From Halorubrum alkaliphilum (GTDB taxonomy: Archaea > Halobacteriota > Halobacteria > Halobacteriales > Haloferacaceae): a DNA stretch of 64,000 nucleotides. The position numbers and the translations under genes are program-made. Of this stretch, positions 1 to 64,000 are shown piece after piece. The notes under the pieces were generated by a model. That model did no database searches. It was not told the origin of the DNA and saw nothing but the letters and a program-made list of their open reading frames with translations. Positions within the stretch are counted from its first letter, which is position 1. Every line of letters begins with the position of its first letter. The stretch lies in contig NZ_JAGGKQ010000013.1 of NCBI RefSeq assembly GCF_017873815.1, positions 1 through 64,000 on the forward strand, read 5' to 3'.

Positions 1-297
1 TATCTTCGGCGGTGGTTGCCGTCGATCGTGACGTTTGCCGAGCAGGCCGTCGAGGGGTTCGAGGTGCCGTGGACCTCGAACCCCGTCGAACGGCTAATGG
101 GTGAGGTCAGCAAGCGCTGTAAGAACCAGTGGATGCGCTGGACAAAGGAGGGATTGGAGGCGATACTCCAGCTTCGGCTGGTGAAGTACGCTGATCCAGA
201 GTACTACCAATCGTTCCTTGACGAGCTGCTCCAACGATCGACCAAAACAGCAATGAGCTGTGAACTCTCAATTGAGAGCACCAGAGGCAAACTCTAG
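1..297 (+). pseudogene. Transposase C-terminal part (ISH6/ISLre2-like), cut by window edge
   Basis: The reading frame is open from the first base, so the N-terminal part lies outside the window. About 98 residues remain. The stretch SNPVERLMGEVSKRCKNQW resembles the C-terminal block of UPF0236-type transposases (ISH6/ISLre2 group), in which Asn-Pro-Val/Ile-Glu-Arg precedes a Lys/Arg-rich segment. It would catalyse transposition of its insertion sequence; whether the gene is whole cannot be judged here. A second, decayed transposase remnant follows, marking this end as an IS graveyard. The family assignment rests on a short motif and is moderate. Confidence 0.6.
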
Positions 298-412
298 ACC
301 GCTTTGCAACACGACCAAAATATTGGCGTGAAGGAAGCTTTTGAGCCTTGTTTAGCTCAGAGAACTTGGCCAGTGTGAGGGGTGGATAGTTCTCTCCTCC
401 TATGGGTATCTC

Positions 413-721
413 CAACCCACCGAGAAACTCGAACGCCTCGCCGACGACAAAGGTTATCACGACCAATCTCTCTGTGACGCCCTCCGTTCAGGGGTCGTCC
501 GACCCTTGCTGCGTCACCGGCTGTTTGCTGCGTACGATCACACCCACAACGCACGGCTGGACAGCGAATTATACGGTCAGCGCTGGATGGCCGAGACTGC
601 CTTTTCAGCCATTAATCGTCGGTTCGGCCCCGCTGTCTATCCTCGCTTATGATACCGCGATTTCTGTGAACTCGTGTTGACCGACACAGTCTACAACCTC
701 GAACAGACTCTCAAACAGTGA
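413..721 (+). pseudogene. IS5-like DDE transposase remnant with internal stop
   Basis: Reading the frame through positions 413-721 gives a continuous transposase C-terminus containing YGQRWMAETAFSAI, a form of the Y-(2)-R-(3)-E box with the third catalytic acid of DDE transposases. It ends in TVYNLEQTLKQ and a natural stop. A TGA at 650-652 interrupts the frame where a Trp or similar codon is expected, and no N-terminal part or start is present. The element is therefore dead. I see no clear terminal inverted repeats around it. Confidence 0.65.
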
Positions 722-777
722 TCCCCACGCCGTCATCGGATTCAACAAAGCAGAGCTATTTAAATAAGAAGGGATGG

Positions 778-1542
778 TTATATTGGTGGCCGCCGATGGT
801 CAGTTGCCTGCTCGAAAGCATACGCTAGCTCAAACAGACGGGGCTCTTCGAATTCACGACCCAGTAACTCAACTCCGACTGGGAGGCCATCATTGGTGAA
901 GCCTCCGGGGAGAACGATAGCTGGAAGGCCTGTGTGAGCTGATATTTCGCAGTTCATTTCTTCGAACGGTTGGCTGTCTGGAATCTCAACTGGAAGGATA
1001 CGCGAAGGCGGGTACATCAGGGCATCAAGGTCATGCTTTGCCATCTCTGAAAGTGTTTGACTTTTGATCTTTTTTCTGCGGTTGAGAATCCGTAAATAAT
1101 CTGTGTTTGATTCTAATGATTCAACATCCACGTCGAGAACAGATCTTTCTTCGATTCTATTTTGAATATCCGGGTATAGTTCACCCGTAGCGACGAGTTC
1201 GGCCAGAGAGTTGACTGGTGCTGAGTCGCCAAGTTGGTCAAGATACTGGTCGAAGGCGTGAGCGAATTCATATTTAAGCGTGCGAGCACTCTCAAGAAGC
1301 GACTGGTCGATAATGTCAACTGAATCGATAATCGTTGCCCCCGCAACTTCCATCTCTATAATTGCGTCTTCAACGACGGTCGTCACTTGTTCAGCATTAC
1401 TCACTGGCGCACTTTCGTCATCTCGGAGGCCAAAAAATTGCCGTGGCACGCCTATACGTGCGTTATTAAGACCGTTTGGATCTAGATGGTTAGTATAACT
1501 CTCATCGGGATGTTTTCCTTGACCAAAGTGCCTATTCCTCAA
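778..1542 (-). pseudogene. Amidase, C-terminal half only
   Basis: The 254 residues match the second half of the amidase signature family (GatA-like hydrolases of amide bonds). Visible are the C-terminal blocks ISAHTGLPAIVLPGGF and DGLPVGVELLG followed by the usual family ending. The N-terminal half, which holds the catalytic Lys and Ser-cis-Ser and the Gly/Ser-rich signature, is missing. The open frame begins with a TTG directly abutting the stop codon of the neighbouring helicase gene (1543), so there is no room for a promoter or start region. It cannot be an active enzyme and marks a recombination breakpoint at the edge of the AddAB-like operon. Confidence 0.75.
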
Positions 1543-4500
1543 TTATTCCTCAACGGGTGCTGGTGTCTCATTGAGGAGCGTCCGTAGATCCTGAATAGTG
1601 TCAGCAAGCACGTTTGACGATCGATACTCGTACGTGTGAGACGTTTCGATGTCGGTGAAGTATAGCGTGGCGGTTACTTCACGGCCCGGGTCCTGTTGGG
1701 TGAGTGCGGCGGCGTACGCTTGGAGTTGTGGGCGGTGGTGTGCGGCTCGTGCTTTGAGAAACTCGTCGGGTGGCTGGCTCGGTGGTTTCCGATCGGTTTT
1801 GTAGTCGATGACGTGGTATGCGTCTGGGGTGACGATGAGGTGGTCGATGAAGCCGCTGACGGTGCCGGTGTCCAGGCTGAGTTCGATGTAGTACTCGTCG
1901 TAGGTGTGCTGGACGTCAAGGTCAGCGTGGAGTTCATCGAGGTACGTGATGGCGGAGTCGGCGGCAGTTTCGATGGCGTCGTACGCTGAGTCTGGGTACG
2001 TGTCTTCAGCTCTTCCGGTTGTCCGGTCGTGTTGTTCCTGAATTGCTTGGTCGATCACGTGGCGACGTTTCTCGATCGGTGGCTGGGTTTCACAGAGGCG
2101 GTGGACAGCATGCCCGTAGATGGCGGCTGGAATATTGCGGGCGTCGGTTGTCGGATAATCATCCTCGTATTCTTCACTATCGGGTTGTACGGCGCTGGCC
2201 GTGATCCGATGCGTGTCGTTGTTGAGTTGGAGTTCAACGTTCCCGGTGGGGATCCGGCTGAGATCGGATGCGGAGAGTCTGAACTCCCACGGTTGTTCGT
2301 ACGCGTACGCCGACCGGGTGGTTGACGCCGGGACTGGATCGGGGTCCCGGTCGTATGTTTCGGTGTCCGGAGGGAGGCGAACGGATATCGTGCCGTGATC
2401 AGTGTCGCCAGCAAGCGTGTACGGGAGGGTCGCGGTGAATGCGCCGTCGGTTTCGAGGTGGTGCCAGTTCGTGATGGCGTCGTCATCGGTTCCGAACAGC
2501 GTTGGTTGGATCCAATCGCGGTAGGAAAACGGTTCCTCAGGGTCGGGCTGGGTGATGCCGGTTTCGTGGTCGTTATCGGCGGTGTGGCGGCCGGTGAGGA
2601 TGAGGTGGTCTTCGGCGCGTGTGGCAGCGACGTAGAGAACGCGTTTTTCTTCGGCGTGCTCTTCGGCGCGACGGCGGTCGCGGGCCACGTGTCGCATGAG
2701 CGTCGAGTCGGTGTTCGTACGGTCGTCCGTGGGGACGTTCAACCCGAGCAGGGGTCGGCGTTCGTCGGCGATCGGGACGCGTTCGTACTCGATGCTGCCG
2801 TTGCTGAGTCGTGCGCGGTCGTTGAACCGTTTGCCGAGACCTGGTACGATGACGACGGGGTATTCTTGGCCTTTCGCTTCGTGTACGGTCATGATACGAA
2901 CGCCGGTTGAGTCAGTGGCGTCGTTGGCTTCGGCCTCTTTGCGGCCCTGCTCGGCTAGAGTGGTGAGTCGTGTCGTGACGCTGTCGAGGCTGGGGACGCC
3001 ACTCGCGTCGAATTCGCGGAGTTTGTCGCGGAGTTTATCGACGTTAGCGAGTGCGGCGGTGCCGCGTTCATCGGCAGCGATCGCGGCGAGGTATCCGGTT
3101 TCAGCGAGGATCCGGTCAAGGAGCGTCGCCCAGCTATCGACGGCGGCTCCGGGGGTAGATCCGGTGCCGGCGTAGTTGCGCCAGCGTTCAAAGTCCTCGA
3201 CGACGACCTCTATCTCTGGGTCATCGCTCGCACGCAGCGAAGCCCAGAGGGATTCACCCGGATCGTGGGCCGTGGCGAGTTTGGTGTCGGTGAGTCCACA
3301 CAGCGGAGAGCGTGCGGCGGCGTAGAGTGCGATGTCGTCCGTCGGGTCGGCGAGCGCGTTCAACAGTGCGGTGACCGCACGAATCTCCGGGGTATCGAAG
3401 AACCCCTCGCCTTTGATCACGGTGTACGGGACCTTCGCGGTTCGGAGGCCGCGTTCGTAGTCTTTGAGGTCGCTGCGTGATCGGATCAGCACGGCGATAT
3501 CGTTGGGTTCGACGGGCCGCGTGTCGGCATCCGAGTCGTCATCGTTGTCAGTGACGGGTGTCTCGGCGTTGAGGAGGCCGGCAATACGATTGGCGATCGC
3601 GTTGGCTTCGATATCGGCTGGTTCGGACTCCGGAAGGGACGTGAGGTCGTGGTCCGCACCGAAATACCGGGTACGCAGGTCAGTATCAACCGGGACAGGT
3701 AGGTACTCTCTGATCGGGTCGATCCCGGCGGGTGTCTCACGCCCGGCGGTGAGCGGGCCGCTGACGGCTTCGTATGCGTCGTCGGTGCCGTACGCGAACA
3801 CGTGGTCGAACAGGCCGTTGATTGCGGTGAGGGTCTCCGGAAGCGTGCGGAAGTTAGTGGTGAGTGCCGGGTCGCACGGGGGGCGATCGCGTACTGTGTT
3901 CGCGCCATGCATCATCTCGGTGGCGTCGCCAAAGACTGTGACGTCGGCGTCACGGAACCGGTAGATGCTCTGTTTGACATCGCCGACCACACACACGGTA
4001 TCTCCGTCAAACGGGTCTGCCGTGTCGAACGGGTCGGAGCCGCTGGTAAGTGCTTGTACGAGCCGCCACTGGCGCGTGTTAGTGTCTTGGAACTCGTCAA
4101 CCATGACGTACCACACGTCTTCACGAAGCCCAGCGACTGCACCGGCGTGGGCAGTTTCGTCAGCATCGGAGAGGAATGTGAGTGCGTGCCCGATCAGGTC
4201 ATTGTAATCGAGCACGCCACGTTGCTGTTTGCGATCGGCGTACTCCGCACGCGCCTCGTCGGCAAGGGTAGCAAGCGCCGTGAGAAGGTCGTGTGCGTCT
4301 CGGTCCGGGTCAAGCGACACGTCGGTCGCCCGATTCTCGGGCGCGAGTGCGTCAAGCACACCGTCCATTGCCTCACGGAACCGTCTGGCGGTCGGACCGT
4401 CGCTTTCACGGAACGATTTGTTCCCGTAGTAGTTTCCGTCGCCGTAGCGCTCACCGTCACCGTTCGTGAATACATCACATAGTTTGAGACACAGCGAGAG

Positions 4501-5424
4501 CCGTTGAATCGGTGACGCTTCCTCGATATCCACGCCCGTGAGTTCCTCATAGAAGTCGAGTAAATCATTCCCGACGTAGTTCATCGGGTTCGCACCCAAC
4601 CGATCGGTGACATCGTCATCACCGTACAGTTCACTGAGCGTTTCCAGATCGTCACGGATCGTGTCAAGCAGCGCTTTCGGATCGGTATCCAGTGGGTGCA
4701 GCGAAACGAGGAACGCCTCGTACGCCTCCGGGTCCGCTAACTCACGCATCTCTTCGATCCACTGTTCAGTCATGTCGGGCTCAGCGATGAGGCCGGTGAG
4801 CACGTCAGCGAGTTTTGACCGGTCGAAAAGCGGTGCGAGCACGCGGGTTTCCGGCGGCTCAGTTTCGACGAGTTCCGTGGCGACAGTCGCTCTGAGCCGA
4901 CCGGCGTCGTTTGCTTCCAGCACCTCGAAGTCAGGGTCAACAGCGGGGTGGGTGACGGCGTGTTCTTCCAAGATACGACTGCAGAATCCGTGCGTGGTGT
5001 CGATGTACCCGGCTTCGACACCGTCAGCGGCGGCGCGCCACACGGCCCAGCGATCCGGGTCGTCGATGTCTGCGAGTCGCTCGCGGATCTTCTCGCGGAT
5101 GGAGCGTTTCAGGTCATCCGCGGCGCGGTCGGTGAACGTAGTGACGACGATCCGTTCAGGTAGTCGGCGTGCTGCGGTCGGGTCCGTAATGCGTTCAATG
5201 TCGTCTGGAACGTGGTACGACGGTTCATCCTCGCCAGCAGTGAGGCTGTCTGGACCGTCAAGGTGAGCTCGCAGGATCGTGAGGTATCGTTCGGTGAGCG
5301 TCGTCGTCTTCCCAGTTCCGGCTCCGGCTTCCACGGTGACGTTCCGGTCGATCGTTCGTGCGGCGCGTTGCTGTGCGCGAGTCAGATCAACGTCATCGGT
5401 GTCTGCGTGCATATCGTCAGTCAT
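1543..5424 (-). CDS. AddA/RecB-like UvrD-family helicase-nuclease (copy 1)
   Basis: This 1293-residue superfamily 1A helicase resembles AddA/RecB subunits that unwind and resect double-strand DNA ends. Motifs in order: Walker A GAGTGKTT near residue 35; Walker B MVDEFQDTN; motif III GDVKQSIYRFRD; motif V TVHEAKGQEYPVV; motif VI VLYVAATRAEDHL. A C-terminal PD-(D/E)XK nuclease follows, with an early His (YGHAVHRL), GFIDHL, then VIDYKT and a Gln-x3-Tyr. No iron-sulfur cysteines flank this nuclease. The start ATG overlaps the stop of the upstream AddB-like gene by four bases, so the two are translationally coupled. Archaea normally resect ends with HerA-NurA and Mre11-Rad50, so this is an accessory system, for repair or anti-DNA defence. 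Confidence 0.88.
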   Translation of the reverse strand: MTDDMHADTDDVDLTRAQQRAARTIDRNVTVEAGAGTGKTTTLTERYLTILRAHLDGPDSLTAGEDEPSYHVPDDIERITDPTAARRLPERIVVTTFTDRAADDLKRSIREKIRERLADIDDPDRWAVWRAAADGVEAGYIDTTHGFCSRILEEHAVTHPAVDPDFEVLEANDAGRLRATVATELVETEPPETRVLAPLFDRSKLADVLTGLIAEPDMTEQWIEEMRELADPEAYEAFLVSLHPLDTDPKALLDTIRDDLETLSELYGDDDVTDRLGANPMNYVGNDLLDFYEELTGVDIEEASPIQRLSLCLKLCDVFTNGDGERYGDGNYYGNKSFRESDGPTARRFREAMDGVLDALAPENRATDVSLDPDRDAHDLLTALATLADEARAEYADRKQQRGVLDYNDLIGHALTFLSDADETAHAGAVAGLREDVWYVMVDEFQDTNTRQWRLVQALTSGSDPFDTADPFDGDTVCVVGDVKQSIYRFRDADVTVFGDATEMMHGANTVRDRPPCDPALTTNFRTLPETLTAINGLFDHVFAYGTDDAYEAVSGPLTAGRETPAGIDPIREYLPVPVDTDLRTRYFGADHDLTSLPESEPADIEANAIANRIAGLLNAETPVTDNDDDSDADTRPVEPNDIAVLIRSRSDLKDYERGLRTAKVPYTVIKGEGFFDTPEIRAVTALLNALADPTDDIALYAAARSPLCGLTDTKLATAHDPGESLWASLRASDDPEIEVVVEDFERWRNYAGTGSTPGAAVDSWATLLDRILAETGYLAAIAADERGTAALANVDKLRDKLREFDASGVPSLDSVTTRLTTLAEQGRKEAEANDATDSTGVRIMTVHEAKGQEYPVVIVPGLGKRFNDRARLSNGSIEYERVPIADERRPLLGLNVPTDDRTNTDSTLMRHVARDRRRAEEHAEEKRVLYVAATRAEDHLILTGRHTADNDHETGITQPDPEEPFSYRDWIQPTLFGTDDDAITNWHHLETDGAFTATLPYTLAGDTDHGTISVRLPPDTETYDRDPDPVPASTTRSAYAYEQPWEFRLSASDLSRIPTGNVELQLNNDTHRITASAVQPDSEEYEDDYPTTDARNIPAAIYGHAVHRLCETQPPIEKRRHVIDQAIQEQHDRTTGRAEDTYPDSAYDAIETAADSAITYLDELHADLDVQHTYDEYYIELSLDTGTVSGFIDHLIVTPDAYHVIDYKTDRKPPSQPPDEFLKARAAHHRPQLQAYAAALTQQDPGREVTATLYFTDIETSHTYEYRSSNVLADTIQDLRTLLNETPAPVEE

Positions 5425-8400
5425 GAATCGTCCTCCGTGTCGAGACCGGGCGCGTACTGTGGCGTGTTTTCCTCGGTGAGTGTCTGATGAATCGCGTGTC
5501 TACGGTGGTGTCGGACGTCACACGCATCGCGGTACGGACAGTACTTGCACCCGGCCGTTTGAGGGTCGAGAACGGTCGGGTGGAACGACCCGTTCTCGAC
5601 AGCGGTCGAGATCCGATCGATCCGGTCAGGGACGGTCTCATGGAGGAACGTGGTGAACTCATCGCGGGTGTCAAACGCGAGTGACTGGGAGCGCCGCAGC
5701 GGGGCTGGGTCGTCAGTCCCCCAGTACACGTGAGCGGCGTCTTCATCGCCGCCGATCGTGCCTTTGTGTGGAGAGATGGAACTGGTCGGATTCACCTGGT
5801 AGTACGAGGCTCCGACTGGCTCGCCACCGAGTGCGTCTTCGGCCATCAGCAGGTATGCCGGGAGTTGAAACGCGTGCCCGTCAATCGTGTCCCCTTCGCT
5901 TGGTGTGCTGCCGGTTTTGTAGTCCAACCCGACGAGTCCACCGTCTGGCGTGATGTCGAGCCGGTCGATCTTCCCGCGGAGTTCGACGGTCGTTCCGGGA
6001 ACACGGACCGGGTCGCGTGAGATCACTTCCGGGCCAGGCTCGTCCGGAGTGAGTCCGACGTGTGGCTCAAAGTACGTCGGCGTCGCATCACGCGGTGCGA
6101 GCTGGACCTCCGCGTGGAGGAACCGCTTGAACAGCCCGGCAGCCGCGTCCGGATCACCGAACTGGTTGTCCGTCACACGCAGTCCGTTGAACAGCGCGGC
6201 GAGCCACGCATCGTGGAAAACGGTCTCGCGCGCATCCAACTCCGTGAGCCGGTCGGTCGCCACGGTGTACAGCTTCGTCTCTGCCTCCTCAATACTCTCG
6301 TTCGTAACAGCTTCGTGACCCGCCGCGCGCCACTCACGGTAGAATCGTTCGAACACGTCGTGAACGTACGTTCCAATATCGAGTGCGTTCGGCTCCAACG
6401 TGACCTCGTCATCCGGTTCGATCTTCAGGATGTACTTGAGGTAGTACTTGAATCCACAGTCCGCGAACGTCTCCAAGCGACTCGGACTGTACGGTCCTCC
6501 GCCGTCGCGTAACTCCGCGACGACCGCCGGGTCAACGTGCCCGTCATACTCACCGACACCGTCTTCTGCGCGTTCGGCTGCGACTGTCACGCCGGCCGCG
6601 AGTCGCTCCGACGCATTCACGTTCGGTACCGCTACGTCGTACGTGTCTGCATTTCTGGCGACCGTCGCAGGCGTGAGACCCTCTGTATCGATGGCCGTAG
6701 CGATCGACCGGTGAACGTCGGTGAACGTGGCCGGAGCGGCACTATCATCCGCGCGGTCAGGGTTCAGTCCGGTGACGCGTTCGAGTTCCAACAGCGGATC
6801 CGCGAGCACATACGGGTCACCGTTCGCATTCCGCTCAGGCGCGGAGAACGTCACGGTCGTCTCCGAGGCAACCAACTGGGCGAACACGTACCGCATATTG
6901 GCAACCGGATCCGCCGCCTCAAAATCCGGATGTGCGTCGTTGAGCGGTCGAGCAAACGCCAGTCGCCGCGGCGGTGACGGCGTGTGCTCGGTGGTTAACC
7001 CGGGAACGAACACGTATTCGACGGGATTCGCCACTGCCTCCGTCGGTTGGCACACGCGAACACTATCTGAGTCCCGGGCAACTGACACCCGAATTGTCAC
7101 CTGATCGAGTGCACGTCGAACCTCCTCAACGTCAGGATCCGCGTCACCGTTCTCGTTGGCCACGTTTCGGCGGAGAGTCAGCGACGCACACACTTCGCTC
7201 GCGCGTTCGACCGCCTGTCGCTCTCTATCCTTAACATGCCGGGAGAATCCAACAGCGTCGGTGAATCCGCCTCCGTCACCGGTCGTTGGCACGTCGAGTT
7301 CGTCGAACAACGCCTGCCGCCCAGCATCGACATCGATCGCGTTCACGAACCGCTCACACGCTGTGACGACCTTCCGAACGAGCGCCTCTTCATCCTCCGC
7401 AACGTGTTCTACAAGGGTTGAGACACGCGTGGACTCCAACAACTCCGCGTTTCGAAGCACCGCTCGTGCCGCGTTACGCTGTTCCGGAACGACAAGCGGG
7501 TTCGACAGAAGCCGCGTGAGTGGCTCTAGTCGATCCGGTTCGGTACCGAGGTTGATCGCTGCTTCGAACAGCTTGCCGGTCGTTGTAGCGAAAAACGAGC
7601 GCGACGAATCAACCGTCACGGGCACGTCCGCTGCACGGAGCGCATCTGCGAGTCGATCACTGTACGTTCCCTCATCAACCGGTGTGACGACGATTTCCTC
7701 AGGGTCAACACCGTCACCGATCAGCGACCGCACGTCACGCGTAATGGATCGGACCTCGCGCCCGACAGTCGCATGCGTTTCGACCGTCACGTTGGTCCCA
7801 GCCGTGACTGACTCGCCCGTGCCATCGTCGTGCTGGTACAGAGCGGCCGCCGCACTCTCACGCAGTGAACGAGGATCCGACTCCGAAGGTGACTCTGGTG
7901 GCGTGAATCCGAGGTCGTCGTACCACTCGTGTAGGCGGCCCACGGCGTCGTCTGCGCCGTGTAAATCATCAGTGACGGTCACGTGGGGGAGTACTACGGC
8001 GGTGTCGAACGAGTCAGCTAACAGCCCGACGACGTCGCGCTCCTGCAGGGAGAGCGTCTGGAACGAACCGACCACGACAACATCTGCTGCAGCGAGTTCG
8101 GTCTCCACGAGTTCTGTTCCAGCATCGAGTACGTGTCGGAACCGTTCGCTTCGAAACGTCTTCGACTCGGCAAACCCTTCTTTCCGCACCTCATGAACCT
8201 GGGCGACGAACTGAGACAACACCTTCCCGAGTTCGTTCAATCCTTCCCGAGAGAGTCGTTGCTCGACATCTTCCGGCGTGATCTCTCCGGCGAACTCAAG
8301 AAGTGTCAGTAGTTCTTCGGCCTGCTCGACGAGACCGGCGGTCGGGTCACCATCCGTGTAGAGTGGGTGTACAGGATCATCGATGCGTCCAAGCGCCTCC

Positions 8401-8729
8401 TCGATGATCCATCGACGCTCGGTATCTGTGAGAAACGTCGCTGATCCGCTGTGCGTGTCCGCCTCATACAGGTTATCGACGAGCGTGCGAAATCGTTCGA
8501 GTCGCAGTTCCACACGCGATCCGTACGCCTCCCACTGATCACGCACGGTGACATCATCTGCTGCCGCTGGCTGGAGATACACCACCGAATGGGGCACACC
8601 AGTCGATCGGTCACCTGCCCATTGGAGTGCGGAGTCTCGGCTGCTGGAAGGCGTCGGGCAAGAGAATATTCGCCGTGTCGTCATTACGTTTGTCTCTCGA
8701 CACGGTAATGAAAAACTTGTGTCGTCCAC
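5421..8729 (-). CDS. AddB-like protein with iron-sulfur PD-(D/E)XK nuclease (copy 1)
   Basis: At 1102 residues, this is the upstream gene of the pair. The N-terminal two thirds look like a helicase-fold scaffold, but no intact Walker A is visible, so it is probably not an ATPase. The C-terminal third is a canonical AddB-type nuclease: a first Cys in FADCGFKYYLKY, then GTYVHDVFE, GKIDRLD and LDYKTG as metal-binding/catalytic motifs, Gln-x3-Tyr, and three cysteines in CKYCPYRDAC. Together the four cysteines fit the 4Fe-4S staple of AddB. I kept the GTG at 8729 because GGAG lies six to seven bases upstream of it; an ATG at 8684 is an alternative. It likely works as a heterodimer with the overlapping AddA-like gene. 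Confidence 0.85.
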   Translation of the reverse strand: MDDTSFSLPCRETNVMTTRRIFSCPTPSSSRDSALQWAGDRSTGVPHSVVYLQPAAADDVTVRDQWEAYGSRVELRLERFRTLVDNLYEADTHSGSATFLTDTERRWIIEEALGRIDDPVHPLYTDGDPTAGLVEQAEELLTLLEFAGEITPEDVEQRLSREGLNELGKVLSQFVAQVHEVRKEGFAESKTFRSERFRHVLDAGTELVETELAAADVVVVGSFQTLSLQERDVVGLLADSFDTAVVLPHVTVTDDLHGADDAVGRLHEWYDDLGFTPPESPSESDPRSLRESAAAALYQHDDGTGESVTAGTNVTVETHATVGREVRSITRDVRSLIGDGVDPEEIVVTPVDEGTYSDRLADALRAADVPVTVDSSRSFFATTTGKLFEAAINLGTEPDRLEPLTRLLSNPLVVPEQRNAARAVLRNAELLESTRVSTLVEHVAEDEEALVRKVVTACERFVNAIDVDAGRQALFDELDVPTTGDGGGFTDAVGFSRHVKDRERQAVERASEVCASLTLRRNVANENGDADPDVEEVRRALDQVTIRVSVARDSDSVRVCQPTEAVANPVEYVFVPGLTTEHTPSPPRRLAFARPLNDAHPDFEAADPVANMRYVFAQLVASETTVTFSAPERNANGDPYVLADPLLELERVTGLNPDRADDSAAPATFTDVHRSIATAIDTEGLTPATVARNADTYDVAVPNVNASERLAAGVTVAAERAEDGVGEYDGHVDPAVVAELRDGGGPYSPSRLETFADCGFKYYLKYILKIEPDDEVTLEPNALDIGTYVHDVFERFYREWRAAGHEAVTNESIEEAETKLYTVATDRLTELDARETVFHDAWLAALFNGLRVTDNQFGDPDAAAGLFKRFLHAEVQLAPRDATPTYFEPHVGLTPDEPGPEVISRDPVRVPGTTVELRGKIDRLDITPDGGLVGLDYKTGSTPSEGDTIDGHAFQLPAYLLMAEDALGGEPVGASYYQVNPTSSISPHKGTIGGDEDAAHVYWGTDDPAPLRRSQSLAFDTRDEFTTFLHETVPDRIDRISTAVENGSFHPTVLDPQTAGCKYCPYRDACDVRHHRRHAIHQTLTEENTPQYAPGLDTEDDS

Positions 8730-8805
8730 GCAGGTCTCCGCCTACTGTCTTCCAGTCCCTACCTGGTATATCATCTCCTGCCACCAGCAATCCTCTTCGA
8801 AGAGT

Positions 8806-8820
8806 GTCGAATTATATATC
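8806..8820 (-). promoter_or_regulatory. TATA-like promoter of the addB/addA-like operon
   Basis: On the minus strand an A/T-rich box reading TATATAATTC stands out in the 280-base gap upstream of the AddB-like gene. At the usual archaeal spacing transcription would begin near 8785, leaving a leader of about 55 bases. The rest of the gap (8730-9011) holds no gene that I can see. Confidence 0.4.
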
Positions 8821-9011
8821 CCAAAAATCTAAGCTACGCTCTTTCGAAGCAGATTGTTGGTCGGGTAGAGCTGTCGCTGTAAAAGCGTACCGGGCAGGGG
8901 TGACGCATCGGCGTCACCCGAATGTAATGTTCCATTTGAATTGCTGAGTTCTGAGGCGACTGATTCGGAGGCGCTGAGTACTTTCCTCTCCGACCCGTCG
9001 TTGAGAGCACC

Positions 9012-9626
9012 GTGACGGGACTGCTATCGGACATCGATCGGCAAAAAATCGATTCAGGTGACGACAAGGAGTTTTACAGCTCACCTCGATTCGTCACCCA
9101 CGCAGACGATGCGTTCACATCTCGACTGACGAAGCTGTACGAGTCGGAGATTACATCTGGAGATCGTGTTTTCGATGCGATGAGTAGTTGGGTATCGTTT
9201 CTTCCCGATGTCACGCTGGGGTTCGTTGTTGGCCACGGACTCAACGAAACCGAACTCGAAGCAAATGATCGTCTAGACAAGTATTTCGTGCAGGATTTCA
9301 ACAACGATCGGACGCTCCCGCTCGACGAGAACTCATTTGATGTCGTGAGTTGTGCGTTATCGGTGCAGTATCTCCAGTATCCTGGCGACGTGTTCAGTGA
9401 GTTCGGACGGGTGCTCAAGCCCGGAGGCACTGCCATCGTGAGTTTCACTAACCGGATGTTTCCGACGAAGGCGATCCGAGCGTGGCGAACCCGATCGATG
9501 GACGAACGAGCGACGCTCGTCGAAGAGTACTTTGTCGCCGGTGGATTCGGAGAAACGGAACGCGTCGTCGACCAGCCCGGGACCGACCCGTTCTATGCCA
9601 TCATTGGCCGGCAGCCACCCGGTTGA
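9012..9626 (+). CDS. Class I SAM-dependent methyltransferase
   Basis: This 204-residue protein begins at a GTG. The central part has the acidic end of beta-2 region and the motif NSFDVVSCALSVQYL (beta-4 region), followed by FGRVLKPGGTAIVSF, typical of small-molecule Rossmann methyltransferases. The glycine-rich motif I is degenerate: the segment DRVFDAMSSWVSFLP sits where DxGxGxG would be, as in several UbiE-like relatives. The substrate is unknown. It stands alone, divergent from the AddAB-like operon and convergent with a membrane-protein gene. Confidence 0.75.
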   Translation: MTGLLSDIDRQKIDSGDDKEFYSSPRFVTHADDAFTSRLTKLYESEITSGDRVFDAMSSWVSFLPDVTLGFVVGHGLNETELEANDRLDKYFVQDFNNDRTLPLDENSFDVVSCALSVQYLQYPGDVFSEFGRVLKPGGTAIVSFTNRMFPTKAIRAWRTRSMDERATLVEEYFVAGGFGETERVVDQPGTDPFYAIIGRQPPG

Positions 9627-9654
9627 GTAAACGGCCGGTGGGTAAGTGATATTT

Positions 9655-10218
9655 TTATGAGACCCGCTTCCAGATCTGTGCGAGAATTAATAGGCCGAGC
9701 ACAGTGAAGCTCACCCCGATTACGACCCATTTTCCGAACGTAACGATCGGCACGAGATGTGAGAGCACAGGTACCTGATCTGGATAGAGAAACATCACGA
9801 CCGATGCCGAGGTGTTCTCCATGAAATCCAGCAGTACGGCCAGTAGTGGAAGTAACACGGAGTATTTGACGCGCGCGTTCGGTATTCCTTGCTGGAAGTA
9901 GGTGATACCGGTCCAGAGAAACCAGCCGTACGCGAGTGGCCAGACGATGTCGAACGTGAACCGCGAGCGGATGTAGTACCGGCGGCCTTCAGCGCCATAG
10001 GCGCTTGCCATGTCGTAGAGGTCTGCCGAAGAGTAGATGAATGAGCCGTCCGGTGTAGGGTTGTCGCCGAGGTATGCCGTATTTCGACTGGCTTCTTCGG
10101 GGAGAATGACGGTGAGAAATACGATGAACGTAGCCGTTGCAAGGCCGAGCATACGCCCGCTGGCGAGTGACTCCGAGATATCAACGAGTCGGTCACTCAG
10201 TTCAACGGCCCGTTGCAT
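9655..10218 (-). CDS. Four-helix integral membrane protein, unknown function
   Basis: The 187-residue protein shows four hydrophobic segments: around residues 25-42 (LGLATATFIVFLTVILP), 90-108, 120-140 (SVLLPLLAVLLDFMENTS) and 158-182. An Asp-Phe-Met-Glu-Asn motif lies at the end of the third segment. The first loop contains the extracellular-looking stretch between helices 1 and 2 with Tyr and Asp residues. I do not recognise the family. Its promoter region overlaps that of the divergent saccharopine dehydrogenase-like gene. Confidence 0.65.
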   Translation of the reverse strand: MQRAVELSDRLVDISESLASGRMLGLATATFIVFLTVILPEEASRNTAYLGDNPTPDGSFIYSSADLYDMASAYGAEGRRYYIRSRFTFDIVWPLAYGWFLWTGITYFQQGIPNARVKYSVLLPLLAVLLDFMENTSASVVMFLYPDQVPVLSHLVPIVTFGKWVVIGVSFTVLGLLILAQIWKRVS

Positions 10219-10346
10219 ACGACCAGTATCCAGTATCTGCTAGAAAAGCACTGCTACTCCCGCTGAATTACCTCAGTTCTCTGCCCCGTCCACGTCGGCG
10301 TACAGCCCGCTTGTTTACAATCGGGCGGCCACAAAGGTTGATAGAG

Positions 10347-11609
10347 ATGTCCGGATCCGAGCGTGAGTATGATGTTGTGGTGTGGGGAGCAACGGGTGTC
10401 GCCGGGCGATTCGTGTCTGAGTATCTTACTGAGCAGTACACGCCTGAGGACCTTTCACTCGCGGTCGGTGGGCGGGATCCGGAACGACTTGAGTCAGTTG
10501 CCACCGATCTCACCCGTCGCAGCGACGCGTGGGGTGACGTTCCCGTGGTGGTGGGTGACGCGACAGATCCCGAGAGTCTGCGTACACTCGCCGGAAATAC
10601 ACGAGTCGTCTGTACGACAGTCGGGCCGTACACCTCGTACGGCACACCGCTCGTTGAGGCGTGTATCGAGATGGGGACCGATTACTGTGACCTCACCGGA
10701 GAGATTAATTGGGTTCGTGAGACGATTGATCGATTCCACGACGCGGCTGTCGATGCCGAGACACGGATCGTCCACAGCTGTGGGTTCGACTCAGTCCCCG
10801 CCGATCTCGGGACACTCCTTCTCCAGTCGTATGCGATAGAGCAGTTTGACACCCCGTGTGAGACTGTTCGTATCTATTTAGAAGACGGGAGCGGTGGTGT
10901 CAGCGGTGGCACGCTGGCGAGCTTTGCCGAGTTGTTCGAAGCGGCTGAAACTGACCCGCTCGTTCAAGAAACGCTCCGGAATCCGTACTCGCTGGCACCG
11001 CCGGGCGAGCGAAGCGGTGTCGATCCCGGTGAACAACGACTGCCCCGCAATGATTCGCTCCGCGGGTCGTGGACGGCCCCCTCACCGATGGCAGCAGTGA
11101 ACGAGCGCGTGATCAGACGGAGTAATGCACTGTTAGGCTATCCGTGGGGGCATGAGTTCCGCTGTACCGAAGTCGTCACAACTGGTGATGGTCCGACGGG
11201 TGCGGTCATCGCCGGAGCGATCACCGGCGGACTCGGTCTATTCAACACCGCCATGTCGGTGGGGCCACTCCGCTCCGGGCTTCGTCGCTACGTCTTCCCT
11301 GAGCCTGGGGAAGGACCAACGCGCGAAGAAGCCGAGAACGGGTCGTTCAAAATACGACTGCTCGGGCGCGGAATGGCCACGGATGGACCGTTCACAGTTG
11401 ACGGAGAATTCAGTGCTGACAGAGATCCGGGATACGGCGCAACCGCGCGGATGCTCGGTGAGGCTGCCCTCTGTTTGGCGAACGATGATGTCGAAACGCC
11501 GTTCGATGGCGGAATACTGACGCCAGCGTCTGGCATTGGACTGCCACTTGTTGAGAAACTCCGGAGCGTCGGGTTCACCATAACCGTGAACGACGCCGAA
11601 GCGACATGA
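10347..11609 (+). CDS. Saccharopine dehydrogenase-like / trans-acting enoyl reductase family oxidoreductase
   Basis: The ATG at 10347 precedes the dinucleotide-binding start YDVVVWGATGVAGRFV, a Rossmann GxxGxxG variant, so upstream in-frame codons were excluded. The product is 420 residues, usual for this family (Lys9-like and mycobacterial trans-acting enoyl reductases). Further family traits are VCTTVGPYTSYGTPLVEAC, YCDLTGE and HSCGFDSVPADLG. It probably reduces a lipid or polyketide-like substrate with NAD(P)H. The substrate cannot be told from sequence. Haloarchaeal chromosomes commonly carry one or more copies. Confidence 0.85.
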   Translation: MSGSEREYDVVVWGATGVAGRFVSEYLTEQYTPEDLSLAVGGRDPERLESVATDLTRRSDAWGDVPVVVGDATDPESLRTLAGNTRVVCTTVGPYTSYGTPLVEACIEMGTDYCDLTGEINWVRETIDRFHDAAVDAETRIVHSCGFDSVPADLGTLLLQSYAIEQFDTPCETVRIYLEDGSGGVSGGTLASFAELFEAAETDPLVQETLRNPYSLAPPGERSGVDPGEQRLPRNDSLRGSWTAPSPMAAVNERVIRRSNALLGYPWGHEFRCTEVVTTGDGPTGAVIAGAITGGLGLFNTAMSVGPLRSGLRRYVFPEPGEGPTREEAENGSFKIRLLGRGMATDGPFTVDGEFSADRDPGYGATARMLGEAALCLANDDVETPFDGGILTPASGIGLPLVEKLRSVGFTITVNDAEAT

Positions 11610-11858
11610 GGTGACCCCACGACGCAGACACGCGCCGATGTACTCGTAGCTGCGTATGAGTCACTCAACAACGAGGTTGAACACGCACAGTACAATGCGA
11701 CGCGTATCCCAACTCGTGTAGCCGAACAGGATCGACATGTGTATGTGTCAACCGTCTTAATGAGTGGCTCTCAGGGGTACTGATACACACTCGACAGCCC
11801 GAGAAGGTGAGAATATCATCCCGAAGAGTGATATACTCATGTTTCGTACGTTGATTCG

Positions 11859-12389
11859 ATGCCAGACTCTGCCCCGGCATTTGAGGATGTGAACGACCGC
11901 GCCAAAGAGGACTGGAAGCGTGAGACCAGTCCGTTCGACCGTGTGCGGTCAGTGATGCGTACGGCGTACGAGCCCATGAGCGCGGCGACCGTTGCCGAGA
12001 ACGCCCTCACGTCGGAGCAGACAGCCCGCAAGCATCTTCGCTCGTTGGCCGAGCACGGCTACGTGGCAGAGACCGCGTCGCCGGACTCGACGGGGACGCT
12101 GTATCAGCGGGCCAAGGATTCGATCGCCCTCGAACAGGCTCGGCGTATCCTCGACGAGACGGACACCGATACGCTCTCGACACGCGTTCTGGAGATGCGC
12201 GAGGAGCTTCGAGAGTACGGCGACCGGTTCGATGCTAACTCTCCCGATGACGCCGTCCGATCCCACGCGGATATCGACGCAGAGACGCTCCTGGAGTGGC
12301 GAACGACGCGGCGGAACCTCGCATTCGCGGAGGTGGCGCTCGCGCTCAGCGCGGTCGAAAACCCCACTGATGCCGCAGAAGCGGTCTGA
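11859..12389 (+). CDS. Winged-helix regulator, likely antitoxin partner
   Basis: This 176-residue protein carries an N-terminal helix-turn-helix around residues 25-75 (MSAATVAENALTSEQTARKHLRSL), followed by a charged helical C-terminal half. It begins at the ATG at 11859, and its stop shares one base with the ATG of the next gene (TGATG), so the pair is co-translated. Similar two-gene units are frequent in haloarchaeal accessory DNA. By analogy with TumA/TumE-type modules the HTH protein would neutralise its partner and repress the operon; this role is inferred from layout. Confidence 0.7.
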   Translation: MPDSAPAFEDVNDRAKEDWKRETSPFDRVRSVMRTAYEPMSAATVAENALTSEQTARKHLRSLAEHGYVAETASPDSTGTLYQRAKDSIALEQARRILDETDTDTLSTRVLEMREELREYGDRFDANSPDDAVRSHADIDAETLLEWRTTRRNLAFAEVALALSAVENPTDAAEAV

Positions 12390-12865
12390 TGCAATTCGAC
12401 AATGGAGACGGCGAGTCTCACACACTTCGAGGCACGATCGACGTGACGAAACTCGATGCGTTCCGAGAGGCGTTCAGCGCCATCGAACCGATGGCCTCAG
12501 GCGAAATCGATGACCGACTCAACCCGCGAGAGCTCCGGATCACGATACCGTATGGCATCGGGGAGGCAGATACAACCATATTCACGGTTCGATGGACGAC
12601 GGCGGGCGACTACAATATTCATTACTCGGATACGTCCGGGCGCAACCTCCGGTGGGATATCCACCCTCACGACTTTTCAGCACCACCCGACGACCGACAC
12701 TTCCACCCGCCACCAGACGCATCCAGCGCGGATACCCACGTAGAAAAATCGTGCCTCAAGGAACCCTCAGTCGACATTGTTGCCCGGGCAATTCATCTCT
12801 TATGGCGACAGGCACTTGACGAGGGCTCAATGACGAGCATTAACGCCGGAACGAACCACCCCTGA
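12389..12865 (+). CDS. TumE/DUF6516-like protein, possible toxin
   Basis: This 158-residue protein overlaps the preceding HTH gene by one base. Its centre has FTVRW, a Tyr-rich strand, RWDIHPHD and RHFHPPPDASS, a His-rich layout like that of DUF6516 (TumE) toxins, where a strand-rich core is followed by clustered His residues. The final residues (from about 140) look like an unconserved tail. The assignment is by pattern only. If right, this is a two-gene toxin-antitoxin module lying between metabolic genes. Confidence 0.55.
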   Translation: MQFDNGDGESHTLRGTIDVTKLDAFREAFSAIEPMASGEIDDRLNPRELRITIPYGIGEADTTIFTVRWTTAGDYNIHYSDTSGRNLRWDIHPHDFSAPPDDRHFHPPPDASSADTHVEKSCLKEPSVDIVARAIHLLWRQALDEGSMTSINAGTNHP

Positions 12866-12998
12866 CCGCGCTCAACACAGGGTATCGGTACTCAGTCGGA
12901 TTCCTCTCACATCTGAAGCCGTGAGGCTCCTCCTTGTTTCTCTGTGAATAGACCGCTGTCCTCCAGAATCAGTGGGTTCGAGTCATATCGTTTGAGTG

Positions 12999-13805
12999 CT
13001 ACTCGGTGCAGTTATCAACAAATTCTGTGATGATTCGGTTGAATTTGTCTGGTTCTTCGAGGAATGGACAGTGCCCACTGTCTGTGAATCGTTCAAGGGT
13101 AGCGTTCGGCGTCTGCTCTGCGATGTATTCGACTCCAGCAGGGTCTAACAACGTGTCGTCTTCACCGACGCAGACGAGCGTTGGGATATCTACATCACTG
13201 AGAACATCGCGGTAGTCGCGGACTGATTGATCGAAGAAGATCGCGCTTTTGATCGCGGGGGGAACGCGGGCGATCTCGTCGAACACGAGCTGTCGGATGT
13301 CGGCAGGCGGTTCGTTAGCGAACATCTGGTCGATCAGTACCGCACCCAGTTCGTGGTGATCCGTTTGCGCGAGTTCCATGAGATCAATCAGTTCATCGAA
13401 GTCAAACACGCCGTGCTCGTAGTCCTCTTGTTCGAGATCGAGCGGTTGTTGCTCGACGGATACGAACCCGGAGAGTCGGTCAGTGCCGAAGTGGTCGATG
13501 TACTCCCACGCAACCAGCGATCCCATTGACCATCCGACGAGCACGATATTCTCGAAGCTTTGACTCTCAAGGAACGCTTCGAGATCAGCGGCATACGTCG
13601 GGAGTGTATGACCGGTCTCTGACTTCGCAGACCGACCATGACCACGGAAATCAAGCACGACTGGCCGGTGGTCTTCAGCGATGCTGTTCTGCTGTTCGTT
13701 GAAGAACCGGCTACCCATCAACACGCCATGGAGAAAGACGACTGGCGTTCCATCACCTGATTCTTCATAGTACAACTGGGTGCCGTTGATTGTTTCTGTC
13801 GGCAT
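12999..13805 (-). CDS. Alpha/beta-hydrolase
   Basis: This 268-residue alpha/beta-hydrolase has an oxyanion-side motif VVFLHGVLMGSRFF near residue 25, DFRGHGRS, and the nucleophile elbow VGWSMGSLVAW (Ser near residue 94). The acid is probably Asp in CVGEDDTLLDP, and the catalytic His lies in DSGHCPFLEEP near the end. This is the usual order and length for epoxide-hydrolase/lactonase-type enzymes acting on small esters or related compounds. The gene is divergent from the threonine dehydratase gene, with overlapping upstream regions. Confidence 0.85.
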   Translation of the reverse strand: MPTETINGTQLYYEESGDGTPVVFLHGVLMGSRFFNEQQNSIAEDHRPVVLDFRGHGRSAKSETGHTLPTYAADLEAFLESQSFENIVLVGWSMGSLVAWEYIDHFGTDRLSGFVSVEQQPLDLEQEDYEHGVFDFDELIDLMELAQTDHHELGAVLIDQMFANEPPADIRQLVFDEIARVPPAIKSAIFFDQSVRDYRDVLSDVDIPTLVCVGEDDTLLDPAGVEYIAEQTPNATLERFTDSGHCPFLEEPDKFNRIITEFVDNCTE

Positions 13806-13900
13806 ACGTGATCGTTGCTGACGGAGAGGTTAGTTGTTGCCCGTCAGAACGTGGTCCGGTGAGGGGTAGTTTCACGCGTGTTGAGGACAGTGATTCGAGT

Positions 13901-14926
13901 ATGTCGTCGTCCTCACACCATCGTGTAGAGTCGCCCGATGCCTCAACGATTTTCGAATACCACGACCTTACCCCGCCAACGACTGCTGACGTGTATCGAG
14001 CAAAGAAGGATCTCAGTGGGCATCTCCCCCAGACGCCGCTCGTCAAGAGTGAATGGCTCTCTGAAAAGTACGAGGCTGAAATCTACCTGAAACGAGAGGA
14101 TACGCTTCCGACGGGGTCGTTCAAGATTCGTGGTATCACGTGTCTTCTTGCTGGGTTGAGTGAGGAGTTCCGGCAGCAAGGAGTCATAACAGCAAGCACT
14201 GGAAACTACGGACGCGCACTCTCACAAGCCGCCCGTTGGTTCGGTACTGACGCACTCGTCACCGTCCCGGAGGGGACGGGCCAGAACCGGATTGATGGGA
14301 TCGAACGACTTGGCGGGCGTGTCGAAGTCGTCGGTGCCGATTACGATGACGCCGCAGAGTGGGCAGCCGACCTGGCTGCTGAAGAGGGATATCGATACGT
14401 CCATCCTGGTAATGAACGGCGAGTGATCGCCGGCACCGGAACTGCGGGACTGGAAATCGCCGAGACACTCCCTGACGTGGATGTTGTTCTCGGGCCGATT
14501 GGGGCCGGTAGCATCGGAGCTGGCTACAGTCTCTCGGTTGGGCAGGTTACTGATGCCGATGTAATCGGCGTTCAAGCCGCCAACGTTGACGCGGCCTACC
14601 AAGCGTGGCGGACCGGTGATCTGACTCCACAAGAGGAGGCTAATACGTTCGCTGACGGCATCGCAGCGCGCGTCCCGTATGCCCTTCCAATGGAGGTGAT
14701 GCGGGAGCACATGGACGAGATGTACACGGTGAGTGAAGCGGAAATCGTCGAGACGGTAGCGGCGGTGTTCCGAGAAGAACGCATCTTGATGGAAGGCGCG
14801 TGTGCGCCGCCGTTCGCCATCCTCGAAACGCTCCGAGGCGAAATAAACGGGCAGACAGTCGTCATTCCGGTCACCGGTCGGAACCTCCCTGGCTCAAAGG
14901 TTGAACAAGTGGTGTGCGACGCCTGA
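13901..14926 (+). CDS. Threonine ammonia-lyase-like PLP enzyme
   Basis: The product is 341 residues from the ATG at 13901. It has the PLP lysine in TGSFKIRG (near residue 63), the substrate Asn loop ASTGNYGRALS, a glycine-rich phosphate-binding loop GPIGAGSIGAG, and an ending of type-II-fold PLP enzymes (VIPVTGRNL). These fit threonine/serine dehydratases, which convert threonine to 2-oxobutanoate and ammonia. No C-terminal ACT-like regulatory domain is present, so it is a catabolic or unregulated form. The upstream in-frame segment (13790-13900) overlaps the divergent hydrolase and was excluded. Confidence 0.85.
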   Translation: MSSSSHHRVESPDASTIFEYHDLTPPTTADVYRAKKDLSGHLPQTPLVKSEWLSEKYEAEIYLKREDTLPTGSFKIRGITCLLAGLSEEFRQQGVITASTGNYGRALSQAARWFGTDALVTVPEGTGQNRIDGIERLGGRVEVVGADYDDAAEWAADLAAEEGYRYVHPGNERRVIAGTGTAGLEIAETLPDVDVVLGPIGAGSIGAGYSLSVGQVTDADVIGVQAANVDAAYQAWRTGDLTPQEEANTFADGIAARVPYALPMEVMREHMDEMYTVSEAEIVETVAAVFREERILMEGACAPPFAILETLRGEINGQTVVIPVTGRNLPGSKVEQVVCDA

Positions 14927-15073
14927 CTTGCCAGGAGGTCACACCACACACCAACCTCATTTAATACGGGGATTAGGTCCCCGTCATCCGTCGGTTTGGG
15001 CATATCCCACTCAACGGTTTGACACCAACATCTAGATACACGTTCTCAAGTGGATCTTTCAGGTATCAGGGTC

Positions 15074-15086
15074 GGTCTTTTTATAC
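15074..15086 (+). promoter_or_regulatory. TATA-like box upstream of second AddB-like gene
   Basis: The box CTTTTTATACG lies about 95 bases before the chosen start of the AddB-like gene. At archaeal spacing, transcription would start near 15105. The gap 14927-15180 holds no other gene that I can see. Confidence 0.35.
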
Positions 15087-15180
15087 GTGAGCTCTTTTTG
15101 CACCATTGCTCCTCGTTTCGTGTTCGGGTGGGTTCAAGCGATCCAAAGTATCATTCGGGGCGGGCGTGTCGGGTGTGGGT

Positions 15181-18100
15181 ATGGTTGTGGTTCGCGGTGA
15201 GCGGTTAGATCAGTTCTTGCTGCGACAGTGGGAGAGCGGGGTGCCGCATGGGCTTGGGGAGCGGTCGGGGCGGTTGTGTGTGACGGCCGGGTCGATCGCG
15301 GAGCGGAATCTGAAGCGGTCGCTCGTGTCAGAGGGAGTGCCGGCGTCGCAGGCGGCGTCGTACTCGTCTATCGAGGATATTGCGCGGGCGGTCCTCTCCG
15401 CTCACCACGGGTCACGGGCGGCAGTGCTGGATCCGTCGTTGCGACGGCGAGCTATCGTTGAGATCGTATCGGAGGCTGCGTGTGAGAAGCCGGAAACGCC
15501 GCTTGAGCGGTTCGTCGATCGGGTCGAATGGGATGAGGACGCGTATGCGCGCTTGTCATCGGAGCTTGAAGCGTATTTCCGGGCGTCGAACGTCGGAGCG
15601 CCATCTGAAGCGTACCGGGGTCACGAGTCGTTGAAGGCGGTCGCTGCAGGACTGTCGGATCCGTTCGCGGCGTGGAAATCATCACAGGGGTTGGCGGCGT
15701 TTGCGAAGATTCACGCAGCGTTACGTGAGCGGATGCAGGAAGTGCCGGCACACGTGTATTTGTCGCGGAGTCACTTGGTTGCGGCTGCGAGCGAGCGGCT
15801 CGCTGGTGAGTGGGAGGCGGTGTTTCCGACGGTTGAATGGGTCGGTGTGGCGACGGTGAACGTGTTTGACAACCCGACGACGCGGTTACTCGCGGCGCTA
15901 GACGATCTTTCGGGTGGGCCGACGGTGAACGTGTTTGGTCGGTCGGGAACGCGAACGGATCTGGTATCGCGGTTACGGGCCGTCGGGGTGGATGTCACTG
16001 AGGGTACGGCGGAACGGTCGGCGGTGAGTGAGGCGGTTGACGACGTGTTGGCGGTGGCGCAAAACGAGTTCGAGGGTGAGGAGCCGGCAGGTGGCGTGGA
16101 GTTGGTCGAGGCACCGGATCATCGGCGCGAAGTGGAGGCGGTGGCGGCGCGGATACGGGAGTTGTTTGCTGATGGTGTGGTGCCGAAAGACGTCGTTGTC
16201 GTGGCGCGTGATGCTGGTGCGTACCGGTCAGTGGTTGAGGACGTGTTCACGACGAACGAGTTCCCGTATCACGTGGAGACGCGGGTGTTGATGGGGAACG
16301 TGCCGGCGTACCGGTTCGTGAAGGCGACGATCGATCTGATCGCGGTAGTGTCGGAAAGGCCGAACGCATCAGTCGGATATGAGGCGGTAATCGGTCCGTT
16401 ACGGCTCGGGTTGTGTGTACTGGACACGGACGTGGGATCGTGGCCGGTGCCGCAGGCGGAGTTTCTGCGGCTCGAAGAGGAGTTCGCGGCGGCCGAAGAG
16501 ACGTCTGGGCCGCGAAGCGTGTCGGAGTGGGCTGAGTTCACGGGTGACCGGTCGGGGCGTGAGTGGGAGATCGCGTCGGTGTACCTAGCGTGGATTCAGG
16601 AGCAAGCTGACCGGTCGGTGCCTGACGGAGCGTGGCTGAGTGAGTGGATTCAGCGACTGTTAGGGCAGCACATAGAGCAGATGGTAGGAACCGACGTGCA
16701 GAGCCCGGTTGGTCCGATGGTGGATCCGAGCCGCTCGGACTTGTCGTCGAAACACGAGAGTCATTACGCGGAACGCGTACAGGATCAGGCTGGGCGAGTC
16801 AGGGCGTACGTGGACCGAGCGGGGCAGTTGACCCCTACTGATGCTGGGAGTGGGTGGGAGCTTGCTGCGCGGGCGGTCGGTGACGTGATGGGCAGTGAGT
16901 CGATCGGGACGCGGAACGCGGACGCGAGCGCGGTACGAGTGGTGGACGCCGGTAACACGTACTTCCTCGATGCAGCACACGTGTTCGTGCTCGGGTTGTC
17001 CGCGGAGACGTTCCCGCAATCGTTCACACCACCGACGTTTCTACATGAAGACTTGTTCGACGCGGTGTACGACGTGGCACACGGAGCTGACGGCGAAACG
17101 ACGGAAGACGTGGACCCGTACGTGTTTTACGAGAATCGACAGAGCCAGTACGGCCAAGACCTCGATTTGTACGAGGCAGCGGCGGGTGTCAGTGCTGAAT
17201 CCGTGACGTTGCTGCACAATTACCTGGATTCGGCGTCGGATCCGGTGGCGTGGTCGTCGTTCGTCGATTACCTCGATCCGGAGGCAACGGAGGACGCGTA
17301 CGTGTCCCGGATCGCCGTTGATGACTGGTTACCAACGGTGCGTGGAGCTTCCGGTGCCACGGCAGGGACGGCCACCCCGGATGATTCGGTAGCGAAACAC
17401 GGTGCGGTGTCGGCGTGGAGTGAGTTGGCCGGGCGGGATCGGCTGCGAGCGTACGCGTTTCATGCGGCGGACGCAGGTCACGTGTCCGGCCCGTCTATCT
17501 CGCCGATCGCGTTCACGCGGCTGGCGTTGTGGACGGACGGCGAGGCGTTCCACGGGACGATCCGCCCGCGGGTTGACCGGTTGACGACCCCGACGTTCCG
17601 CGTTGGCGTTGACGAAGCGGACGCAGCGTTCTCGCCGGACATCGACCGAGAAGCAGTGACGGGTGACCCGGCACGGTCGTTTGAAGCCGATCTGTACGCA
17701 CAGTGTGAGCTGAAATACTACTTCTACCAGTACCTGTTCAACCGAGACGGTGACGAAATCGACCGCAATCGGATTCCAGACGGGCGGCAGTCGAATCCGA
17801 CGAGTCGCTTCGGGCGCGTGCCACGGCTGCTTCGTGAACAGCACGTGACAGACCGGTATGGAGACGCGATCCGTGTGCTGATCGAGGAACTTGCGCCGGA
17901 CCGGCAGGCAGATTTGAACGCGTTCAGCGACCCCGGCGCGGTCGTTGCGTGGTGGCGTGAGAACGCGCCGTCGAACGCACCGCCGTCGATCGCGCAGTCA
18001 CTCATTCGGGAGTACGAGCGCGTTCAGTCGGAATTGGCGGCCGGGGTAACCCGTAACTGGGACTGGGTCGGTGGGCGAACAATTGATGCGGGCGACGGGT

Positions 18101-18747
18101 CGCTCGCGCTCGGCCCCCACCGGGTCGATACGGTGACGTTTCCGGCAGCAGATGAGCCGGACCCCGACGGTCGTGACGCGGGACCGTATCACCTCCCGGT
18201 TTTTTACGTCGCTGAACGCGGTGCAGCAACGCACGCACCGAAACTGTGCTGGGAGCCGCCGCGTGACGGGGCGTTGCGGCCACAGGAGTGTCACGACGTG
18301 TGCCGGCAGTGTGATGGCGCGACCTGGTGTCAAATCGGGTCGAAATTCGACCTCGATCACCGGTTACACGGGGCCGCGATCGAATATACCGATCCGATCG
18401 GCGTGGTGTTCGTTGAACAAGGCGTGAGCGGGCCGAGCGGCCGAAACGGGTACCTTGTCACGCAACCAGGGACGGAAGACTGTCTTGATGCGGTCGAACA
18501 GACGGAACGACGCGTGACACCGGCAACGTGGCAGCGCTTGGCAGAATCGTGGCGGGCGGATCTCACGGAGCACCTCGAAGCGATGCAGCATGACATCGGT
18601 GAGACGGCCGTGTACAACGTGGACGAAGCGTTCGTGGGCGAAGGGACGGATCGGTACGGGAACAACACGGGAAGCGGTGACAACGGCTGTGCGACGTGCG
18701 TGTATCGTGACCTGTGTCAGCTACCCCAAAAGGTGAACGAGCGATGA
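15181..18747 (+). CDS. AddB-like protein with degenerate nuclease domain (copy 2)
   Basis: The product is 1188 residues from the ATG at 15181; the open frame reaches back to 15106 with a TTG, but the conserved part begins after 15181. The protein has a helicase-fold scaffold without a visible Walker A. A Cys lies in ADLYAQCELKYYFYQYLF and a terminal CATCVYRDLC, matching the cysteine frame of AddB iron-sulfur nucleases. Between them the catalytic DYKTG block is not found: the equivalent stretch reads FYVAERG. An extra zinc-finger-like CHDVCRQCDGATWC is inserted instead. It is thus probably a structural, catalytically dead AddB partner. Its stop overlaps the ATG of the AddA-like gene. Confidence 0.78.
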   Translation: MVVVRGERLDQFLLRQWESGVPHGLGERSGRLCVTAGSIAERNLKRSLVSEGVPASQAASYSSIEDIARAVLSAHHGSRAAVLDPSLRRRAIVEIVSEAACEKPETPLERFVDRVEWDEDAYARLSSELEAYFRASNVGAPSEAYRGHESLKAVAAGLSDPFAAWKSSQGLAAFAKIHAALRERMQEVPAHVYLSRSHLVAAASERLAGEWEAVFPTVEWVGVATVNVFDNPTTRLLAALDDLSGGPTVNVFGRSGTRTDLVSRLRAVGVDVTEGTAERSAVSEAVDDVLAVAQNEFEGEEPAGGVELVEAPDHRREVEAVAARIRELFADGVVPKDVVVVARDAGAYRSVVEDVFTTNEFPYHVETRVLMGNVPAYRFVKATIDLIAVVSERPNASVGYEAVIGPLRLGLCVLDTDVGSWPVPQAEFLRLEEEFAAAEETSGPRSVSEWAEFTGDRSGREWEIASVYLAWIQEQADRSVPDGAWLSEWIQRLLGQHIEQMVGTDVQSPVGPMVDPSRSDLSSKHESHYAERVQDQAGRVRAYVDRAGQLTPTDAGSGWELAARAVGDVMGSESIGTRNADASAVRVVDAGNTYFLDAAHVFVLGLSAETFPQSFTPPTFLHEDLFDAVYDVAHGADGETTEDVDPYVFYENRQSQYGQDLDLYEAAAGVSAESVTLLHNYLDSASDPVAWSSFVDYLDPEATEDAYVSRIAVDDWLPTVRGASGATAGTATPDDSVAKHGAVSAWSELAGRDRLRAYAFHAADAGHVSGPSISPIAFTRLALWTDGEAFHGTIRPRVDRLTTPTFRVGVDEADAAFSPDIDREAVTGDPARSFEADLYAQCELKYYFYQYLFNRDGDEIDRNRIPDGRQSNPTSRFGRVPRLLREQHVTDRYGDAIRVLIEELAPDRQADLNAFSDPGAVVAWWRENAPSNAPPSIAQSLIREYERVQSELAAGVTRNWDWVGGRTIDAGDGSLALGPHRVDTVTFPAADEPDPDGRDAGPYHLPVFYVAERGAATHAPKLCWEPPRDGALRPQECHDVCRQCDGATWCQIGSKFDLDHRLHGAAIEYTDPIGVVFVEQGVSGPSGRNGYLVTQPGTEDCLDAVEQTERRVTPATWQRLAESWRADLTEHLEAMQHDIGETAVYNVDEAFVGEGTDRYGNNTGSGDNGCATCVYRDLCQLPQKVNER

Positions 18748-21700
18748 CGGGGCGTATCTCCGCGATACCGCCGTTGGAGACGCGGGGCAGCGTGTCGTTG
18801 AAGGGCCCGCAGCAAACCGTGTTCGACAGGTTCCATGACCCGCAGTACGGTCGCGTGTGTGTGAACGCCGGCGCGGGGACCGGGAAGACGATGACGATGA
18901 TCCGAACGGTCGCACAGGCCGTCGTCGCGGAGGACGACGCCGGGCGTGATCCGTTCGATCAGATCCTGTTGACGACGTTCTCGAACGACGCGGCACACGA
19001 GCTCAAAACGCGGCTGAAAACGCAGCTCCGTGAACACGACGCCGTCACAACTGACCAGTTGAGCGACGCGGTGTGGCGGAACATCGAAACGAACGCGGAT
19101 ATCGGCACGATCGACGGGTTCCTCCAAGGGTTACTCGAAGAGATCGCTGTTGATATCGGGGTGCCGGCATCGTTCGAGATCCGCGATTCGGTTACCGAAT
19201 CCGATCTCATCGATACCGTGTTCGATGCTGTGCGGGGTGACTGTCCGTCGGAACTCAGGCAACTCCGCGACGCGTTCCCGCCAACGGACGATCAGCCGGC
19301 CGGCTACCGTGATCTAGTCGTACAGATCCAACAGAAGTGCCGGGAGTACTGCTGGACGCCGGCGAAAGCCACACGACACCTTCGAAAGAGCCTCACGGAA
19401 ATGCACGCCGGGCACGACCGGCCAGCAACCATCGATGACGTACAGGAAATCCTGGAGTCACTTGTACCGAATCCATCGATGCTATCCGATACCGACGACG
19501 ACGCCCTCGCGCAACTACTCGTACACGTCCAAGAGACGTACGAGAACACGGCAGCGGTGATCGACGCGTTCAGCGTGGTGCTCGAATCGTTCGAACGGCA
19601 TTACGACCGGTTAACGCTCGAAACCGGCGCACTATCACACACTGACGTGACGTTTCTCCTCGTCAGGGAACTCGACGGCGACGCACACGGCTTGGATGGC
19701 CGCCTCCCGTCGGCTGTCGCCGATCGGTGGCGGGACAGCCTCGCCTCGCGGTACCAGTACGTGTTCGTCGATGAGGTACAGGACACGAGTTACGCGCAGT
19801 GTCAAGTGCTGTCTCACGTGATCCGTAACGACGCACACCAGACGCAAGTGCTGTTGATCGGCGACGTGAAACAGTCGATTTACGAGTGGCGGTCGGCGGA
19901 ACCGGAAATATTCGGCGACGTGATCGATGCCGCACAACGCGCGGACAACCTCCGTGACCGGGACGTCGAACCGAGTGTCGTCGATGATCACTTCGGGATC
20001 CGCGGGTTGACGCACGTCCCGTTGACGCTGAACTTTCGCAGTCACCCGGACATCATCGCGGCGGCCAACCGACTGTTCTCGCACGTGTTCTCACACCCGA
20101 GCCTCGGCGGTATGGGTGACATCGACATCGCGTATGAACCGTTAGACGCGTTCCGTGACGACGGCGACGCGAATCAGGCACGCGTTCACGCGATGGATTT
20201 CTCCGGGAACACGACGCGTGACGACTGGGTTCGCGTCGAAACCGAGCGCATCGCTTCGACGATTGCGACGATCGTTGACCCTGACGACGACCCGCCGGTG
20301 CGGGTCGATCCGTACACGAAATCCGAAGCGAGTACGCCCGTGCCACCGGACCCGGGTGACATCACGCTACTGTTCAGATCGCGGTCTCGCATGGAGGAGT
20401 ACGCCACCGCGCTTCGAGATCGCGGCCTCCGCGCCGCAGTCGATGCGAGCGATGACCTGTTCGAAACAACCGAGATCAAACTCATCATCGACATTCTCGA
20501 ATGGTTCGCTAACCCACACTCCCGTCCGTCGTTACTACGTATCCTCAGGTCCCCGTTGGTCGCGGTTTCCGATGAGACGCTTCGGACCGTCCCGCGGTTC
20601 AACGGCAGCGTCCAAGCGTTGCTCGACGACTGGCCCGAACGCCTCCCATCCGACGATCGTGACCGAATCGCTGGGCTCGTCGCGCTCCGAGATGACTTAC
20701 GGTGGAGTCGTGAAGAGGCGAAATCCGATCTCGTCCACAAGATCCTCCGACATTCAGGGTTCGAGACCGTCCTGCTCACGAACCCGAAAGCGATCCGTGA
20801 GTACGGGAACCTGTGGACACTCACCGAACTCATCGACCAATGGGAAGAAGACGAACTCCTCGCGTATCGAGAACTCGTCGATCGACTCACGACGCTACGA
20901 GATTTGACACCGCAGAACCAACCGGACTTCACCGTCGCACCGATCGCCAGCGAAGAAAACGACGACGCGGTCGTACTAACCACTGTACACGCGTCGAAGG
21001 GTCGTGAGTTCCCCGTCGTGTTCCTCGTCGATCTGTTGAACCGACTCAACTTCCCGCGCTCGCAACTCAACCGGCTCGTCTGTAGTCGCCGCGACGGGCT
21101 CGCCATCCGCCCGCAACCCGGTGACACACCATTCCCCGAGGGACTCGATATGGATAGTCCGGACGATGACGGCGTCTGGCTCGGAACCGATCGGTCCAAC
21201 GGCCCGATCGCAACGGCAACCGGCCCGATTTGGCTCTCCGACGAGCGAACCGACGACGGACAGTTCCAGTACGGGAATCAGTTGAACCGACATCTCGAAA
21301 GAGAGGTCGCCGAATCGTGGCGGAATCTCTACGTCGCGTTCACTCGCGCCGCCGACCACGTCTTCTTCGGCCTCTGCACCGACCAGATCTACCACGGAGA
21401 GTACACCACGTGGATGGCACCGATGCGAGACGTGTTCTTCCCAGACACCGACGCACCAACCGGGACCGTCGAACTCACGCCAACCGACGACCGCCTCGAT
21501 GATCGTGCCGGACACTCCACTGCCAGCACCGGTAGTCACGATCCGTTCACACTCGGAATTGATGACGTGCCGCTCAACGCTACACCGCGCGTCTCACAGG
21601 ATCGTGAACCGTTACCCGCTGTTGACGAGTTCCTCGCCGGAACACCGGAGACAGATACGATTGACGCGCTCCCGTTACGACCACAGTCACTGACGGCGAC

Positions 21701-22496
21701 GGCCGTTCACGACTTGCTGTCCTGCCCACGTCGATATCAGTACGAACACGTCCAAGACGTCACACCGATGTCACCGCCCCGCGAACAGGACATCTCACCG
21801 CCTGCCGGGCTCGCCCCAGCCGAGTGGGGGACCGTCGTCCACGACGTGCTTGAAGCACACGTCGTCGCCGGCCGTGACCTTGACACGGAGCTCGCTGCTG
21901 TCCGCACACGACACGGAGAAGAAGTGGTTGATGAGCTCACCGACACCGTGATCCCGAACTTCGACGCCACTGACACCGGTACACGCCTCCAGGCGAGCGT
22001 TGCTGACGGAGACATTCTTGCCGAAGAAACATTTGATGTCACGCACGACCTCGGCGAGACCACGACCCTGATCCGCGGTGACATCGATCTGCTGTACAGA
22101 TGGGACGGCGGCTGGCACATCGTCGATTACAAAACTGGTGGTGTCCGCTCCGACGCTGAGTACGCAACCGGTCGATACAAAACCCAACTGCAAGCGTACG
22201 CCTGGTTACTCACGAACCTCTACGATATCAATGTCACCAGCGCTCACCTCATCTACGTCCACGACGGCGGGACAACCCACGATGTCGCCGTTGATCACGC
22301 GACGTTCGACGCCGCGCTGAACCGTGTCACTAAGCAATTGTCGCTCACACGCAACGAAAACGGTCGAATCATGTTAGCAACCACCCCCTCGCCCGACCCT
22401 GACGATCACCCAGATCGGGCGGCGCTTGATGAAACGACTCGTTGCGGCTCCTGCCCGTACGGGCAGAGCAAAGGCGGGCCATGCCGATTCGGTTAA
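18744..22496 (+). CDS. AddA-like UvrD-family helicase with iron-sulfur nuclease (copy 2)
   Basis: The product is 1250 residues, starting at the ATG that overlaps the previous stop (ATGA). Helicase motifs: GAGTGKTMT near residue 53, FVDEVQDTS, GDVKQSIYEWRS, TVHASKGREFPVV and LYVAFTRAADHV. The C-terminal nuclease has WGTVVHDVLE, IRGDIDLL, HIVDYKTGG and Gln-x3-Tyr. Unlike copy 1, four cysteines frame this domain: one in LLSCPRRYQYEHV and three in CGSCPYGQSKGGPC, fitting a 4Fe-4S staple. Here the helicase subunit therefore carries the active iron-sulfur nuclease. Likely DNA-end resection, either in repair or against foreign DNA; the Mrr-like and methylase genes downstream favour defence. Confidence 0.87.
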   Translation: MTGRISAIPPLETRGSVSLKGPQQTVFDRFHDPQYGRVCVNAGAGTGKTMTMIRTVAQAVVAEDDAGRDPFDQILLTTFSNDAAHELKTRLKTQLREHDAVTTDQLSDAVWRNIETNADIGTIDGFLQGLLEEIAVDIGVPASFEIRDSVTESDLIDTVFDAVRGDCPSELRQLRDAFPPTDDQPAGYRDLVVQIQQKCREYCWTPAKATRHLRKSLTEMHAGHDRPATIDDVQEILESLVPNPSMLSDTDDDALAQLLVHVQETYENTAAVIDAFSVVLESFERHYDRLTLETGALSHTDVTFLLVRELDGDAHGLDGRLPSAVADRWRDSLASRYQYVFVDEVQDTSYAQCQVLSHVIRNDAHQTQVLLIGDVKQSIYEWRSAEPEIFGDVIDAAQRADNLRDRDVEPSVVDDHFGIRGLTHVPLTLNFRSHPDIIAAANRLFSHVFSHPSLGGMGDIDIAYEPLDAFRDDGDANQARVHAMDFSGNTTRDDWVRVETERIASTIATIVDPDDDPPVRVDPYTKSEASTPVPPDPGDITLLFRSRSRMEEYATALRDRGLRAAVDASDDLFETTEIKLIIDILEWFANPHSRPSLLRILRSPLVAVSDETLRTVPRFNGSVQALLDDWPERLPSDDRDRIAGLVALRDDLRWSREEAKSDLVHKILRHSGFETVLLTNPKAIREYGNLWTLTELIDQWEEDELLAYRELVDRLTTLRDLTPQNQPDFTVAPIASEENDDAVVLTTVHASKGREFPVVFLVDLLNRLNFPRSQLNRLVCSRRDGLAIRPQPGDTPFPEGLDMDSPDDDGVWLGTDRSNGPIATATGPIWLSDERTDDGQFQYGNQLNRHLEREVAESWRNLYVAFTRAADHVFFGLCTDQIYHGEYTTWMAPMRDVFFPDTDAPTGTVELTPTDDRLDDRAGHSTASTGSHDPFTLGIDDVPLNATPRVSQDREPLPAVDEFLAGTPETDTIDALPLRPQSLTATAVHDLLSCPRRYQYEHVQDVTPMSPPREQDISPPAGLAPAEWGTVVHDVLEAHVVAGRDLDTELAAVRTRHGEEVVDELTDTVIPNFDATDTGTRLQASVADGDILAEETFDVTHDLGETTTLIRGDIDLLYRWDGGWHIVDYKTGGVRSDAEYATGRYKTQLQAYAWLLTNLYDINVTSAHLIYVHDGGTTHDVAVDHATFDAALNRVTKQLSLTRNENGRIMLATTPSPDPDDHPDRAALDETTRCGSCPYGQSKGGPCRFG

Positions 22497-22607
22497 CAGA
22501 TCTCAGTGTAGCGGACATCGACGACCTACTCACGCCGTCCTGAGTGCTTCGCTACTAATCCAAGGGAACGTATATACGACGAACAACCAACAAATAAAAA
22601 CATCAAA

Positions 22608-23972
22608 ATGGCTGTCCTGGACGATCTCTCCGGCTTCGAGTTCGAGGACGTGATGGAAGACGTTTTCCGGAATCTCGGCTACGAGAACGTCCGGCAGGCG
22701 GAACGGACGGCCGACGAGGGGCGCGACGTCATGATGGAAGAGGTCGTTGACGGGACTCGCAGGGGTGTCGTCGTCGAGTGCAAGCACACGGGAACCGTCG
22801 GGCGTCCGGTCGTGCAGAAACTGCACTCGGCGATTGCCACCTTCGAGTTCGACGGACCGAAACGCGGGATGGTGGCGACGACCGGTCGGTTCACCGGCCC
22901 GGCCATCGAGTACGCCCAGCGACTCCGGCGGAACGACGACCCGTACCCGATAGAGCTGATTGACGGCGAAGACCTGCGCGAGATCGCCGACGAGATCGGA
23001 CTCGATCTCTACAACGGCCGGATCGAAATCCTGTGCGACGAAACGCTTCGACCGTTCGATCCGGCGACATCGGTGGCGGCACCCGCCGAGGAAGCGTTCC
23101 AAGACATCGACAACATCGAGTCGACGGACCTTCCCGCACCGCATTCTCACGTCACGTTCCGACCGGTCGTCGCCGTGACGGCGGACACGAACGCGGTCTT
23201 CGAGACGTCGGTCGGCGTGATTCACCGGGTCAACGATCGGTCCCGGTTCGTCGTTCACGCCGAACGCGGCCACCCGGAGACCGCGTCCGGTGACGTCTCG
23301 AACCTCGTGTTGGAGAACCTTCACGCGACCGTCGATCTCGAAGCGGACCGGTTCGAAGATCAGTTCGATGTAGTCGAAGAGCGGCGGTTCGGGCAGACAC
23401 AGACCGAGTACAAAGACTGGGCTGTAGACCGACTCAGAGAACACCAAACCACGACGGTCTCCTACACGGGAGACAACAACGTCACGTACACAAAAACGTG
23501 TGAACCGAACCGCTCCGACATTTCGATACAGTCAATCGAACCGGTGTACCTGCCGCAGGTCCGACACACGACGGATCTACAGGAGTACTCGTATCCGTAC
23601 GAGTATTTCGCGGCGGGACCATCTCGCGTAACGAGCGAAGACGAAATCCACCAATGCGTCCACTGCGACATCGCAGGCACCGACAACACCTACACGTACT
23701 GTGCGAACTGCGGAAGCATTAATTGCAACTCACACATCAAAACTGAGCGACTGGAGGAAACACCGGTCTGTACCGGATGCGCGGTAACCGAGCGCTTTGC
23801 GTTCAAAACGAAGTACTTCTATGACGAGGCGAACCGTGATGCGTTCCGGGAAGAGTACGAGGCGATGCCGTTCTACGAGAAAGCGAAGGAGAACACGTGG
23901 CTGGTCGTCAGCGCAGCCGTGTTCGTCGTACTCGTACTTCTCGGAGTGCTGGCTACCGTTGGCGGGCTCTGA
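22608..23972 (+). CDS. Mrr-like restriction endonuclease with zinc fingers and membrane anchor
   Basis: Of 454 residues, positions 8-110 form an Mrr-type PD-(D/E)XK domain: FEFEDVMEDVFRNLGYENV, then DEGRDV and VVECKH as catalytic acid and Glu-x-Lys, and a later QKLHSAI helix. Residues 350-400 hold paired zinc-binding motifs (CVHC, CANC, CNSH, CTGC). A single hydrophobic helix near residues 430-452 ends the protein, so it is anchored in the membrane. Mrr proteins cut modified or foreign DNA. The tail would place this nuclease at the cell envelope. A TATA-like box at about 22570 gives it its own promoter, although it follows the AddAB-like pair closely. Confidence 0.82.
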   Translation: MAVLDDLSGFEFEDVMEDVFRNLGYENVRQAERTADEGRDVMMEEVVDGTRRGVVVECKHTGTVGRPVVQKLHSAIATFEFDGPKRGMVATTGRFTGPAIEYAQRLRRNDDPYPIELIDGEDLREIADEIGLDLYNGRIEILCDETLRPFDPATSVAAPAEEAFQDIDNIESTDLPAPHSHVTFRPVVAVTADTNAVFETSVGVIHRVNDRSRFVVHAERGHPETASGDVSNLVLENLHATVDLEADRFEDQFDVVEERRFGQTQTEYKDWAVDRLREHQTTTVSYTGDNNVTYTKTCEPNRSDISIQSIEPVYLPQVRHTTDLQEYSYPYEYFAAGPSRVTSEDEIHQCVHCDIAGTDNTYTYCANCGSINCNSHIKTERLEETPVCTGCAVTERFAFKTKYFYDEANRDAFREEYEAMPFYEKAKENTWLVVSAAVFVVLVLLGVLATVGGL

Positions 23973-24260
23973 CTCCCGGTGCAAATATCAGACCATTCTT
24001 CGGTGGGTCTCCACAGTCTCGTACTGGGATTACAAAAACATCATTCACGCAACCACGCTGGTTTCCCGACGCGCGCGGTTCCATTCTTGATACATCGCCT
24101 CTACGGGCGTATTTTAGTTGGATAATTGTTATTATTGGCGGTATGGTCGTGCTGTCAGTCGGGTGGTCGTGCTGTGAGTCCGGATTCTGCTTCTAACGGC
24201 CTGAGGAGTTAGAAATCGCGGGCTAACGTTTATACGTACCCACGGGTTTTGCCGGTGTGC

Positions 24261-24572
24261 ATGCAGCAAGTCATCGACCGAAAACTGTACGATACAGACC
24301 AAGCCGAACAGATCGCTAGGTACGCACCGCTGACCGACAGGGGCGATTTTAACTACCTGATCGAAACTTTGTACAAGACCGCCGACGGCGAGCACTTCCT
24401 TCACGGCGAGGGGGGCGCAGCCACGAAATGGGCAGAGAAAATCAGCAATCAGCGCACGCCTGGCGAAGAGATCCGGCTGTTGACCGACGACGAAGCGCTG
24501 GACTGGTGTGAGGAGCGAGCGATTGACGGCGGAATCGTCGTCGACGAGTTCGGCCACCTAGTCGAAACGTAG
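24261..24572 (+). CDS. Small phage-type hypothetical protein
   Basis: This 103-residue protein starts at ATG 24261, about 25 bases after a TATA-like TTTATACG, so the message may be leaderless. The pattern LYDTDQAEQIARY, then ETLYKTADGEHFLHGEGGA, and a terminal LTDDEALDWCEER resembles a small family found in bacteriophages and mobile elements whose function is unknown. The preceding 288 bases (23973-24260) contain no other gene I can recognise. Located between the Mrr-like nuclease and the methylase, it could belong to the defence cluster or to a viral remnant. Confidence 0.65.
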   Translation: MQQVIDRKLYDTDQAEQIARYAPLTDRGDFNYLIETLYKTADGEHFLHGEGGAATKWAEKISNQRTPGEEIRLLTDDEALDWCEERAIDGGIVVDEFGHLVET

Positions 24573-24647
24573 CTCCGGGAGTCGCCTCGGAAGCCCACAA
24601 CCCGGTAGGTGGGTGGCGTACTTCGGATCATTCCCGGAGCGAGGCTT

Positions 24648-27107
24648 ATGCCAGAACCCAGGCGTGTCAATCGCCTTCAGCGGCGAGGGACGAAGTGCGA
24701 CACGCGAACGTACCATCCGATCCCCGAACTCTCCGTAGGATCGAGCGACGGGAGAGACGAATTATTGATCACATCGGTGGGGTTAGAAGCCCGTCGACGT
24801 GGGCAGATCGAGGAGGTCATCGAACAGCTCGCCGCCGACGGCCATGCCCTCCCCCCACCGTTCTCCGAACCAGAGCTCTATCGAGCAGCCGCAAGCGTCG
24901 GGATTCCAGTCTGGGAACCGGAGGTGAAAAATCGATTCACTGGCGGGATACTTGACCGACTCAACTACGAGTGGGACCCAGTCGCCCAAGGGTTCGTACC
25001 GGTAGTCGGAGAGACCTTGATCGGCGCTATCAAAACTGCCGCCGAGACTGTCGTTCCAGCTCTAAATTCAGAGATCTCACAGTCGCTTCGGAGACGGCTC
25101 GAAGACTGGTGTGAGTTACACGGCTTCGATTCACTGGAACACACAGCCGTTCAGACGATTATTGCACGCCAAGCACTCCTGAGTGTCCTCCTGCAGGCAG
25201 CACTCTACGAGCGACAGCGGAAGCAGCACGCGTGGCCACAGCTCGACACTAATCCGCAGACCACACTTCGCCAAATCGAGGAACGAACAGGGCACCCCGG
25301 ATTCAAAGCGTGTGTGCTTGACGACGTTGTGCAGCTATTCGAGGCGACGGATCTGGAAGCAGTCCTCAGCGAACGACACAGAGTGTTGTATTCGAGCCAG
25401 CCCGCAGAATCCATCGGGAAGCTCTACGAAGCGCTACTCCCAAGCGAGTACCGCAGGACGATCGGTCAGCACAGAACCCCACCAGAGATCGGGAGCCTAA
25501 TGCAGACGTGGGCGACCAGCGGTGGAGACACCGTCCTCGATCCGGGCATGGGTGCCGGCGGCTTGTCGACGCCGTTCCATCCACGATGGGACGTAAGTAC
25601 TGATCCAGGAGATGTCACGGGAATTGATCGGAGTCCAATCGCCGCCCGTATGGGAATCACAGCACAGACACTGGCCCGACAAGGCACGACAGCCCAACTA
25701 ACTGACTTCCTCGATCTCGCCCCGGGAGACTTGGATCACGACGTCGACGCAGTGGTGTGTAACCCGCCGTATACCCGCTATCAGGAACTCCCCGCAGAGT
25801 ACAGAGCCGAACGCAACGCCCAAGCCGAAGACCAAACAGGGGTAGAGATCCCCGGTACCTCGCCGCTGTATGCATACTTCCTGTACCACTTGCGGCAGTT
25901 CCTCGATCCCGGGGATCGGACGGCAGTCATCGTCCCACACGCCTTCCTGGCTCGGGACTACGGAACGCCACTCAAGCGGTTCCTGTTGCGAGAGTTTCAC
26001 GTGAAAGCGCTCCTGATGTCTGATCCGAACACCGAGTCGGTATTCGAGAATGCGCAGACGACCGAGCTGATCCTGTTTCTCGAAGCACGGAGTGAGGATG
26101 ACGACACGGACGTGACGCGGTTCATTCACGTCGACGAGAAGCAGGACGTCCCGAGCCTCACCGACTCGGTCCGAAACGGCAGGCAAGGGGAAACGGAGTG
26201 GGGAGTCGTGCACTGCGTTGAACAGGCGGACTTGGCTCCCGAGCAGAAGTGGGAGCGCTTGTTCGACCCGATTGACGTCGAAACATCTCCTCGTCTCACG
26301 CCGCTCTCGGAACTCGCGGACGTTCGCCGCGGGTTACAGACGGGCGAGAACGATTTCTTTTGCCTCACACAGGAGACCATCGACGCATGGAGAATCGAGC
26401 AGCGATTCCTCGAACGAATGGTTCCGAAGCCGGAGTACATCGAGGGGTACGATGTTCGTTCAAACGACTGGCAACATCACCATGATAACGACCGGCCTAC
26501 CCGGCTGCTATACCATACCGATCCCGTCGAGGGAGTGCCTGCAACGACCTACGATGAGGAGGCTGGCCGCGCGAAGTGGAGTGAAGCTACAACAACGGAA
26601 GAACCAGCGGTCTCGGTAGTGGAGTATCTACGGCACGGCCTACCTGAGCACAAAACGCTCTCGACACGGACAACCGTCCACCGTCGGGAGCCCTGGTACT
26701 GTGTTGAGCGGGGTGATGTCGCGCCGATACTGATACCATCGATGAGCCGGTCAGGCATCCGCTTCCTGCTCAACGAAACCAACGCGCGACACCTGAACAG
26801 TTATTATGGGGTCTACCCTGACCCGGCGATTGGACGGACCGGGAAGAAAGCGCTGCTCGCATATCTGAACTCCACCTTCGTCGACAAAATTGTCTCGCAA
26901 GAGCAACACACGTTGTCAAGCGGACTAAAGAAAATCGAACCGGGAGACGCGAAAGACATCCCTGTCATCGATCCGCAAAAGTTCCCTGATACTGTCGTCT
27001 CCACGCTCGCTGACTCTTTCGACGACCTTCGGGAAGCCGCACGACGTAACGAGGATGAGGAGCCCATCATCAGTCGAATCGATTCAGTGCTCGAACGGGA
27101 ATTGTAG
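24648..27107 (+). CDS. N6-adenine DNA methyltransferase (Eco57I-like) with target recognition region
   Basis: The product is about 819 residues from the ATG at 24648. The first 240 residues are helical and unrecognised. Then come SAM motif I TVLDPGMGAGGL, motif II GIDRSP, and the catalytic CNPPYTRY (motif IV), typical of amino-methyltransferases. A probable target-recognition half follows, with RRGLQTGENDFF and terminal AYLNSTFVDKI and GLKKIEPGDAKDIPV blocks seen in type IIG and Eco57I-like enzymes. No nuclease motif is visible in the N-terminus, so it may be a solitary methylase or work with the Mrr-like nuclease. It would methylate adenine at an unknown DNA site. Confidence 0.85.
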   Translation: MPEPRRVNRLQRRGTKCDTRTYHPIPELSVGSSDGRDELLITSVGLEARRRGQIEEVIEQLAADGHALPPPFSEPELYRAAASVGIPVWEPEVKNRFTGGILDRLNYEWDPVAQGFVPVVGETLIGAIKTAAETVVPALNSEISQSLRRRLEDWCELHGFDSLEHTAVQTIIARQALLSVLLQAALYERQRKQHAWPQLDTNPQTTLRQIEERTGHPGFKACVLDDVVQLFEATDLEAVLSERHRVLYSSQPAESIGKLYEALLPSEYRRTIGQHRTPPEIGSLMQTWATSGGDTVLDPGMGAGGLSTPFHPRWDVSTDPGDVTGIDRSPIAARMGITAQTLARQGTTAQLTDFLDLAPGDLDHDVDAVVCNPPYTRYQELPAEYRAERNAQAEDQTGVEIPGTSPLYAYFLYHLRQFLDPGDRTAVIVPHAFLARDYGTPLKRFLLREFHVKALLMSDPNTESVFENAQTTELILFLEARSEDDDTDVTRFIHVDEKQDVPSLTDSVRNGRQGETEWGVVHCVEQADLAPEQKWERLFDPIDVETSPRLTPLSELADVRRGLQTGENDFFCLTQETIDAWRIEQRFLERMVPKPEYIEGYDVRSNDWQHHHDNDRPTRLLYHTDPVEGVPATTYDEEAGRAKWSEATTTEEPAVSVVEYLRHGLPEHKTLSTRTTVHRREPWYCVERGDVAPILIPSMSRSGIRFLLNETNARHLNSYYGVYPDPAIGRTGKKALLAYLNSTFVDKIVSQEQHTLSSGLKKIEPGDAKDIPVIDPQKFPDTVVSTLADSFDDLREAARRNEDEEPIISRIDSVLEREL

Positions 27108-27130
27108 CAGGCATCGCTCTACCCTGTGGC

Positions 27131-28081
27131 TCACATCACTCCGTACTGGGATTTCAATGAGTCATACTCGTCGGGATTTGGGAGCACTGTCTCCCGGCTC
27201 TGTCGTTGGTCAACCTCACCGTTGAGAAACGCGTACATATCCGAGGCTGTGGGTTCTAAACCGTACCACGGTGCAATACTGCGCAGATCATTCTCGTGGA
27301 TGTCCGCGTGTTCGATGAGGAGGAGCGCGTAGCTCACTTGCCTTGATCCGGTATCGGCCACGAGACTGTGACAGACGACCTGGGCAGGAGTGAGATTCTC
27401 GCCCGGTGCGTACCAAAATGCCGGTTCACCTGCCAGGAAAAACTGGAGGTCGAATGCGGCGAACCGCGCAAGTCCGGTTATCTCCCACTCATCAGCGGCT
27501 TGGAGAGCTGCGGTGTCGTCTTTGGTGTGGACGTGGACGAGTGCCCGCTCGGGGTCGGACCACTCGACTGTTGCACTTGGCGCGAGACGCCGGACACGGG
27601 TGCGGTGCTCGTGGAGAATAACGGCTTCTGCGAAGTCGTGTAACGGTTGTAGGCCGGGTACGAGCGCATACTCCGGTCCGGATGGGGAGAGCATTGCGCG
27701 ATTTTTCAACGAATCCAGCGCGTTGTGGACTGCCTGTCGGGTGATCCCTAGCCGGTCAGCGATTGTTCTTGCGCGCCAAGGTTTGTTCAGAAACCAGCAG
27801 ATACGTATCGTCGCTGGTGAGAGCAGGTTGGGCCACTCAACGTGACCTAGTTTTGAGAGTAGATTTCGGTACGCTTCGATCACGGGATGGCCAGTAACGC
27901 GCAGAAGTCGCTGATTGTGATGGCCTCTGGATTCGTCGATGAGTCCTGCGGTGTGTAGCTCATCGGCCGTCCGGTAGATCTGTGAAGTACTAAACCCGGT
28001 TTCGTCTGCGATCTCGTTAATGGTCGCTTCGCGCCCGCGGTGAAGAGCGTCGATGAGTGAAATTCCTGCGTTCGTGAGCAC
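27131..28081 (-). CDS. Two-domain winged-helix regulator (MarR/AbiEi-like)
   Basis: This 316-residue protein begins at GTG 28081. It has one winged helix near residues 15-65 (INEIADETGFSTSQIYRTADEL), a second near 95-140 (RTIADRLGITRQAVHNALDSL), and a C-terminal region with WEITGLARFAAF that resembles AbiEi-type antitoxin regulators. A TATA-like box at about 28104-28115 places the start of transcription at the GTG itself, implying a leaderless message. Inverted sequence elements flank this promoter and suggest autoregulation. The upstream neighbour on the same strand is a zinc-finger-like protein of unknown role. Regulatory function is likely; targets are not evident. Confidence 0.72.
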   Translation of the reverse strand: MLTNAGISLIDALHRGREATINEIADETGFSTSQIYRTADELHTAGLIDESRGHHNQRLLRVTGHPVIEAYRNLLSKLGHVEWPNLLSPATIRICWFLNKPWRARTIADRLGITRQAVHNALDSLKNRAMLSPSGPEYALVPGLQPLHDFAEAVILHEHRTRVRRLAPSATVEWSDPERALVHVHTKDDTAALQAADEWEITGLARFAAFDLQFFLAGEPAFWYAPGENLTPAQVVCHSLVADTGSRQVSYALLLIEHADIHENDLRSIAPWYGLEPTASDMYAFLNGEVDQRQSRETVLPNPDEYDSLKSQYGVM

Positions 28082-28139
28082 TACTGTAAAACGAAATAGT
28101 CAATCACATATAAGTGCTATTGGAAGTTGTTTTACTGTA
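28082..28139. promoter_or_regulatory. Inverted repeat around a TATA box, probable operator
   Basis: TACTGTAAAAC at 28082-28092 and GTTTTACTGTA at 28129-28139 are inverted copies with one mismatch. They bracket the TATA-like ACATATAAG read on the minus strand (CTTATATGT). The left copy overlaps the expected transcription start of the winged-helix gene. This is a natural layout for an autoregulatory operator. Confidence 0.5.
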
Positions 28140-28146
28140 GCCTATT

Positions 28147-28764
28147 TCAATCAGCTGTCGAGTCGAACAGCCGGTGATGATTTTCGAGCCATTCGACCTC
28201 GTGGTACGTCACGTCATCCTGGATGTCGGATTCTAACGGGAGTGGATTTGAAGGGCGGTTCGTGTAGGTGAGGTTGATTTCGATACAGGGTCCATGCTCA
28301 GAGACGCAATCAAATCCATCGTCACAAGCATATACGACGCTGAACCACCGGATTTGAAACCCGAAGTGATCACAGACATCTCTGACGACTGCTGCATCAC
28401 AATAGGGCGTATGGATCCACAACTCACCGCCAGCGTATGCTCCATCTTTGACGCACCAGATCTCATCGAGCGACCGAAGAAATGCTGCTGCGCGATTGTA
28501 GTGCGCTTCAGTCAAGCGGTCCCACCAGTAGTATCGTTCAACTTGGTCAACGAGCAGCTGGAGGCAGTCACCACACACATCGTACTCGGTCTCTCCAAGA
28601 CAGACATCGTGGAGTTCGTCATGATGTGTGGTGTCGCACGCATCGCATGCTGGACGGGAACTTGTATCTTGACACACGGAACGCGCATCAGAGTCGATGT
28701 GGTGGGAATACGCGCTGCTATGCTCTGTTTGTTCAGATTTACTCGCATCGGTATTCTCGGTCAT
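28147..28764 (-). CDS. Cysteine-rich hypothetical protein with zinc ribbon
   Basis: The product is 205 residues. The N-terminus is Ser/Thr/His-rich and unstructured. CDAC near residue 40 and CGDC near residue 65 form a probable zinc ribbon. The middle and end are mixed helix-strand with many aromatic residues and extra cysteines (WCVKDGAYAGGELWIHTPYC, ACDDGFDC). I do not recognise the family. It lies upstream of the winged-helix gene on the same strand. Its own 5' region contains a strong hairpin (28779-28808). Confidence 0.6.
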   Translation of the reverse strand: MTENTDASKSEQTEHSSAYSHHIDSDARSVCQDTSSRPACDACDTTHHDELHDVCLGETEYDVCGDCLQLLVDQVERYYWWDRLTEAHYNRAAAFLRSLDEIWCVKDGAYAGGELWIHTPYCDAAVVRDVCDHFGFQIRWFSVVYACDDGFDCVSEHGPCIEINLTYTNRPSNPLPLESDIQDDVTYHEVEWLENHHRLFDSTAD

Positions 28765-28778
28765 TGGTCTCTAACCGA

Positions 28779-28808
28779 GAACCATCAGTCACGTCGGTGA
28801 CTGGGTTC
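28779..28808. other. Stem-loop upstream of the cysteine-rich gene
   Basis: CAGTCAC and GTGACTG pair across a GTCG loop, and GAACC/GGTTC extend the stem after a two-base bulge. The hairpin sits just before the start of the cysteine-rich gene and could be a leader structure or operator. Confidence 0.4.
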
Positions 28809-28928
28809 CCGGCTAGAACCCGACCGACGGGAGACTAGCCATCTGTAATAGCAAATATCGGGTTGCTGTAAATAGTTTCTGTGCACTCCACCAGAGGGTT
28901 CTAACCGTACTAAGACGTTGATGGCTGT

Positions 28929-29084
28929 ATGGATATGATCACGATTGAGCGGGAGGACGACTGGTTCGTGATCACGGACGAAGAGACCGGGGTGACGACC
29001 CAGGGAGAGACGAAATTGGAAGCGTTGCTGGTGCTGGCTGATCTTTCTACGAGGAGAGAATCCCGGCGTTTACGCCGGGAGTGA
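28929..29084 (+). pseudogene. HicB-like antitoxin fragment, interrupted by TnpB element
   Basis: Translation from ATG 28929 gives MDMITIEREDDWFVITDEE followed by TGVTTQGETKLEALLVLADL, the start of a small HicB-like antitoxin of the kind found widely in haloarchaea. After about residue 38 the frame runs into sequence of the transposon left end and stops at 29084. No HicB C-terminus appears on the right side of the element, so the insertion was accompanied by loss of the remaining part. No HicA-type partner is visible nearby. Confidence 0.6.
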
Positions 29085-30490
29085 ATCCGACAACGTTGAC
29101 ACAGTCTCTCACCGATTGCAGGCTGGATATTCTACGCTCATCCACACCATTAAGTAAGTGTATTTACATAGGCTATGTATGGCGATTAAGGCCACACGCA
29201 CCTACGTTGGTTCCATCCAGAACCACCAACAGGTTTGTGATGGCCTTGATTCGCTCGGAGACTCCGCCTCGAAAATCTGGAACATCGCACGATGGACCGC
29301 TGACCGTATCTGGGACGCAACCGGCGAAATTCCCGATTCAGGAACGCTGAAATCGTACATGAAGAACCAGTCGTGCTGGAAAGACTTGAACGCACAATCC
29401 AGTCAGAAAGTCATTGAAGAACTTTCTGACGCTTTCCAGTCATGGTTCGATCTGCGACACAAGTTCAGCGAGGCGAATCCGCCCGGCTACCGCAAACACG
29501 GCGACAGCCGACCACGTTCCACGGTGACATTCAAAGAAGACGGGTTCAAACACGACCCTGAGAACAACCGGGTTCGACTCTCGAAAGGCTCGAATCTGAA
29601 AGAACACTTCTCGGATTTCCTGCTTTGCGAGTACCAGACTCGACCTGATGTTGATCTCTCGGAAGTCAACAGCGTACAGAACGTTCGTGCCGTCTGGAAC
29701 GGTGACGAATGGGAACTCCACTTTATCTGTAAAGTCGAGCTCGAATCTGCCGACACAGCAGGCGACGGTGTTGCGGGGATCGACCTCGGAATTACAAACA
29801 TCGCCACGATCGCCTTCCCCGACGAATACGTGTTGTACCCCGGAAACTCGCTCAAAGAAGACAAACACTACTTCACCAGAGCTGAGTACGACACCGAGGG
29901 AGAGAACGGCCCGTCAGAGCAGTCGATGTGGGCACGTCGGAAACTCTCCGAACGTGAGACACAGTACTACCATACGGTGACGGACGCCATCATCACGGAG
30001 TGCGTTGATCGCGGTGTTGGCACGCTCGCGGTGAGCTGGCCGGAAGACGTCCGAGAGTCAGACTGGGGCAAGACCGGGAACAAGAAGCTCCACTCGTGGG
30101 CGTTCGACCGGATCTACCAGTACCTCGCGTACAAAGGCGAGATGCGGGGTGTTGAGGTGCTGAAAGAGAACGAGTGGAACACCTCGAAAACGTGTTCACG
30201 ATGTGGAGACGACACGAAATCGAACCGTGTCGAACGTGGGCTGTACGTTTGCTCGTCGTGTGAGTTGGTAGCCAACGCGGATTGTAACGGAGCGGAGAAT
30301 ATGCGCCAGAAGATAACTCCGAGTCCTCACGGTGAGGATAGGAGTAACGGCTGTGTGGCACAGCCATCGACACACTTGTTCGACCGCGAGAGCGGGACGT
30401 TTCACACGAGAGAACAGGTCGTGTCGTAGACCAGCAAATATCCCAAATGCGGTACGGGAAGCCTCGCCGTTTACGGCGAGGAGGATGTCA
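29045..30490 (+). mobile_element. IS200/IS605-type element encoding only TnpB
   Basis: The element is bounded by imperfect palindromic ends typical of IS200/IS605 transposons: a stem TCCCGGCG/CGCCGGGA with TTTA loop at 29061-29080, and CCTCGCCG/CGGCGAGG with TTTA loop at 30462-30481, followed by AGGATGTCAC at the right boundary. There is no TnpA (Y1 transposase) gene, so it is a solo-TnpB (IS1341-type) element dependent on a transposase elsewhere. Exact boundaries are estimated from where flanking genes are disturbed. Confidence 0.75.
29179..30429 (+). CDS. tnpB: TnpB RNA-guided nuclease (IS200/IS605 family)
   Basis: The product is 416 residues from ATG 29179. The RuvC-like fold shows the first Asp in AGIDLGITNIATIA, a Glu-containing segment LAVSWPEDV, a zinc ribbon CSRCG...CSSC, and the last Asp in ADCNGAENM. 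These match TnpB proteins, which cut DNA guided by an omega RNA transcribed from the element's right end and help retain the transposon. The first and last acidic residues and the zinc cysteines are intact, so the protein may be active. Codon 29158 upstream in frame is not needed by the family's N-terminus. Confidence 0.9.
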   Translation: MAIKATRTYVGSIQNHQQVCDGLDSLGDSASKIWNIARWTADRIWDATGEIPDSGTLKSYMKNQSCWKDLNAQSSQKVIEELSDAFQSWFDLRHKFSEANPPGYRKHGDSRPRSTVTFKEDGFKHDPENNRVRLSKGSNLKEHFSDFLLCEYQTRPDVDLSEVNSVQNVRAVWNGDEWELHFICKVELESADTAGDGVAGIDLGITNIATIAFPDEYVLYPGNSLKEDKHYFTRAEYDTEGENGPSEQSMWARRKLSERETQYYHTVTDAIITECVDRGVGTLAVSWPEDVRESDWGKTGNKKLHSWAFDRIYQYLAYKGEMRGVEVLKENEWNTSKTCSRCGDDTKSNRVERGLYVCSSCELVANADCNGAENMRQKITPSPHGEDRSNGCVAQPSTHLFDRESGTFHTREQVVS

Positions 30491-30510
30491 CTCTTGGAAT
30501 ACCCCAGTCG
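30300..30510 (+). ncRNA. Predicted omega (re)RNA of TnpB with adjacent guide
   Basis: TnpB elements produce a scaffold RNA overlapping the 3' end of the gene and the right end; sense-overlapping transcripts of such genes are documented in Halobacterium. Here the right-end stem (30462-30481) and the boundary AGGATGTCAC are in place. The guide would be the flanking sequence from about 30491 onward. The RNA's 5' end is a guess. Confidence 0.45.
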
Positions 30511-30796
30511 TATCAAGTTCTGAAGCTTCCTCAAAGGTATTCCGCTCGCGCTCAATCTCCTCTAAGCCATCATCGAGAAGAATCTCTGCAACATCTTTAG
30601 AGATATCTCCTTGCTTGTACTGCTGGTGAAGAGTGATTTTCTCTTCGTCCGAAAGGGCTTCTCGAAGTTTCTCTCGGAGTCCCTGTCGGGCAAGCTCACT
30701 AATGTTTATTCCCCCGAGACGCATCTGGTCGACGACCTGCGTTGCTTCCTTCTCAGCTTCCCCTCGGAACTGGATTTTGTCGTTGTTCGTCGCCAT
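30488..30796 (-). CDS. Small ribbon-helix-helix/antitoxin-like protein
   Basis: The product is 102 residues, strongly helical and charged. The segment MRLGGINISELARQGLREKL looks like a DNA-binding helix pair of the kind found in VapB/UPF0175-type antitoxins. It is followed by QQYKQGDISKDVAEILLDDG, a second regular repressor-like pattern seen in UPF0175 proteins. The stop codon lies within the last bases of the TnpB element, so the natural C-terminus may have been altered by insertion. No toxin gene is adjacent. Function is tentative. Confidence 0.5.
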   Translation of the reverse strand: MATNNDKIQFRGEAEKEATQVVDQMRLGGINISELARQGLREKLREALSDEEKITLHQQYKQGDISKDVAEILLDDGLEEIERERNTFEEASELDTTGVFQE

Positions 30797-31068
30797 CTTA
30801 TCTACTCGTTCGTTCCTTACAGCAATAGATGTTGTGACGCGCCATCCGTGTCATCACAGATCTACCACTGGGCTACGGCTTGAAAAAAGAGATTCGTTGT
30901 TTCAATGATCGGACCGCGAACTACACTCGCCAAAACAGTGCCTATGATTACCACACTCTAACTAAATTTAATACAGTTGCCACGATAACCCGTAACTGAC
31001 GTCCGAAACAAACCTCGTAAACGGAGAATCCCGCAACATGGTCGATACTCGCTTCAAACCGCGGCGTG

Positions 31069-31442
31069 CTCGTTCTCGTTTAGCCGCGGGGCACGTGTTC
31101 GGCGAGTACCTACAAGACCAGCGTGCGGAGAGACCGGACGAGAATCGCTGGGCTTGCGTCGCCATTGAACGCGAAAGTGTGACGCAATCCGGCGATCTCC
31201 GGAGACTCTCACCCGCATAACCCGGCTCCCACGCGGACTACCCGTCAGGGGCTGGGGAACACGGGAGTGCCGCCTGCTTTCGCCTAGTACTCGTTTCGCT
31301 CACAGCGTCACGCGAGTACGGCGACTGAGGCTCGCGGCAGTTTGGTCTGCGTTCGTTCCTGACAGTGGAACGAACAAGCGATTCCGTACGCGCTGAGCGT
31401 ACGAAGAGTCGCTACACACATCCCCCGCAGCGTTAGCTGCGG
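31069..31442. other. Run of strong inverted repeats before the tRNA array
   Basis: The 650 bases between the small antitoxin-like gene and the first tRNA contain no convincing gene but at least five perfect hairpins: CCGCGGC/GCCGCGG (31069-31089), GTACTCG/CGAGTAC (31287-31319), GTTCGTTCC/GGAACGAAC with a 7-base loop (31351-31375), CGTACGC/GCGTACG (31385-31403), CCGCAGC/GCTGCGG with GTTA loop (31425-31442). A TATA-like AATTTAATAC lies at about 30964. This suggests one or more structured RNAs leading into the array. Confidence 0.55.
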
Positions 31443-31450
31443 CTACGTCG

Positions 31451-31526
31451 AGCCCCGGAGTCTCCGTTGGCGAGGGACGCCGGACTTTGAATCCGGAGGT
31501 CGCCGGTTCGATTCCGGCCGGGGCGA
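31451..31526 (+). tRNA. tRNA-Gln (anticodon TTG), non-canonical
   Basis: Acceptor AGCCCCG pairs with CGGGGCG except at the end pair. The D-stem is five base pairs (GTCTC/GGGAC). Anticodon stem CCGGA/TCCGG holds loop CTTTGAA, giving TTG. T-arm GCCGG-TTCGATT-CCGGC is perfect. Position 8 is G instead of the near-universal T. First gene of the array; no encoded CCA. Confidence 0.7.
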
Positions 31527-31532
31527 CTGCAT

Positions 31533-31606
31533 GCCGACGTGGTGTAATCCGGCGAGCATACGGTCCTGTCACGGCCGTGATCCGGGTTCGAATCCCGGCG
31601 TCGGCG
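31533..31606 (+). tRNA. tRNA-Asp (GTC)
   Basis: Acceptor GCCGACG/CGTCGGC is perfect, followed by T8 G9. The anticodon stem CGGTC/GGCCG has loop CTGTCAC, anticodon GTC. The T-arm CCGGG-TTCGAAT-CCCGG is perfect and the discriminator is G, as in archaeal tRNA-Asp. Confidence 0.85.
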
Positions 31607-31854
31607 TGGACGCGTGGACAACCACGTGGGGATACCCATCGAGGTAGGCAGCCCGTTGGTGCGATCAGCTGGATCGTTCCTGCGATGCTGGGCCCGGCAG
31701 GGTCTGTAACCTACATGAGCCGGTGTGGTATTCCCGGGAGATCCCGAAGCACGCCCCCGCGATGAGACGCGCGATCACGACCACTCGGTCGAGGTTGCGC
31801 AGTTGGAAAGTCGTACAGATAGATAACCAACTGCCGAACGCTCGGCAGTCCCGT
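31607..31854. other. Gap inside the tRNA array, unassigned
   Basis: These 248 bases lie between tRNA-Asp and tRNA-Pro. They contain a D-arm-like GATCAGCTGGATC and the octamer CCATCGAG that recurs at about 33339 and 33544, but no T-arm or complete tRNA fold. No coding frame looks real. It may be a decayed tRNA or another structured RNA. Confidence 0.4.
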
Positions 31855-31927
31855 GAGCCGATGGTCCAGCGGACGACGATCTGTGCCTTGGGCGCACAGG
31901 ACCGAGGTTCGAATCCTCGTCGGCTCA
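31855..31927 (+). tRNA. tRNA-Pro (TGG)
   Basis: Acceptor GAGCCGA/TCGGCTC and T-arm CGAGG-TTCGAAT-CCTCG are perfect. Anticodon stem TGTGC/GCACA with loop CTTGGGC gives TGG. The D-stem is weak. Only four bases separate it from the next tRNA. Confidence 0.8.
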
Positions 31928-31931
31928 GTGT

Positions 31932-32018
31932 GCCGTGACTGGGTATTGGGGAACCCAGCGGCCTGCTACGCCGTAGCCGTCTGCTATCGGCCTCCCGGTT
32001 CGAATCCGGGTCGCGGAG
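31932..32018 (+). tRNA. tRNA-Ser (GCT), class II
   Basis: Acceptor GCCGTGA pairs with TCGCGGA with an end mismatch. D-stem GGGT/ACCC. Anticodon stem GCGGC/GCCGT with loop CTGCTAC gives GCT. The long variable arm (GCCG/CGGC) and perfect T-stem CCCGG/CCGGG fit tRNA-Ser. The 14 bases at its 5' end recur at 32177-32190 without the rest of a tRNA. Confidence 0.8.
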
Positions 32019-32020
32019 TC

Positions 32021-32161
32021 ATGACAACGAATGTCTGCCCCGCCTGCGAGGAGGAAGCGTTCCGTCACGTCCCACTCGGTGAAACAACGTCAATCGACAC
32101 GATTGGAAGCGTGAAAATCTGCGTCACCGGCGACGGCGCGTACTTCCACGGAACAAGGTAA
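32021..32161 (+). CDS. 46-residue protein inside the tRNA array
   Basis: The frame from ATG 32021 encodes 46 residues beginning MTTNVCPACEEEAF, with a CPxC knuckle, a later Cys, and a predicted strand-rich end. It starts two bases after tRNA-Ser(GCT) and lies entirely between tRNA genes, so it would be expressed from the processed tRNA transcript. I do not recognise it. The single CxxC could be half of a zinc site in a dimer. It might also be an accidental frame, though its composition resembles genuine haloarchaeal proteins. Confidence 0.4.
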   Translation: MTTNVCPACEEEAFRHVPLGETTSIDTIGSVKICVTGDGAYFHGTR

Positions 32162-32279
32162 CCGTCATCCATCCCTGCCGTGACTGGGTGCTGATGAGCG
32201 CATTCACCTCGAAAGAGAGAGTCAGAAAATGAGCGATGTGCGTGTTCCGGCGTCCCGGTGAGCAACGCGAGGCGGGCTC

Positions 32280-32297
32280 GTCGGAGCAAGCTCCGAC
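32280..32297. other. Perfect short hairpin between tRNA genes
   Basis: GTCGGAGC and GCTCCGAC are exact reverse complements separated by two bases, giving a stem of seven pairs with a four-base loop. It precedes tRNA-Ser(TGA) by seven bases. The surrounding gap (32162-32303) holds no gene that I can support. Confidence 0.4.
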
Positions 32298-32303
32298 GGT
32301 GAT

Positions 32304-32385
32304 AGTGAGACATGCGGATAGGCGACCGCGCTCGGTTTGAAACCGAGAGCTGCGAGGCTTCGGAGTTCGACTCTCCGTCTCACCG
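32304..32385 (+). tRNA. tRNA-Ser (TGA), class II
   Basis: GTGAGA/TCTCAC acceptor with a mismatched end pair. D-stem GCGG/CCGC. Anticodon stem CTCGG/CCGAG with loop TTTGAAA gives TGA. A long variable region and T-arm CGGAG-TTCGACT-CTCCG follow, with G discriminator as in archaeal Ser tRNAs. Confidence 0.8.
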
Positions 32386-32387
32386 TT

Positions 32388-32473
32388 GGCGGGATTTCCC
32401 TAGCTTGGTCAAGGGACTGCGCTGGAACCGCAGCGTCCGCGAGGACACGAGTGTTCAAATCGCTCTCCCGCCG
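32388..32473 (+). tRNA. tRNA-Ser (GGA), class II
   Basis: Acceptor GGCGGGA/TCCCGCC is perfect. D-stem CCCT/AGGG. Anticodon stem CTGCG/CGCAG with loop CTGGAAC gives GGA. Variable arm GTCC/GGAC, T-loop TTCAAAT, discriminator G. Two bases separate it from the previous gene. Confidence 0.82.
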
Positions 32474-32520
32474 CTGCGTGCCGAAGTGATTCGCAGAGAC
32501 GTTGGCGATTCTCGAATTGC

Positions 32521-32602
32521 GCCGCCATGCCAGAGTGGTCGAACGGGCACGGTTGAGGGCCGTGTGGTTAGTCCTTCCCAGGTTCGAATCCTGGTGGCGG
32601 CA
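32521..32602 (+). tRNA. tRNA-Leu (GAG), class II
   Basis: Acceptor GCCGCCA/TGGCGGC and T-arm CCAGG-TTCGAAT-CCTGG are perfect. Anticodon stem CACGG/CCGTG with loop TTGAGGG gives GAG. The variable region is long and the discriminator is A, as expected for Leu. Confidence 0.85.
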
Positions 32603-32644
32603 TCCGGCCATCGTGCCGGTAGACAAGTCCCGATCCAACGTTAC

Positions 32645-32727
32645 GTCGCCATACCCCAGTGGTCAACGGGAAGTGGCTCAGAACCGTTAGCGTAGGTCCT
32701 CCCGAGGTTCGAATTCTCGCGGCGACA
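32645..32727 (+). tRNA. tRNA-Leu (CAG), class II
   Basis: Acceptor GTCGCC/GGCGAC with a mismatch at the seventh pair. Anticodon stem AGTGG/CCGTT (two wobbles) with loop CTCAGAA gives CAG. Long variable region, T-stem CGAGG/TCTCG, discriminator A. Confidence 0.78.
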
Positions 32728-32730
32728 GTT

Positions 32731-32802
32731 CTCCCTGTGGTCTAACGGCTACGATACCTCCCTGTAGAAGAGGAGACGCACGTTCGAGTCGTGCCGGGGA
32801 GA
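32731..32802 (+). tRNA. tRNA-Tyr (GTA)
   Basis: Acceptor CTCCCTG/CGGGGAG begins with the C1-G72 pair diagnostic of archaeal tRNA-Tyr. Loop CTGTAGA gives GTA; the innermost anticodon-stem pair is a C.A mismatch. T-arm GCACG-TTCGAGT-CGTGC is perfect; discriminator A. Confidence 0.78.
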
Positions 32803-32806
32803 CTGC

Positions 32807-32933
32807 GGGACGGTGGAAGAGCCCGGCATTCACACACTCTCGCCGAATTTTTACCGGAGACCCGGTGCGACGGAGAGAGTTCCTTCATCTCACTTGTAAC
32901 GAGAACACGCAGGTTCGAATCCTGCCCGTCCCA
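32807..32933 (+). tRNA. tRNA-Thr (TGT) with large insertion in the D-loop
   Basis: Acceptor GGGACGG/CCGTCCC and T-arm GCAGG-TTCGAAT-CCTGC are perfect. Anticodon stem TCTCA/CGAGA (one mismatch) with loop CTTGTAA gives TGT. D-stem GAAG (32816-32819) pairs with CTTC (32883-32886), but about 63 bases lie between them where roughly ten are normal. The insert contains ACCGG/CCGGT and CTCTC/GAGAG pairings, so it may be an intron or an extra domain. Confidence 0.7.
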
Positions 32934-32967
32934 CTGGCCGATGACCCTTCGCAGGCGAGGCCAATTC

Positions 32968-33040
32968 GCTCCAGTGGAGTAGCGGCCAAACTCACGGCCC
33001 TCTCACGGCCGAACCCCCGGTTCGAATCCGGGCTGGAGCA
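32968..33040 (+). tRNA. tRNA-Glu (CTC)
   Basis: Acceptor GCTCCAG/CTGGAGC, D-stem GAGT/ACTC, anticodon stem CGGCC/GGCCG with loop CTCTCAC (CTC), and T-arm CCCGG-TTCGAAT-CCGGG are all perfect. The sequence differs clearly from the tRNA-Glu(CTC) fragment at 39592-39636. Confidence 0.88.
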
Positions 33041-33043
33041 TGT

Positions 33044-33116
33044 GGGCCCGGAGCCTATGCGGACAGGCAAGCGGCCTTTAACCGCAGAATAGCGGGTTCG
33101 AATCCCGTCGGGCCCT
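33044..33116 (+). tRNA. tRNA-Lys (TTT), non-canonical
   Basis: Acceptor GGGCCCG/CGGGCCC is perfect and its GGGCC start is typical of tRNA-Lys. D-stem GCCT/AGGC. The anticodon loop CCTTTAA gives TTT but has C at position 33 instead of T, and position 8 is G. A register shift would read TTA, but the short variable loop argues against Leu. Confidence 0.68.
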
Positions 33117-33122
33117 CTTGAT

Positions 33123-33196
33123 GCCTGGGAGGCCCCCCTGGTGGGGGTGCCGGGCTGTTACCCTGACCGTGGAAGGTTCGAGTCCTTCTCCAGGCG
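33123..33196 (+). tRNA. tRNA-Asn (GTT)
   Basis: Acceptor GCCTGGG/TCCAGGC (one wobble), anticodon loop CTGTTAC giving GTT on stem CCGGG/CCTGA, T-arm GAAGG-TTCGAGT-CCTTC, discriminator G. The D-region forms an unusual C-run/G-run hairpin (CCCCCC/GGGGG). Confidence 0.75.
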
Positions 33197-33217
33197 CTCG
33201 GAACCAGTAGCAGTGAT

Positions 33218-33293
33218 GCTCCCGGAGTCTCCGTTGGCGAGAGACGCCAGCCTTTCAAGCTGGAGGTCGGGGGTTCGATTCCCCTCGGGAGCA
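33218..33293 (+). tRNA. tRNA-Glu (TTC), non-canonical
   Basis: Acceptor GCTCCCG/CGGGAGC is perfect. Five-pair D-stem GTCTC/GAGAC, anticodon stem CCAGC/GCTGG with loop CTTTCAA giving TTC. G occupies position 8. Its D-arm is nearly identical to the tRNA-Gln that opens the array, so one probably derives from the other. Confidence 0.78.
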
Positions 33294-33455
33294 CTCGGGA
33301 ACTGGCAGTGGACACCGACGCTCTGCGTCGTACCATCGAGGTAACGACGTAGACCGGTGACGCGTCCGCTGTCGGTTCCCATAGCGTGCAGTCGTCGAGA
33401 CGGTGCGTTCCTTCAGCCCGCAAGGCACACCGGGAGTCATAGCCCGTCGCGCCGT

Positions 33456-33538
33456 CAGTTTCCCGACCGCACGTGGCGACCGTCGAGTCGAGGCGTTGCT
33501 TCGCCAGGAACTCACAGGTTCAAATCCTGTCGGTGGCC
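33456..33538 (+). ncRNA. tRNA-like RNA A, no anticodon arm recognised
   Basis: The 3' part has T-arm ACAGG-TTCAAAT-CCTGT and acceptor strand CGGTGGC. GCGACCG at 33476-33482 pairs with it with one mismatch. Between them only one hairpin fits: GAGT/ACTC enclosing GGCG-TTGCTT-CGCC, directly followed by the T-stem. The order of blocks (CAGTTTCCC, CGTGGC, CCGTC, CTTCGCC, T-arm, CGGTGG) is shared with the sequence at 33605-33702. It could be a Y-RNA-like molecule, a decayed tRNA, or the 3' exon of a split or intron-bearing tRNA. Confidence 0.45.
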
Positions 33539-33604
33539 CCGTCCATCGAGAACATCCCGGACAAAGAGAGCACGAGGGTACTCTCGACACCGGATCCGCC
33601 TCGA

Positions 33605-33702
33605 CAGTTTCCCAGTCGCCATCACTCATCCCGTGGCCGTCAAGTTGGAGCCATCCTTCGCCTCTGGAGCCAGAAGTCTGGGTTCGAATCCCGGCGGTGG
33701 AA
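33605..33702 (+). ncRNA. tRNA-like RNA B, paralogue of A
   Basis: It shares CAGTTTCCC, CGTGGC, CGTC-AGT, CTTCGCC and the T-arm/acceptor block with A. T-arm CTGGG-TTCGAAT-CCCGG is intact and the acceptor strand is CGGTGGA. TCCTTCG (33654-33660) pairs with it imperfectly; only a small TCTG-GAGC-CAGA hairpin lies between. No anticodon arm is recognisable. CGGTGGAA also pairs perfectly with TTCCACCG just downstream. Confidence 0.45.
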
Positions 33703-33710
33703 TCCGGTCT

Positions 33711-33755
33711 TCCACCGTAGTGTAACCAGGTAGCACGCTGTTCCGGCTCCAGCAG
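33711..33755 (+). pseudogene. Isolated 5' half of a tRNA
   Basis: TCCACCG, T8 A9, D-arm GTGT-AACCAGGTA-GCAC and the start of an anticodon stem are present, but no T-arm or matching acceptor strand follows. The exact complement of its acceptor, CGGTGGA, lies upstream at 33695-33701. GGCTCCAG at 33745-33752 is complementary to CTGGAGCC at 33664-33671. It is a remnant or one half of a rearranged gene. Confidence 0.45.
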
Positions 33756-33773
33756 TTTTCCGGCCACATCCTT

Positions 33774-33848
33774 GTCTCCGTAGCTCAGCCAGGACAGAGC
33801 ACCGGCCTTCGAAGCCGAGTGTCGCACGTTCGAATCGTGCCGGAGACG
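33774..33848 (+). tRNA. tRNA-Arg (TCG)
   Basis: Acceptor GTCTCCG/CGGAGAC, D-arm GCTC-AGCCAGGACA-GAGC, anticodon stem CCGGC/GCCGA with loop CTTCGAA (TCG), and T-arm GCACG-TTCGAAT-CGTGC. It is the most regular tRNA of the array and the last before the Ro-type gene. Confidence 0.88.
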
Positions 33849-33851
33849 TTC

Positions 33852-33911
33852 GCTGCTTGCATCCGTGTGAGCAGCACCGGTATCGGAGTCGCCTGTTGCG
33901 GCTCCGAGTGA
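33852..33911. other. Two hairpins between tRNA-Arg and the Ro-type gene
   Basis: GCTGCT and AGCAGC pair across a 12-base loop (33852-33875). CGGAGTCGC and GCGGCTCCG pair (one wobble) across a short loop just before the start codon. No TATA-like box is seen here, so they are more likely processing or leader structures than a promoter. Confidence 0.4.
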
Positions 33912-33915
33912 TAGT

Positions 33916-35445
33916 ATGGAATTCAACAAGCCAAAGCAAACGGTCGCGGAGGCAACGCGAACCACCAACTACGAAGGTGGAGAAGCATTCGGGCCTACCG
34001 ACCCTCGACTCGCACTGTACAAGCGCACGATCAACCAGCTGCTGGAGAACTCGTTCTACGAAACCGATGACGAGCAACTCGCCGCTGTCGTCCAGCGATT
34101 CGACGCCGCCGCAGACGAGGATCCGGAGTTCGTCCTGAAGCTCGCCGCGTACGCGCGACAGGAACTCTACTTGCGGGACATCCCACAGGTCCTGCTCGTG
34201 CTGGCAGCCAACGACGACCGATTCAAGGATGACTCCCCCAAGTCGCTCATCCGCGAGTGGGCCCCGGCGATCATCCAGCGGATGGACGAGACGGCCACCG
34301 CGCTCGCCATCCACGACCAGCTCTTCGGCGGGACTGCACCGTGGCCGCTTCGACGCGGTATCGAAGACGCGCTCGTCTCGATGGCCGACGCTTACACGCT
34401 GGGAAAGTACGAACTGTCGCGGCGTGAGGTGACGCTGCACGACGTGTTCAACCGCGTCCACCCCACGCCCGTCGACACCGACCAAGAGGTGCTGTTCGAG
34501 CGATTCATGCGCGGCGATCTCGACGACTATCCCGACGTCGAACCGTTGCCGTCGCCCAACACCTGGGAGACGGTTATCTCCGAGCGCGGCAACACCCGAG
34601 ACGCGTGGGAGACGCTCATCGAGGACGACACGTACTCGCTGCCGATCTTCGCGTCGATCCGGAACCTCCGGAATATGCTCGAAGCCGGTGTCGACGAGGA
34701 CACCATCGTGGAACACCTCGACATAGAGGCGGTGCGGTACGCGCCGCTGTACCCGTTCCGGTACTACCAGGCGTACACCGCGCTCCAGAATGCGGACGTC
34801 CAAGCACCGGCGGTCGAGCGGTGGCTGGAGGACGCAATTGACGCCGCTGTCGAGACGGTGCCCGACGGACTCGGAGATACGCTCGTCGCCGTGGACCTCT
34901 CGGGGTCGATGGACACGGCGCTGTCCAAGAACAGCACGCTCAGGTTAAAAGAGATCGGCGCGTTATTCGGTGCGATCCTGGCCGACCAAGGTGCAGAGGT
35001 CGGCGGGTTCGGTGACGACTTCCAGACCATTCCGATGCACGTGGACACGCCAGTACTGCAGCGTCAAGATGCGGTGCTGGCCATCGACGAGGATGTCGGG
35101 AACTCGACGAACGGCTGGAAGGCGTTCGAGTATCTCCGCGACCGTGAAGAACCCGTTGAGCGAGTCGTCGTCTTCACCGACATGCAGATCTGGGACAGCA
35201 CACCATTCACGGCGCGCGACAACCAGACGGTCAAGGCAGCGTTCGATGCGTATCGAGACGAGGTCTCCACGGACACCTCGCTTTATCTCGTCGATCTTGC
35301 ATCCTACGGCGACCTCGTGACCCCGGAAGGCTACGAGAACGTCTACAACGTCTCCGGGTGGTCGGAGAACGTCTTCTCGTTCATCGAACACGCCGAAAAC
35401 CCGAAGCAGGTCATCGATGCAATCGAGGCCTTCGAGTCTGCATAG
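33916..35445 (+). CDS. rsr: Ro60/Rsr-like RNA-binding protein (TROVE + vWA)
   Basis: This 509-residue protein is close to the length of animal Ro60. Residues about 15-315 form an all-helical TROVE/HEAT-type ring (LALYKRTINQLLENSFY, FVLKLAAYARQELYLRDIPQ, LPIFASIRNLRNML). Residues about 320-500 form a von Willebrand A domain with the MIDAS motif DLSGSM at 327-332, a later Thr, and VVVFTDMQIWD. Ro proteins bind misfolded RNAs and tRNA-like Y RNAs in the ring and work with RNA-processing nucleases; in bacteria they often sit with RNA-repair genes. No RtcB ligase lies in this window. The gene follows tRNA-Arg by 67 bases holding two hairpins and precedes tRNA-Gly, so it is probably co-transcribed with the tRNA array. 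Confidence 0.92.
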   Translation: MEFNKPKQTVAEATRTTNYEGGEAFGPTDPRLALYKRTINQLLENSFYETDDEQLAAVVQRFDAAADEDPEFVLKLAAYARQELYLRDIPQVLLVLAANDDRFKDDSPKSLIREWAPAIIQRMDETATALAIHDQLFGGTAPWPLRRGIEDALVSMADAYTLGKYELSRREVTLHDVFNRVHPTPVDTDQEVLFERFMRGDLDDYPDVEPLPSPNTWETVISERGNTRDAWETLIEDDTYSLPIFASIRNLRNMLEAGVDEDTIVEHLDIEAVRYAPLYPFRYYQAYTALQNADVQAPAVERWLEDAIDAAVETVPDGLGDTLVAVDLSGSMDTALSKNSTLRLKEIGALFGAILADQGAEVGGFGDDFQTIPMHVDTPVLQRQDAVLAIDEDVGNSTNGWKAFEYLRDREEPVERVVVFTDMQIWDSTPFTARDNQTVKAAFDAYRDEVSTDTSLYLVDLASYGDLVTPEGYENVYNVSGWSENVFSFIEHAENPKQVIDAIEAFESA

Positions 35446-35472
35446 CGTTGTCCTCTCATCTTTCTCCGTCAA

Positions 35473-35545
35473 GCGCGAGTAGTGTAGTTCGGTATCACGC
35501 GGTCGTGCCACGACCGAGACGGGCGTTCGAATCACCCCTCGCGCA
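35473..35545 (+). tRNA. tRNA-Gly (GCC)
   Basis: Acceptor GCGCGAG/CTCGCGC is perfect. D-arm GTG/CAC, anticodon stem CGGTC/GACCG with loop GTGCCAC (GCC). The T-stem GGGCG/CACCC has one mismatch. It lies 28 bases after the Ro-type gene. Confidence 0.82.
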
Positions 35546-35605
35546 CTCGGAGCGTAGCTCGTGAATCAGATAGCCCGAGCGACGCTCTTCAACAGAGGTG
35601 ACATC

Positions 35606-35899
35606 ATGGCAATCTCCAATGACAACGACCCCGAGCCGACGACGACTGCTGTCGTCACGATCCGCATCCCATGTGGCGCAGACAGCGATCTCGTCACCGA
35701 CGCCGAAGAGCGCCTCTCGCGTCCCGACGACATCGATACCGGCACGGTTGACGAGATGCGCGGTATCGCTCCGAACCTTTCGGCAACAACTATCACCGTC
35801 GGCATCACCATTCGCTGGACCACGACAATGACCGATTCGCAGGTGAGGAGACGGATCGTCGAGGTCCCTGGCCTTGAGTCGATCAAGCGTATCGGATGA
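35606..35899 (+). CDS. Small hypothetical protein downstream of Ro-type gene
   Basis: The product is 97 residues from ATG 35606, which has a GAGGTGA ribosome-binding site seven bases upstream; this is why the longer frame from 35561 was rejected. It is predicted to be a small alpha/beta protein with strands AVVTIRIPCG and ATTITVGITIRW and a C-terminal helix ending in VPGLESIKRIG. No family is recognised. It is the last gene of the tRNA/Ro block on the same strand and may belong to the same function. Confidence 0.6.
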   Translation: MAISNDNDPEPTTTAVVTIRIPCGADSDLVTDAEERLSRPDDIDTGTVDEMRGIAPNLSATTITVGITIRWTTTMTDSQVRRRIVEVPGLESIKRIG

Positions 35900-35957
35900 C
35901 CTGACCTGGGCACCGCTATTCCCGACGATTTCTGCGGTCACCTGCTGACGAACATCT

Positions 35958-36497
35958 ATGGGTGGTATCGAACTCCGGAATGGAACACTCGTCGTCGAAC
36001 ACGAGCCGAATCAGCTCGGCGAGCTGGCGATCAGATTTTCCAAAATTCTCGGTCAGTTCGACATCAAGCACGTCTACATCGCGGGATACGTCTCTATCCT
36101 CGCTGGGCGAGCACGCTCTACCGAAGACGTTGACGTCCTCATCGAACGAATCGACGAGGAGACTACAGTCGAACTCGCAGAGACGCTTGACAAGAAGGGG
36201 TTCTGGGGCCCGGCGATGCCGCTCACTTCGATGTACGAGATGCTTGATAACGGCGACAACATCTGGGTTGCCACGGAAGACCAGATTACTCCGCATCCAG
36301 AAGTGAAGTTCGCACGTGACGAGTTCGACTGCGCATCCCTCCAAAACGCGATCACAGCAAGAATTGGTGATGAGGCGATCTCGATTGGATCGTTAGAACT
36401 CCAGATCGCATACAAGCGCCACCTCAGCGAGCCAGTCGTCAGGCATTTACAGTATTTTTTGAATTCCATGTGTTGGGTCCTCTATTGCCTGATCTAG
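35958..36497 (+). pseudogene. Nucleotidyltransferase-like protein, C-terminus lost
   Basis: The protein starts as a nucleotidyltransferase-fold domain: helical IRFSKILGQFDIKHVYIAGY, then RARSTEDVDVLIERI, containing the paired acidic residues of the minimal NTase motif. Such proteins form the toxin or enzyme half of AbiE-like and MNT-type modules. The last 15 or so residues (after VRHLQYF) look unrelated and the frame stops at 36497, right before the transposase gene. This indicates truncation by the IS. Confidence 0.6.
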
Positions 36498-36616
36498 GGT
36501 CTCGTCCGAATTTAAACCAAGTTGCCACTCCTATACCAATATAAAAATTTGGGTTATATTTGGGTAGAAGTGTGTGGTTTAGTCGTATTTTCTCATGTAT
36601 TACTGGGCAAACGGTT

Positions 36617-38461
36617 ATGTTTCCAGCACCGGACAAGCAAATTATGCAGCAGAATAATTCGGCGGTCAGGGTGACTCACTGCGACGCGTTCGCTGAACAA
36701 ATCACATCGGCGAAAAAGCATTCACATGTAGATCTCACCCACAAATGGAACCCGGACGCAGACGGCGACCGTGCTGCCAGTCACGGGTCGAACATTGAGA
36801 TCGAACACCCTGTCACCGATATGGCCGAGTTACAGCGGCGAGCACACCTCGCGGTACAGATCGGTCGAGAAAACCGAACGTCAGCCGCAAGTACATCTTG
36901 TGAAGGCCAGCAGGGTACCTACGAGATAGCGAAGACATTCGATGCTACCATGCTGGATGTCGCTGACGTAGCCCTTTCGGTTGAAGAGACGTCGTTTGCT
37001 GACCTGCCTATTAAGCCGCGGCACGTGAAGACGGTCATGCTACTTGATGCGTGGGGTGTAAATTCTCGGCGGGAAATCGTTGAGCACCTCGACGACCACG
37101 AGGACATAACCACTCGGATCGGGTACGACACCGCACCGAGTAATTCGACGGTTGCGCGTGCAGCAAAATCGTTAGAGGCTGTGGGACATCGAGACACGAT
37201 TAGAGCCGCAGCAACGCGAAGTGTCCACGCCGTAACGCGTGCCGGGATCCAATTGCCTGATAGCGTCGCCGTTGCTCACGGTCTCGATGTCCCTCCGATC
37301 ATCGATGAAGCTCTCATCGAACCTGAGACTCGACGTGCTGCGATCCGTAATTGGGTTTCAACGGTGTTGGATGAGGTGCTGGCCCCGATCACGTTCGACC
37401 GGGCAGAGAACACGCAGTTCAGTGTTCGGGCGATTATCGCCGCGATCGCGCAAGCCGCGCTGGTCAACGGGGGTGTCAGAGCAGGTCCAGCAGCCGCAGC
37501 ATGGTACTATGACGAGTCCGATATCCCCACAGCAGGCCACGTTAGTGCGTTGCTTGCAGGACTCAACCGGGACGACATCGGGCGGATGTTCACGCTCGCA
37601 ACGGAACGATTCTTGGATGTGATCGGTGAGCTGGGTTTCTTCGATGAGGAGCGGGACATCGCGTGTGACCCGACATGGGTGACGTGGTGGGGCGAGGATG
37701 ATAGTGACGATCCTGACTCCAAATTACTGCGGAATCCAGAGGAGTGTGAGTCGGGGTACGGGTGGTGCTTCTCAACTGTCTCGTTGACCGATAGCGACGC
37801 GCGGTTTGCGGTCGGGATCGACATCGCTGGCGATAAAACAGAGCGATCGCCGCAGTTCCGTCGCTTGATGCGTCCGATTAAACAACGTGATTCGGTTGGT
37901 CGCGTACACATTGACCGTGAGTTCTTCTCGGCTCCGGCGGTGCGTGCCTGTCGAGCGATCGCCGATGACAACTGGGTGATTCGAGCGAAACAACTCTCGA
38001 AGGGCGAAGTCGCGGAAGTCATCGAGGCAACGCCGGTGGATGAATCACGGTTCCAGTCGAACGTGGAATTCGGCGGACTGTCAGTGGCCCCGAACCTGTA
38101 CGTCCACCCCGTGCCGGAAAATCTCCAGAACCGGTACCAGATGTCCCCGCAGCTAGCGTTTCTTACGGATCTGTCGCCGGCAGAGTGCGACATGGCTGAT
38201 CTGTTTGAGACGTACCAGTACCGCTGGTCAGCTGAAACGTTCATCAGGCAGTTGAAGCATGAGTACACGCCGAACACGCAATCACCGAATCATAATACGC
38301 GCCTGTTTCTGTTTCATCTCGGAACTCTCCTGTACAACCTCCACACGCTGATAAACCGTGCAGCGTCTCCGCAGTACGCGCTCCGGTTGGACGTCACCTA
38401 CTATGAAGTGTTGCTCGGCGTCGTTGATTCGACGTTCACGCGGACGGGTGACACCCCGTGA
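36617..38461 (+). CDS. IS4-type DDE transposase
   Basis: The product is 614 residues from ATG 36617; a TATA-like ATATAAAAA at 36538 supports a start near here, although ATG 36644 is also possible. The C-terminal catalytic domain has DPTWVTWWG (first Asp), VHIDREFF (second Asp) and YQYRWSAETFIRQLKHEY (Glu within the Y-x2-R-x3-E-x6-K box), ending with a conserved helical HLGTLLYNLHTLIN. The long N-terminal part contains an HTH-like segment. The gene is intact, so the element may be mobile. Terminal repeats were not resolved by eye. Confidence 0.78.
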   Translation: MFPAPDKQIMQQNNSAVRVTHCDAFAEQITSAKKHSHVDLTHKWNPDADGDRAASHGSNIEIEHPVTDMAELQRRAHLAVQIGRENRTSAASTSCEGQQGTYEIAKTFDATMLDVADVALSVEETSFADLPIKPRHVKTVMLLDAWGVNSRREIVEHLDDHEDITTRIGYDTAPSNSTVARAAKSLEAVGHRDTIRAAATRSVHAVTRAGIQLPDSVAVAHGLDVPPIIDEALIEPETRRAAIRNWVSTVLDEVLAPITFDRAENTQFSVRAIIAAIAQAALVNGGVRAGPAAAAWYYDESDIPTAGHVSALLAGLNRDDIGRMFTLATERFLDVIGELGFFDEERDIACDPTWVTWWGEDDSDDPDSKLLRNPEECESGYGWCFSTVSLTDSDARFAVGIDIAGDKTERSPQFRRLMRPIKQRDSVGRVHIDREFFSAPAVRACRAIADDNWVIRAKQLSKGEVAEVIEATPVDESRFQSNVEFGGLSVAPNLYVHPVPENLQNRYQMSPQLAFLTDLSPAECDMADLFETYQYRWSAETFIRQLKHEYTPNTQSPNHNTRLFLFHLGTLLYNLHTLINRAASPQYALRLDVTYYEVLLGVVDSTFTRTGDTP

Positions 38462-38555
38462 TCTGCAGTCAGATGCGTAGCTGTCGGTGGGTGACGTGCC
38501 TGACTGTATTCACCAGTCGTTCGACCCAGCTCGTCGCACAGGGGTGGCTGCTGTG

Positions 38556-39287
38556 ATGCACGCAGAGGTGTCAACGAACGTGTTTCGGGAGACGTTCCAG
38601 CCAGTGATGGTGTTCGACGGCGAAGCCCACATCGACATCACGGCAGATGCGGTGACGATCCATGCGACTGACGAAGCACGTGCCGCTTGGGTCGATATTC
38701 ACATGCCACACTCAGCGTTTGAATTCCTACAGGCGGGTGATACACCCGCATCCACAGCCCTCGATGTGAACGGCCTGCTGGATGTTCATGATATTCCATC
38801 GGTGGACACGATCACGATGGCAATACCGACCACGAATGAAGTTCAAATCACTGCGAAGCAACTGCTGTACCGGACAGGCACGATTCGAGAGGTGAATGTT
38901 CCGGAGATTTGGTTACGAACAGAGCCGGGCACGGCGGTCGATATCACAACCTCACCTGCCATGCTGTCGAAAGTCATTGACCTCGCTGTAGACATGACTG
39001 ACCGCGTCGAGTTCGGCACGACATCGACTGAGAGATTGGCTTACATAGCGGGGACAGGAGACACGGACGACGTGCGAGTGGACGTCCCACTATCGAATAC
39101 CTGTGAGGTACCGGAGTCGCGCGTTGAAGAGTCGTACTCATTGACGTACTTGGACCCGATTCAACAGCGGATTCCCGCTGACACACCAGTTCGACTCCAA
39201 TGGGGTCCAGGTAGTCCGCTGCGGGTCGAATATCCGATTGCGGCCGGACACGCAACAGTCACATACACGATCCGGCCTAACGCGTGA
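38556..39287 (+). CDS. Divergent PCNA-like sliding clamp
   Basis: The product is 243 residues from ATG 38556, the standard size for a PCNA protomer. The two-domain clamp pattern is visible: an N-terminal FRETFQPVMVFDGEAHIDI strand set, a linker-like stretch, TDDVRVDVPLS, then YSLTYLDPIQQRIPADTPVRLQWG and a terminal GHATVTYTIRP that follows the usual ending of archaeal PCNA. It is far from the housekeeping PCNA, lacking its acidic C-terminal tail. Haloviruses and plasmids carry such clamps for their own replication. Position next to the tRNA-Glu junction suggests it belongs to the integrated element. No polymerase gene is adjacent. Confidence 0.78.
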   Translation: MHAEVSTNVFRETFQPVMVFDGEAHIDITADAVTIHATDEARAAWVDIHMPHSAFEFLQAGDTPASTALDVNGLLDVHDIPSVDTITMAIPTTNEVQITAKQLLYRTGTIREVNVPEIWLRTEPGTAVDITTSPAMLSKVIDLAVDMTDRVEFGTTSTERLAYIAGTGDTDDVRVDVPLSNTCEVPESRVEESYSLTYLDPIQQRIPADTPVRLQWGPGSPLRVEYPIAAGHATVTYTIRPNA

Positions 39288-39566
39288 TCTCGCGTTCGCC
39301 CTGTAGTGACGGGCAGGCTTCCCGTGTCCCGATGAGTTCACCGATCTAGGTACTGCAATTCTGGTATCTGAGCGGTCGTGGTATAAACCCCCTCCCCCAG
39401 GTCTTTGCCCGTGTTTGCCGCCGATCGGTATGGTTCTGGGGTAGAATTCGCTGAACTTCTATTGCCTTCCCGGCAATTCCCCCGTGTTATATTATCCTGG
39501 ACCCCGTTAGAAGCCTGTACACGGGCGAAAACAGACGGTGTGAGAGAAAGAAGTAGACGGAGGGGC
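39288..39566. other. Gene-free stretch next to the junction
   Basis: I see no credible gene between the clamp gene and the tRNA-Glu fragment. The DNA is comparatively AT-rich and contains short C-runs (CCCCCTCCCCC near 39390). Confidence 0.4.
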
Positions 39567-39589
39567 GTAAACCTTTTATATAGGTTTAC
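39567..39589. repeat. Perfect inverted repeat beside the attachment site
   Basis: GTAAACCT (39567-39574) and AGGTTTAC (39582-39589) are exact reverse complements around TTTTATA. The repeat touches the left end of the tRNA-Glu fragment and could be a recombinase-binding site or a promoter-associated dyad. Confidence 0.5.
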
Positions 39590-39591
39590 CG

Positions 39592-39636
39592 CGCCCTCTC
39601 ACGGCAATGACCTGGGTTCAAATCCCAGCCGGAGCA
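39592..39636 (+). other. 3' fragment of tRNA-Glu (CTC): attachment-site scar
   Basis: Starting at the anticodon loop CTCTCAC, the sequence continues as 3' anticodon strand GGCAA, variable TGAC, T-arm CTGGG-TTCAAAT-CCCAG, acceptor strand CCGGAGC and discriminator A. The 5' half of the tRNA is absent: upstream is unrelated AT-rich DNA. This is what remains on one side when an element integrates into a tRNA gene. GC content and gene content change here. Confidence 0.75.
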
Positions 39637-39859
39637 TTCCTTTCTCTTCGCCGTCTTGTGGTTTCGACCGAACACGACACGATCAGGATCCTATTTACCG
39701 GTGGCGGGACTGAGTCTCGTATCGCGTTGAAACGGTCATTTATAAGTGACTTAGTGGTATCACTGGCGGTGGTTTATACTCGTCGTCGCTACGTTGATAG
39801 ATATTTTAAATACCGTCCCGCCACCGCCGGTCCAATCGGTCCACTGCCGATATCGCCGG

Positions 39860-40900
39860 TCAGTCGATCCGCTCGGCGGCGTCGCGCTGTACCAGCGGTT
39901 CCGCGTTCTCCGCGGGAAGTGCCACGACGTCCTCGCTCGCGAGGTCGTACTCCCGCTCGTCGACGCCGAAAATGGCACCAACGTCTCGTGTGATCCGGAC
40001 CGTCTCGCGGTCGGCTCCTTCCCCCGCGGTCGACTCGGCGTTTCGATCGATCGGCTCCTCGTCGTTCGTGCCGGAACCCGAGTCGGCAGCCGATCCGGAT
40101 CCGTCCGCGACCGGGTTAGCAGTGGGATCGGAATCCTTCGGCGACTCCGCCACATGAGGTGCGCCCGGCGGTGCCGGCTCCGGATCGACCGGAGTGGGAT
40201 CGGGGCCTTCGTCGGCGGAGGCCGGCGCGGCGGGATCGTCATCGTGGGTCGACCCGCCAGCAGCGTCGTCCGCCGAACCCTCGGTGGCCGTCGAGTCGTT
40301 CGTGCCATCGATCGCCCGCTTGCCGTTGGACTCACCACCCATCGCGCCCGCGAGGACGTTCGATTCGGCGGTGGTGTCGGTCGGTTCCGTGCTCGTGTCG
40401 GCTCCGGAGTCTCCATTGGCGGTCGGATCCGGTCGGTCCGCGACCATCGACTCCGGATCGGATCGCGGCTCCTGTTCGCTCGACATCGCGGACGGTGCCT
40501 CGTCGGGGGGCTCCTCGCCCGCAAGAACGTCGAGGACGGCCGATTTGTTCGTCTCGATCCGATCGACGAGGTCGTCGAACAGCGCGCGCTCCTGTGTCGT
40601 CATTCCCTCCGTTTCGACGGGCATATCCGCCGCCGCGAACGACGCGAGTTTCACTACCTTGCCGACGCGGCGCTCGTAGAGTGCCTCCGCGACTTCCTCG
40701 GCGGTCTCGATCTCGTCTGACATCCGACGAACGTCGTCGTCGGAGAACGGGTTCGCGACCTGCTCGGCGCGTCGGTCGCGAGCAGCACGCAGGTCCGCCA
40801 CGTACGCAGCCACGTCGTCGTAGAAGGCGTCGCGAAGGTGCTGGAGACTGTCCTTACGGCGTTCCTTCGACTGGACCGATCGGAGTTCGTCTAGGTTCAT
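39860..40900 (-). CDS. gins: GINS complex subunit (Gins51-type)
   Basis: The product is 346 residues. The N-terminal helical A-domain (about 1-130, with the Ser/Arg-rich start MNLDELRSVQSKERRKDSLQ) and a short C-terminal B-domain (VRITRDVGAIFGVDEREYDL) are joined by a very long acidic low-complexity linker of about 150 residues. The A-then-B order is that of Sld5/Psf1 (Gins51). It is part of the CMG replicative helicase with MCM and Cdc45/GAN. Its start overlaps the stop of priS by four bases, giving the conserved haloarchaeal priS-gins pair. Confidence 0.88.
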   Translation of the reverse strand: MNLDELRSVQSKERRKDSLQHLRDAFYDDVAAYVADLRAARDRRAEQVANPFSDDDVRRMSDEIETAEEVAEALYERRVGKVVKLASFAAADMPVETEGMTTQERALFDDLVDRIETNKSAVLDVLAGEEPPDEAPSAMSSEQEPRSDPESMVADRPDPTANGDSGADTSTEPTDTTAESNVLAGAMGGESNGKRAIDGTNDSTATEGSADDAAGGSTHDDDPAAPASADEGPDPTPVDPEPAPPGAPHVAESPKDSDPTANPVADGSGSAADSGSGTNDEEPIDRNAESTAGEGADRETVRITRDVGAIFGVDEREYDLASEDVVALPAENAEPLVQRDAAERID

Positions 40901-42060
40901 GCTTCGGGTGCCTTTCGCGCCTCGCCGCGGGCCATCAGGAAGACGCCCGCGAACTCGGGGACGGTGTTCGTGCCGGGTTGGACACTGATCCGCCGGCCGT
41001 TTAGTTCTACCGTCCGTTTCGTCTCACACTCGATCCGGATGTCCCGGCCGACGAACCGGTCGGGCACCGCGTCCCGGAGGGGATCGAACTCGGCGAGGTC
41101 GTCTCGATCGACCGACGTGACGACGAGCCCGGATCCGCCGTGAAGCGTTCCGGGCAGCCGGATGAGGCGGCGCGTGTCCGTCGTCACCGGCTCGTCGATG
41201 GGCGCGGTGTCCGTCGCCGCCGTGCGGGCCGCCAGCGCGCTCACGAGCCGTCGCACGCCCGGGCCACCGGCCTCGACGTTGCCCTCGCGGACCGCAGCCG
41301 GAGTACGCTCGAACGCGCCGAGGATCGTCTTCGCGCGCCCCTCCCCGATCCCGTCGAGCTCCATCAGTCGCTCGCGGGCCGCGTCGTCGTCCATCTCTCG
41401 GAGTTCGTCGGCGTACTCGACGAGCGCCCCGTGGACGCGCGCGCCCCAGCCGCCCTCGGTACGGAGCACGCGCTTCGTCGTCCCGCGCTCGGAGACGGTC
41501 CGGATCAGCCCGTCCATGTCGAGGTCGATCGCACGGACGTAGTCCACGATCTCACGGCGAGCCTCACTGTCGAGCGCGCGAACCGACTCGTCGCGGACGT
41601 GAACGTGATACCCCCGTCCGCCCGAGAAGACGATCGTGAGGTCGTCGAAGGAGAAGTCGCCCTCCAGAAAGTCGAGCAGGCGAACGAGCGCCCCTTTACA
41701 CTCGGCGAGCATCTCGGCGTAAGGGGTCGTCTCCGGGTCCACCCCGGGGAGGTGATCCGCGTCGAGATCGAAGACGAGATCGGCCGACCGCCAGCCCTTC
41801 TTTCCCATTGTCGACGCGCCGGGGTCGTCGTAGCGCGCGGCAGAGAAGTAGGCGTGCCGTGGCGCGTTGTCCGCGAAGAACGTGTCGAGGTCGCCAAGGT
41901 CGTACAGCGACTGGTGGCGGACCATCGTCGTCCCTGTGCCGGGCGTCCACGGGATGTGTCCCCATTCACGGAGGTTCGCATCCGGCGGCGGGGACAGCGA
42001 GACGCGCCGGTAGTAGTCGCCGAACCGACCCGAGAGATACTCGCGTGTCCGGTCGTCCAT
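40897..42060 (-). CDS. priS: DNA primase small (catalytic) subunit PriS
   Basis: The product is 387 residues from the ATG at 42060; the open frame extends upstream, but MDDRTREYLSGRFGDYYRR is the usual haloarchaeal start. The catalytic Asp pair is in LVFDLDADHLPG, followed by TIVFSGGRGYHVHV (the conserved Ser-Gly-x-Gly-x-His motif) and a third acidic site near the C-terminus. With PriL it makes RNA/DNA primers at the replication fork. Translational overlap with the GINS gene links primase and helicase synthesis. Confidence 0.92.
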   Translation of the reverse strand: MDDRTREYLSGRFGDYYRRVSLSPPPDANLREWGHIPWTPGTGTTMVRHQSLYDLGDLDTFFADNAPRHAYFSAARYDDPGASTMGKKGWRSADLVFDLDADHLPGVDPETTPYAEMLAECKGALVRLLDFLEGDFSFDDLTIVFSGGRGYHVHVRDESVRALDSEARREIVDYVRAIDLDMDGLIRTVSERGTTKRVLRTEGGWGARVHGALVEYADELREMDDDAARERLMELDGIGEGRAKTILGAFERTPAAVREGNVEAGGPGVRRLVSALAARTAATDTAPIDEPVTTDTRRLIRLPGTLHGGSGLVVTSVDRDDLAEFDPLRDAVPDRFVGRDIRIECETKRTVELNGRRISVQPGTNTVPEFAGVFLMARGEARKAPEA

Positions 42061-42149
42061 CGTTTCCTCGTATACCCGCGGTCGAGGTATAGACGTGTCG
42101 TTCGCGAACCGGCCACAACCATTTGACCCAGGAGCATCTACCCGACGAT

Positions 42150-42296
42150 ATGCGCTCAAAAGAGGAGGTCAGAGAGCAGTACGAGTTCCTTCGCGAGGAG
42201 CTTGACGACGAGGAGATGACGCACCGCGGCGTTGAGGAACTGTTCACTCACTACAAGCGCGCTCTCGGATGGGTGTTAGAGGAGGAACACTTGTAG
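42150..42296 (+). CDS. 48-residue conserved-type haloarchaeal protein
   Basis: ATG 42150 opens a 48-residue protein, MRSKEEVREQYEFLREELD and so on to ALGWVLEEEHL. It is highly acidic, helical and free of rare features, and is preceded by a divergent promoter region shared with priS. Small proteins of this sort are easily missed. The function is unknown; the sequence looks like a coiled-coil hairpin. Confidence 0.6.
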   Translation: MRSKEEVREQYEFLREELDDEEMTHRGVEELFTHYKRALGWVLEEEHL

Positions 42297-42341
42297 CGCT
42301 CGCACGTTAGGTTTATTAGTCTCAACCGGGTATTATCAGGT

Positions 42342-42470
42342 GACGCTTCGTCTGGAGGGCCGAAGCGTCAGCGGGGACCAATTCGGACGAATGCCTCACG
42401 CGGCTTTTTTCCGCTGGGGCATGCGTCCGTTCTCGAACGACCACATCCCGAGTCGCGACTCCGGTGCTAC
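42342..42470 (+). ncRNA. Possible small structured RNA with U-run
   Basis: GACGCTTCG (42342-42350) and CGAAGCGTC (42361-42369) form a perfect nine-pair stem with a ten-base loop. About 35 bases later GCGG-CTTTTTTC-CGC forms a second stem with a T-run loop. A TATA-like GTTTATTAG lies about 25 bases upstream at 42311. The gap 42297-42669 contains no convincing gene apart from a 27-codon frame. A regulatory RNA is plausible but unproven. Confidence 0.4.
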
Positions 42471-42669
42471 TTGATTGTCGGTGCGATAATACGTGTGTTT
42501 CCCGACATCATCATGAACCCGAGGTCACGGCGTGTCAGTGATAGAACGTTACTCATATGACAGTACTGAGTGGGTTGAATACCGGGCGAATGGCGGTAGT
42601 AACACACGAGTCGAACGTGTACGTAACGGAATATTTATTTATTTTCGACGGTTATGTCTGGATAGTCGC

Positions 42670-42945
42670 ATGTACGACCTCACAGGTTTCCAGCGTGATC
42701 TGCTCTACGTGATCGCCGGGCTTGACGAGCCGCACGGACTGGCGATCAAGGACGAACTCGAGGACTATTACGAGAAGGAGATCCACCACGGCCGGCTCTA
42801 CCCGAACTTGGACACGCTCGTCGAGAAGGGTCTCGTCGAGAAGGGCCAGCGCGACCGACGGACGAACTACTACACGCTCACCCGTCGCGGTCGACGCGAG
42901 ATCGACGCCCGAACCGAGTGGGAGTCGCAGTACGTCGATCACTGA
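42670..42945 (+). CDS. PadR-family transcriptional regulator
   Basis: The product is 91 residues from ATG 42670, preceded by a TATA-like TTTATTTATTTT. It is a compact PadR winged helix: FQRDLLYVIAGLDEPHGLAIKDEL (recognition region), then YYEKEIHHGRLYPNLDTLVEKGLV and the wing RTNYYTLTRRGRREI. It has no C-terminal dimerisation domain, as usual for the short haloarchaeal PadR proteins. The upstream in-frame extension lacks family similarity. Target genes are unknown; the aminotransferase downstream is a candidate. Confidence 0.85.
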   Translation: MYDLTGFQRDLLYVIAGLDEPHGLAIKDELEDYYEKEIHHGRLYPNLDTLVEKGLVEKGQRDRRTNYYTLTRRGRREIDARTEWESQYVDH

Positions 42946-43122
42946 GCGGCACGATCGGTCCTCCCTCTGGGGTCCGACGGTCGGTCCCGGTGTCACTGCC
43001 GTGTTCCTCGATCCTCCCCGATCGTTCGTTCCGCCCTCATGGCCGTCTCTCGTGCCGATACCGGATGCTCTCCCGGCCTCGATGACCAGTCGTTTTTTCG
43101 CGGCGGCCGTCGAGAACACCGT

Positions 43123-44463
43123 ATGAACCGTGATACGGTAACCCCCCGAGTGTCCGACTTCCCAGGTGACCGAGCGACCGAGTGGGTCGAACACCACCAC
43201 CGGTCAGCCGCGCCGAGCACCTACGTCTACGAGTTCGTGTGGGACCGCACCGCGCCCGCGACGGGGCCGTTCTGTACCGACGTCGACGGCAACGTTCTCA
43301 TGGATTTCACGAGCCACGTCGCCGCCGCTCCGCTGGGCTACAACAATCCGCTGATCACCGAACCGCTCGCGGAGTTCGACCTCGTCGACCCGCTGAAGAT
43401 CGCGGGACAGGACTTCTACGTCTCCGACGGCAACGATCCCGGCGAGGGCGCTCCCGGCCCGGCCGATCTCATGGAGCGTCTCACCGACGTGACCAGCCAC
43501 TACGACATGGACACGGTGTTCCTCTCGAACTCGGGCGCGGAGGCGGTCGAGAACGCGATCAAGATCTCCTACGACGACGCCGACGGCGCGAAGTACGCGA
43601 TCACCTTCGACGGCGCGTTCCACGGCCGGACGCTCGGCGCGCTCTCGCTCAACCGTTCGAAGTCCGTCTACCGCCGCGACTTCCCCGAGATCAGTACGGT
43701 CCACGACATGCCGTTCTGTGACGACCGCGGCTGTACCCCCGAGACCTGCTCGTGCGGTTTCTTCGCCGGCGGGAGTTCCCGACTACGGACGAAACTCGAT
43801 CCGAAACGCGGCCACGTCGATCCCGAGTCCGTCGCGTACCTGATCATGGAGCCGATCCAGGGCGAGGGCGGCTACCGGTTCCCCTCGGACGCGTTCATGG
43901 ACGAGATCGCCGCGGTCGTCGACGAACACGACATCACTCTCGTCGCCGACGAGATCCAGTCCGGGGTCGGCCGGACCGGCGAGATGTGGGGATCGGACCA
44001 CTACGCGATCGAGCCCGACGTGATCGCGAGCGCGAAGGGACTCCGCGTGGGCGCAACGATCTCCCGTTCCGACGTGTTTCCCGAAGAAACCGGCCGCATT
44101 TCCTCGACGTGGGGTGCCGGCGACATCATCGCCTCGCTACAGGGCGCGTTGACGCTCGACGCCATCGAGGAGGAGGGACTCATGGAGAACGCGACGGTCC
44201 GCGGCCGACAGTTCCGCGAGATCATGGCTGACGCCGACCCGGATGGCGTCGTCGACGTCCGCGGGCTCGGACTCATGCTCGCCGTCGAATTCGATACGAA
44301 GGGTCGACGTGACGAGGTGATGGAGCGCGCCGTGAGCCACGGGCTGCTCACGCTGGCGTGCGGGACGAAGGTGCTCCGTATTCTCCCGCCGATGGACGTC
44401 ACCGAACGTGAGATCGAACTCGGCTGTGACCTGTTGACGACCGCGATCGACGAGGCGGCCTGA
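43123..44463 (+). CDS. Class III (GabT-like) PLP aminotransferase
   Basis: The product is 446 residues from ATG 43123. It has the fold-I PLP core: NSGAEAVENAIKISY, FHGRTLGALSLNRSK, MEPIQGEGGYRFP, VADEIQSGVGRTGEMW and the Schiff-base lysine in IASAKGLRVG. A cysteine-rich insertion CDDRGCTPETCSCGFF around residue 200-215 is seen in related haloarchaeal enzymes and may bind a metal. Likely substrates are 4-aminobutyrate, ornithine or acetylornithine; sequence alone does not decide. It is monocistronic, upstream of mutY. Confidence 0.85.
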   Translation: MNRDTVTPRVSDFPGDRATEWVEHHHRSAAPSTYVYEFVWDRTAPATGPFCTDVDGNVLMDFTSHVAAAPLGYNNPLITEPLAEFDLVDPLKIAGQDFYVSDGNDPGEGAPGPADLMERLTDVTSHYDMDTVFLSNSGAEAVENAIKISYDDADGAKYAITFDGAFHGRTLGALSLNRSKSVYRRDFPEISTVHDMPFCDDRGCTPETCSCGFFAGGSSRLRTKLDPKRGHVDPESVAYLIMEPIQGEGGYRFPSDAFMDEIAAVVDEHDITLVADEIQSGVGRTGEMWGSDHYAIEPDVIASAKGLRVGATISRSDVFPEETGRISSTWGAGDIIASLQGALTLDAIEEEGLMENATVRGRQFREIMADADPDGVVDVRGLGLMLAVEFDTKGRRDEVMERAVSHGLLTLACGTKVLRILPPMDVTEREIELGCDLLTTAIDEAA

Positions 44464-44517
44464 CACGGGCGCGCCCGCAACCACCACGGATAAACGACCC
44501 ACGCCCGGATCGAACGC

Positions 44518-45453
44518 ATGGCCGATGTCGACGCGGACGACTCTCCCGCCCTCCCTGCGGACCCCGACCCGGTCCGCGAGGCGTTGATCGAGTGGTACGA
44601 GACGGATCACCGCGAGTTCCCGTGGCGGCGGACCGAAGACCCCTACGAAATACTTGTCAGCGAGGTGATGAGCCAGCAGACCCAACTCGGTCGCGTCGTC
44701 CCCGCGTGGGAGGACTTCCTCGACCGCTGGCCGGCCGTGACCGACCTCGCGGCGGCCGATCGCGGTGACGTCGTCGCCTTCTGGTCGGACCACTCGCTGG
44801 GCTACAACAACCGCGCGAAGTACCTCCATGAGGCGGCGACACAGGTGGAAACGGAGTACGACGGCGAGTTCCCTCGAACGCCCGACGAACTGTCCGAGCT
44901 GATGGGCGTCGGCCCCTACACCGCCAACGCGGTCGCGTCGTTCGCGTTCAACGCTGGCGACGCGGTCGTCGACACGAACGTCAAACGCGTCCTCCATCGC
45001 GCGTTTGCCGAAATCCATAATGCGGACGATCCAGACTACGAAACCGTCGCAAACGCCCTCATGCCGGCTGGAGAGTCCAGAATCTGGAACAACGCCATCA
45101 TGGAACTCGGCGGAGTGGCGTGTGGAAAGAAACCTCGGTGCGACGAGGCAGGTTGTCCGTGGCGCGAGTGGTGTCACGCGTACCAGACTGGTGACTTCAC
45201 CGCACCCGACGTGCCCACCCAGCCGAGCTTCGAGGGGAGCCGGCGGCAGTTCCGGGGTCGGATCGTTCGTGCCCTTTCGAACCACGATGAACTCACACTC
45301 GATGAGCTCGGACCGAAGATTCGTGTAGACTATTCACCGGATGGAGAAAACGGTCGAGAGTGGTTAGAAGGACTTCTGACTGATTTGGCCGATGATGGCC
45401 TTCTCGATGTCGAAGAATCAGATGACAGGACGGTGGCGAAGCTCAGTGAGTAA
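44518..45453 (+). CDS. mutY: A/G-specific adenine glycosylase MutY with replaced 3' half
   Basis: The product is 311 residues. It has the catalytic Glu in VSEVMSQQTQ, the helix-hairpin-helix MGVGPYTANAVASFA, catalytic Asp in VVDTNVKRV, and four cysteines CGKKPRCDEAGCPWREWC for the 4Fe-4S cluster. MutY removes adenine mispaired with 8-oxoguanine. From about codon 161 (RAF, 44998-45006) base composition becomes more AT-rich, and a second, decayed copy of the same 3' half lies at 46669-47115. The functional gene thus appears to be a fusion of resident 5' and imported 3' parts. No C-terminal NUDIX-like domain is present, as usual for archaeal short forms. Confidence 0.88.
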   Translation: MADVDADDSPALPADPDPVREALIEWYETDHREFPWRRTEDPYEILVSEVMSQQTQLGRVVPAWEDFLDRWPAVTDLAAADRGDVVAFWSDHSLGYNNRAKYLHEAATQVETEYDGEFPRTPDELSELMGVGPYTANAVASFAFNAGDAVVDTNVKRVLHRAFAEIHNADDPDYETVANALMPAGESRIWNNAIMELGGVACGKKPRCDEAGCPWREWCHAYQTGDFTAPDVPTQPSFEGSRRQFRGRIVRALSNHDELTLDELGPKIRVDYSPDGENGREWLEGLLTDLADDGLLDVEESDDRTVAKLSE

Positions 45454-45571
45454 TAGAGTCTACTGCATTGGGTCTCGCCTACAGGCATCTCTACGTCGAT
45501 AGCCTGCTGTCAAGGCCGAAACTGCGTGGATGTAGTGTGTTTTAATTCGGTCTGTCTCCTACGCTGATGGG

Positions 45572-46420
45572 ATGACTTCCCGCGTCTATTACCATCATCC
45601 CGAGGATACGAAATATTCTCTTGCGTACGTCACTCAAGACAGGGATGAAATAACGACGTCCGGGCAAGATGCGATCGTTGAGCGCTACGATTTCGGTGAA
45701 GAGTTCTTCGTACTGTATACGAATCGCGGGGCGAGCGGGACGGTCGAAGACCTTGACGACGAGTTCGAAGACGTCCTCGATGAGATGTCACCGCAGGACC
45801 GGATGATCACGGTGCGTTTACTTCAGATATTCGAGGAGATCGTCGAGGAAAAGGAGCTGGAAGAGGAAGCGAAGCTCGAAATTTACAAGCAGATCGAATT
45901 AGAACGGATTCCCGACGCTATCGCACGCGTCGATTGGACCGCTACTGCCGTCGATGTCGCAGGGCAGCTTATGTCTACGCTGATTCTGAAACACGCGCTA
46001 CCTAACGCGAATCACCGGACATCGATCGGTATGGCTCAGTGGTACCTGGAGAGCATCGAAACCGGGTTCTCGTTTCCTGACTTTGCGACCGAAGCGTACG
46101 ACTGGAAGACGTGGGTCAACGAGTATATTACCGAATCGAAGCGGCTTCTCACGGTTCGGCGGAACACGACGGCGTTCTCGTTACTCTCCGAGTGGGGATG
46201 TGACATCGTCGTACGGAAGAACGGCATCGAGATCGTTCTTGTAGAGTACGATCTCGATTTCACTCGTTCAGAAGCGTACACGCACTATGGGGATGTGCAC
46301 ACTGAACTCTGTACGAACTTCCTTGCCGAATCCGCCACCCGTGCTGGACATGACGAACTCATCAGTACGGAAGGTATCAGAAAAGCGGAGTTCGTGTCGT
46401 TCCTCGAAGCGGCAGAATAA
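45572..46420 (+). CDS. Doc/Fic-fold-like protein carried in the mutY insertion
   Basis: The product is 282 residues. Residues 126-165 read VDVAGQLMSTLILKHALPNANHRTSIGMAQWYL, which in layout equals the Doc/Fic core helix plus loop: His-141 begins HALPNANHRT, compared with the family's HxFx(D/E)GNKRT. Gly is replaced and the Asp/Glu position is Asn, so AMP/phosphate transfer chemistry may be altered. An acidic coiled helix (85-110) precedes it. GC is lower than in flanking core genes. It lies between the two mutY 3' copies and is probably cargo, perhaps a toxin. The similarity is by eye and needs structural confirmation. Confidence 0.55.
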   Translation: MTSRVYYHHPEDTKYSLAYVTQDRDEITTSGQDAIVERYDFGEEFFVLYTNRGASGTVEDLDDEFEDVLDEMSPQDRMITVRLLQIFEEIVEEKELEEEAKLEIYKQIELERIPDAIARVDWTATAVDVAGQLMSTLILKHALPNANHRTSIGMAQWYLESIETGFSFPDFATEAYDWKTWVNEYITESKRLLTVRRNTTAFSLLSEWGCDIVVRKNGIEIVLVEYDLDFTRSEAYTHYGDVHTELCTNFLAESATRAGHDELISTEGIRKAEFVSFLEAAE

Positions 46421-46425
46421 TTGCG

Positions 46426-46530
46426 TTAGTCCTGAAGGTCCGCGACGGTGTGCCCAAGCTCCCGGGCATGTTCGCTCTCGCTTACGTCATACCGCTCTTC
46501 TAGAGAGCGGAGTTGTTCTTGGAAAGTCAT
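46426..46530 (-). CDS. 34-residue acidic peptide, convergent with the Doc-like gene
   Basis: The minus-strand ATG at 46530 opens MTFQEQLRSLEERYDVSES and ends VADLQD, a short, acidic, helical protein. It stops six bases after the Doc-like gene. A TTAGAATA box lies about 25 bases upstream of the ATG. Placement makes it a candidate antitoxin or an unrelated small protein; no family is recognised. Confidence 0.4.
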   Translation of the reverse strand: MTFQEQLRSLEERYDVSESEHARELGHTVADLQD

Positions 46531-46668
46531 CGTTGGAGCTTCAGATGGGCCTATTCTAACCGAGGCGATTCTCGCATAAGAACCTTTCCCGACTGCCGAA
46601 GATCGGGTTCAGGATATTAAAACGAGAATCGACAGTTCACGTTCATCTTGACTGGGAACTGTTCTTAC

Positions 46669-47115
46669 CGCGCATTCGACGTGTCAGATGACGACGCAGC
46701 GTTCGAGCGGGCCGCTTCTCGTCTCATGCCCGATGGAGAGTCCAGAATCTGGAACAACGCGATTATGGAACTCGGTGGCGTCGCCTGCGGAAAGAAACCA
46801 CGGTGTGACGAATCTGGGTGCCCGTGGCGCGAGTGGTGTCACGCGTATCAGACCGGCGACTTCACCGCACCCGACGTACCAACTCAGCCTAGTTTCGAGG
46901 GAAGTCGGAGACAGTTCCGTGGACGGATCGTTCGCGTTCTCAGCAACCACGAGGAGATGGACGTCGATACCCTTGGGCACAAGATACGTGTTGATTACAC
47001 CCCGGAAGGCGAACACGGACGGGAGTGACTTCGGGGTCTCCTTTCGGATCTGGCCGATGATGAGCTACTCGAAGTCGATGAATCGGAGGATGAGACGATA
47101 ACTCGTCTAGGGTAG
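46669..47115 (+). pseudogene. Second copy of the mutY 3' half, with nonsense mutation
   Basis: In frame this reads RAFDVSDDDAAFERAASRLMP and then the same iron-sulfur block CGKKPRCDESGCPWREWC and C-terminal domain as mutY. It begins at the same codon triplet (Arg-Ala-Phe) where composition shifts inside mutY. A TGA at 47026-47028 replaces the Trp codon found in the intact gene; the frame then continues without further stops to TAG at 47113-47115. There is no start region or catalytic half. It is the displaced former end of mutY, or the end brought by an earlier insertion. Confidence 0.8.
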
Positions 47116-47197
47116 CGTGATTTGATCCAGATCACTCGTATCGGACGGCGACCACGTGCCGATAAACCACTACGGCGCGGTTCGTCGCCGATGACGC

Positions 47198-47584
47198 TTA
47201 CTTCGGCGTTCCGGGATCCCCGAGCAGCTCGGCGTTCGCCGGCTTCAGCCACTCGCGGTGTGCGTAGTAGACGACGGCGATCGGTGGGACGAACAGCGCG
47301 ACGAGCGCGTAGAGCCATTTAAATAGGCCGAAGTCGGCGACCCCCCGCTCGCCGAGCGAGAGGGCGTCGAGTAGGATCGTGGCGGTCGCGAGCGGCGCGA
47401 GGACGTACGCGTGAGTGAAGCCGACGGCGGCACCCGCCGGTGTGCCGGCCTCCAACAGTGCCCATTCGAGCGCGTACAGTCCGCCCCATGCCACGACGGC
47501 GATCGCGAGGACGCGGAGCCACGGGCCGTTAAACCGGCGCTCGGTGGTCCCGTCCTCGTGTGTGGGAGTCGTCTGCGTGCTCAC
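47198..47584 (-). CDS. Small membrane protein with three helices
   Basis: From a GTG at 47584 (STQTTPTHEDG start) the product is 128 residues. It has hydrophobic segments near residues 27-45 (LAIAVVAWGGLYALEWALL), 55-75 (AYVLAPLATATILLDAL) and 90-110 (LYALVALFVPPIAVVYYAH). The longer frame to 47746 runs through the 16-base repeat region and was rejected. No family is recognised; it is a plausible haloarchaeal conserved membrane protein. Confidence 0.6.
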   Translation of the reverse strand: MSTQTTPTHEDGTTERRFNGPWLRVLAIAVVAWGGLYALEWALLEAGTPAGAAVGFTHAYVLAPLATATILLDALSLGERGVADFGLFKWLYALVALFVPPIAVVYYAHREWLKPANAELLGDPGTPK

Positions 47585-47717
47585 GAGTTCACTCAGGGTC
47601 GTACGATATTGAAAGTCGTGATGTCGGTGGCGGAGACTCCGTTCCTTCGACCAGTTATAAACGGCGTTAGCAACCCCGCTCGCTCTTTTATAACGAGGGT
47701 ATGCCGTATCACCATAC

Positions 47718-47829
47718 CCACTCCCGCCATCAGCCACTCCCGCCATCAGCCACTCCCGCTATCAGCCACTCCCGCCATCAGCCACTCCCGCCATCAGCCA
47801 CTCCCGCCATCAGCCACTCCCGCTATCAG
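47718..47829. repeat. Seven tandem copies of a 16-base unit
   Basis: The unit CCACTCCCGCCATCAG occurs seven times head to tail; the third and seventh copies have CTATCAG instead of CCATCAG. There are no spacers, so this is a simple tandem repeat and not a CRISPR array. It fills part of the gap 47585-47914, in which I see no gene. Confidence 0.9.
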
Positions 47830-47914
47830 CCACGACCGCATCGACACCGATCGAGAACGGGGAGCTGTGTACGTAACTCGTGGAGGGGAGCAGCAAAGTC
47901 GCCCGGAATACGAG

Positions 47915-48232
47915 TCAGGCGGGACCGTCGACGAACTTCTCGGGACCCTCGTAGAACCAGTAGCCGTTCTCGCGCATGGCGCGGCCGAGCTCCTGATGGA
48001 ACGCCACGAAGTCGTCGAACTCCTCCGTCTCGACGTGCTCGAATATCTCCTCGACGGAGACGACCGTCTCGTGGTCGATCCGGATCGGGTGGTCGCCGTA
48101 CTGTTCGACGTACTCCGCAGCCGACAGCGGGAAGTCCTCTCCCTCGTCGATCTTCTTGGCGAGCACCGCGTGGCCGTACTGTCGCATGCCCTCGCTACCC
48201 TGCTCGCCGTCGGGGTCGTGTGGCCAGTCCAT
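47915..48232 (-). CDS. DUF5785-like haloarchaeal protein
   Basis: The product is 105 residues beginning MDWPHDPDGEQGSEGMRQYG; an ATG three codons upstream is also possible. The sequence (ending FEHVETEEFDDFVAFHQEL and so on) matches a small acidic family found throughout haloarchaea, known only as a domain of unknown function. It has no membrane segments or obvious catalytic residues. It is convergent with nothing nearby and probably monocistronic. Confidence 0.75.
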   Translation of the reverse strand: MDWPHDPDGEQGSEGMRQYGHAVLAKKIDEGEDFPLSAAEYVEQYGDHPIRIDHETVVSVEEIFEHVETEEFDDFVAFHQELGRAMRENGYWFYEGPEKFVDGPA

Positions 48233-48347
48233 ACACGGCATTTACCGCCCCGGAGGAAAGTCGTTGCGCTCGCGCCCGGGCCGTCTCGCCCCGTTCACGC
48301 GCCTCCGGAAACGGGGCATGATCGCTCCGTCAGCTACACGCGACGAC

Positions 48348-48962
48348 TCAGACGCCGTTGTCCTCACGATACCGGTCAGGGACGTACGCCTGGACTGGCT
48401 CGGGCAGGAGGCGCGCCACGCGGGGAGCGAGGACGGCAAGAGGGCGACGAAGCAGGGTGTACGAGAGGGCAACGCCGACCGTCCCGACGACGAGCCACCG
48501 GAGCCACCCGTCGAGCACGAGATACAGCGGGACCGCAAGGAGTCCCGACAACAGCAGGTCCCCGGGAGCCCCGTCGTACCGCACCAGTCGGCGCGGCCGG
48601 ATCCACGTTCCGTGATAGTGGTCGTACACTGCCCGATCGGAGTTCCCCTCCCACGGACGGAGCTCCAGCCCCGCGCCGAGCACGTCGGAGACGGAGTGGA
48701 GCGCCGCACCCGCCAGGAAGAGCGCCAGCGCGACCGTCGCGGTGGACGGCATCGCCAGTGCGACGAGGATCGCCGCCGCGGCCAGCACGGAGTAGTACAC
48801 CGGGTAGTGTAGCGTCCTGCGGTGGCCGACGTACAGGTCCACGTCCGGGAGCAGCCCCCCGAGGAAGCCGGCAGCAAAGCCGACGGGAGCGTACTCCGGG
48901 CTTACGGCCCAGAGGGGGAGGGCGAGCGCCATCCCGGCCAGCACGTGGGTCGGAAGCATCAT
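48348..48962 (-). CDS. YdjM-like membrane-bound metal-dependent hydrolase (DUF457)
   Basis: The product is 204 residues from the ATG at 48962. The start MMLPTHVLAGMALALPLW, the helix GFLGGLLPDVDLYVGHRRTLHYP with conserved Asp and His residues, and later HSVSDVLG are the metal-site pattern of YdjM/LexA-binding inner-membrane hydrolases. Four to five membrane helices follow. The enzyme's substrate is unknown in archaea. The longer frame to 49061 overlaps the DedA-like gene and was excluded. Confidence 0.8.
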   Translation of the reverse strand: MMLPTHVLAGMALALPLWAVSPEYAPVGFAAGFLGGLLPDVDLYVGHRRTLHYPVYYSVLAAAAILVALAMPSTATVALALFLAGAALHSVSDVLGAGLELRPWEGNSDRAVYDHYHGTWIRPRRLVRYDGAPGDLLLSGLLAVPLYLVLDGWLRWLVVGTVGVALSYTLLRRPLAVLAPRVARLLPEPVQAYVPDRYREDNGV

Positions 48963-49030
48963 TGTATCGGAACGAAAGCGACAGAAGCGTATGAACGTAT
49001 CGCTCAAGAACGGCAGACACCACGGGATAC

Positions 49031-49615
49031 TCACAGGAACCGATCGGGGCTCACATCCCACGGAACGAACCGTACCGCCTCCAGCAGGCCGTTAGCGACG
49101 GCGATCAGTAGCACCATGTATATGGCGTTGCCGAGTGCCGAGAGCACGACGAACTGGCGGACGGGATACCCGCTCAATCCGGCCGGGATCGTCATCAGTC
49201 CGCGAAGTCCCGGCGTCGCGTTCGAGATCCAGACCGCGTGGCCGCCGAACCGGTCGAACCACCGGTCGACGAGCGCCAGCCGCGAGTCTCCGATTCGTTC
49301 CTTCACGATCTCGGGAAGCCGATCGAGATACGGGATCATCCGCGCGAGTCGTCCCGGCGACTCTCCGTCCTCGTTGACGGTTCGGTACAGCACCAACTGT
49401 CCTGCCGTCGCCGAACCGACACAGAACGCACCGACCACGACCGTGAGGACGAGTCCCGGTTCCGTCGCGACGACGTAGAGGATGAACAGCAACGAAGGGT
49501 GGAGCAGCTTCCCGACGAGCAACCCTTCAAGCGCGTAGAGGAGGACGAGCAACGGCGAACCGACGGTGACTACCAGACCGCCGAGTGTCGTATCGATGTC
49601 GATCGCCCGAGCCAT
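49031..49615 (-). CDS. DedA-family membrane protein
   Basis: The product is 194 residues. Membrane helices lie near residues 12-32, 40-78, 140-160 and 165-185. The motif WFDRFGGHAVWISNATPGLRGLMTIPAGLSGYP corresponds to the DedA/VTT signature (FxRFGxxxxxxxRFxPxxRxxxxxxAG), although the first Arg of the usual RF-x-P is replaced (Asn-Ala-Thr-Pro). DedA proteins are proton-dependent phospholipid or undecaprenyl-phosphate-type flippases. It sits upstream of the YdjM-like gene on the same strand. Confidence 0.8.
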   Translation of the reverse strand: MARAIDIDTTLGGLVVTVGSPLLVLLYALEGLLVGKLLHPSLLFILYVVATEPGLVLTVVVGAFCVGSATAGQLVLYRTVNEDGESPGRLARMIPYLDRLPEIVKERIGDSRLALVDRWFDRFGGHAVWISNATPGLRGLMTIPAGLSGYPVRQFVVLSALGNAIYMVLLIAVANGLLEAVRFVPWDVSPDRFL

Positions 49616-49783
49616 CTCTCTATGGCGTCCTTGGTGGGCGGGCCGATAGTCCCAGCGATCCGACGAGAACCCGCCGCAATCGACCGGAACGACTGCGGCT
49701 GCTCCGGTGTCGATCGAGTCACCTCGTCCCGTGCCGTGTTGTACCAGTACGACTATCTGCGTGGGGCAAAACCGGCTACGACG

Positions 49784-51163
49784 ATGAGCGCTACTGACGG
49801 TCTCGCGTCGTACTTCGGTCGCTCGCGCCGGAACACGGTTCTCTCTTGGCTGTTCGTCGCAGTTCTCGTCGGCGCCGTTGTCGCGGGCGTGTTCTTCGAC
49901 CGCCCCGAACCGGTTCTGCTCAGCGTCGTGGCGATCGTCGTGGTCGCCGCCCCCGCAATCGCGTCCCGTGATCCGAGCGTAGTCGCGCCGTGGTACTTCG
50001 TCGGACTGGTTACGCTCCCGATCCTGTGGGAGTCGTTCGCTCCGATACCGCTCGTAACGGAGGTCGTTCCGAGCCTCGCGCTCGCGACACTCGGACTCCT
50101 GATGGTCGTCGAACTCGATCGGTTCACCTCGTTGCGCCTCGTACCGTGGTTCGCGGTGACGCTGACCGTCCTCCTGACGCTCGCGATGTCGGGGCTGTTG
50201 AACGTACTCTGGTGGAGTTCGGACGTCGTGTTTGGGACTACATATCTTCTCGACGGACGGTCACAGGACGCGGTGAACGCCGCCGTGATGATCGAGTTCA
50301 TCTATGCGACCGTGGCCGGCCTGCTCGCAGGCGCCCTGTTTTACACGTACTTCCGGCTGGCGTCCGGTAGAAAGACCGCACCCAACGCGCCGCCGGTTCC
50401 TGAATCGAGCCGGCGTCGGCTCGCGGCCGAGAAACGGAGTCCCGCGGCTCCCGAGACGGCTCCGGCCACCGACGGAACGGATGCGGTCACCGGCGAATCC
50501 GAGGACGTCGAGGGCGTCGTGTTGAGCGATCGGCTGGGAATCTCCGTGCGACGCCAGATCGGACTCGTTCGGTTCATGCAGGTCGCGCTGGTCGGAGTGC
50601 TTCTCTATGGCCTCTGGTCACAGCGGATCGCCGTGGTGACCAATGCCGGACTGGCGATCGGCGTCACCTTTCTGCCGGCGCTGCTGGAGCGGGACTACGA
50701 GGTCGTTATCGAGCCGGGACTCGTGTTGTGGGTCACGCTCGCGGTGTTCCTCCACGCGCTCGGGACGGCCGGGTTGTACGACGCCATATCGACGTGGGAC
50801 CATCTCACACACACCCTCTCAGCCACCGTCGTTGCGGCGACCGGATACGCCGCGCTGCGGGCGGTTCACCTCCATAGCGACGAGGTCAACCTCCCCCCGT
50901 GGGCGCTGTTCGGCGCACTCCTCGTGTTCATGCTCGCGATGAGCGTTATCTGGGAGATACTCGAGTTCTTCGTCGATCAGGGCGCAATCCGACTCGACAT
51001 GGAACCGATCCTCGCACAGCACGGTATCGACGACACCATCGTCGATATGATGTTCAACGTGATTGGCTCGGTGATCGTCGCGGTCTGGGGGACGGTGTAT
51101 CTGACGGAAGTCTCGAAGTCGCTCGCAACGACGTTAGAGGACCTGCTCGGGACCGGATCGTAG
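49784..51163 (+). CDS. Polytopic membrane protein (YjdF/DUF2238-like C-terminus)
   Basis: The product is 459 residues from ATG 49784. About six hydrophobic helices lie in residues 20-190, a Pro/Ala-rich cytoplasmic loop of about 70 residues, and then another five helices. The second half with WDHLTHTLSATVVAATGYAAL and MSVIWEILEFFVD resembles DUF2238/YjdF proteins, in which Asp-His and Glu residues lie inside membrane helices. The function of the family is unknown. The open frame upstream of 49784 overlaps the divergent DedA-like gene. Confidence 0.7.
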   Translation: MSATDGLASYFGRSRRNTVLSWLFVAVLVGAVVAGVFFDRPEPVLLSVVAIVVVAAPAIASRDPSVVAPWYFVGLVTLPILWESFAPIPLVTEVVPSLALATLGLLMVVELDRFTSLRLVPWFAVTLTVLLTLAMSGLLNVLWWSSDVVFGTTYLLDGRSQDAVNAAVMIEFIYATVAGLLAGALFYTYFRLASGRKTAPNAPPVPESSRRRLAAEKRSPAAPETAPATDGTDAVTGESEDVEGVVLSDRLGISVRRQIGLVRFMQVALVGVLLYGLWSQRIAVVTNAGLAIGVTFLPALLERDYEVVIEPGLVLWVTLAVFLHALGTAGLYDAISTWDHLTHTLSATVVAATGYAALRAVHLHSDEVNLPPWALFGALLVFMLAMSVIWEILEFFVDQGAIRLDMEPILAQHGIDDTIVDMMFNVIGSVIVAVWGTVYLTEVSKSLATTLEDLLGTGS

Positions 51164-51185
51164 CGAGCCGACGCTGCTGACCGCC

Positions 51186-52094
51186 TCATCGACGGCGCAT
51201 TCCGATCCCCGAGTACCCGCAAGCGTCACACGAGAGCGTCTCGCTCGCGCCGAATGTGTACGCCGAGAGCGACGAGCCACACCGAGGACAGGGGTCGCCC
51301 GCGGCGAGCGGCGGGTCGTACCGAACGTCGGCGACGACGACGCGAACGAGGAGCGCGTCGGCCGCGTCGTCGTCGACCGCACCGCCCCAGATGACGTTCG
51401 CGTCCGCACCGATCCGCGCCCGGACTTCGCCGATCGCGTCGGTCGCGGCAGTGATGCTCGTGTCCGGATCGACGACGACGTCGACGAGCACGGCACTGGC
51501 GGTCGCCGCGTCGACTCCACACGGGAGTCGATCGAAGGCCGACTCGACCGCGACCGCGGGCGCATCGCGAGGTGCCGACCCGGTCGCGACCGCGGCGAGA
51601 CCCGAGGCGAGCACCGTCCGCGCGTCGGTGAGATCGAGGTTGACGAATCCGGGATCCTGAACGGCCGCAAGGAACTCACGCACCGTGCTCGCAGGGCCGA
51701 GCGCGGAACCCGCTCCGTCCCCGGCGAGCAACACCCCGTCGACCGCCGCCGTGATCGTCGCCAGCGCGTCCGCATCGGCGTCGTCGCCGGACACGACCGC
51801 GACGGTGAAGACGCCGGTGTCGGCGACCTCACGGAGGTCGGCGAGCGTGTCCTCGTCGGTGCTCGGGCCGACGACGACGACGGCGGCGACGACCTCCGTG
51901 GAATCGCCGGACTCCGTCGGGGTGGTTCCCGACCCGGTTCTCCCGTCGATCAGGTCCGGAACCGACACGACTCGGGCACCCGGGAACGATCCCGTAGAGA
52001 GTCCGTCCGCGTCCGCGGCGTCGCCGAGTCCGCAGACGACGATGGACCCGTCGAGTGCGTCCGCGGTCGTTCGGAGGTCCTCCCCTCGGGCCAT
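51186..52094 (-). CDS. FtsZ/tubulin-like pseudo-GTPase with zinc ribbon
   Basis: The product is 302 residues. The order of elements follows FtsZ: SIVVCGLGDAADADGL at the N-terminus, VVVVGPSTDEDTLADLREVA, VFTVAVV, a helix before GFVNLDLTDARTVL (the T7-like segment), then VDVVVDPDTSITAATDAIGEVRA and ANVIWGGAVDDDAADALLVRVVV, closely matching the FtsZ C-terminal domain. The GTP-binding signature GGGTGS/TG is absent, and the catalytic T7 NxDxxD reads NLDLTD. A four-cysteine zinc ribbon (CPRCG...CDACG) is appended. It cannot bind GTP in the usual way, so it may regulate or cap tubulin-like filaments. Confidence 0.72.
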   Translation of the reverse strand: MARGEDLRTTADALDGSIVVCGLGDAADADGLSTGSFPGARVVSVPDLIDGRTGSGTTPTESGDSTEVVAAVVVVGPSTDEDTLADLREVADTGVFTVAVVSGDDADADALATITAAVDGVLLAGDGAGSALGPASTVREFLAAVQDPGFVNLDLTDARTVLASGLAAVATGSAPRDAPAVAVESAFDRLPCGVDAATASAVLVDVVVDPDTSITAATDAIGEVRARIGADANVIWGGAVDDDAADALLVRVVVADVRYDPPLAAGDPCPRCGSSLSAYTFGASETLSCDACGYSGIGMRRR

Positions 52095-52220
52095 GTATCG
52101 GGTGGTTCCGCCGCCGCCGACAAACCTCTTCGGACTGCGTATGCCGACGGACGCAGTCCGCCGCCGGCGAGTGAAACGAAGTCCTTAATTACCGGACGGT
52201 CGTTCTTCGATTTGGGACGC

Positions 52221-52291
52221 GGGACCGTGGGGTAGTGGTATCCTATGCGGATGGGGTCCGTATGACCTGAGTTCGACTCTCAGCGGTCCCA
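52221..52291 (+). tRNA. tRNA-Pro (GGG)
   Basis: Acceptor GGGACCG/CGGTCCC and T-arm CTGAG-TTCGACT-CTCAG are perfect. Anticodon stem TGCGG/CCGTA with loop ATGGGGT gives GGG; T8 and discriminator A are normal. A regular chromosomal tRNA, unlike many in the array. Confidence 0.9.
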
Positions 52292-52392
52292 TTACTCGTA
52301 TTACGCCTCCATCGGGAGCAGTGCTGACCGTCAGATAGGCGAACGGGTCCGGTTTCGATCACCGGGTGGGTCACGGCCGAAGACCGGTTCGT

Positions 52393-52572
52393 TCAGTCGT
52401 CCGTTCGTTTATCGGACGGCTCAACGCGATACAGCCTGTCAAACGGCACGTACCCGACCTGTTCATCCGACTTCTGTCGGCGGTTCTCGTACAGCATGAG
52501 TCCGGATTCCCCTTCATAGAGACACCCGCATTCGATGCTCCCAGTGCTCCCGTCCTCGGCCTGGTAGATCAC
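52393..52572 (-). CDS. 59-residue haloarchaeal protein
   Basis: Reading the minus strand from the GTG at 52572 gives IYQAEDGSTGSIECGCLYE and then MLYENRRQKSDEQVGYVPFDRLYRVE. A single Cys-x-Cys and a strand-rich layout are visible. The composition is typical of a real halophile protein, and the opposite-strand frame here is a shadow. The function is unknown. Confidence 0.55.
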   Translation of the reverse strand: MIYQAEDGSTGSIECGCLYEGESGLMLYENRRQKSDEQVGYVPFDRLYRVEPSDKRTDD

Positions 52573-52702
52573 GTCCGTGGGGAGGGTAGTCCGTGAACGA
52601 TCATAAATCTCTCTCGTCTGCGCGGATGAATCGCTAACGAGACACCGCCTCGCTCGCCGGATACCGTACCTATTTCAACGATACGTCGACTCGTTCCGCC
52701 AT

Positions 52703-53833
52703 ATGAGTCCGTCGAGCGCGGACGGGGGTCAGCTCACGATCCGGGGAGGCTCTCCGCTGCCGGCCGTCCTCTTCGTGACCGGCGTGCTTCTCACGCTGAT
52801 CGCGGCCGCACAGGCGGCGTTCGCGCTCGGTGACGGTCGGCCGGCGTTGGAGGCGCTGCTCGATCTCGTCTTCATCGCGGTTCCCGGCCTAACCTTCGCG
52901 TACACCGGATACTGGCTTCCACGGTCGGAAGTCACCGGGACCTACTACCCGCGGATCGTCGCCTGGATGCTCGGCGGCATCCTCGTGATGTTCGGGTTCG
53001 TCGTCCTGCGGGACATCCACCCCGGCGTCACCGCCGAGTGGTCCGTCGGAACTCAAGCGATCGCCTTGACGATCGGGTCGGTCGGCGGGCTCCTGATCGG
53101 GATCCAAGAGACGCGAGCGACGATACGAACCGCCCAACTCGAGGACCGACAGGCCGAACTCGAGAAACGGACCGCGGAGTTGGAGGCGAACGAACGCGAG
53201 CTCGAGCGCCAGAACGCGCAACTGGAGCAGTTCGCCAGCGTCGTCTCCCACGACCTCCGGAACCCGCTGTCGGTCGCACAGGGGAACGTCGATCTGCTAC
53301 GCGACGAGTACGAGATCGACCGACTCGATACGGTGTCGGACGCACACGACCGAATGGAGACGCTGATCGAGGACCTCCTGACGCTGGCACGGCAGGGCGA
53401 CGCGATACGCGGGGTTGAATCCGTCGGCTTGGCGGAGCTGAGCCGAGCCTGCTGGGAGCAGGTCGCGACGGAGGACGCGACGGTTTCCATCGACGATCCC
53501 CCGATGGTGATGGCCGATCGCGACCGGCTCAGGCAACTGCTCGAGAACCTGTTTCGCAACAGCGTCGAACACGGGGGAGAGGGCCCGAACGTGACCGTCG
53601 GCACCCTTGACGACGGGAACGGGTTCTACGTCGCCGACGACGGTCCGGGAATCCCCGAGTCGGAGCGGGACCGCGTCTTCGAGAGCGGCCACTCGACTGT
53701 CGACTCGGGCACCGGGTTCGGACTCGCGATCGTCGCGGAGATTGCCGAGGCTCACGGCTGGGACGTTCACGTCGCCGACGCCACGGGTGGGGGTGTGCGG
53801 TTCGAGATCACTGGCGTTGAGTTCCCGGAGTAG
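52703..53833 (+). CDS. Membrane histidine kinase
   Basis: The product is 376 residues. Four membrane helices lie within residues 18-140, a coiled coil (ETRATIRTAQLEDRQAELEKR and on) spans about 145-180, and then the HisKA dimerisation domain with His in FASVVSHDLRNPL near residue 187. The HATPase domain follows with the N-box LENLFRNSVEHG, G1 VADDGPGIPES and G2 GTGFGLAIV. No receiver or PAS domain is attached and no response regulator lies next to it, so its partner is elsewhere. The sensed signal is unknown. Confidence 0.88.
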   Translation: MSPSSADGGQLTIRGGSPLPAVLFVTGVLLTLIAAAQAAFALGDGRPALEALLDLVFIAVPGLTFAYTGYWLPRSEVTGTYYPRIVAWMLGGILVMFGFVVLRDIHPGVTAEWSVGTQAIALTIGSVGGLLIGIQETRATIRTAQLEDRQAELEKRTAELEANERELERQNAQLEQFASVVSHDLRNPLSVAQGNVDLLRDEYEIDRLDTVSDAHDRMETLIEDLLTLARQGDAIRGVESVGLAELSRACWEQVATEDATVSIDDPPMVMADRDRLRQLLENLFRNSVEHGGEGPNVTVGTLDDGNGFYVADDGPGIPESERDRVFESGHSTVDSGTGFGLAIVAEIAEAHGWDVHVADATGGGVRFEITGVEFPE

Positions 53834-53876
53834 ACGGATCACTGCCATTGAAGCGGTCGGGGACCGACCCGCCGGT

Positions 53877-54431
53877 ATGAAACAGATCTACGCCCCGTGG
53901 CGGATCGATTGGGTCGAGCGCGACGAGGACCCGGTCGACGGCTGTCCGTTCTGTGTCCTCCCGGAGCGCGCGGACGCCCGCGAGGCGCTCGTCGTCGCGC
54001 GCAGCGACCACAACGTCGTGCTGTTGAACAACTCGCCGTACAACCCGGGTCACGCGATGGTGATCCCGGACGCCCACGTCGATGACTGGACCGGACTCGA
54101 CGACGAGACGATGCTGGATCACGGGCGACTGAAGGCCGCGACGCTGGCGGCGGCCCGCCGCGGGATCGGTCCGGAGGGGTTCAACACCGGGCTCAACCTC
54201 GGGGGCGCGGCCGCCGGTGGCTCGATCGATCACCTCCACACCCACGTGGTCCCGCGCTGGGAGGGGGACACGAACTTCATGCCCGTCGTCGGCGACACGA
54301 AGGTGATAGTTGAGGCCGTCGACCGGACGTACGAACACCTCCACGAGGCGTTCGCGGCCGGGGAGTACGTCGTCGACGCGGGTGATGCGGAGTCGGGTGA
54401 CGCAGTGCGGCTCTCGTTCGACGCCGACTGA
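53877..54431 (+). CDS. HIT-family nucleotide hydrolase/transferase
   Basis: The product is 184 residues from ATG 53877. It has a zinc-type CPFC near the N-terminus, LNNSPYNPGHAMVIP, GFNTGLNLGGAAGGSIDHL-type strand, and the histidine triad HLHTHVVPRW. These define the Hint/FHIT-like AP4A-phosphorylase group, which cleave dinucleoside polyphosphates or nucleotide conjugates. Upstream in-frame sequence overlaps the kinase gene and lacks similarity. Confidence 0.88.
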   Translation: MKQIYAPWRIDWVERDEDPVDGCPFCVLPERADAREALVVARSDHNVVLLNNSPYNPGHAMVIPDAHVDDWTGLDDETMLDHGRLKAATLAAARRGIGPEGFNTGLNLGGAAAGGSIDHLHTHVVPRWEGDTNFMPVVGDTKVIVEAVDRTYEHLHEAFAAGEYVVDAGDAESGDAVRLSFDAD

Positions 54432-54458
54432 GTCGCTCGATTTCGTGCTGAGCAGTGC

Positions 54459-55832
54459 CTACTCCCCGTCGCCAAGCTTGGTCTCGCCGACCGCGTCGTG
54501 ACCCTCGATGGTCTTGGTCCCGCCCATATACGGCCGGAGCGCCTCGGGGACGGTCACCGTCCCGTCGTCGTTCTGGTAGTACTCCAGGGTCGCGACGACG
54601 ATCCGCGGGACCGCGAGCCCCGAGCCGTTCAGGGTGTGGAGGAACTCCGCGGATTCGTGGTGCTCCTCGCGGTAGCGGATCCCAGCCCTGCGGGCCTGGA
54701 AGTCCTCGAAGTTCGAGACTGAGGAGACCTCCAACCACCGACCGCCCTCTTCAGGGCCGTCCTCCATGTCGTCGCCGGGGGCCCACACTTCCAGATCGTA
54801 CTTCTTCGCCTGTGTGAACCCGAGGTCGCCGGTACACATCTCCAGGATCCGGTAGGGGAGTTCCAGCCGCCGGAGCACCTCCTCGGCCTCGTCGACGAGC
54901 CCCTCGAAGCGCTCGTCGCTCTCCTCCGGTCGGACGAAGTTCACCATCTCGACCTTGTTGAACTGGTGGACGCGGACGATACCCCGCGTCTCGGTCCCGT
55001 GCTCGCCCGCCTCCTGCCGGAAGTTGGGCGTGTACGCCTGGTACTTGAGCGGCAGGTCCTCGTCGAGCAGGATCTCGTCGCGGTGGAGGTTCGTGACGGG
55101 AACCTCCGCGGTCGGGAGCAGCCAGAGGTCGTCGTCGTCGTACGCCTCCTCGTTGGTTCCCTCGACGCGGTAGGCGTCCTCGGTGAACTTCGGGAGCTGA
55201 CCGGTGCCGCGCATCGACGCGGAGTTGGTCGGGATCGGCGGGAACACGTCGTGATACCCCTGCTCCCGGTGAACGTCGAGCATGAACTGGATCAGCGCGT
55301 GCTCCAAGCGAGCGCCGTCCCCCTTCGCGACGTAGAAGCCGCCACCGGCGACCTTCGCGCCGCGCTCGAAGTCCAGAATTTCGAGGTCCTCGCCCAGATC
55401 GTAGTGCGGCTCGACCTCCTCCGGAAGCTCCCGGCGGTCGTCGAACCCCTCGCGGCGTCGCTCGACGTTCTCCGATTCGTCCGCACCGACCGGCACCGAA
55501 TCCTGCGGGATCTGGGGAAGTTCGAGGAGGGAACGCTCCAGCTCGGCTTCCAGTTCGTCGGCGCGCTCCTCTATCGCCTGTAGCTCCGCTTTGAGCTCTT
55601 GGGAGCGCTCGATCGCCTCCTCGGCTTCGGCCTCCTCGCCCGCCTGCTTCAACTCGCCGATCCGCGAGGAGACCTTGTTGCGCTCGTGACGCAGGTCGTC
55701 GCCGCGCCCCTTCAGCTCCCGCCACTCCTCGTCGACGTCGAGTATCCGATCGAGGTCGACGTCGACGCCCTTGTTCTCCAGCGCCTCGCGGACGACGTCG
55801 GGGTTCTCCCGAACGAACTGTCGAGATAGCAT
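54459..55832 (-). CDS. serS: Seryl-tRNA synthetase
   Basis: The product is 457 residues. The N-terminal antiparallel coiled-coil arm (about 30-105) binds the long variable arm of tRNA-Ser. The class II catalytic domain shows motif 1 with TNSASMRGTGQLPKF, motif 2 FRQEAGEHGTETRGIVRVHQF and motif 3 GSGLAVPRIVVATLEYYQ. This is the bacterial-like SerRS used by haloarchaea, not the methanogen type. It charges tRNA-Ser, including presumably the three Ser tRNAs of the accessory array if these are functional. Confidence 0.95.
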   Translation of the reverse strand: MLSRQFVRENPDVVREALENKGVDVDLDRILDVDEEWRELKGRGDDLRHERNKVSSRIGELKQAGEEAEAEEAIERSQELKAELQAIEERADELEAELERSLLELPQIPQDSVPVGADESENVERRREGFDDRRELPEEVEPHYDLGEDLEILDFERGAKVAGGGFYVAKGDGARLEHALIQFMLDVHREQGYHDVFPPIPTNSASMRGTGQLPKFTEDAYRVEGTNEEAYDDDDLWLLPTAEVPVTNLHRDEILLDEDLPLKYQAYTPNFRQEAGEHGTETRGIVRVHQFNKVEMVNFVRPEESDERFEGLVDEAEEVLRRLELPYRILEMCTGDLGFTQAKKYDLEVWAPGDDMEDGPEEGGRWLEVSSVSNFEDFQARRAGIRYREEHHESAEFLHTLNGSGLAVPRIVVATLEYYQNDDGTVTVPEALRPYMGGTKTIEGHDAVGETKLGDGE

Positions 55833-56149
55833 TTATCGGGGGTTCCGCCGGGCGACCCAAAACCGTATCGGAGCGTGGGTCGCGCTCGGGGGTCGCGAGC
55901 GTCGCTTCACGACTAAGATACCAGCAACATACCCCGGAAACGGTAAGTTGTACCTTGATAACACGTATCTCACAACCTTGCGGGTGCCCACCGGGACCAA
56001 AGCGACCGCTCCGAGGCGTTCACGAGACCGAGCGTTAAAACCCGTCTATCGTCGTTCCGTGTATTCCAACCCGTTCGGGTAGTCGAGGCGTCACTGGTAC
56101 GGATCGCGGCGAGACACGATACCGGCGATATCTGCGTCCCTCGCGAAGC

Positions 56150-56183
56150 GTTACGTAACCTTGTCGGTTACGTGAAGGTAACC
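56150..56183. promoter_or_regulatory. Palindromic sites upstream of pstS
   Basis: GTTACGTAAC (56150-56159) is a perfect ten-base palindrome; GGTTAC (56166-56171) and GTAACC (56178-56183) form a second dyad. Both lie 27-60 bases before the pstS start, in the 377-base gap with serS. They are good candidates for a phosphate-responsive operator. The rest of the gap has no gene that I can see. Confidence 0.5.
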
Positions 56184-56209
56184 CAAGTAGGGCCGTTTTA
56201 TCCGAGTAG

Positions 56210-57187
56210 ATGACTCGAACACATTCGCGGCGATCCGCGCTCGGTCTCATCGGTGGTTCTGCGGTCGCGTCGCTGGCCGGTTGTCTGGGCGGCGGCAACG
56301 GCGGCGAGACCGTACGGATCTCGGGTGGCGTCGGCCCGCTCCCGATGGTCGAGGTCTGGGTCGACCTCTACGAGGAGGAGAGCGACGCGAGCTTCGACGT
56401 CTCCGGCGGCGGCACCGGCGTCGGCGTCTCCGACGTGCTCAACGATCAGGTCGACATCGCGATGATGGGCCGTCAGCCGGAACCCGAAGAGGAGGATCAG
56501 GGACTGTTCGCCGTTCCGATGCTGATCGATACCGTCGTCGGGACCGTCAACGCGGAAAACCCGGTTCTCGACGAGCTACAGGAGCAGGGACTGACCCGCG
56601 AGGACTTGGAAGCGGTCTTCACTAAGGAAGTGACGAACTGGGGCGAGCTCGTCGACGCCGATGTCGACGAGGACATCGTCGTGTACGGGCGCTCCGACGC
56701 CTCCGCGGCGTACAAACAGTGGGGAGACTTCCTCGCCGGCGAGGACGACGCGTACACCCAGAACGACCTGGAGAACCTCGCGGACGCCAACCACAACGGC
56801 GACCAGCCGGTCGCGGAGGCGATCGGCAATGAGGAGAACGCGATCTCGTTGAACAACATCAACTACGTGTACGACCTCTCGAGCGGCGAGCTCGAGGGAG
56901 ACATCCGGCCGGTACCGCTCGACCGTGACGGAACCGGACTCGACCCCGAGGAGGACTTCTACGAGACCCGAGAGGAGTTCCTCGGTGCCGTCGAGGACGG
57001 CGACTACCCCGCCCCGCCCGCCCGCGAGATGTTCCTCGCATCCGACGGCGGTTTCGAGAGCGAGGCGGCCGACTTCGTCGAGTGGGTGCTCACGGAGGGC
57101 CAGCAGTACGTGCGCGAGAACGGCTACGTCCCCCTTGAGGAGGACCGGCTCGACGAGGCACAGGACGCGCTGCCCGACGGGTCGTAG
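56210..57187 (+). CDS. pstS: Phosphate ABC transporter substrate-binding lipoprotein PstS
   Basis: The product is 325 residues. It begins with a twin-arginine signal (RRSALGLIGGSAVASLAGC) ending in a lipobox LAGC, so it is exported folded and lipid-anchored. The mature part has the phosphate-binding fold: RISGGVGPLPMVEVW, DIAMMGRQPEPEE, and YGRSDASAAYKQWGDF with the Ser/Asp/Arg contacts of PstS. It captures phosphate outside the cell for PstCAB. First gene of a tight operon; the next gene starts six bases after its stop. Confidence 0.92.
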   Translation: MTRTHSRRSALGLIGGSAVASLAGCLGGGNGGETVRISGGVGPLPMVEVWVDLYEEESDASFDVSGGGTGVGVSDVLNDQVDIAMMGRQPEPEEEDQGLFAVPMLIDTVVGTVNAENPVLDELQEQGLTREDLEAVFTKEVTNWGELVDADVDEDIVVYGRSDASAAYKQWGDFLAGEDDAYTQNDLENLADANHNGDQPVAEAIGNEENAISLNNINYVYDLSSGELEGDIRPVPLDRDGTGLDPEEDFYETREEFLGAVEDGDYPAPPAREMFLASDGGFESEAADFVEWVLTEGQQYVRENGYVPLEEDRLDEAQDALPDGS

Positions 57188-57192
57188 TTCGA

Positions 57193-58149
57193 ATGGGCGA
57201 GCACTCGGGCGGATCGGGATCGGGCGCGGGAGACGACGGCCGGTCGCCGCGGATCGGCCGACGCCTCCTCGTCGAGCGGCTGAGCAGCTACTGGCTCCGC
57301 GGTGCCGGATACTTCGCCGTCGGGCTGTTCGCCGCCATCGTGGTGGCGCTGTTGTATCAGTCGCTCCCGCTGTTGGCCGAGTACCCGCTGAGCGAGGTGC
57401 TGCTCTCCTCGAACTGGGACCCGGCGCAGAACCAGTTCGGTTTCTTCCCGGCGATCGTCGGGACGGTGTACGTGACGATCCTGTCGATGGCGATGGGCGC
57501 GCCGATCGCGGTCCTCGCGGCGGTGTACATCGCTGAGTACGCCGAGGGGCGGACGAGGACGCTCGTCTCCTCGTTCATCGACGTGCTCGCGGCGATCCCG
57601 AGCGTGATCTTCGGACTGGTCGCGCTGGTCGTCGTGGTCCCCTTCGTCGGCAACTATCTCGCGCCGGCGGTCGGCGCGGACGCGACGGGGCTCGGAATTC
57701 TGACGGTGAGTCTGGTGATGGCGATCGTCGTCACGCCGTTCATGATCTCGCTGTCGGTCGAGTCGCTGGAGGCGTTGCCCGATGAGCTGCGTGAGTCGTC
57801 GCTGGGCGTCGGCGCGACCGAGTGGGAGACGATCCGCTCGGTCCTGTTGCGCGCGGCGGGGCCGGGGATCTTCTCGGCCGTCCTCCTCGGCTTCGGCCGG
57901 GTGTTCGGCGCGACGATCGTTCCGGCAATGCTGATCGGCGGGCAGACCCAGTTGCCGGACTCGGTGTTCTCGACCGGCCAGACGCTCCCGACGCTCATCG
58001 TCAACGACTTCGGTGAGCTGATGTCGCTGCCGCTCACCCAGTCCGCGCTGATCTTCGTCGGACTGCTGCTCGTCGTCGTCGTCTGGCTGTTCAACTTCGC
58101 CGCGATGCTGGTCCGTCGGCGGCTCCAACGGAGGTGGCAGTACCAATGA
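57193..58149 (+). CDS. pstC: Phosphate ABC transporter permease PstC
   Basis: The product is 318 residues with about six membrane helices. The permease EAA-type loop is in LEALPDELRESSLGVGATEWETIRSVLL, which contacts the ATPase PstB. Other conserved parts are the first periplasmic strand after helix 1 (NWDPAQNQFGFFPAIVGT) and EYAEGRTRTLVSSFIDVLAAIPSVIFG. With PstA it forms the membrane channel for phosphate import. Its stop overlaps the start of pstA. Confidence 0.92.
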   Translation: MGEHSGGSGSGAGDDGRSPRIGRRLLVERLSSYWLRGAGYFAVGLFAAIVVALLYQSLPLLAEYPLSEVLLSSNWDPAQNQFGFFPAIVGTVYVTILSMAMGAPIAVLAAVYIAEYAEGRTRTLVSSFIDVLAAIPSVIFGLVALVVVVPFVGNYLAPAVGADATGLGILTVSLVMAIVVTPFMISLSVESLEALPDELRESSLGVGATEWETIRSVLLRAAGPGIFSAVLLGFGRVFGATIVPAMLIGGQTQLPDSVFSTGQTLPTLIVNDFGELMSLPLTQSALIFVGLLLVVVVWLFNFAAMLVRRRLQRRWQYQ

Positions 58150-59006
58150 ACCGGTACACGCGGGAGCGCGTCGCGGGCGTGGCGGTCCGAGCGGCGACCG
58201 TGCTCGTGCTCGCCGTGATGGCGATCGTGATCGGCGTGACGCTCGCTCGGGGCGGCCGCGTACTCCTCGCGAACCCGGCGATCGTCGTCACGCCGCCCGG
58301 CTCGCGGTACATGCTGGAGGCGAACGGTGGCTTCCTTCACGCGGTCCTCGGAAGCCTGTTCATCGTCGGTCCCGCGACGGTCGTCTCGATGGTCCTCGCC
58401 GTCTCGACGGCGGCGTACCTCCAGAGCGACTACTCCAGCGAGCGCTTCTCGGACGTCACCAACATGTTCCTGAACGTGCTCTGGGGCACCCCGCCGATCG
58501 TCTACGGCGTCTTCGTGTTGACGGTCGTCATCGCGCTCGGTGCACGAACGAGCATGTTCTACGGGATCGTCGCCATCGCGATCTTCCAGTACCCGATCAT
58601 GACGAGATACACCGACGAGGCGCTTCGCTCGGCTCCCGACACCGTTCGAGAAGCGACGTACGGGCTCGGCGCGACCCGCTTCGAGAGCGCGGTTATGACC
58701 GCGCGGGCCGCCCTGCCGGGTATCGTCGCCGGCGTGATCATGGGGTTCGCACGCGGCGTCGGCGACGCCGCGACGGTCCTGTTCACCGCCGGTCGGAGCA
58801 CGCGGATGCCCGGCGGGCTGTTCGAGCCCGCGACGACGCTCCCGGTCCTCGTCTTCGATCAGGCGACCTCGTTCAACGCGGAGGTGCGGTCGCACGCGTA
58901 CGCCGCCTCCTTCGTGCTCATCGTCGTCGTGTTGGGTCTGATACTCGCCTCGAAGCTGCTCGCCGGACGCTACGCCCGGTTCGCGCCGGGAGGTCGAAAC
59001 TCATGA
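58146..59006 (+). CDS. pstA: Phosphate ABC transporter permease PstA
   Basis: The product is 286 residues from the ATG at 58146, chosen because it overlaps the pstC stop (ATGA). Six membrane helices; the coupling loop LRSAPDTVREATYGLGATRFESAV and the following ALPGIVAGVIMGFARGVGDAATVLF are typical of PstA. It pairs with PstC. Its stop again overlaps the pstB start by four bases, so the whole unit is translationally coupled. Confidence 0.92.
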   Translation: MNRYTRERVAGVAVRAATVLVLAVMAIVIGVTLARGGRVLLANPAIVVTPPGSRYMLEANGGFLHAVLGSLFIVGPATVVSMVLAVSTAAYLQSDYSSERFSDVTNMFLNVLWGTPPIVYGVFVLTVVIALGARTSMFYGIVAIAIFQYPIMTRYTDEALRSAPDTVREATYGLGATRFESAVMTARAALPGIVAGVIMGFARGVGDAATVLFTAGRSTRMPGGLFEPATTLPVLVFDQATSFNAEVRSHAYAASFVLIVVVLGLILASKLLAGRYARFAPGGRNS

Positions 59007-59800
59007 CGGACACCGTACTCGAAACCGAGAACCTTGCCGTAACGTACACCGGAGACCGCCGTGTCGAGGCCGTCAAGGGCGTCGATCTGGCGTTCCCGGA
59101 GAACAGACTGACCGCCATCATCGGTCCGTCCGGCTGTGGGAAATCGACGTATCTCAAAGCGCTCGACCGACTTCACGACATCCAGCCGAACGTGGAGATA
59201 ACCGGGGAGGTGTACCTTCGCGGCGAGCCGGTGTACGACACCGACGAGCCGGCACCGGAGATCCGGAAACAGGTGGGCTACGTTCCACAGGAGCCGACGG
59301 CGCTTCCCCTCTCGATCTACGAGAACGTCGCCTATGGGCTCCGGATCCACGGCCTGTTCGACTCGAAGGACGACCTCGACGAGCTGGTCGAACGGCACCT
59401 CCGCAAGGTGAACCTCTTCGAGGAGGTGAGCGACCGGCTCGACGCGCCCGCCGCCGGGCTCTCGACCGGACAGATCCAGCGGCTCTGTCTCGCTCGCTCC
59501 TTGGCGGTCGAGCCGGACGTGCTGCTCTGTGACGAGGTGACCTCCGCGCTCGACCCGATCTCGGCGGAGAACGTCGAGGAGACGCTGGCTGAGCTCGCCG
59601 AGGAGTACACCATCGTCATGGTGACACACAGCATGGATCAGGCGAAACGGCTCGCCGACGAGGTCGTCTTCCTCTACCTCGGGGAGGTAGTCGAGACGAA
59701 CGACGTGCGGTCGTTCTTCGAGGACCCCCAACACGAGCGAACCAAGCGGTTCGTCAGCGGGCCGACCGACGATGAGTACGCGGTCTCCGACGCGACCTGA
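59003..59800 (+). CDS. pstB: Phosphate ABC transporter ATPase PstB
   Basis: The product is 265 residues. Walker A GPSGCGKSTYLKAL near residue 43, Q-loop VPQEPTALP, signature LSTGQIQRLCLARSLA (with Thr in place of the usual Gly at the second position), Walker B VLLCDEVTSALDP and the switch His in VMVTHSMDQA. It hydrolyses ATP to drive import through PstCA. No phoU follows; the next gene is dihydroorotase. The signature is slightly unusual but retained enough for function. Confidence 0.92.
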   Translation: MTDTVLETENLAVTYTGDRRVEAVKGVDLAFPENRLTAIIGPSGCGKSTYLKALDRLHDIQPNVEITGEVYLRGEPVYDTDEPAPEIRKQVGYVPQEPTALPLSIYENVAYGLRIHGLFDSKDDLDELVERHLRKVNLFEEVSDRLDAPAAGLSTGQIQRLCLARSLAVEPDVLLCDEVTSALDPISAENVEETLAELAEEYTIVMVTHSMDQAKRLADEVVFLYLGEVVETNDVRSFFEDPQHERTKRFVSGPTDDEYAVSDAT

Positions 59801-59859
59801 CCCGTTTCGACGCGATCCGAACCGCCACGATTTATGTTCGGGCCCGTATCGCTCCACCC

Positions 59860-61170
59860 ATGCTACTCACGGGTGCGGAGCTGGCCGACGAGCGCGTCCG
59901 CGACGTCCGGATCCGGAACGGAACGATCGACGCGGTGGAGCAGGAGCTCGACCCCGTCGCCGGCGAGCGCGTCGTCGACGCCCGCGGTCGACACCTCCTT
60001 CCGGGGGCCATCGACGTCCACGTCCACTTCCGGGAGCCGGGCGGGAGCCACAAGGAGACGTGGGCGTCGGGAGCGCGGAGCGCGGCGGCCGGCGGCGTGA
60101 CGACCGTCGTCGACCAGCCGAACACCTCGCCGCCGACCGTCGACGGCGATGCGTTCGACGAGAAGGCGACCCTCGCCGCCGGTTCGCTCGTCGACTACGG
60201 GATCAACGGCGGCGTCACCGCCGACTGGGATCCGGAGACGCTCTTCGAGCGCCCCCTGTTCGCGCTCGGCGAGGTGTTCCTCGCCGACTCGACCGGTGAC
60301 ATGGGGATCAACCTCGACCTGTTTGAGGACGCGCTCGGCGAGGCGGCCGACCGCGACGTTCCCGTAACGGTCCACGCCGAGGACGCGACCCTGTTCGACG
60401 AATCAGCTCTCAATGGCGACCTCGGCGGCGTCGGCACCGCGGCGACCGTCGACGCGTGGTCCGCCTACCGGACCGCCGAAGCCGAGGAGGCGGCCGTGAA
60501 GCGGGCGCTGACGGCGGGTGCTGAAAGCGACGCGCAGGTTCACATCGCACACACGTCGACGCCGGAGGGGATCGACGCGGTCGCCGAGAGCAACGCGACC
60601 TGCGAGGTGACCCCGCATCACCTCTTCCTCTCGCGGGAGAACGCCGGCCGGCTCGGCACGTTCGGGCGGATGAACCCGCCGTTGCGCTCGGAGGAACGTC
60701 GGCAGGGGATCTTCCAGCGGCTCCGCGACGGCGACGTCGACGTCGTCGCCACCGACCACGCACCCCACACCGTCGACGAGAAGCGCCAAGGGCTCGTCGA
60801 CGCCCCGAGCGGCGTACCGGGCGTGGAGACGCTCTACCCGCTCCTCCTGGAGTCGGTCAGGACGGGCGAGCTGTCGCTCGAACGCGTCCGTGACGTAGTC
60901 GCCGCCAACCCGGCGTCGATCTTCGGTCTCGACCGGAAGGGCCGGATCGCCGAGGGAGTCGACGCCGACCTCGTGCTCGTTGATCTGACGAGCCCGCGGG
61001 AGATAGAGGCCGCGGCGCTCCACTCGGCGGCGGAATGGACTCCGTTCGAGGGGGTACGGGGCGTGTTTCCCGAGCTGACCGTCGTCCGCGGCGAGGTCGT
61101 TTACGACCGTGATCCCGTTACGGGCGCGGAATCGTTCGGTGACCCGGTCGGGCGAAACGTCCGGGACTGA
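59860..61170 (+). CDS. pyrC: Dihydroorotase
   Basis: The product is 436 residues from ATG 59860, of the amidohydrolase fold. The metal motif DVHVHFREPG lies near residue 50, a further His in TVHAED, HIAHTSTPEG, EVTPHHLFLS, and the Asp of VATDHAPHT near residue 300. The motif positions fit type I (class I) dihydroorotase, which makes dihydroorotate from carbamoyl aspartate in pyrimidine synthesis. It is not linked to other pyr genes here. The promoter region contains a TTTATG-type box just before the start. Confidence 0.88.
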   Translation: MLLTGAELADERVRDVRIRNGTIDAVEQELDPVAGERVVDARGRHLLPGAIDVHVHFREPGGSHKETWASGARSAAAGGVTTVVDQPNTSPPTVDGDAFDEKATLAAGSLVDYGINGGVTADWDPETLFERPLFALGEVFLADSTGDMGINLDLFEDALGEAADRDVPVTVHAEDATLFDESALNGDLGGVGTAATVDAWSAYRTAEAEEAAVKRALTAGAESDAQVHIAHTSTPEGIDAVAESNATCEVTPHHLFLSRENAGRLGTFGRMNPPLRSEERRQGIFQRLRDGDVDVVATDHAPHTVDEKRQGLVDAPSGVPGVETLYPLLLESVRTGELSLERVRDVVAANPASIFGLDRKGRIAEGVDADLVLVDLTSPREIEAAALHSAAEWTPFEGVRGVFPELTVVRGEVVYDRDPVTGAESFGDPVGRNVRD

Positions 61171-61424
61171 CCGGCCACAGCGAGGTCCGGACTGACCGAC
61201 TACGGCGAGCTCCGCGATCGACGAGTCCGCCGGTACGGTCGTGCGGGGCGGGCTCGGAACGGCGGAACGCCTATGCCGCTCCTGTCCCAACTGTATATCA
61301 CGAACGTTCCCATGCGCAGTGTTCACACGAATTTATCGGGCCGAGGGACGGACTACGTCCTAGCGGCGGGCCGAACCGGATCGATCGCGGACCGCATCGC
61401 CTCGGCGGGAGGCTGCGTACGGCA

Positions 61425-62441
61425 ATGACCGATGCGACCGACGCTGCCGACGCTGCCGACGCTGCTGATGCGGCCGACGCTGCTGATCCTACCGACCCCG
61501 ATCGATCGAACGTTCCTCCGATGGATCCCGAGGCGGCGGCGGACCTCGTCGATCGCATTGTCGCGAACGTCGAGGAGGTGATCGTCGGCAAGCGTGACGC
61601 CGTCGAACACGTCCTCGTCACCCTGCTCGCGCGTGGACACCTCCTCGTCGAGGACGTTCCGGGCGTGGGGAAGACCACCCTCGCGAAGGCCGTCTCCCGG
61701 TCGGTCGACGCCTCGTTCAAACGGGTCCAGTTCACTCCGGACCTGTTGCCGAGCGACGTCACCGGCGTCAACGTGTTCAACCAGCGGACCAACGAGTTCG
61801 ATTTCCGACCGGGTCCGGTGTTCGCGAACGTCGTACTCGGCGACGAGATCAACCGGGCTCCGCCGAAGACCCAGTCGGCTCTGCTGGAGGCAATGGAGGA
61901 GCAACAAGTGACGACCGACGGCGTCACCCGCGCCCTGCCGGATCCGTTCTGTGTCATCGCAACGCAAAACGACGTGGAGCCCGGCCGCACCTACGAGCTT
62001 CCGGTCGCCGAGATCGACCGGTTCACCAAGAAGATCCGGCTCGGCTACCCGTCCGTCGACGAGGAGTCGACCATCCTCGAACGGACCGTCGGCGATCATC
62101 CCGTCGAGAGCGTCGACCCGGTGGCGACCGTCGAGGACGTTCGCCGGGCGCGGGCGGCCGTCTCGTCGGTGGACGTGGCCGAACCCGTCCGGGAGTACGT
62201 CGCCCGTCTCTCTGAGCACACGCGGCGTGAGGCCGCACTCGGCGTGAGTCCCCGTGGAAGTCTCGCACTGGTGCGAACCGCACAGGTCCGGGCCGTCCTC
62301 GACGGTCGCGACTACGTGATCCCCGACGACGTACAGACGGAAGCCCCGACGGTGCTCGCTCACCGGGTCCGGACCGAATCCGGGGCAGAAACCGGCCGAG
62401 ATGTCGTCGAGGCGGCACTCGACCGCGTTCCCGTGGAGTGA
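61425..62441 (+). CDS. MoxR-family AAA+ ATPase
   Basis: The product is 338 residues. The N-terminus is a low-complexity Ala-Asp repeat (DAADAADAADA), probably a disordered tail. The AAA+ core has Walker A EDVPGVGKTTLAKAV, Walker B VVLGDEINRAPPKTQSALLEAMEE and sensor 1 IATQN, followed by the arginine segment IDRFTKKIRLG. MoxR proteins act as chaperones for the assembly of partner complexes containing DUF58 and vWA proteins. Its stop overlaps the DUF58 gene start. A TATATCAC box at about 61296 may be its promoter; the gap 61171-61424 is otherwise empty. Confidence 0.92.
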   Translation: MTDATDAADAADAADAADAADPTDPDRSNVPPMDPEAAADLVDRIVANVEEVIVGKRDAVEHVLVTLLARGHLLVEDVPGVGKTTLAKAVSRSVDASFKRVQFTPDLLPSDVTGVNVFNQRTNEFDFRPGPVFANVVLGDEINRAPPKTQSALLEAMEEQQVTTDGVTRALPDPFCVIATQNDVEPGRTYELPVAEIDRFTKKIRLGYPSVDEESTILERTVGDHPVESVDPVATVEDVRRARAAVSSVDVAEPVREYVARLSEHTRREAALGVSPRGSLALVRTAQVRAVLDGRDYVIPDDVQTEAPTVLAHRVRTESGAETGRDVVEAALDRVPVE

Positions 62442-63583
62442 TCATGGCACGGAGCGTCCTCACGCGCCGAGGCCGGTTCGTCCTCGGCGTCTGCGTCGTC
62501 GCCGCGTTCATGGCGCTGGTCGTCGCCGGACGATCGCTCAACGCGGTGGTGATCCCCGGGGTGATCGCGCTCGTCGCCGGCTACCTCCAGGTCTCGCGAC
62601 TGGACGAACCGGCGGCTCGTCGGACCGGGGTCGCGGACGGCTTCGTCGGTGAAGCACACGAGATCGAACTCGAGTTCCACGGCGGCCGACCGGGTGTTCC
62701 CGTGGACCGATCGTTCGTCGCGGACGTCCGCGACCGCCTCGACGACGGGATCGAGCGTTCGGACGCTCCGACCCGAACCACCGTCGGGGAGGAGCCGGTG
62801 ACCTACCGTGCCCGGTATCGACGGCGGGGTGATCACGGGTTCGGACCGGTCGAGGTCGACGCGACCGACCTGTTCGGACTGTTCACGCGACGGCTCGTCG
62901 TCCGTGAGCGCGATCCGGTGGTCGTCTACCCGCCGTGTCATCCCGTTCCGGCATGGTTCCGACGGGGCCTCTACGCGGATGAGGCGGTCGGGGACAGTCG
63001 GGAACGCAAGGAGTTCGACCGCCTCCGCGAGTACGACCGCGGCGACTCCCTGCGCGACGTCCACTGGCCCGCGACCGCCAAACACGACGAACTGGTCGTC
63101 AAGGAGTTCGCCGCGGAGACCGACCGCCGCCGGGTGTCGATCGCCGGCGAGACGGCCGACGGGGGTGATGACCTTGCGGCCGACGTTCTCGCGAGCGCGA
63201 CGGCAAGTCTCTCGCTCTCGCTTCTCGCCGACGGCGTCCCGGTCGACGTGACGCTCCCGTCCGGAGCGGTCAGCGCGGAACCGGGACCGCGCGGCCGGCG
63301 GCGCGTCCTCGAACTCGCGGCACGCGTCGGCCCGGGTCGCGTCTCCGAGTCGGCGGAGAGCGACGTCAGGATCGTCGCCGACGAGTCCGATGCCCAGATC
63401 AGTGCGGAGGAGACCTCCGTTGACTTCTCCGCGCTCCGCGAGGACCACGGGAACGCCGGATCCGAACACGACCTCGCCGGGGAGGCCGCCGGTGCCACTG
63501 GGGAGGTCGCCGGTGCCACCCGAGAGGACGCCGGTGCCGCGACCGACGCGTTCGCGGTCGATGGCGGGGTGACGAACCCGTGA
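62438..63583 (+). CDS. DUF58 domain protein
   Basis: The product is 381 residues. Two membrane helices at residues 12-50 precede an extended domain with YRARYRRRGDHGFGPVEVDATDLFGLF. The DUF58 core follows: GDSRERKEFDRLREYDRGDSLRDVHWPATAKHDELVVKEF. The C-terminus is Ala/Gly-rich and disordered. DUF58 proteins are regular partners of MoxR ATPases and transglutaminase-like membrane proteins and are thought to act in cell-envelope processes. It overlaps both neighbours (ATGA and GTGA). Confidence 0.88.
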   Translation: MIMARSVLTRRGRFVLGVCVVAAFMALVVAGRSLNAVVIPGVIALVAGYLQVSRLDEPAARRTGVADGFVGEAHEIELEFHGGRPGVPVDRSFVADVRDRLDDGIERSDAPTRTTVGEEPVTYRARYRRRGDHGFGPVEVDATDLFGLFTRRLVVRERDPVVVYPPCHPVPAWFRRGLYADEAVGDSRERKEFDRLREYDRGDSLRDVHWPATAKHDELVVKEFAAETDRRRVSIAGETADGGDDLAADVLASATASLSLSLLADGVPVDVTLPSGAVSAEPGPRGRRRVLELAARVGPGRVSESAESDVRIVADESDAQISAEETSVDFSALREDHGNAGSEHDLAGEAAGATGEVAGATREDAGAATDAFAVDGGVTNP

Positions 63584-64000
63584 CGGAGCGTTCGCTCGTC
63601 GATCAGATCCGGAACCGGTCACCGTCCGGCCGCGCCGGGTCCGGCGGGAACAGGTCGTCCGACGACTCCCTCCGCGGCGTCGGCCCGTTCGGCGCGGTCC
63701 CCGCCGGAATCGCCGAGCCGGCGACTCTCGGCGTGCTCGCAGTAACGCTCGCGTACCTCTCCGTCTTCGTGTCGATCACGAACGTCGTCGGGGGAACGCC
63801 ACGGCTGATCGCGGCCGTTCTCGTCGCCGCCGTCGGTGGCGTGGTCCTCGCGAGGACCATCGGAGAACGGACGGCGATCCGCCTGACGGTCGTGTTGTTC
63901 GCCGTCGCGCTGGTCGGCTACTACCTCGCGATCCCCGAGAGCCAGCGAGCGCTCCTCTCGATACGCACCGTCGGCTCCGACGTGCTCTCGCTTCTCACGG
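63580..64000 (+). CDS. Transglutaminase-like (TgpA/DUF3488-type) membrane protein, N-terminus
   Basis: The frame starts at a GTG at 63580 that overlaps the DUF58 stop (GTGA) and runs off the window. The visible 140 residues have a charged disordered start, then hydrophobic segments LGVLAVTLAYLSVFVSITNVV, LIAAVLVAAVGGVVLA and LTVVLFAVALVGYYLAI. MoxR-DUF58 pairs are commonly followed by a membrane-embedded transglutaminase-like protein with several N-terminal helices, which fits. The catalytic domain lies outside the window, so the assignment rests on context. Confidence 0.65.
   Translation, partial: MTERSLVDQIRNRSPSGRAGSGGNRSSDDSLRGVGPFGAVPAGIAEPATLGVLAVTLAYLSVFVSITNVVGGTPRLIAAVLVAAVGGVVLARTIGERTAIRLTVVLFAVALVGYYLAIPESQRALLSIRTVGSDVLSLLT

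Follow-up and report, generated by a model that had tools for sequence, protein, structure and literature searches.

Y RNAs, the partners of Ro proteins, have been described in animals, bacteria and phages; no archaeal Y RNA is found among the literature matches listed. The gene of a TROVE protein is a familiar sight in archaeal tRNA gene clusters, where it occurs in 20 out of 29 cases according to the available portion of a published survey (Morgado and Vicente 2019; PMC6333295); the same portion finds hardly any archaeal cluster free of tRNA pseudogenes, notes introns and places some clusters on plasmids. The sequence-only reading of the locus described here had taken the association of a Ro-type gene with a tRNA array to be an undescribed layout, a claim that has to be given up in the light of this survey.

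The window, a stretch of 64,000 nucleotides from Halorubrum alkaliphilum, contains 15 tRNA genes on the + strand between 31451 and 35546 (ARAGORN), i.e. about 3.7 per kb, and one further tRNA gene at 52221. With 15 tRNAs in 4.1 kb the array is an archaeal tRNA gene cluster as defined in the available portion of PMC6333295 (at least 10 tRNA genes, at least two per kb). In a scan of the whole window 10 of these 15 tRNAs score at or above the cut-off of the Rfam tRNA model, and 13 of them exceed 29 bits when the scan is restricted to 31-36 kb; a further match of this model, at 32867-32933, falls within the chimera Y-D discussed below. A complete Ro gene with an intact ORF lies between tRNA-Arg and tRNA-Gly, as first read, and the small frames and hairpins described in the array region are present as well.

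31451..33294, + strand: tRNA array Gln, Asp, Pro, Ser, Ser, Ser, Leu, Leu, Tyr, Glu, Lys, Asn, Glu (ARAGORN); order kept in relatives
31628..31753, + strand: in the tRNA-Asp/tRNA-Pro spacer, a further conserved RNA with structure, distinct from the Y type (alignment A6)
33773..33849, + strand: tRNA-Arg(UCG), anticodon tcg (ARAGORN), immediately 3' of Y-C; upstream of Ro
33885..33905, + strand: hairpin in the Ro leader, loop approximately CTGTT, immediately 5' of TGATAG-ATG
33916..35445, + strand: Ro-type protein of 509 aa, TROVE and vWA with a DLSGS metal-site motif (Pfam, PDB match)
35473..35546, + strand: tRNA-Gly(GCC) (ARAGORN), immediately 3' of Ro
35606..35899, + strand: small conserved protein, 97 aa counted from ATG, whose cluster is found in 37 of 47 Ro loci

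The Ro ORF contains a TROVE domain (PF05731, 75.4 bits, E 6.8e-21, Pfam cut-off 23), and the Pfam vWA_Ro60 score of 27.3 bits falls slightly under the cut-off of 27.7; the C-terminal vWA metal site, D-x-SGSM and TDMQ, is invariant across 13 Ro proteins. Residues 14-495 match a solved TROVE protein (PDB 9l5y, E 1.7e-32), and the family profile reaches human RO60 (9nen, E 3.5e-8) and Rsr (2nvo, E 5e-5) over partial length. The leader hairpin shows double changes in two of seven predicted pairs among 15 leaders picked out of 36 distinct ones, a set that omits L074 and L078-L080, where the hairpin is not evident. The structured RNA at 31628-31753 shows them in six of 27 RNAalifold pairs of A6, an alignment of 19 of the 29 distinct copies, and the small downstream protein has no match in Pfam, NCBIfam, PHROG or PADLOC.

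That Ro proteins are rare in archaea holds roughly and no more than that, given that 43 of 391 sampled Halobacteria genomes encode a full-length Ro, at 47 loci. At least four same-strand tRNA genes lie within 8 kb upstream of Ro in 44 of these loci; the linkage to tRNA arrays suggested by the sequence-only reading does recur in other genomes, and its absence elsewhere is excluded. A tRNA-Arg gene stands no more than 400 nt upstream of Ro in 35 of the 47 loci and tRNA-Gly(gcc) shortly downstream in 37, and because this order recurs in other genomes the layout is not due to chance.

The tRNA-like pieces beside Ro are newly proposed here as candidate Y RNAs. Y-A, Y-B and Y-C are three tandem elements with one common helix, which is composed of stem1, a TCGA-type loop of 4 nt, a 9-bp stem2, CTTC and, on the return strand, a 7-nt loop of the A/G-GTTTTC type, the internal loops TCGA and A/G-GTTTTC being conserved. 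Y-D is tRNA-shaped and carries the common helix as an inserted extra arm, a topology opposite to that of Y-A, Y-B and Y-C.

33386..33472, + strand: Y-A candidate; stem1 33386-33394 with 33464-33472, one mismatch, loop TCGA; stem2 33399-33407 paired to 33448-33456 and loop AGTTTCC 33457-33463
33475..33620, + strand: Y-B candidate; Ro stem, T-arm 33514-33530, acceptor-like hairpin and one more hairpin
33633..33767, + strand: Y-C candidate; a tRNA-like module in circular permutation, with T-arm 33678-33694, acceptor hairpin 33695-33717 and D-arm 33720-33736, is closed by the Ro stem; the element ends 5 nt 5' of tRNA-Arg
32807..32933, + strand: Y-D, candidate tRNA-Y chimera; open acceptor stem GGGACGG/CCGTCCC, discriminator A, T-arm 32909-32925; inserted arm formed by the Ro stem (stem2' 32837-32845, loop 32846-32852, stem1 32853-32857/32862-32866, GCGA, stem2 32871-32879, TTCCTTC)

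Model R2, trained on Y-C only, finds Y-A with 40.5 bits (E 8.1e-8, whole genome) and Y-B with 53.1 bits (E 2.2e-11), while the covariance model R1, trained without Y-C, finds Y-C with 47.2 bits (E 1.1e-8). R1 matches Y-B weakly (16.1 bits, E 0.47) and scores 74.9 bits on Y-A, whose sequence belongs to its training set; the fold of Y-A has a z of -3.0. Y-D reaches 154 bits with the chimera model R3, of whose training set it is a member, the next-best match in the genome scoring 32.7 bits; held-out relatives occur in L078-L080, in the halovirus HGTV-1 and in another archaeal family. A descriptor search of the window recovers Y-C only, because Y-A and Y-B both carry a mismatch in stem1. The descriptor has 113 matches in the 4-kb stretches that precede Ro at 48 loci, a nominal 192 kb of mostly homologous sequence, compared with one in 435 kb of flanks and four in 913 kb of the opposite strand; L050 has no descriptor match, yet two R1 matches.

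Covariation in the Y elements is strong. In RNAalifold folds derived de novo, double changes affect 14 of 32 pairs in alignment A1 (Y-C) and 13 of 32 in A2 (Y-B), the anchors of both overlapping stem1; on four of five measures none of 500 shuffles reached these values, three and seven of 500 did so on pair types, and slid controls gave 0-4 pairs. The rows of A3, the window's excepted, were picked by a descriptor that demands pairing. It is highly improbable that the orphan tRNA-like elements are decayed, functionless tRNA genes. T-arms in several modules and the abundance of pseudogenes in archaeal clusters (PMC6333295, available portion) would suit such an origin, but compensatory changes and conserved internal loops speak against decay, as do the retention of the elements in the most reduced arrays, their co-occurrence with Ro and their matches with YrlA in both directions.

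The co-occurrence with Ro is close. Out of 98 R1 matches at E <=1e-3, 92 precede a full-length Ro on the same strand, at a distance of 32-884 nt, and the genomes with a Ro-upstream match are exactly the 43 that have a full-length Ro. A match lies upstream in 46 of the 47 Ro loci, many recovered loci having been included in the training of R1 and R2, and the lone exception is a second Ro copy with an in-frame TAG. The six matches away from Ro have E values of 5.5e-4 to 9.8e-4; five fall in the 348 sampled genomes without full-length Ro, where R1 has no match below E 5e-4. Independent of training are HGTV-1, the non-halobacterial loci and L079 and L080, the latter two with a Ro of 51% identity and R1 matches directly upstream of it (E 2.9e-7 and 6.6e-8).

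Ro and Y elements are still present in reduced arrays with 5-9 tRNAs, and L074 keeps Ro and a Y element without any upstream tRNA. It is unlikely that Ro and the Y RNAs are confined to quality control of tRNAs from the array itself, during processing of a long precursor and with no defence or stress role: the tight packing in the window (gaps of 2 nt between Y-A and Y-B, 12 nt between Y-B and Y-C and 5 nt between Y-C and tRNA-Arg) and the recurrent tRNA-Arg and tRNA-Gly neighbours (35 and 37 of 47 loci) would agree with this idea, but L074 does not, nor does HGTV-1, where the main tRNA cluster is apart from Ro. Loci of these kinds also weigh against a possible, if not probable, alternative in which the array mainly serves to replace tRNAs or to lure host anticodon nucleases, and the Y elements are uncuttable tRNA decoys that Ro stabilises rather than surveying RNA. 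The available portions of two papers propose mobile-element tRNA arrays as antidefense devices (PMC12803027) and the tRNA-like domain of YrlA as a competitive inhibitor of anticodon nuclease (PMC7790460), and RtcB lies upstream of Ro in HGTV-1; against this stand the persistence of Ro and Y elements in reduced arrays and in L074, and the distance of about 12 kb between Ro and most HGTV-1 tRNAs (32 of 34).

The Rfam YrlA model (RF02553) matches Y-C full-length at 33657-33770 with 30.7 bits (E 9.2e-4 in 5 kb), and Y-C has the YrlA-type architecture of a Ro stem around a permuted tRNA-like module. Since the scores are in every case below the gathering score of 69, the best haloarchaeal one being 40.6 bits (L112), the candidates are not filed under RF02553. 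On one-kb haloarchaeal loci the model gives E <=0.15 in eight of 20, two of these below 0.01, a score that is partly general tRNA likeness. Reciprocally, R2, built from haloarchaeal copies only, finds candidates next to Ro genes of bacteria or phages in five of eight cases, with roughly calibrated E values of 9e-10 to 3.5e-6; one of these candidates lies where the Rfam YrlA model scores 96.5 bits. There was no R2 match at the other three, and R1 found nothing convincing in bacterial Ro loci. It is scarcely credible that the paired elements act as DNA hairpins for recombination or integration of array units, as palindromes in tandem repeats of a mobile, rearranging array might: they lie on the Ro sense strand, are recognised by an RNA family model, preserve the letters of the tRNA T- and D-loops and have similar counterparts beside Ro in viruses and bacteria.

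The earlier suggestion that the array supplies RNAs to Ro is borne out in part, in that some of its tRNA-like pieces look like Y RNA partners by stem motif, covariation, YrlA similarity and Ro co-occurrence. Judging from these sequence features, Y-A to Y-D are very probably Y RNAs of the window's Ro, and the locus is probably a mobile-element-borne Ro-Y RNA ribonucleoprotein module within a tRNA array. Most likely the particle handles damaged or misfolded (t)RNA; for tRNA-directed surveillance or repair as its role the balance is even. The array, the Y RNAs and Ro may derive from one precursor, with the flanking tRNAs as processing punctuation. Ro would bind the shared helix via its two internal loops, and the Y RNAs would gate the Ro ring and dock it, via their tRNA-like modules, to tRNA-handling enzymes. 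Such a particle could take care of tRNAs that are damaged, cleaved or misfolded and of other structured RNAs; the array, for its part, would replace lost tRNAs, and both together would let the element propagate under stress or host defence. More tentatively, the Ro-binding helix might be a mobile RNA module on tRNA bodies with two opposite topologies, either the foot of a permuted tRNA (YrlA-like) or an extra arm on an open-ended tRNA, and the tRNA-Y RNAs, by bringing Ro to the machinery of translation or of tRNA cleavage or repair, might act as lures or sensors in an element-host tRNA conflict. An open-ended tRNA-Y RNA could be processed, CCA-tailed or even charged.

The host genome (97.7% complete) has no match to an RNase PH-domain protein (PNPase, exosome), in a search that was positive in 12 of 14 control genomes, Haloferax volcanii not among these. 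The PNPase of the bacterial Ro-Y-PNPase machine, its known partner, therefore seems absent, which raises the question of what Ro and Y do without it. The host has one RNB protein, and on a Thermaceae plasmid the Ro gene is followed by one for an RNB ribonuclease; among possible nuclease partners an RNase R-type (RNB) enzyme is the best candidate, albeit a doubtful one.

Confirmation of the RNAs would extend Ro-Y particles to archaea and give the TROVE gene of haloarchaeal tRNA clusters, so far without explanation, a partner and a testable job. The candidate Y RNAs render the role of these puzzling clusters testable, and a Y RNA shaped like a tRNA into which a Ro arm is inserted would have an architecture unusual for an RNA. 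The haloarchaeal TROVE tRNA clusters, with at least 10 tRNAs, are of the same kind as that of the window, whereas the available portion of PMC6333295 neither mentions Y RNA nor proposes a TROVE mechanism. The Borg elements of Methanoperedens are large extrachromosomal elements of archaea that encode TROVE proteins and 5-23 tRNAs, but Y RNA is not named in the available portions of the two sources, whose descriptions are the basis of this comparison (PMC11208441, PMC9605863). HGTV-1 (tRNA cluster, RtcB, TROVE protein 129) has a Ro 44% identical to that of the window, with a Y-like stem immediately upstream, and a tRNA-Y chimera; the chimera model recognises its annotated 'tRNA-Asp + intron' with 42.8 bits, and its Y-like stems match R1 weakly (18.8 and 17.9 bits, filters off). 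It differs in that 32 of 34 tRNA matches lie at 42.6-53.4 kb, remote from Ro at 66 kb. Bacterial YrlA/Rsr systems (RF02553; Salmonella rsr-yrlBA-rtcBA, Deinococcus) resemble the window in a Y RNA encoded beside Ro, in a permuted tRNA-like module closed by a stem of two helices with an asymmetric internal loop and in more than one copy per locus, as in Rhizobium L106 with YrlA matches of 96.5 and 63.0 bits, the latter under the cut-off. Unlike them, the window shows no match to RtcB among the 26 neighbouring ORFs scanned, and its host no RNase PH-domain protein; the same 26 ORFs gave no match to an RNA ligase. The haloarchaeal elements are archaeal, lie inside a tRNA array and score under the Rfam cut-off; the letters of their internal loops (TCGA and A/G-GTTTTC) are unlike those of Rfam's YrlA, and at least one copy appears to be an open-ended tRNA with the Ro stem as an arm.

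The sequence-only reading had recognised a complete Ro-type protein (a TROVE and vWA RNA-binding protein), and this is borne out by the Pfam TROVE domain, a PDB match and the Ro family profile, which place it in the ORF at 33916-35445. Residues 14-495 align with the solved TROVE protein 9l5y (E 1.7e-32). Thirteen Ro proteins from haloarchaea and haloviruses, combined into a profile, pick up human RO60 and D. radiodurans Rsr across part of those proteins; the metal-site letters D-x-SGSM and TDMQ are invariant in all 13. The best 11 plasmid matches to the window Ro are all from Halobacteria (75-89% identity), the class to which the window genome is also assigned; cultivated haloarchaea with Ro on plasmids include Haloplanus rubicundus, Halosimplex aquaticum and Haloarcula halophila. 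Ro proteins that are 84-94% identical are found across different Halobacteria families and on plasmids, a distribution read as probable horizontal transfer.

Upstream and downstream of the Ro gene ARAGORN predicts 15 tRNA genes (31451-35546), every one on the + strand. The suggestion that a layout of this kind had not been described did not hold up: according to the available text of PMC6333295, 29 of 2481 archaeal genomes have tRNA clusters and 20 of the 29 include a TROVE gene, and the occurrence of Ro within tRNA arrays is already published. A search for recurrence of the linkage in other genomes, which the same reading had proposed, was successful. Full-length Ro, defined as a match over 1300 nt, occurs at 47 loci in 43 of the 391 sampled Halobacteria genomes, with fragments in five further genomes, and at least four tRNA genes lie upstream at 44 of the 47. 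The three exceptions are L057, at a contig end, L072, a second copy with an in-frame TAG (the one such case among the 47; a single TGA is reported in two), and L074, which has no upstream tRNA. Array order is conserved across sizes from 31 tRNAs (L070) to five (L056); what reduced arrays mainly retain are tRNAs Gln, Asp, Glu, Arg and Gly. In the window genome the cassette is flanked by a restriction and helicase-nuclease region on one side and by replication genes (GINS, primase) on the other, the latter being taken for chromosomal.

At 11 of the 12 loci scanned, T-arm motifs for which ARAGORN calls no tRNA are present 5' of Ro; at the twelfth, L078, they are covered by a spurious long ARAGORN call. 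Read across loci, the ~480 nt separating tRNA-Glu and tRNA-Arg consist of three tandem units with a common outer helix, candidate Y RNAs, followed further downstream by a hairpin in the Ro leader:

33386-33472: Y-A, 2-nt gap to Y-B
33475-33620: Y-B, 12-nt gap to Y-C
33633-33767: Y-C, 5-nt gap to tRNA-Arg
33885-33905: Ro-leader hairpin, CTGTT-like loop and covarying stem, just 5' of the Ro start codon

Each unit runs from stem1 through a 4-nt loop (mostly TCGA), a 9-bp stem2 and a CTTC-containing stretch into a module, and returns by way of stem2', a 7-nt loop (mostly AGTTTTC or GGTTTTC) and stem1'. A descriptor scan gave 113 matches, largely homologous and hence not independent, in a nominal 192 kb 5' of Ro, against one in 435 kb of flanks and four in 913 kb on the other strand. 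Y-C is the sole window element to pass the descriptor; Y-A and Y-B fail because of a stem1 mismatch in each. With no structure supplied, RNAalifold recovered the two stems of Y-C along with its T-arm, acceptor hairpin and D-arm; for Y-B it recovered the two stems and the T-arm.

The helices covary. In the Y-C alignment (19 of 21 loci found, omitting the duplicate L037 and L070 with its insertion; copies with a short module, of the L043 type, were placed among the short elements) pairing is 98.0%, and both sides change in 14 of 32 pairs compared with 6.5 in shuffled and 0-4 in slid alignments. The Y-B alignment (19 of 40 rows; near-duplicates omitted, L067 not included, L071 without anchor) is likewise 98.0% paired, with both-side changes in 13 of 32 pairs against 5.8 shuffled and 2-3 slid. 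None of 500 shuffles matched either alignment on four of five measures; on the fifth, the number of pair types, three (Y-C) and seven (Y-B) were as high. In the 29 short elements aligned (of 44 rows, near-duplicates omitted) both-side changes occur at 14 of 18 pairs, with 97 double-change cells; apart from the window's own, every row had been chosen by the pairing-requiring descriptor. Since the Y-C and Y-B anchors overlap stem1, it is stem2 and the inner helices that provide fair evidence of covariation. A first impression, that 33657-33767 holds the halves of a permuted tRNA gene as known from other archaea, was rejected because the closing stem runs on into stem1 and stem2, with stem2 wholly changed in L068 and L070, and because the identical helix also occurs where no tRNA module is present and YrlA, the bacterial Y RNA family of Rfam, matches here. 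An alternative inner partner for stem2' is argued against from L068 and L070 only.

The Ro-leader hairpin is present in most relatives and possibly controls Ro translation; its alignment used 15 of 36 rows and omitted L074 and L078-L080, where no hairpin is evident.

The short-element covariance model, R1, was searched in the 391 Halobacteria genomes used for Ro. Of 98 matches at E <=1e-3, 92 share the strand of a full-length Ro and precede it by 32-884 nt; the genomes with such a match are those with full-length Ro (43 and 43), 46 of the 47 full-length loci carry one, and the five genomes having a Ro fragment only gave no match. The six matches away from Ro have E-values between 5.5e-4 and 9.8e-4; five come from genomes that lack full-length Ro. 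The R1 training sequences were drawn from many of the 43 genomes; L079 and L080, which were not among them, have matches at E 2.9e-7 and 6.6e-8 directly 5' of Ro. In the window genome R1 strongly matches Y-A, a training sequence, and Y-C, which is not, with the next best at 24.4 bits, and detects Y-B weakly; R2, a model for which Y-C copies alone were the training set, recovers Y-C together with Y-B (E 2e-11) and Y-A (E 8e-8), the next best reaching 21.7 bits.

A fourth candidate, Y-D, is a 127-nt tRNA-Y chimera (32807-32933), and the orphan T-arm at 32909 is part of it. The tRNA-like parts of Y-D are an acceptor stem with both ends open, a discriminator base, the T-arm and an anticodon-like arm that is weak; a Ro helix, its connection reversed, is inserted between D-arm and anticodon arm in the order stem2', AGTTTTC-type loop, stem1 hairpin, GCGA, stem2, TTCCTTC. 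An intron-containing tRNA is disfavoured, and a decoding role is unlikely because the anticodon-like triplet varies by locus (UGU, UUU or UCU by reading); the ARAGORN anticodons also change among relatives. Being 94% conserved over 20 loci (20 of 21 rows, L078 being too long), the element covaries modestly, at 4 of 34 pairs, and the RNAalifold pairing of its D- and T-regions differs from that of a tRNA; in L078 the stem letters are wholly different and the loops identical. R3, the model from chimera copies, scores the held-out relatives L078-L080 at 70.6 to 34.4 bits and another archaeal family at 35-38 bits at three loci and 29 at a fourth; a genuine tRNA-Cys of L074 scores 33.4, so matches of 34-38 bits (L080, L079, L159, L160, L162) stand thinly above background. 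The position of the Ro arm resembles that of an extra hairpin-bearing stretch of ~55-60 nt that follows the D-arm in the tRNA-Arg 5' of Ro in L051, L053, L055, L060, L061, L065 and L073.

At the Ro locus of halovirus HGTV-1 (L005) neither the descriptor nor R1 with filters on gave a match; Y-like stems were noticed by eye, and R1 scores them weakly with filters off. R3 gives a clear 42.8 bits to L005:7022-7153, a non-training sequence annotated 'tRNA-Asp + intron', which looks like a tRNA-Y chimera. Further Y-like stems lie at L005:6945-7016 and 9898-9981.

The locus holds several other features. A conserved structured RNA without an Rfam match (31628-31753, between tRNA-Asp and tRNA-Pro) is retained in the strongly reduced arrays L046, L051 and L063, with double changes at 6 of 27 predicted pairs (19 of 29 rows used). 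A 46-aa frame with a CxxC motif (32021-32161) lies between two tRNA-Ser genes, and relatives have it too. The small conserved protein 3' of tRNA-Gly (35606-35899) occurs in 37 of 47 Ro loci and received no function from PADLOC, NCBIfam, PHROGs or Pfam. Farther out are Rfam sot0042 (sense overlapping transcript; 30311-30482), where an IS605-type OrfB gene ends, and a divergent PCNA-like sliding clamp (38487-39287) adjoining a DDE transposase, then the GINS and primase small subunit genes.

Y RNAs reportedly adjoin Ro in >250 bacterial and phage species (Chen et al. 2014). Rfam YrlA matches full-length at 33657-33770, scoring 30.7 bits (E 9.2e-4 for a 5-kb search) where its gathering score is 69, and eight of 20 one-kb haloarchaeal loci give subthreshold matches (E <=0.15; two <0.01; top 40.6 bits). 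R2 matches five of eight bacterial or phage Ro loci and none of the other three:

Caulobacter phage: E 8.8e-10
Brevundimonas phage: E 2.5e-9
Streptomyces phage: E 5.6e-8
Deinococcus: E 1.5e-7
Rhizobium (L106): E 3.5e-6, coinciding with an Rfam YrlA match of 96.5 bits

R2 also matches seven of 22 viral-contig Ro loci at E <=0.01, six of these above 33 bits. In another archaeal family of the phylum it matches all five Ro loci, one scoring 32.5 bits and the others 19-22. R2 matches of 19-23 bits (L131, L159-L162) are at a level also reached by tRNA regions. In the viral contig L147, where 17 tRNA genes surround a Ro gene of 32% identity, R2 has no match at E 0.01. The tRNA-like module and overall plan are thus like those of bacterial Y RNAs, whereas the loop letters are not, since R1 finds nothing convincing at the eight bacterial or phage loci. 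The literature matches listed include no archaeal Y RNA; an earlier mention in key Y RNA papers is possible.

Y RNAs set free from between the tRNAs would load Ro and may gate it, and their tRNA mimicry would carry Ro to tRNA-handling enzymes; damaged tRNAs would then be removed or repaired, with the array supplying replacements. In the available text of PMC7790460, a bacterial Y RNA links Rsr with PNPase in a machine that degrades structured RNA; a Salmonella operon common to Rsr, Y RNAs and RtcBA is induced by tRNA damage, with tRNA decay or nuclease inhibition as suggested roles. Because the host genome has no RNase PH-domain match and one RNB ribonuclease, the PNPase machine is unlikely to be copied directly here. 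A jumbo-phage review, in its available text, presents TROVE with a tRNA-like partner as an RNA repair platform (PMC7824862).

Follow-up and report, generated by a model that had tools for sequence, protein, structure and literature searches.

A Ro60-type gene behind a tRNA cluster

The window, by which we mean the whole 64,000-nt stretch of Halorubrum alkaliphilum DNA analysed here, carries a haloarchaeal tRNA gene cluster and, behind it, a Ro60/TROVE gene. Along the forward strand, the order is tRNA-Glu, three related RNAs (designated Y1, Y2, and Y3), tRNA-Arg, and the Ro60/TROVE gene; the spacers measure 2 nt between Y1 and Y2, 12 nt between Y2 and Y3, and 5 nt between Y3 and tRNA-Arg. The features are listed below, where R2 is a covariance model of the module common to the three RNAs.

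31451-33849, + strand: tRNA gene cluster with the three RNAs embedded (ARAGORN, Rfam)
33297-33380, + strand: strong hairpin between tRNA-Glu and Y1 (GGGAACTGGCAGTGGAC/GTCCGCTGTCGGTTCCC; MFE z about -3.7)
33386-33472, + strand: Y1 RNA (R2 match of 87.6 bits, Y1 itself being among the sequences used to build R2; covariation; MFE z -3.0)
33475-33620, + strand: Y2 RNA (R2 match of 47.2 bits, E 3.6e-9; 16 compensatory pairs; RNAalifold fold; MFE z -1.9)
33633-33767, + strand: Y3 RNA, YrlA-like (R2 match of 46 bits, E 7.4e-9; Rfam YrlA match; 11 compensatory pairs; MFE z -2.85)
33773-33849, + strand: tRNA-Arg(UCG), 5 nt 3' of Y3 (ARAGORN/Rfam)
33916-35445, + strand: Ro60/Rsr-type protein of 509 aa, TROVE plus vWA with a DLSGS MIDAS motif (Pfam, phmmer, Foldseek)

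The 509-residue protein matched Pfam TROVE with an E-value of 6.8e-21, the match to vWA_Ro60 being sub-threshold, and a phmmer comparison with solved TROVE proteins gave 1.7e-32. Its AlphaFold2 model was of moderate confidence (pLDDT 69.5); a Foldseek search with this model returned 13 matches at E <= 0.001, all of them Ro60 or Rsr, including 2nvo, 1yvr, and human Ro60. The protein has the TROVE HEAT-repeat ring and the vWA domain that characterize Ro60/Rsr proteins. Past this gene, a short ORF (35958-36497) is nucleotidyltransferase-like by sequence and has no Pfam or NCBIfam match.

Other features of the window include an Eco57I-type restriction-methylase gene upstream of the tRNA cluster (24609-27107) and an IS605-type TnpB gene (29158-30482) with a sot0042 RNA match over its 3' end (Rfam, 102.5 bits). 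A gene resembling tRNA-Thr(UGU) at 32807-32934 has a long insertion ahead of its anticodon arm, and Rfam matches only its 3' part (32867-32933, 31 bits).

Boundaries and number of the RNAs

A preliminary description of this DNA had proposed two paralogous tRNA-like RNAs, A (33456-33538) and B (33605-33702). The sequence blocks on which it relied (CAGTTTCCC, CGTGGC, CGTC-AGT, CTTCGCC, and a T-arm with the acceptor 3' strand) are present in the order given, and their sharing among the units is far beyond chance. The two units, however, were out of register, each joining the tail of one RNA to the head of the next: A consists of the final 17 nt of Y1 and the initial 64 nt of Y2, and B of the final 16 nt of Y2 and the initial 70 nt of Y3. 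Since CAGTTTCCC comprises the 3' loop and the beginning of the 3' strand in the RNA before it, it is a 3'-end motif and marks three RNAs rather than two, Y1 having been overlooked. R2 gave exactly three matches in the window, at E <= 7.4e-9, and the next match had an E-value of 0.33. Only tRNA-Arg separates the last of the RNAs from the Ro gene, which corrects the earlier placement of A and B as the last RNAs but two before it.

Neither ARAGORN nor Rfam RF00005 recognized a canonical tRNA cloverleaf in A or B (best RF00005 score for B, 15.1 bits versus a cut-off of 29), in agreement with the view that these are not ordinary tRNAs; the 5' portion of a tRNA that had seemed absent from B nevertheless lies downstream of its T-arm, in permuted order.

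At the position of the 33297-33380 hairpin, loci L028 and L030 carry a fourth RNA of this kind with a UCGA loop. Given this correspondence, the hairpin is possibly a changed paralogue, although this assignment is uncertain.

A common stem with a fixed internal loop

Y1, Y2, and Y3 share a stem composed of 7-9 bp, a 4-nt loop (UCGA), and 9 bp, with a 7-nt loop (NRUUUYC) on the opposite strand. Its parts in the window are as follows.

Y1, + strand: lower helix 33386-33394/33464-33472; 5' loop UCGA 33395-33398; upper helix 33399-33407/33448-33456; 3' loop AGUUUCC 33457-33463
Y2, + strand: lower helix 33475-33482/33613-33620; 5' loop UCGA 33483-33486; upper helix 33487-33495/33597-33605; 3' loop AGUUUCC 33606-33612
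Y3, + strand: lower helix 33633-33639/33761-33767; 5' loop UCAA 33640-33643; upper helix 33644-33652/33745-33753; 3' loop AGUUUUC 33754-33760

Forty loci with related Ro genes were taken from haloarchaeal genomes, and most of them had a homologous upstream region. Each paralogue was aligned separately and scored against a hand-written structure, with 500 shuffles and slid structures as controls; the Y1 alignment also included a short Y3 together with the fourth L038 RNA. The proportion of paired cells was 97.2% for Y1, 94.8% for Y2, and 98.7% for Y3, and the number of pairs altered on both sides was 10, 16, and 11, respectively. For each of the three RNAs, neither the covariation score nor the percentage of paired cells was reached by any of the 500 shuffles, and sliding the structures lowered the paired cells to about 32-55%. 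For Y3 and Y2, RNAalifold arrived unprompted at the hand-written folds, except that an acceptor-like hairpin of Y2 was left open. An alternative upper stem of Y3 through a second GGAGCC copy (33661-33673) fitted the window but was rejected on the evidence of L033, where only the first copy pairs (10/10).

The common module was then treated as one model with 70 RNAs from 25 sources (the window and 24 other loci). In this alignment, which was fitted to the model and hence leans towards it, 95.5% of cells were paired, 20 of the 22 pairs had changes on both sides, and the covariation was 0.51, compared with 0.175 after shuffling and at most 0.135 for slid structures. The loops behaved differently from the helices. 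The 5' loop reads UCGA in 49 of the 70 RNAs and ends in A in all 70, and the first U and the last C of the 3' loop NRUUUYC are each found in 67/70; the near-invariant alignment positions are A13 (70/70), C11 (68/70), T210 (67/70), and C214 (67/70). Variable helices around a fixed asymmetric loop have the look of a protein-binding site, and we infer that the protein at this loop is Ro.

Heads of the three RNAs

The three RNAs differ in the heads carried by this stem, which are located as follows.

33430-33446, + strand: T-arm-like hairpin, the only element of the Y1 head
33514-33530, 33531-33548, and 33557-33593, + strand: T-arm, acceptor-like hairpin, and third hairpin of Y2 (alignment, RNAalifold)
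33657-33673, + strand: anticodon-like hairpin of Y3 (4/5 pairs, 7-nt loop; weak in the window)
33678-33736, + strand: permuted tRNA-like head of Y3 (acceptor pairs covary on both sides)

The head of Y3 begins with a T-arm (33678-33694). The acceptor 3' strand (33695-33701) comes next and is connected through a loop with the 5' strand of the acceptor (33711-33717); a D-arm (33720-33736) with GG in its loop completes the head. Three of the seven acceptor pairs show double changes (CG<->GC, GC<->AU, UA<->CG). The anticodon-like hairpin, which forms the full 5 bp in the homologues of L025 and L026, makes the absence of an anticodon arm from B only partly right. A different anticodon-stem-like helix, GAGAG/CUAUC, was discarded; it pairs only in L025, with one mismatch, and is mostly unpaired elsewhere.

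The acceptor-like hairpin of Y2 has weaker support (85% of cells paired), and its third hairpin, whose ACAAA/GACA internal loop is conserved, stands at the place expected for a D-arm. The T-loop of Y1 is altered to AGUCAUA in the clade of the window. Heads also vary between genomes: in many of them (L006-L009, L011-L015, and others, e.g. L018), the third RNA has no acceptor or D-arm but has the stem and T-arm, and some loci (L025, L028, L030, L037, and L038) carry four to six copies.

Comparison with known Y RNAs

The order of T-arm, closed acceptor, and D-arm in Y3 is that of bacterial YrlA (RF02553), an order that is partly present in Y2 and absent from Y1. The RNAs also resemble YrlA in the pairing of their 5' and 3' ends in a long stem with an asymmetric internal loop and in the adjoining gene for a Ro60 orthologue. 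They differ from it in scoring under the Rfam cut-off, in an extra hairpin between stem and T-arm, and in their occurrence as three tandem paralogues with differing heads. Y3 is built like bacterial YrlA, and Y1 and Y2 are variants on the same stem.

The Rfam YrlA model gave a full-length match to Y3 (33657-33770) of 30.7 bits, below its gathering cut-off of 69 bits. The same model scored junctions of neighbouring tRNA pairs at 22-26 bits (22.5 at 31477-31604 and 25.7 in L033) and left the Y3 homologues of L026, L030, and L033 unmatched at E <= 0.5. Considering these limits, we do not claim formal YrlA membership for the archaeal set, and the case is made from covariation, architecture, and linkage. 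Our archaeal model R1 scored tRNA pairs in arrays up to about 31 bits, and only R2 matches, or R1 matches above 35 bits, were therefore counted. R1 matches of 15-31 bits in tRNA arrays, where adjoining tRNAs mimic the permuted head, were set aside, as were weak T-arm matches to the Rfam models Plastid-ycf2, mascRNA, and tmRNA. The window had no match to Rfam Y_RNA.

The loop letters CGA recall the vertebrate Y RNA motif, and the succession of lower helix, asymmetric internal loop, and upper helix is likewise that of vertebrate Y RNAs. In the latter, a 7-bp helix carries a single bulged C facing a 3-nt bulge (PMC4726728), whereas the archaeal RNAs have a helix of 7-9 bp with a 4x7 internal loop and no single bulged C, and bear tRNA-like heads rather than a pyrimidine-rich loop; they are thus not of the vertebrate type.

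Y RNAs are known from vertebrates, nematodes, and bacteria (PMC4726728). Our search of the open literature found no report of archaeal Y RNAs, only of TROVE genes, which are noted in tRNA clusters of archaea and in Borg elements (PMC11208441). A 2019 survey of archaeal tRNA clusters recorded TROVE in 20 of its 29 clusters and listed tRNA pseudogenes for nearly every cluster (PMC6333295). These clusters are of the same locus type as ours, and the table of that survey, in which Y RNAs are unmentioned, includes two loci used here (Haloarcula amylolytica and H. argentinensis contigs).

Co-occurrence with TROVE

TROVE is encoded in 43 of 391 haloarchaeal genomes. When all 391 were searched with R2, 40 genomes matched, every one of them TROVE-positive (Fisher p 1.6e-51); the three remaining TROVE-positive genomes, missed under strict filters and then scanned only around their TROVE gene, had R2 matches of 34-37 bits near it. 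The RNAs were accordingly present in 43/43 TROVE-positive genomes (three from the TROVE-side scan) and 0/348 TROVE-negative ones, a co-occurrence that is partly built in, since R2 was derived from loci found via Ro and each cluster travels as a unit. The best-hit arrays, 43 in number, all had the RNA upstream of TROVE, on the same strand, and no more than about 1.5 kb from the TROVE-domain match. These RNAs have the adjoining Ro60/Rsr gene expected of the YrlA type. Several of the clusters sit on plasmids.

Outside the haloarchaea, a YrlA-like RNA was found 73 nt upstream of a TROVE ORF in an archaeon of another family (L080; R1 35.6 bits, Rfam YrlA 33 bits). Caulobacter phage CcrColossus (L099) gave matches upstream of TROVE of 40.6 bits with R1 and 42.3 bits with Rfam YrlA, and about six tandem YrlA-like copies, judged by repeated GGTGGCGTAG motif starts, occupy positions 2990-3975, one of them overlapping an annotated tRNA-Gln; R2 does not detect these phage RNAs. 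The phage array and the haloarchaeal RNAs have in common their tandem arrangement directly upstream of TROVE, heads of T-arm, acceptor, and D-arm, and an ACUUCG motif past the upper stem, but the phage RNAs differ in copy number (about six by motif), in their longer lower stems, and in their loop letters. Halogranum tailed virus 1 (HGTV-1, L097) encodes a Ro 44% identical to that of the window, with genes for an RtcB ligase and a nucleotidyltransferase nearby. With these models, no credible Y RNA was found in HGTV-1; a match at 98707-98780 (16.9 bits, E 0.115) was not above background, and the stretch reads as protein-coding. In another archaeal family (L084-L087), an intron-containing tRNA and stem-loop RNAs lie just upstream of TROVE, with a T-arm in two loci, L086 and L087. 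The R1 matches there mostly cover the intron-containing tRNA and were not accepted as Y RNAs; the stem-loop candidates beside TROVE, judged by eye, look right.

Alternative explanations

Decayed tRNAs or leftover 3' exons had been named as alternatives to Y RNA analogues, and the location of the RNAs among tRNAs, together with the frequency of tRNA pseudogenes in the surveyed archaeal clusters (PMC6333295), would suit such an origin. It is contradicted by compensatory changes throughout and near-invariant loops, and by conservation across 24 other loci from many genera. Among the orthologues found, none forms an ordinary tRNA, with or without an intron, and the helices covary instead of drifting at random, so that we consider decay scarcely credible. 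Circularly permuted tRNA genes (cf. Thermofilum and red algae), in which the 3' half comes first and a functional tRNA arises by splicing, were our initial reading of B and the D-arm downstream of it. Y3 truly has the order T-arm, acceptor, D-arm with a covarying acceptor stem, and an anticodon-like hairpin exists in L025 and L026. This reading was dropped because the enclosing stem is common to Y1 and Y2, which lack a D-arm, and because many Y3 orthologues (e.g. L007, L013, and L018) have lost the acceptor and D-arm and kept the stem. The joined ends show neither a bulge-helix-bulge nor, after splicing, an anticodon loop; they form the 9-bp helix, the fixed 4x7 loop, and the helix of 7-9 bp. 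The strict association with Ro also speaks against permuted tRNA genes, which are a very improbable explanation.

It is conceivable that the folds are not free RNAs but a structured leader of the ro mRNA, bound in cis by Ro for self-regulation, since they always lie upstream of ro, on its strand and close to it. An intact tRNA-Arg, however, separates them from ro, and excising it would sever the leader; the tRNA-like heads, moreover, have no obvious role in one. We judge the leader quite unlikely. The RNAs may also be tRNA decoys of mobile elements, their heads absorbing tRNA-cleaving defences of the host while Ro serves as stabilizer. The plasmid location of several clusters and the RtcB ligase gene near the Ro homologue of HGTV-1 are consistent with this, and a decoy role has been proposed for Salmonella YrlA (PMC7790460). 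Yet most of the RNAs have a weak anticodon-like hairpin or none, which would make many of them poor bait for an anticodon nuclease, and Y1 is without most of a tRNA; a decoy function is unlikely.

Discussion

The common stem and loop, the YrlA-type head of Y3, the compensatory changes, the Ro60-fold gene just downstream, and the near-perfect co-occurrence bear out the proposal that these RNAs are Y RNA analogues. We conclude with good confidence that three archaeal Y RNAs are encoded here in tandem; Y1-Y3 are very probably the Y RNAs bound by the Ro of the window. These RNAs match in shape the Y RNAs with which Ro60 associates in animals and bacteria, and archaea therefore probably have Ro60-Y RNA complexes too.

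The analysis establishes the conserved RNA structure, its linkage to Ro, and the Ro fold, and from these we infer transcription, Ro binding, and effector recruitment. The Y RNAs would be co-produced with the cluster tRNAs and the adjoining Ro60 protein. The paired ends with the fixed UCGA/NRUUUYC loop would constitute the Ro60-binding module, as conservation of the loop against covariation of the helices, synteny, and co-occurrence suggest. The differing heads would be effector modules, namely a circularly permuted tRNA mimic in Y3, a T-arm/acceptor mimic with a new hairpin in Y2, and a T-arm hairpin in Y1. Each Y RNA would most likely sit on the outside of the Ro60 ring and gate the entry of structured or damaged RNA, and the tRNA-like head would recruit a tRNA-recognizing partner; with gating and recruitment combined, the RNP would work in RNA, probably tRNA, quality control. 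Archaea are not generally known to have a bacterial-type PNPase, and the partner would therefore have to be the archaeal exosome or a tRNA enzyme. In bacteria, by contrast, YrlA is a tRNA-like tether for PNPase (PMC8394870; PMC7790460). Drawn by analogy, this tether and quality-control mechanism is tentative, and we hold it somewhat more doubtful than probable. A broader and still more speculative view is that archaeal Ro60 RNPs use an interchangeable Y RNA kit, with one Ro-binding stem and at least three heads, the simplest a T-arm alone and the most elaborate a complete permuted tRNA mimic. Mobile elements would carry this kit along with tRNA arrays, viruses would share it, and it might serve as a PNPase-independent module against tRNA damage or host defence.

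If the Y RNA reading is true, the Ro60-Y RNA partnership covers all three domains of life, and haloarchaea would be a test bed for roles of Y RNAs without PNPase. It would account, at least in part, for the odd 'pseudo-tRNAs' found in these clusters, and the models described here would be able to annotate such RNAs in dozens of genomes.
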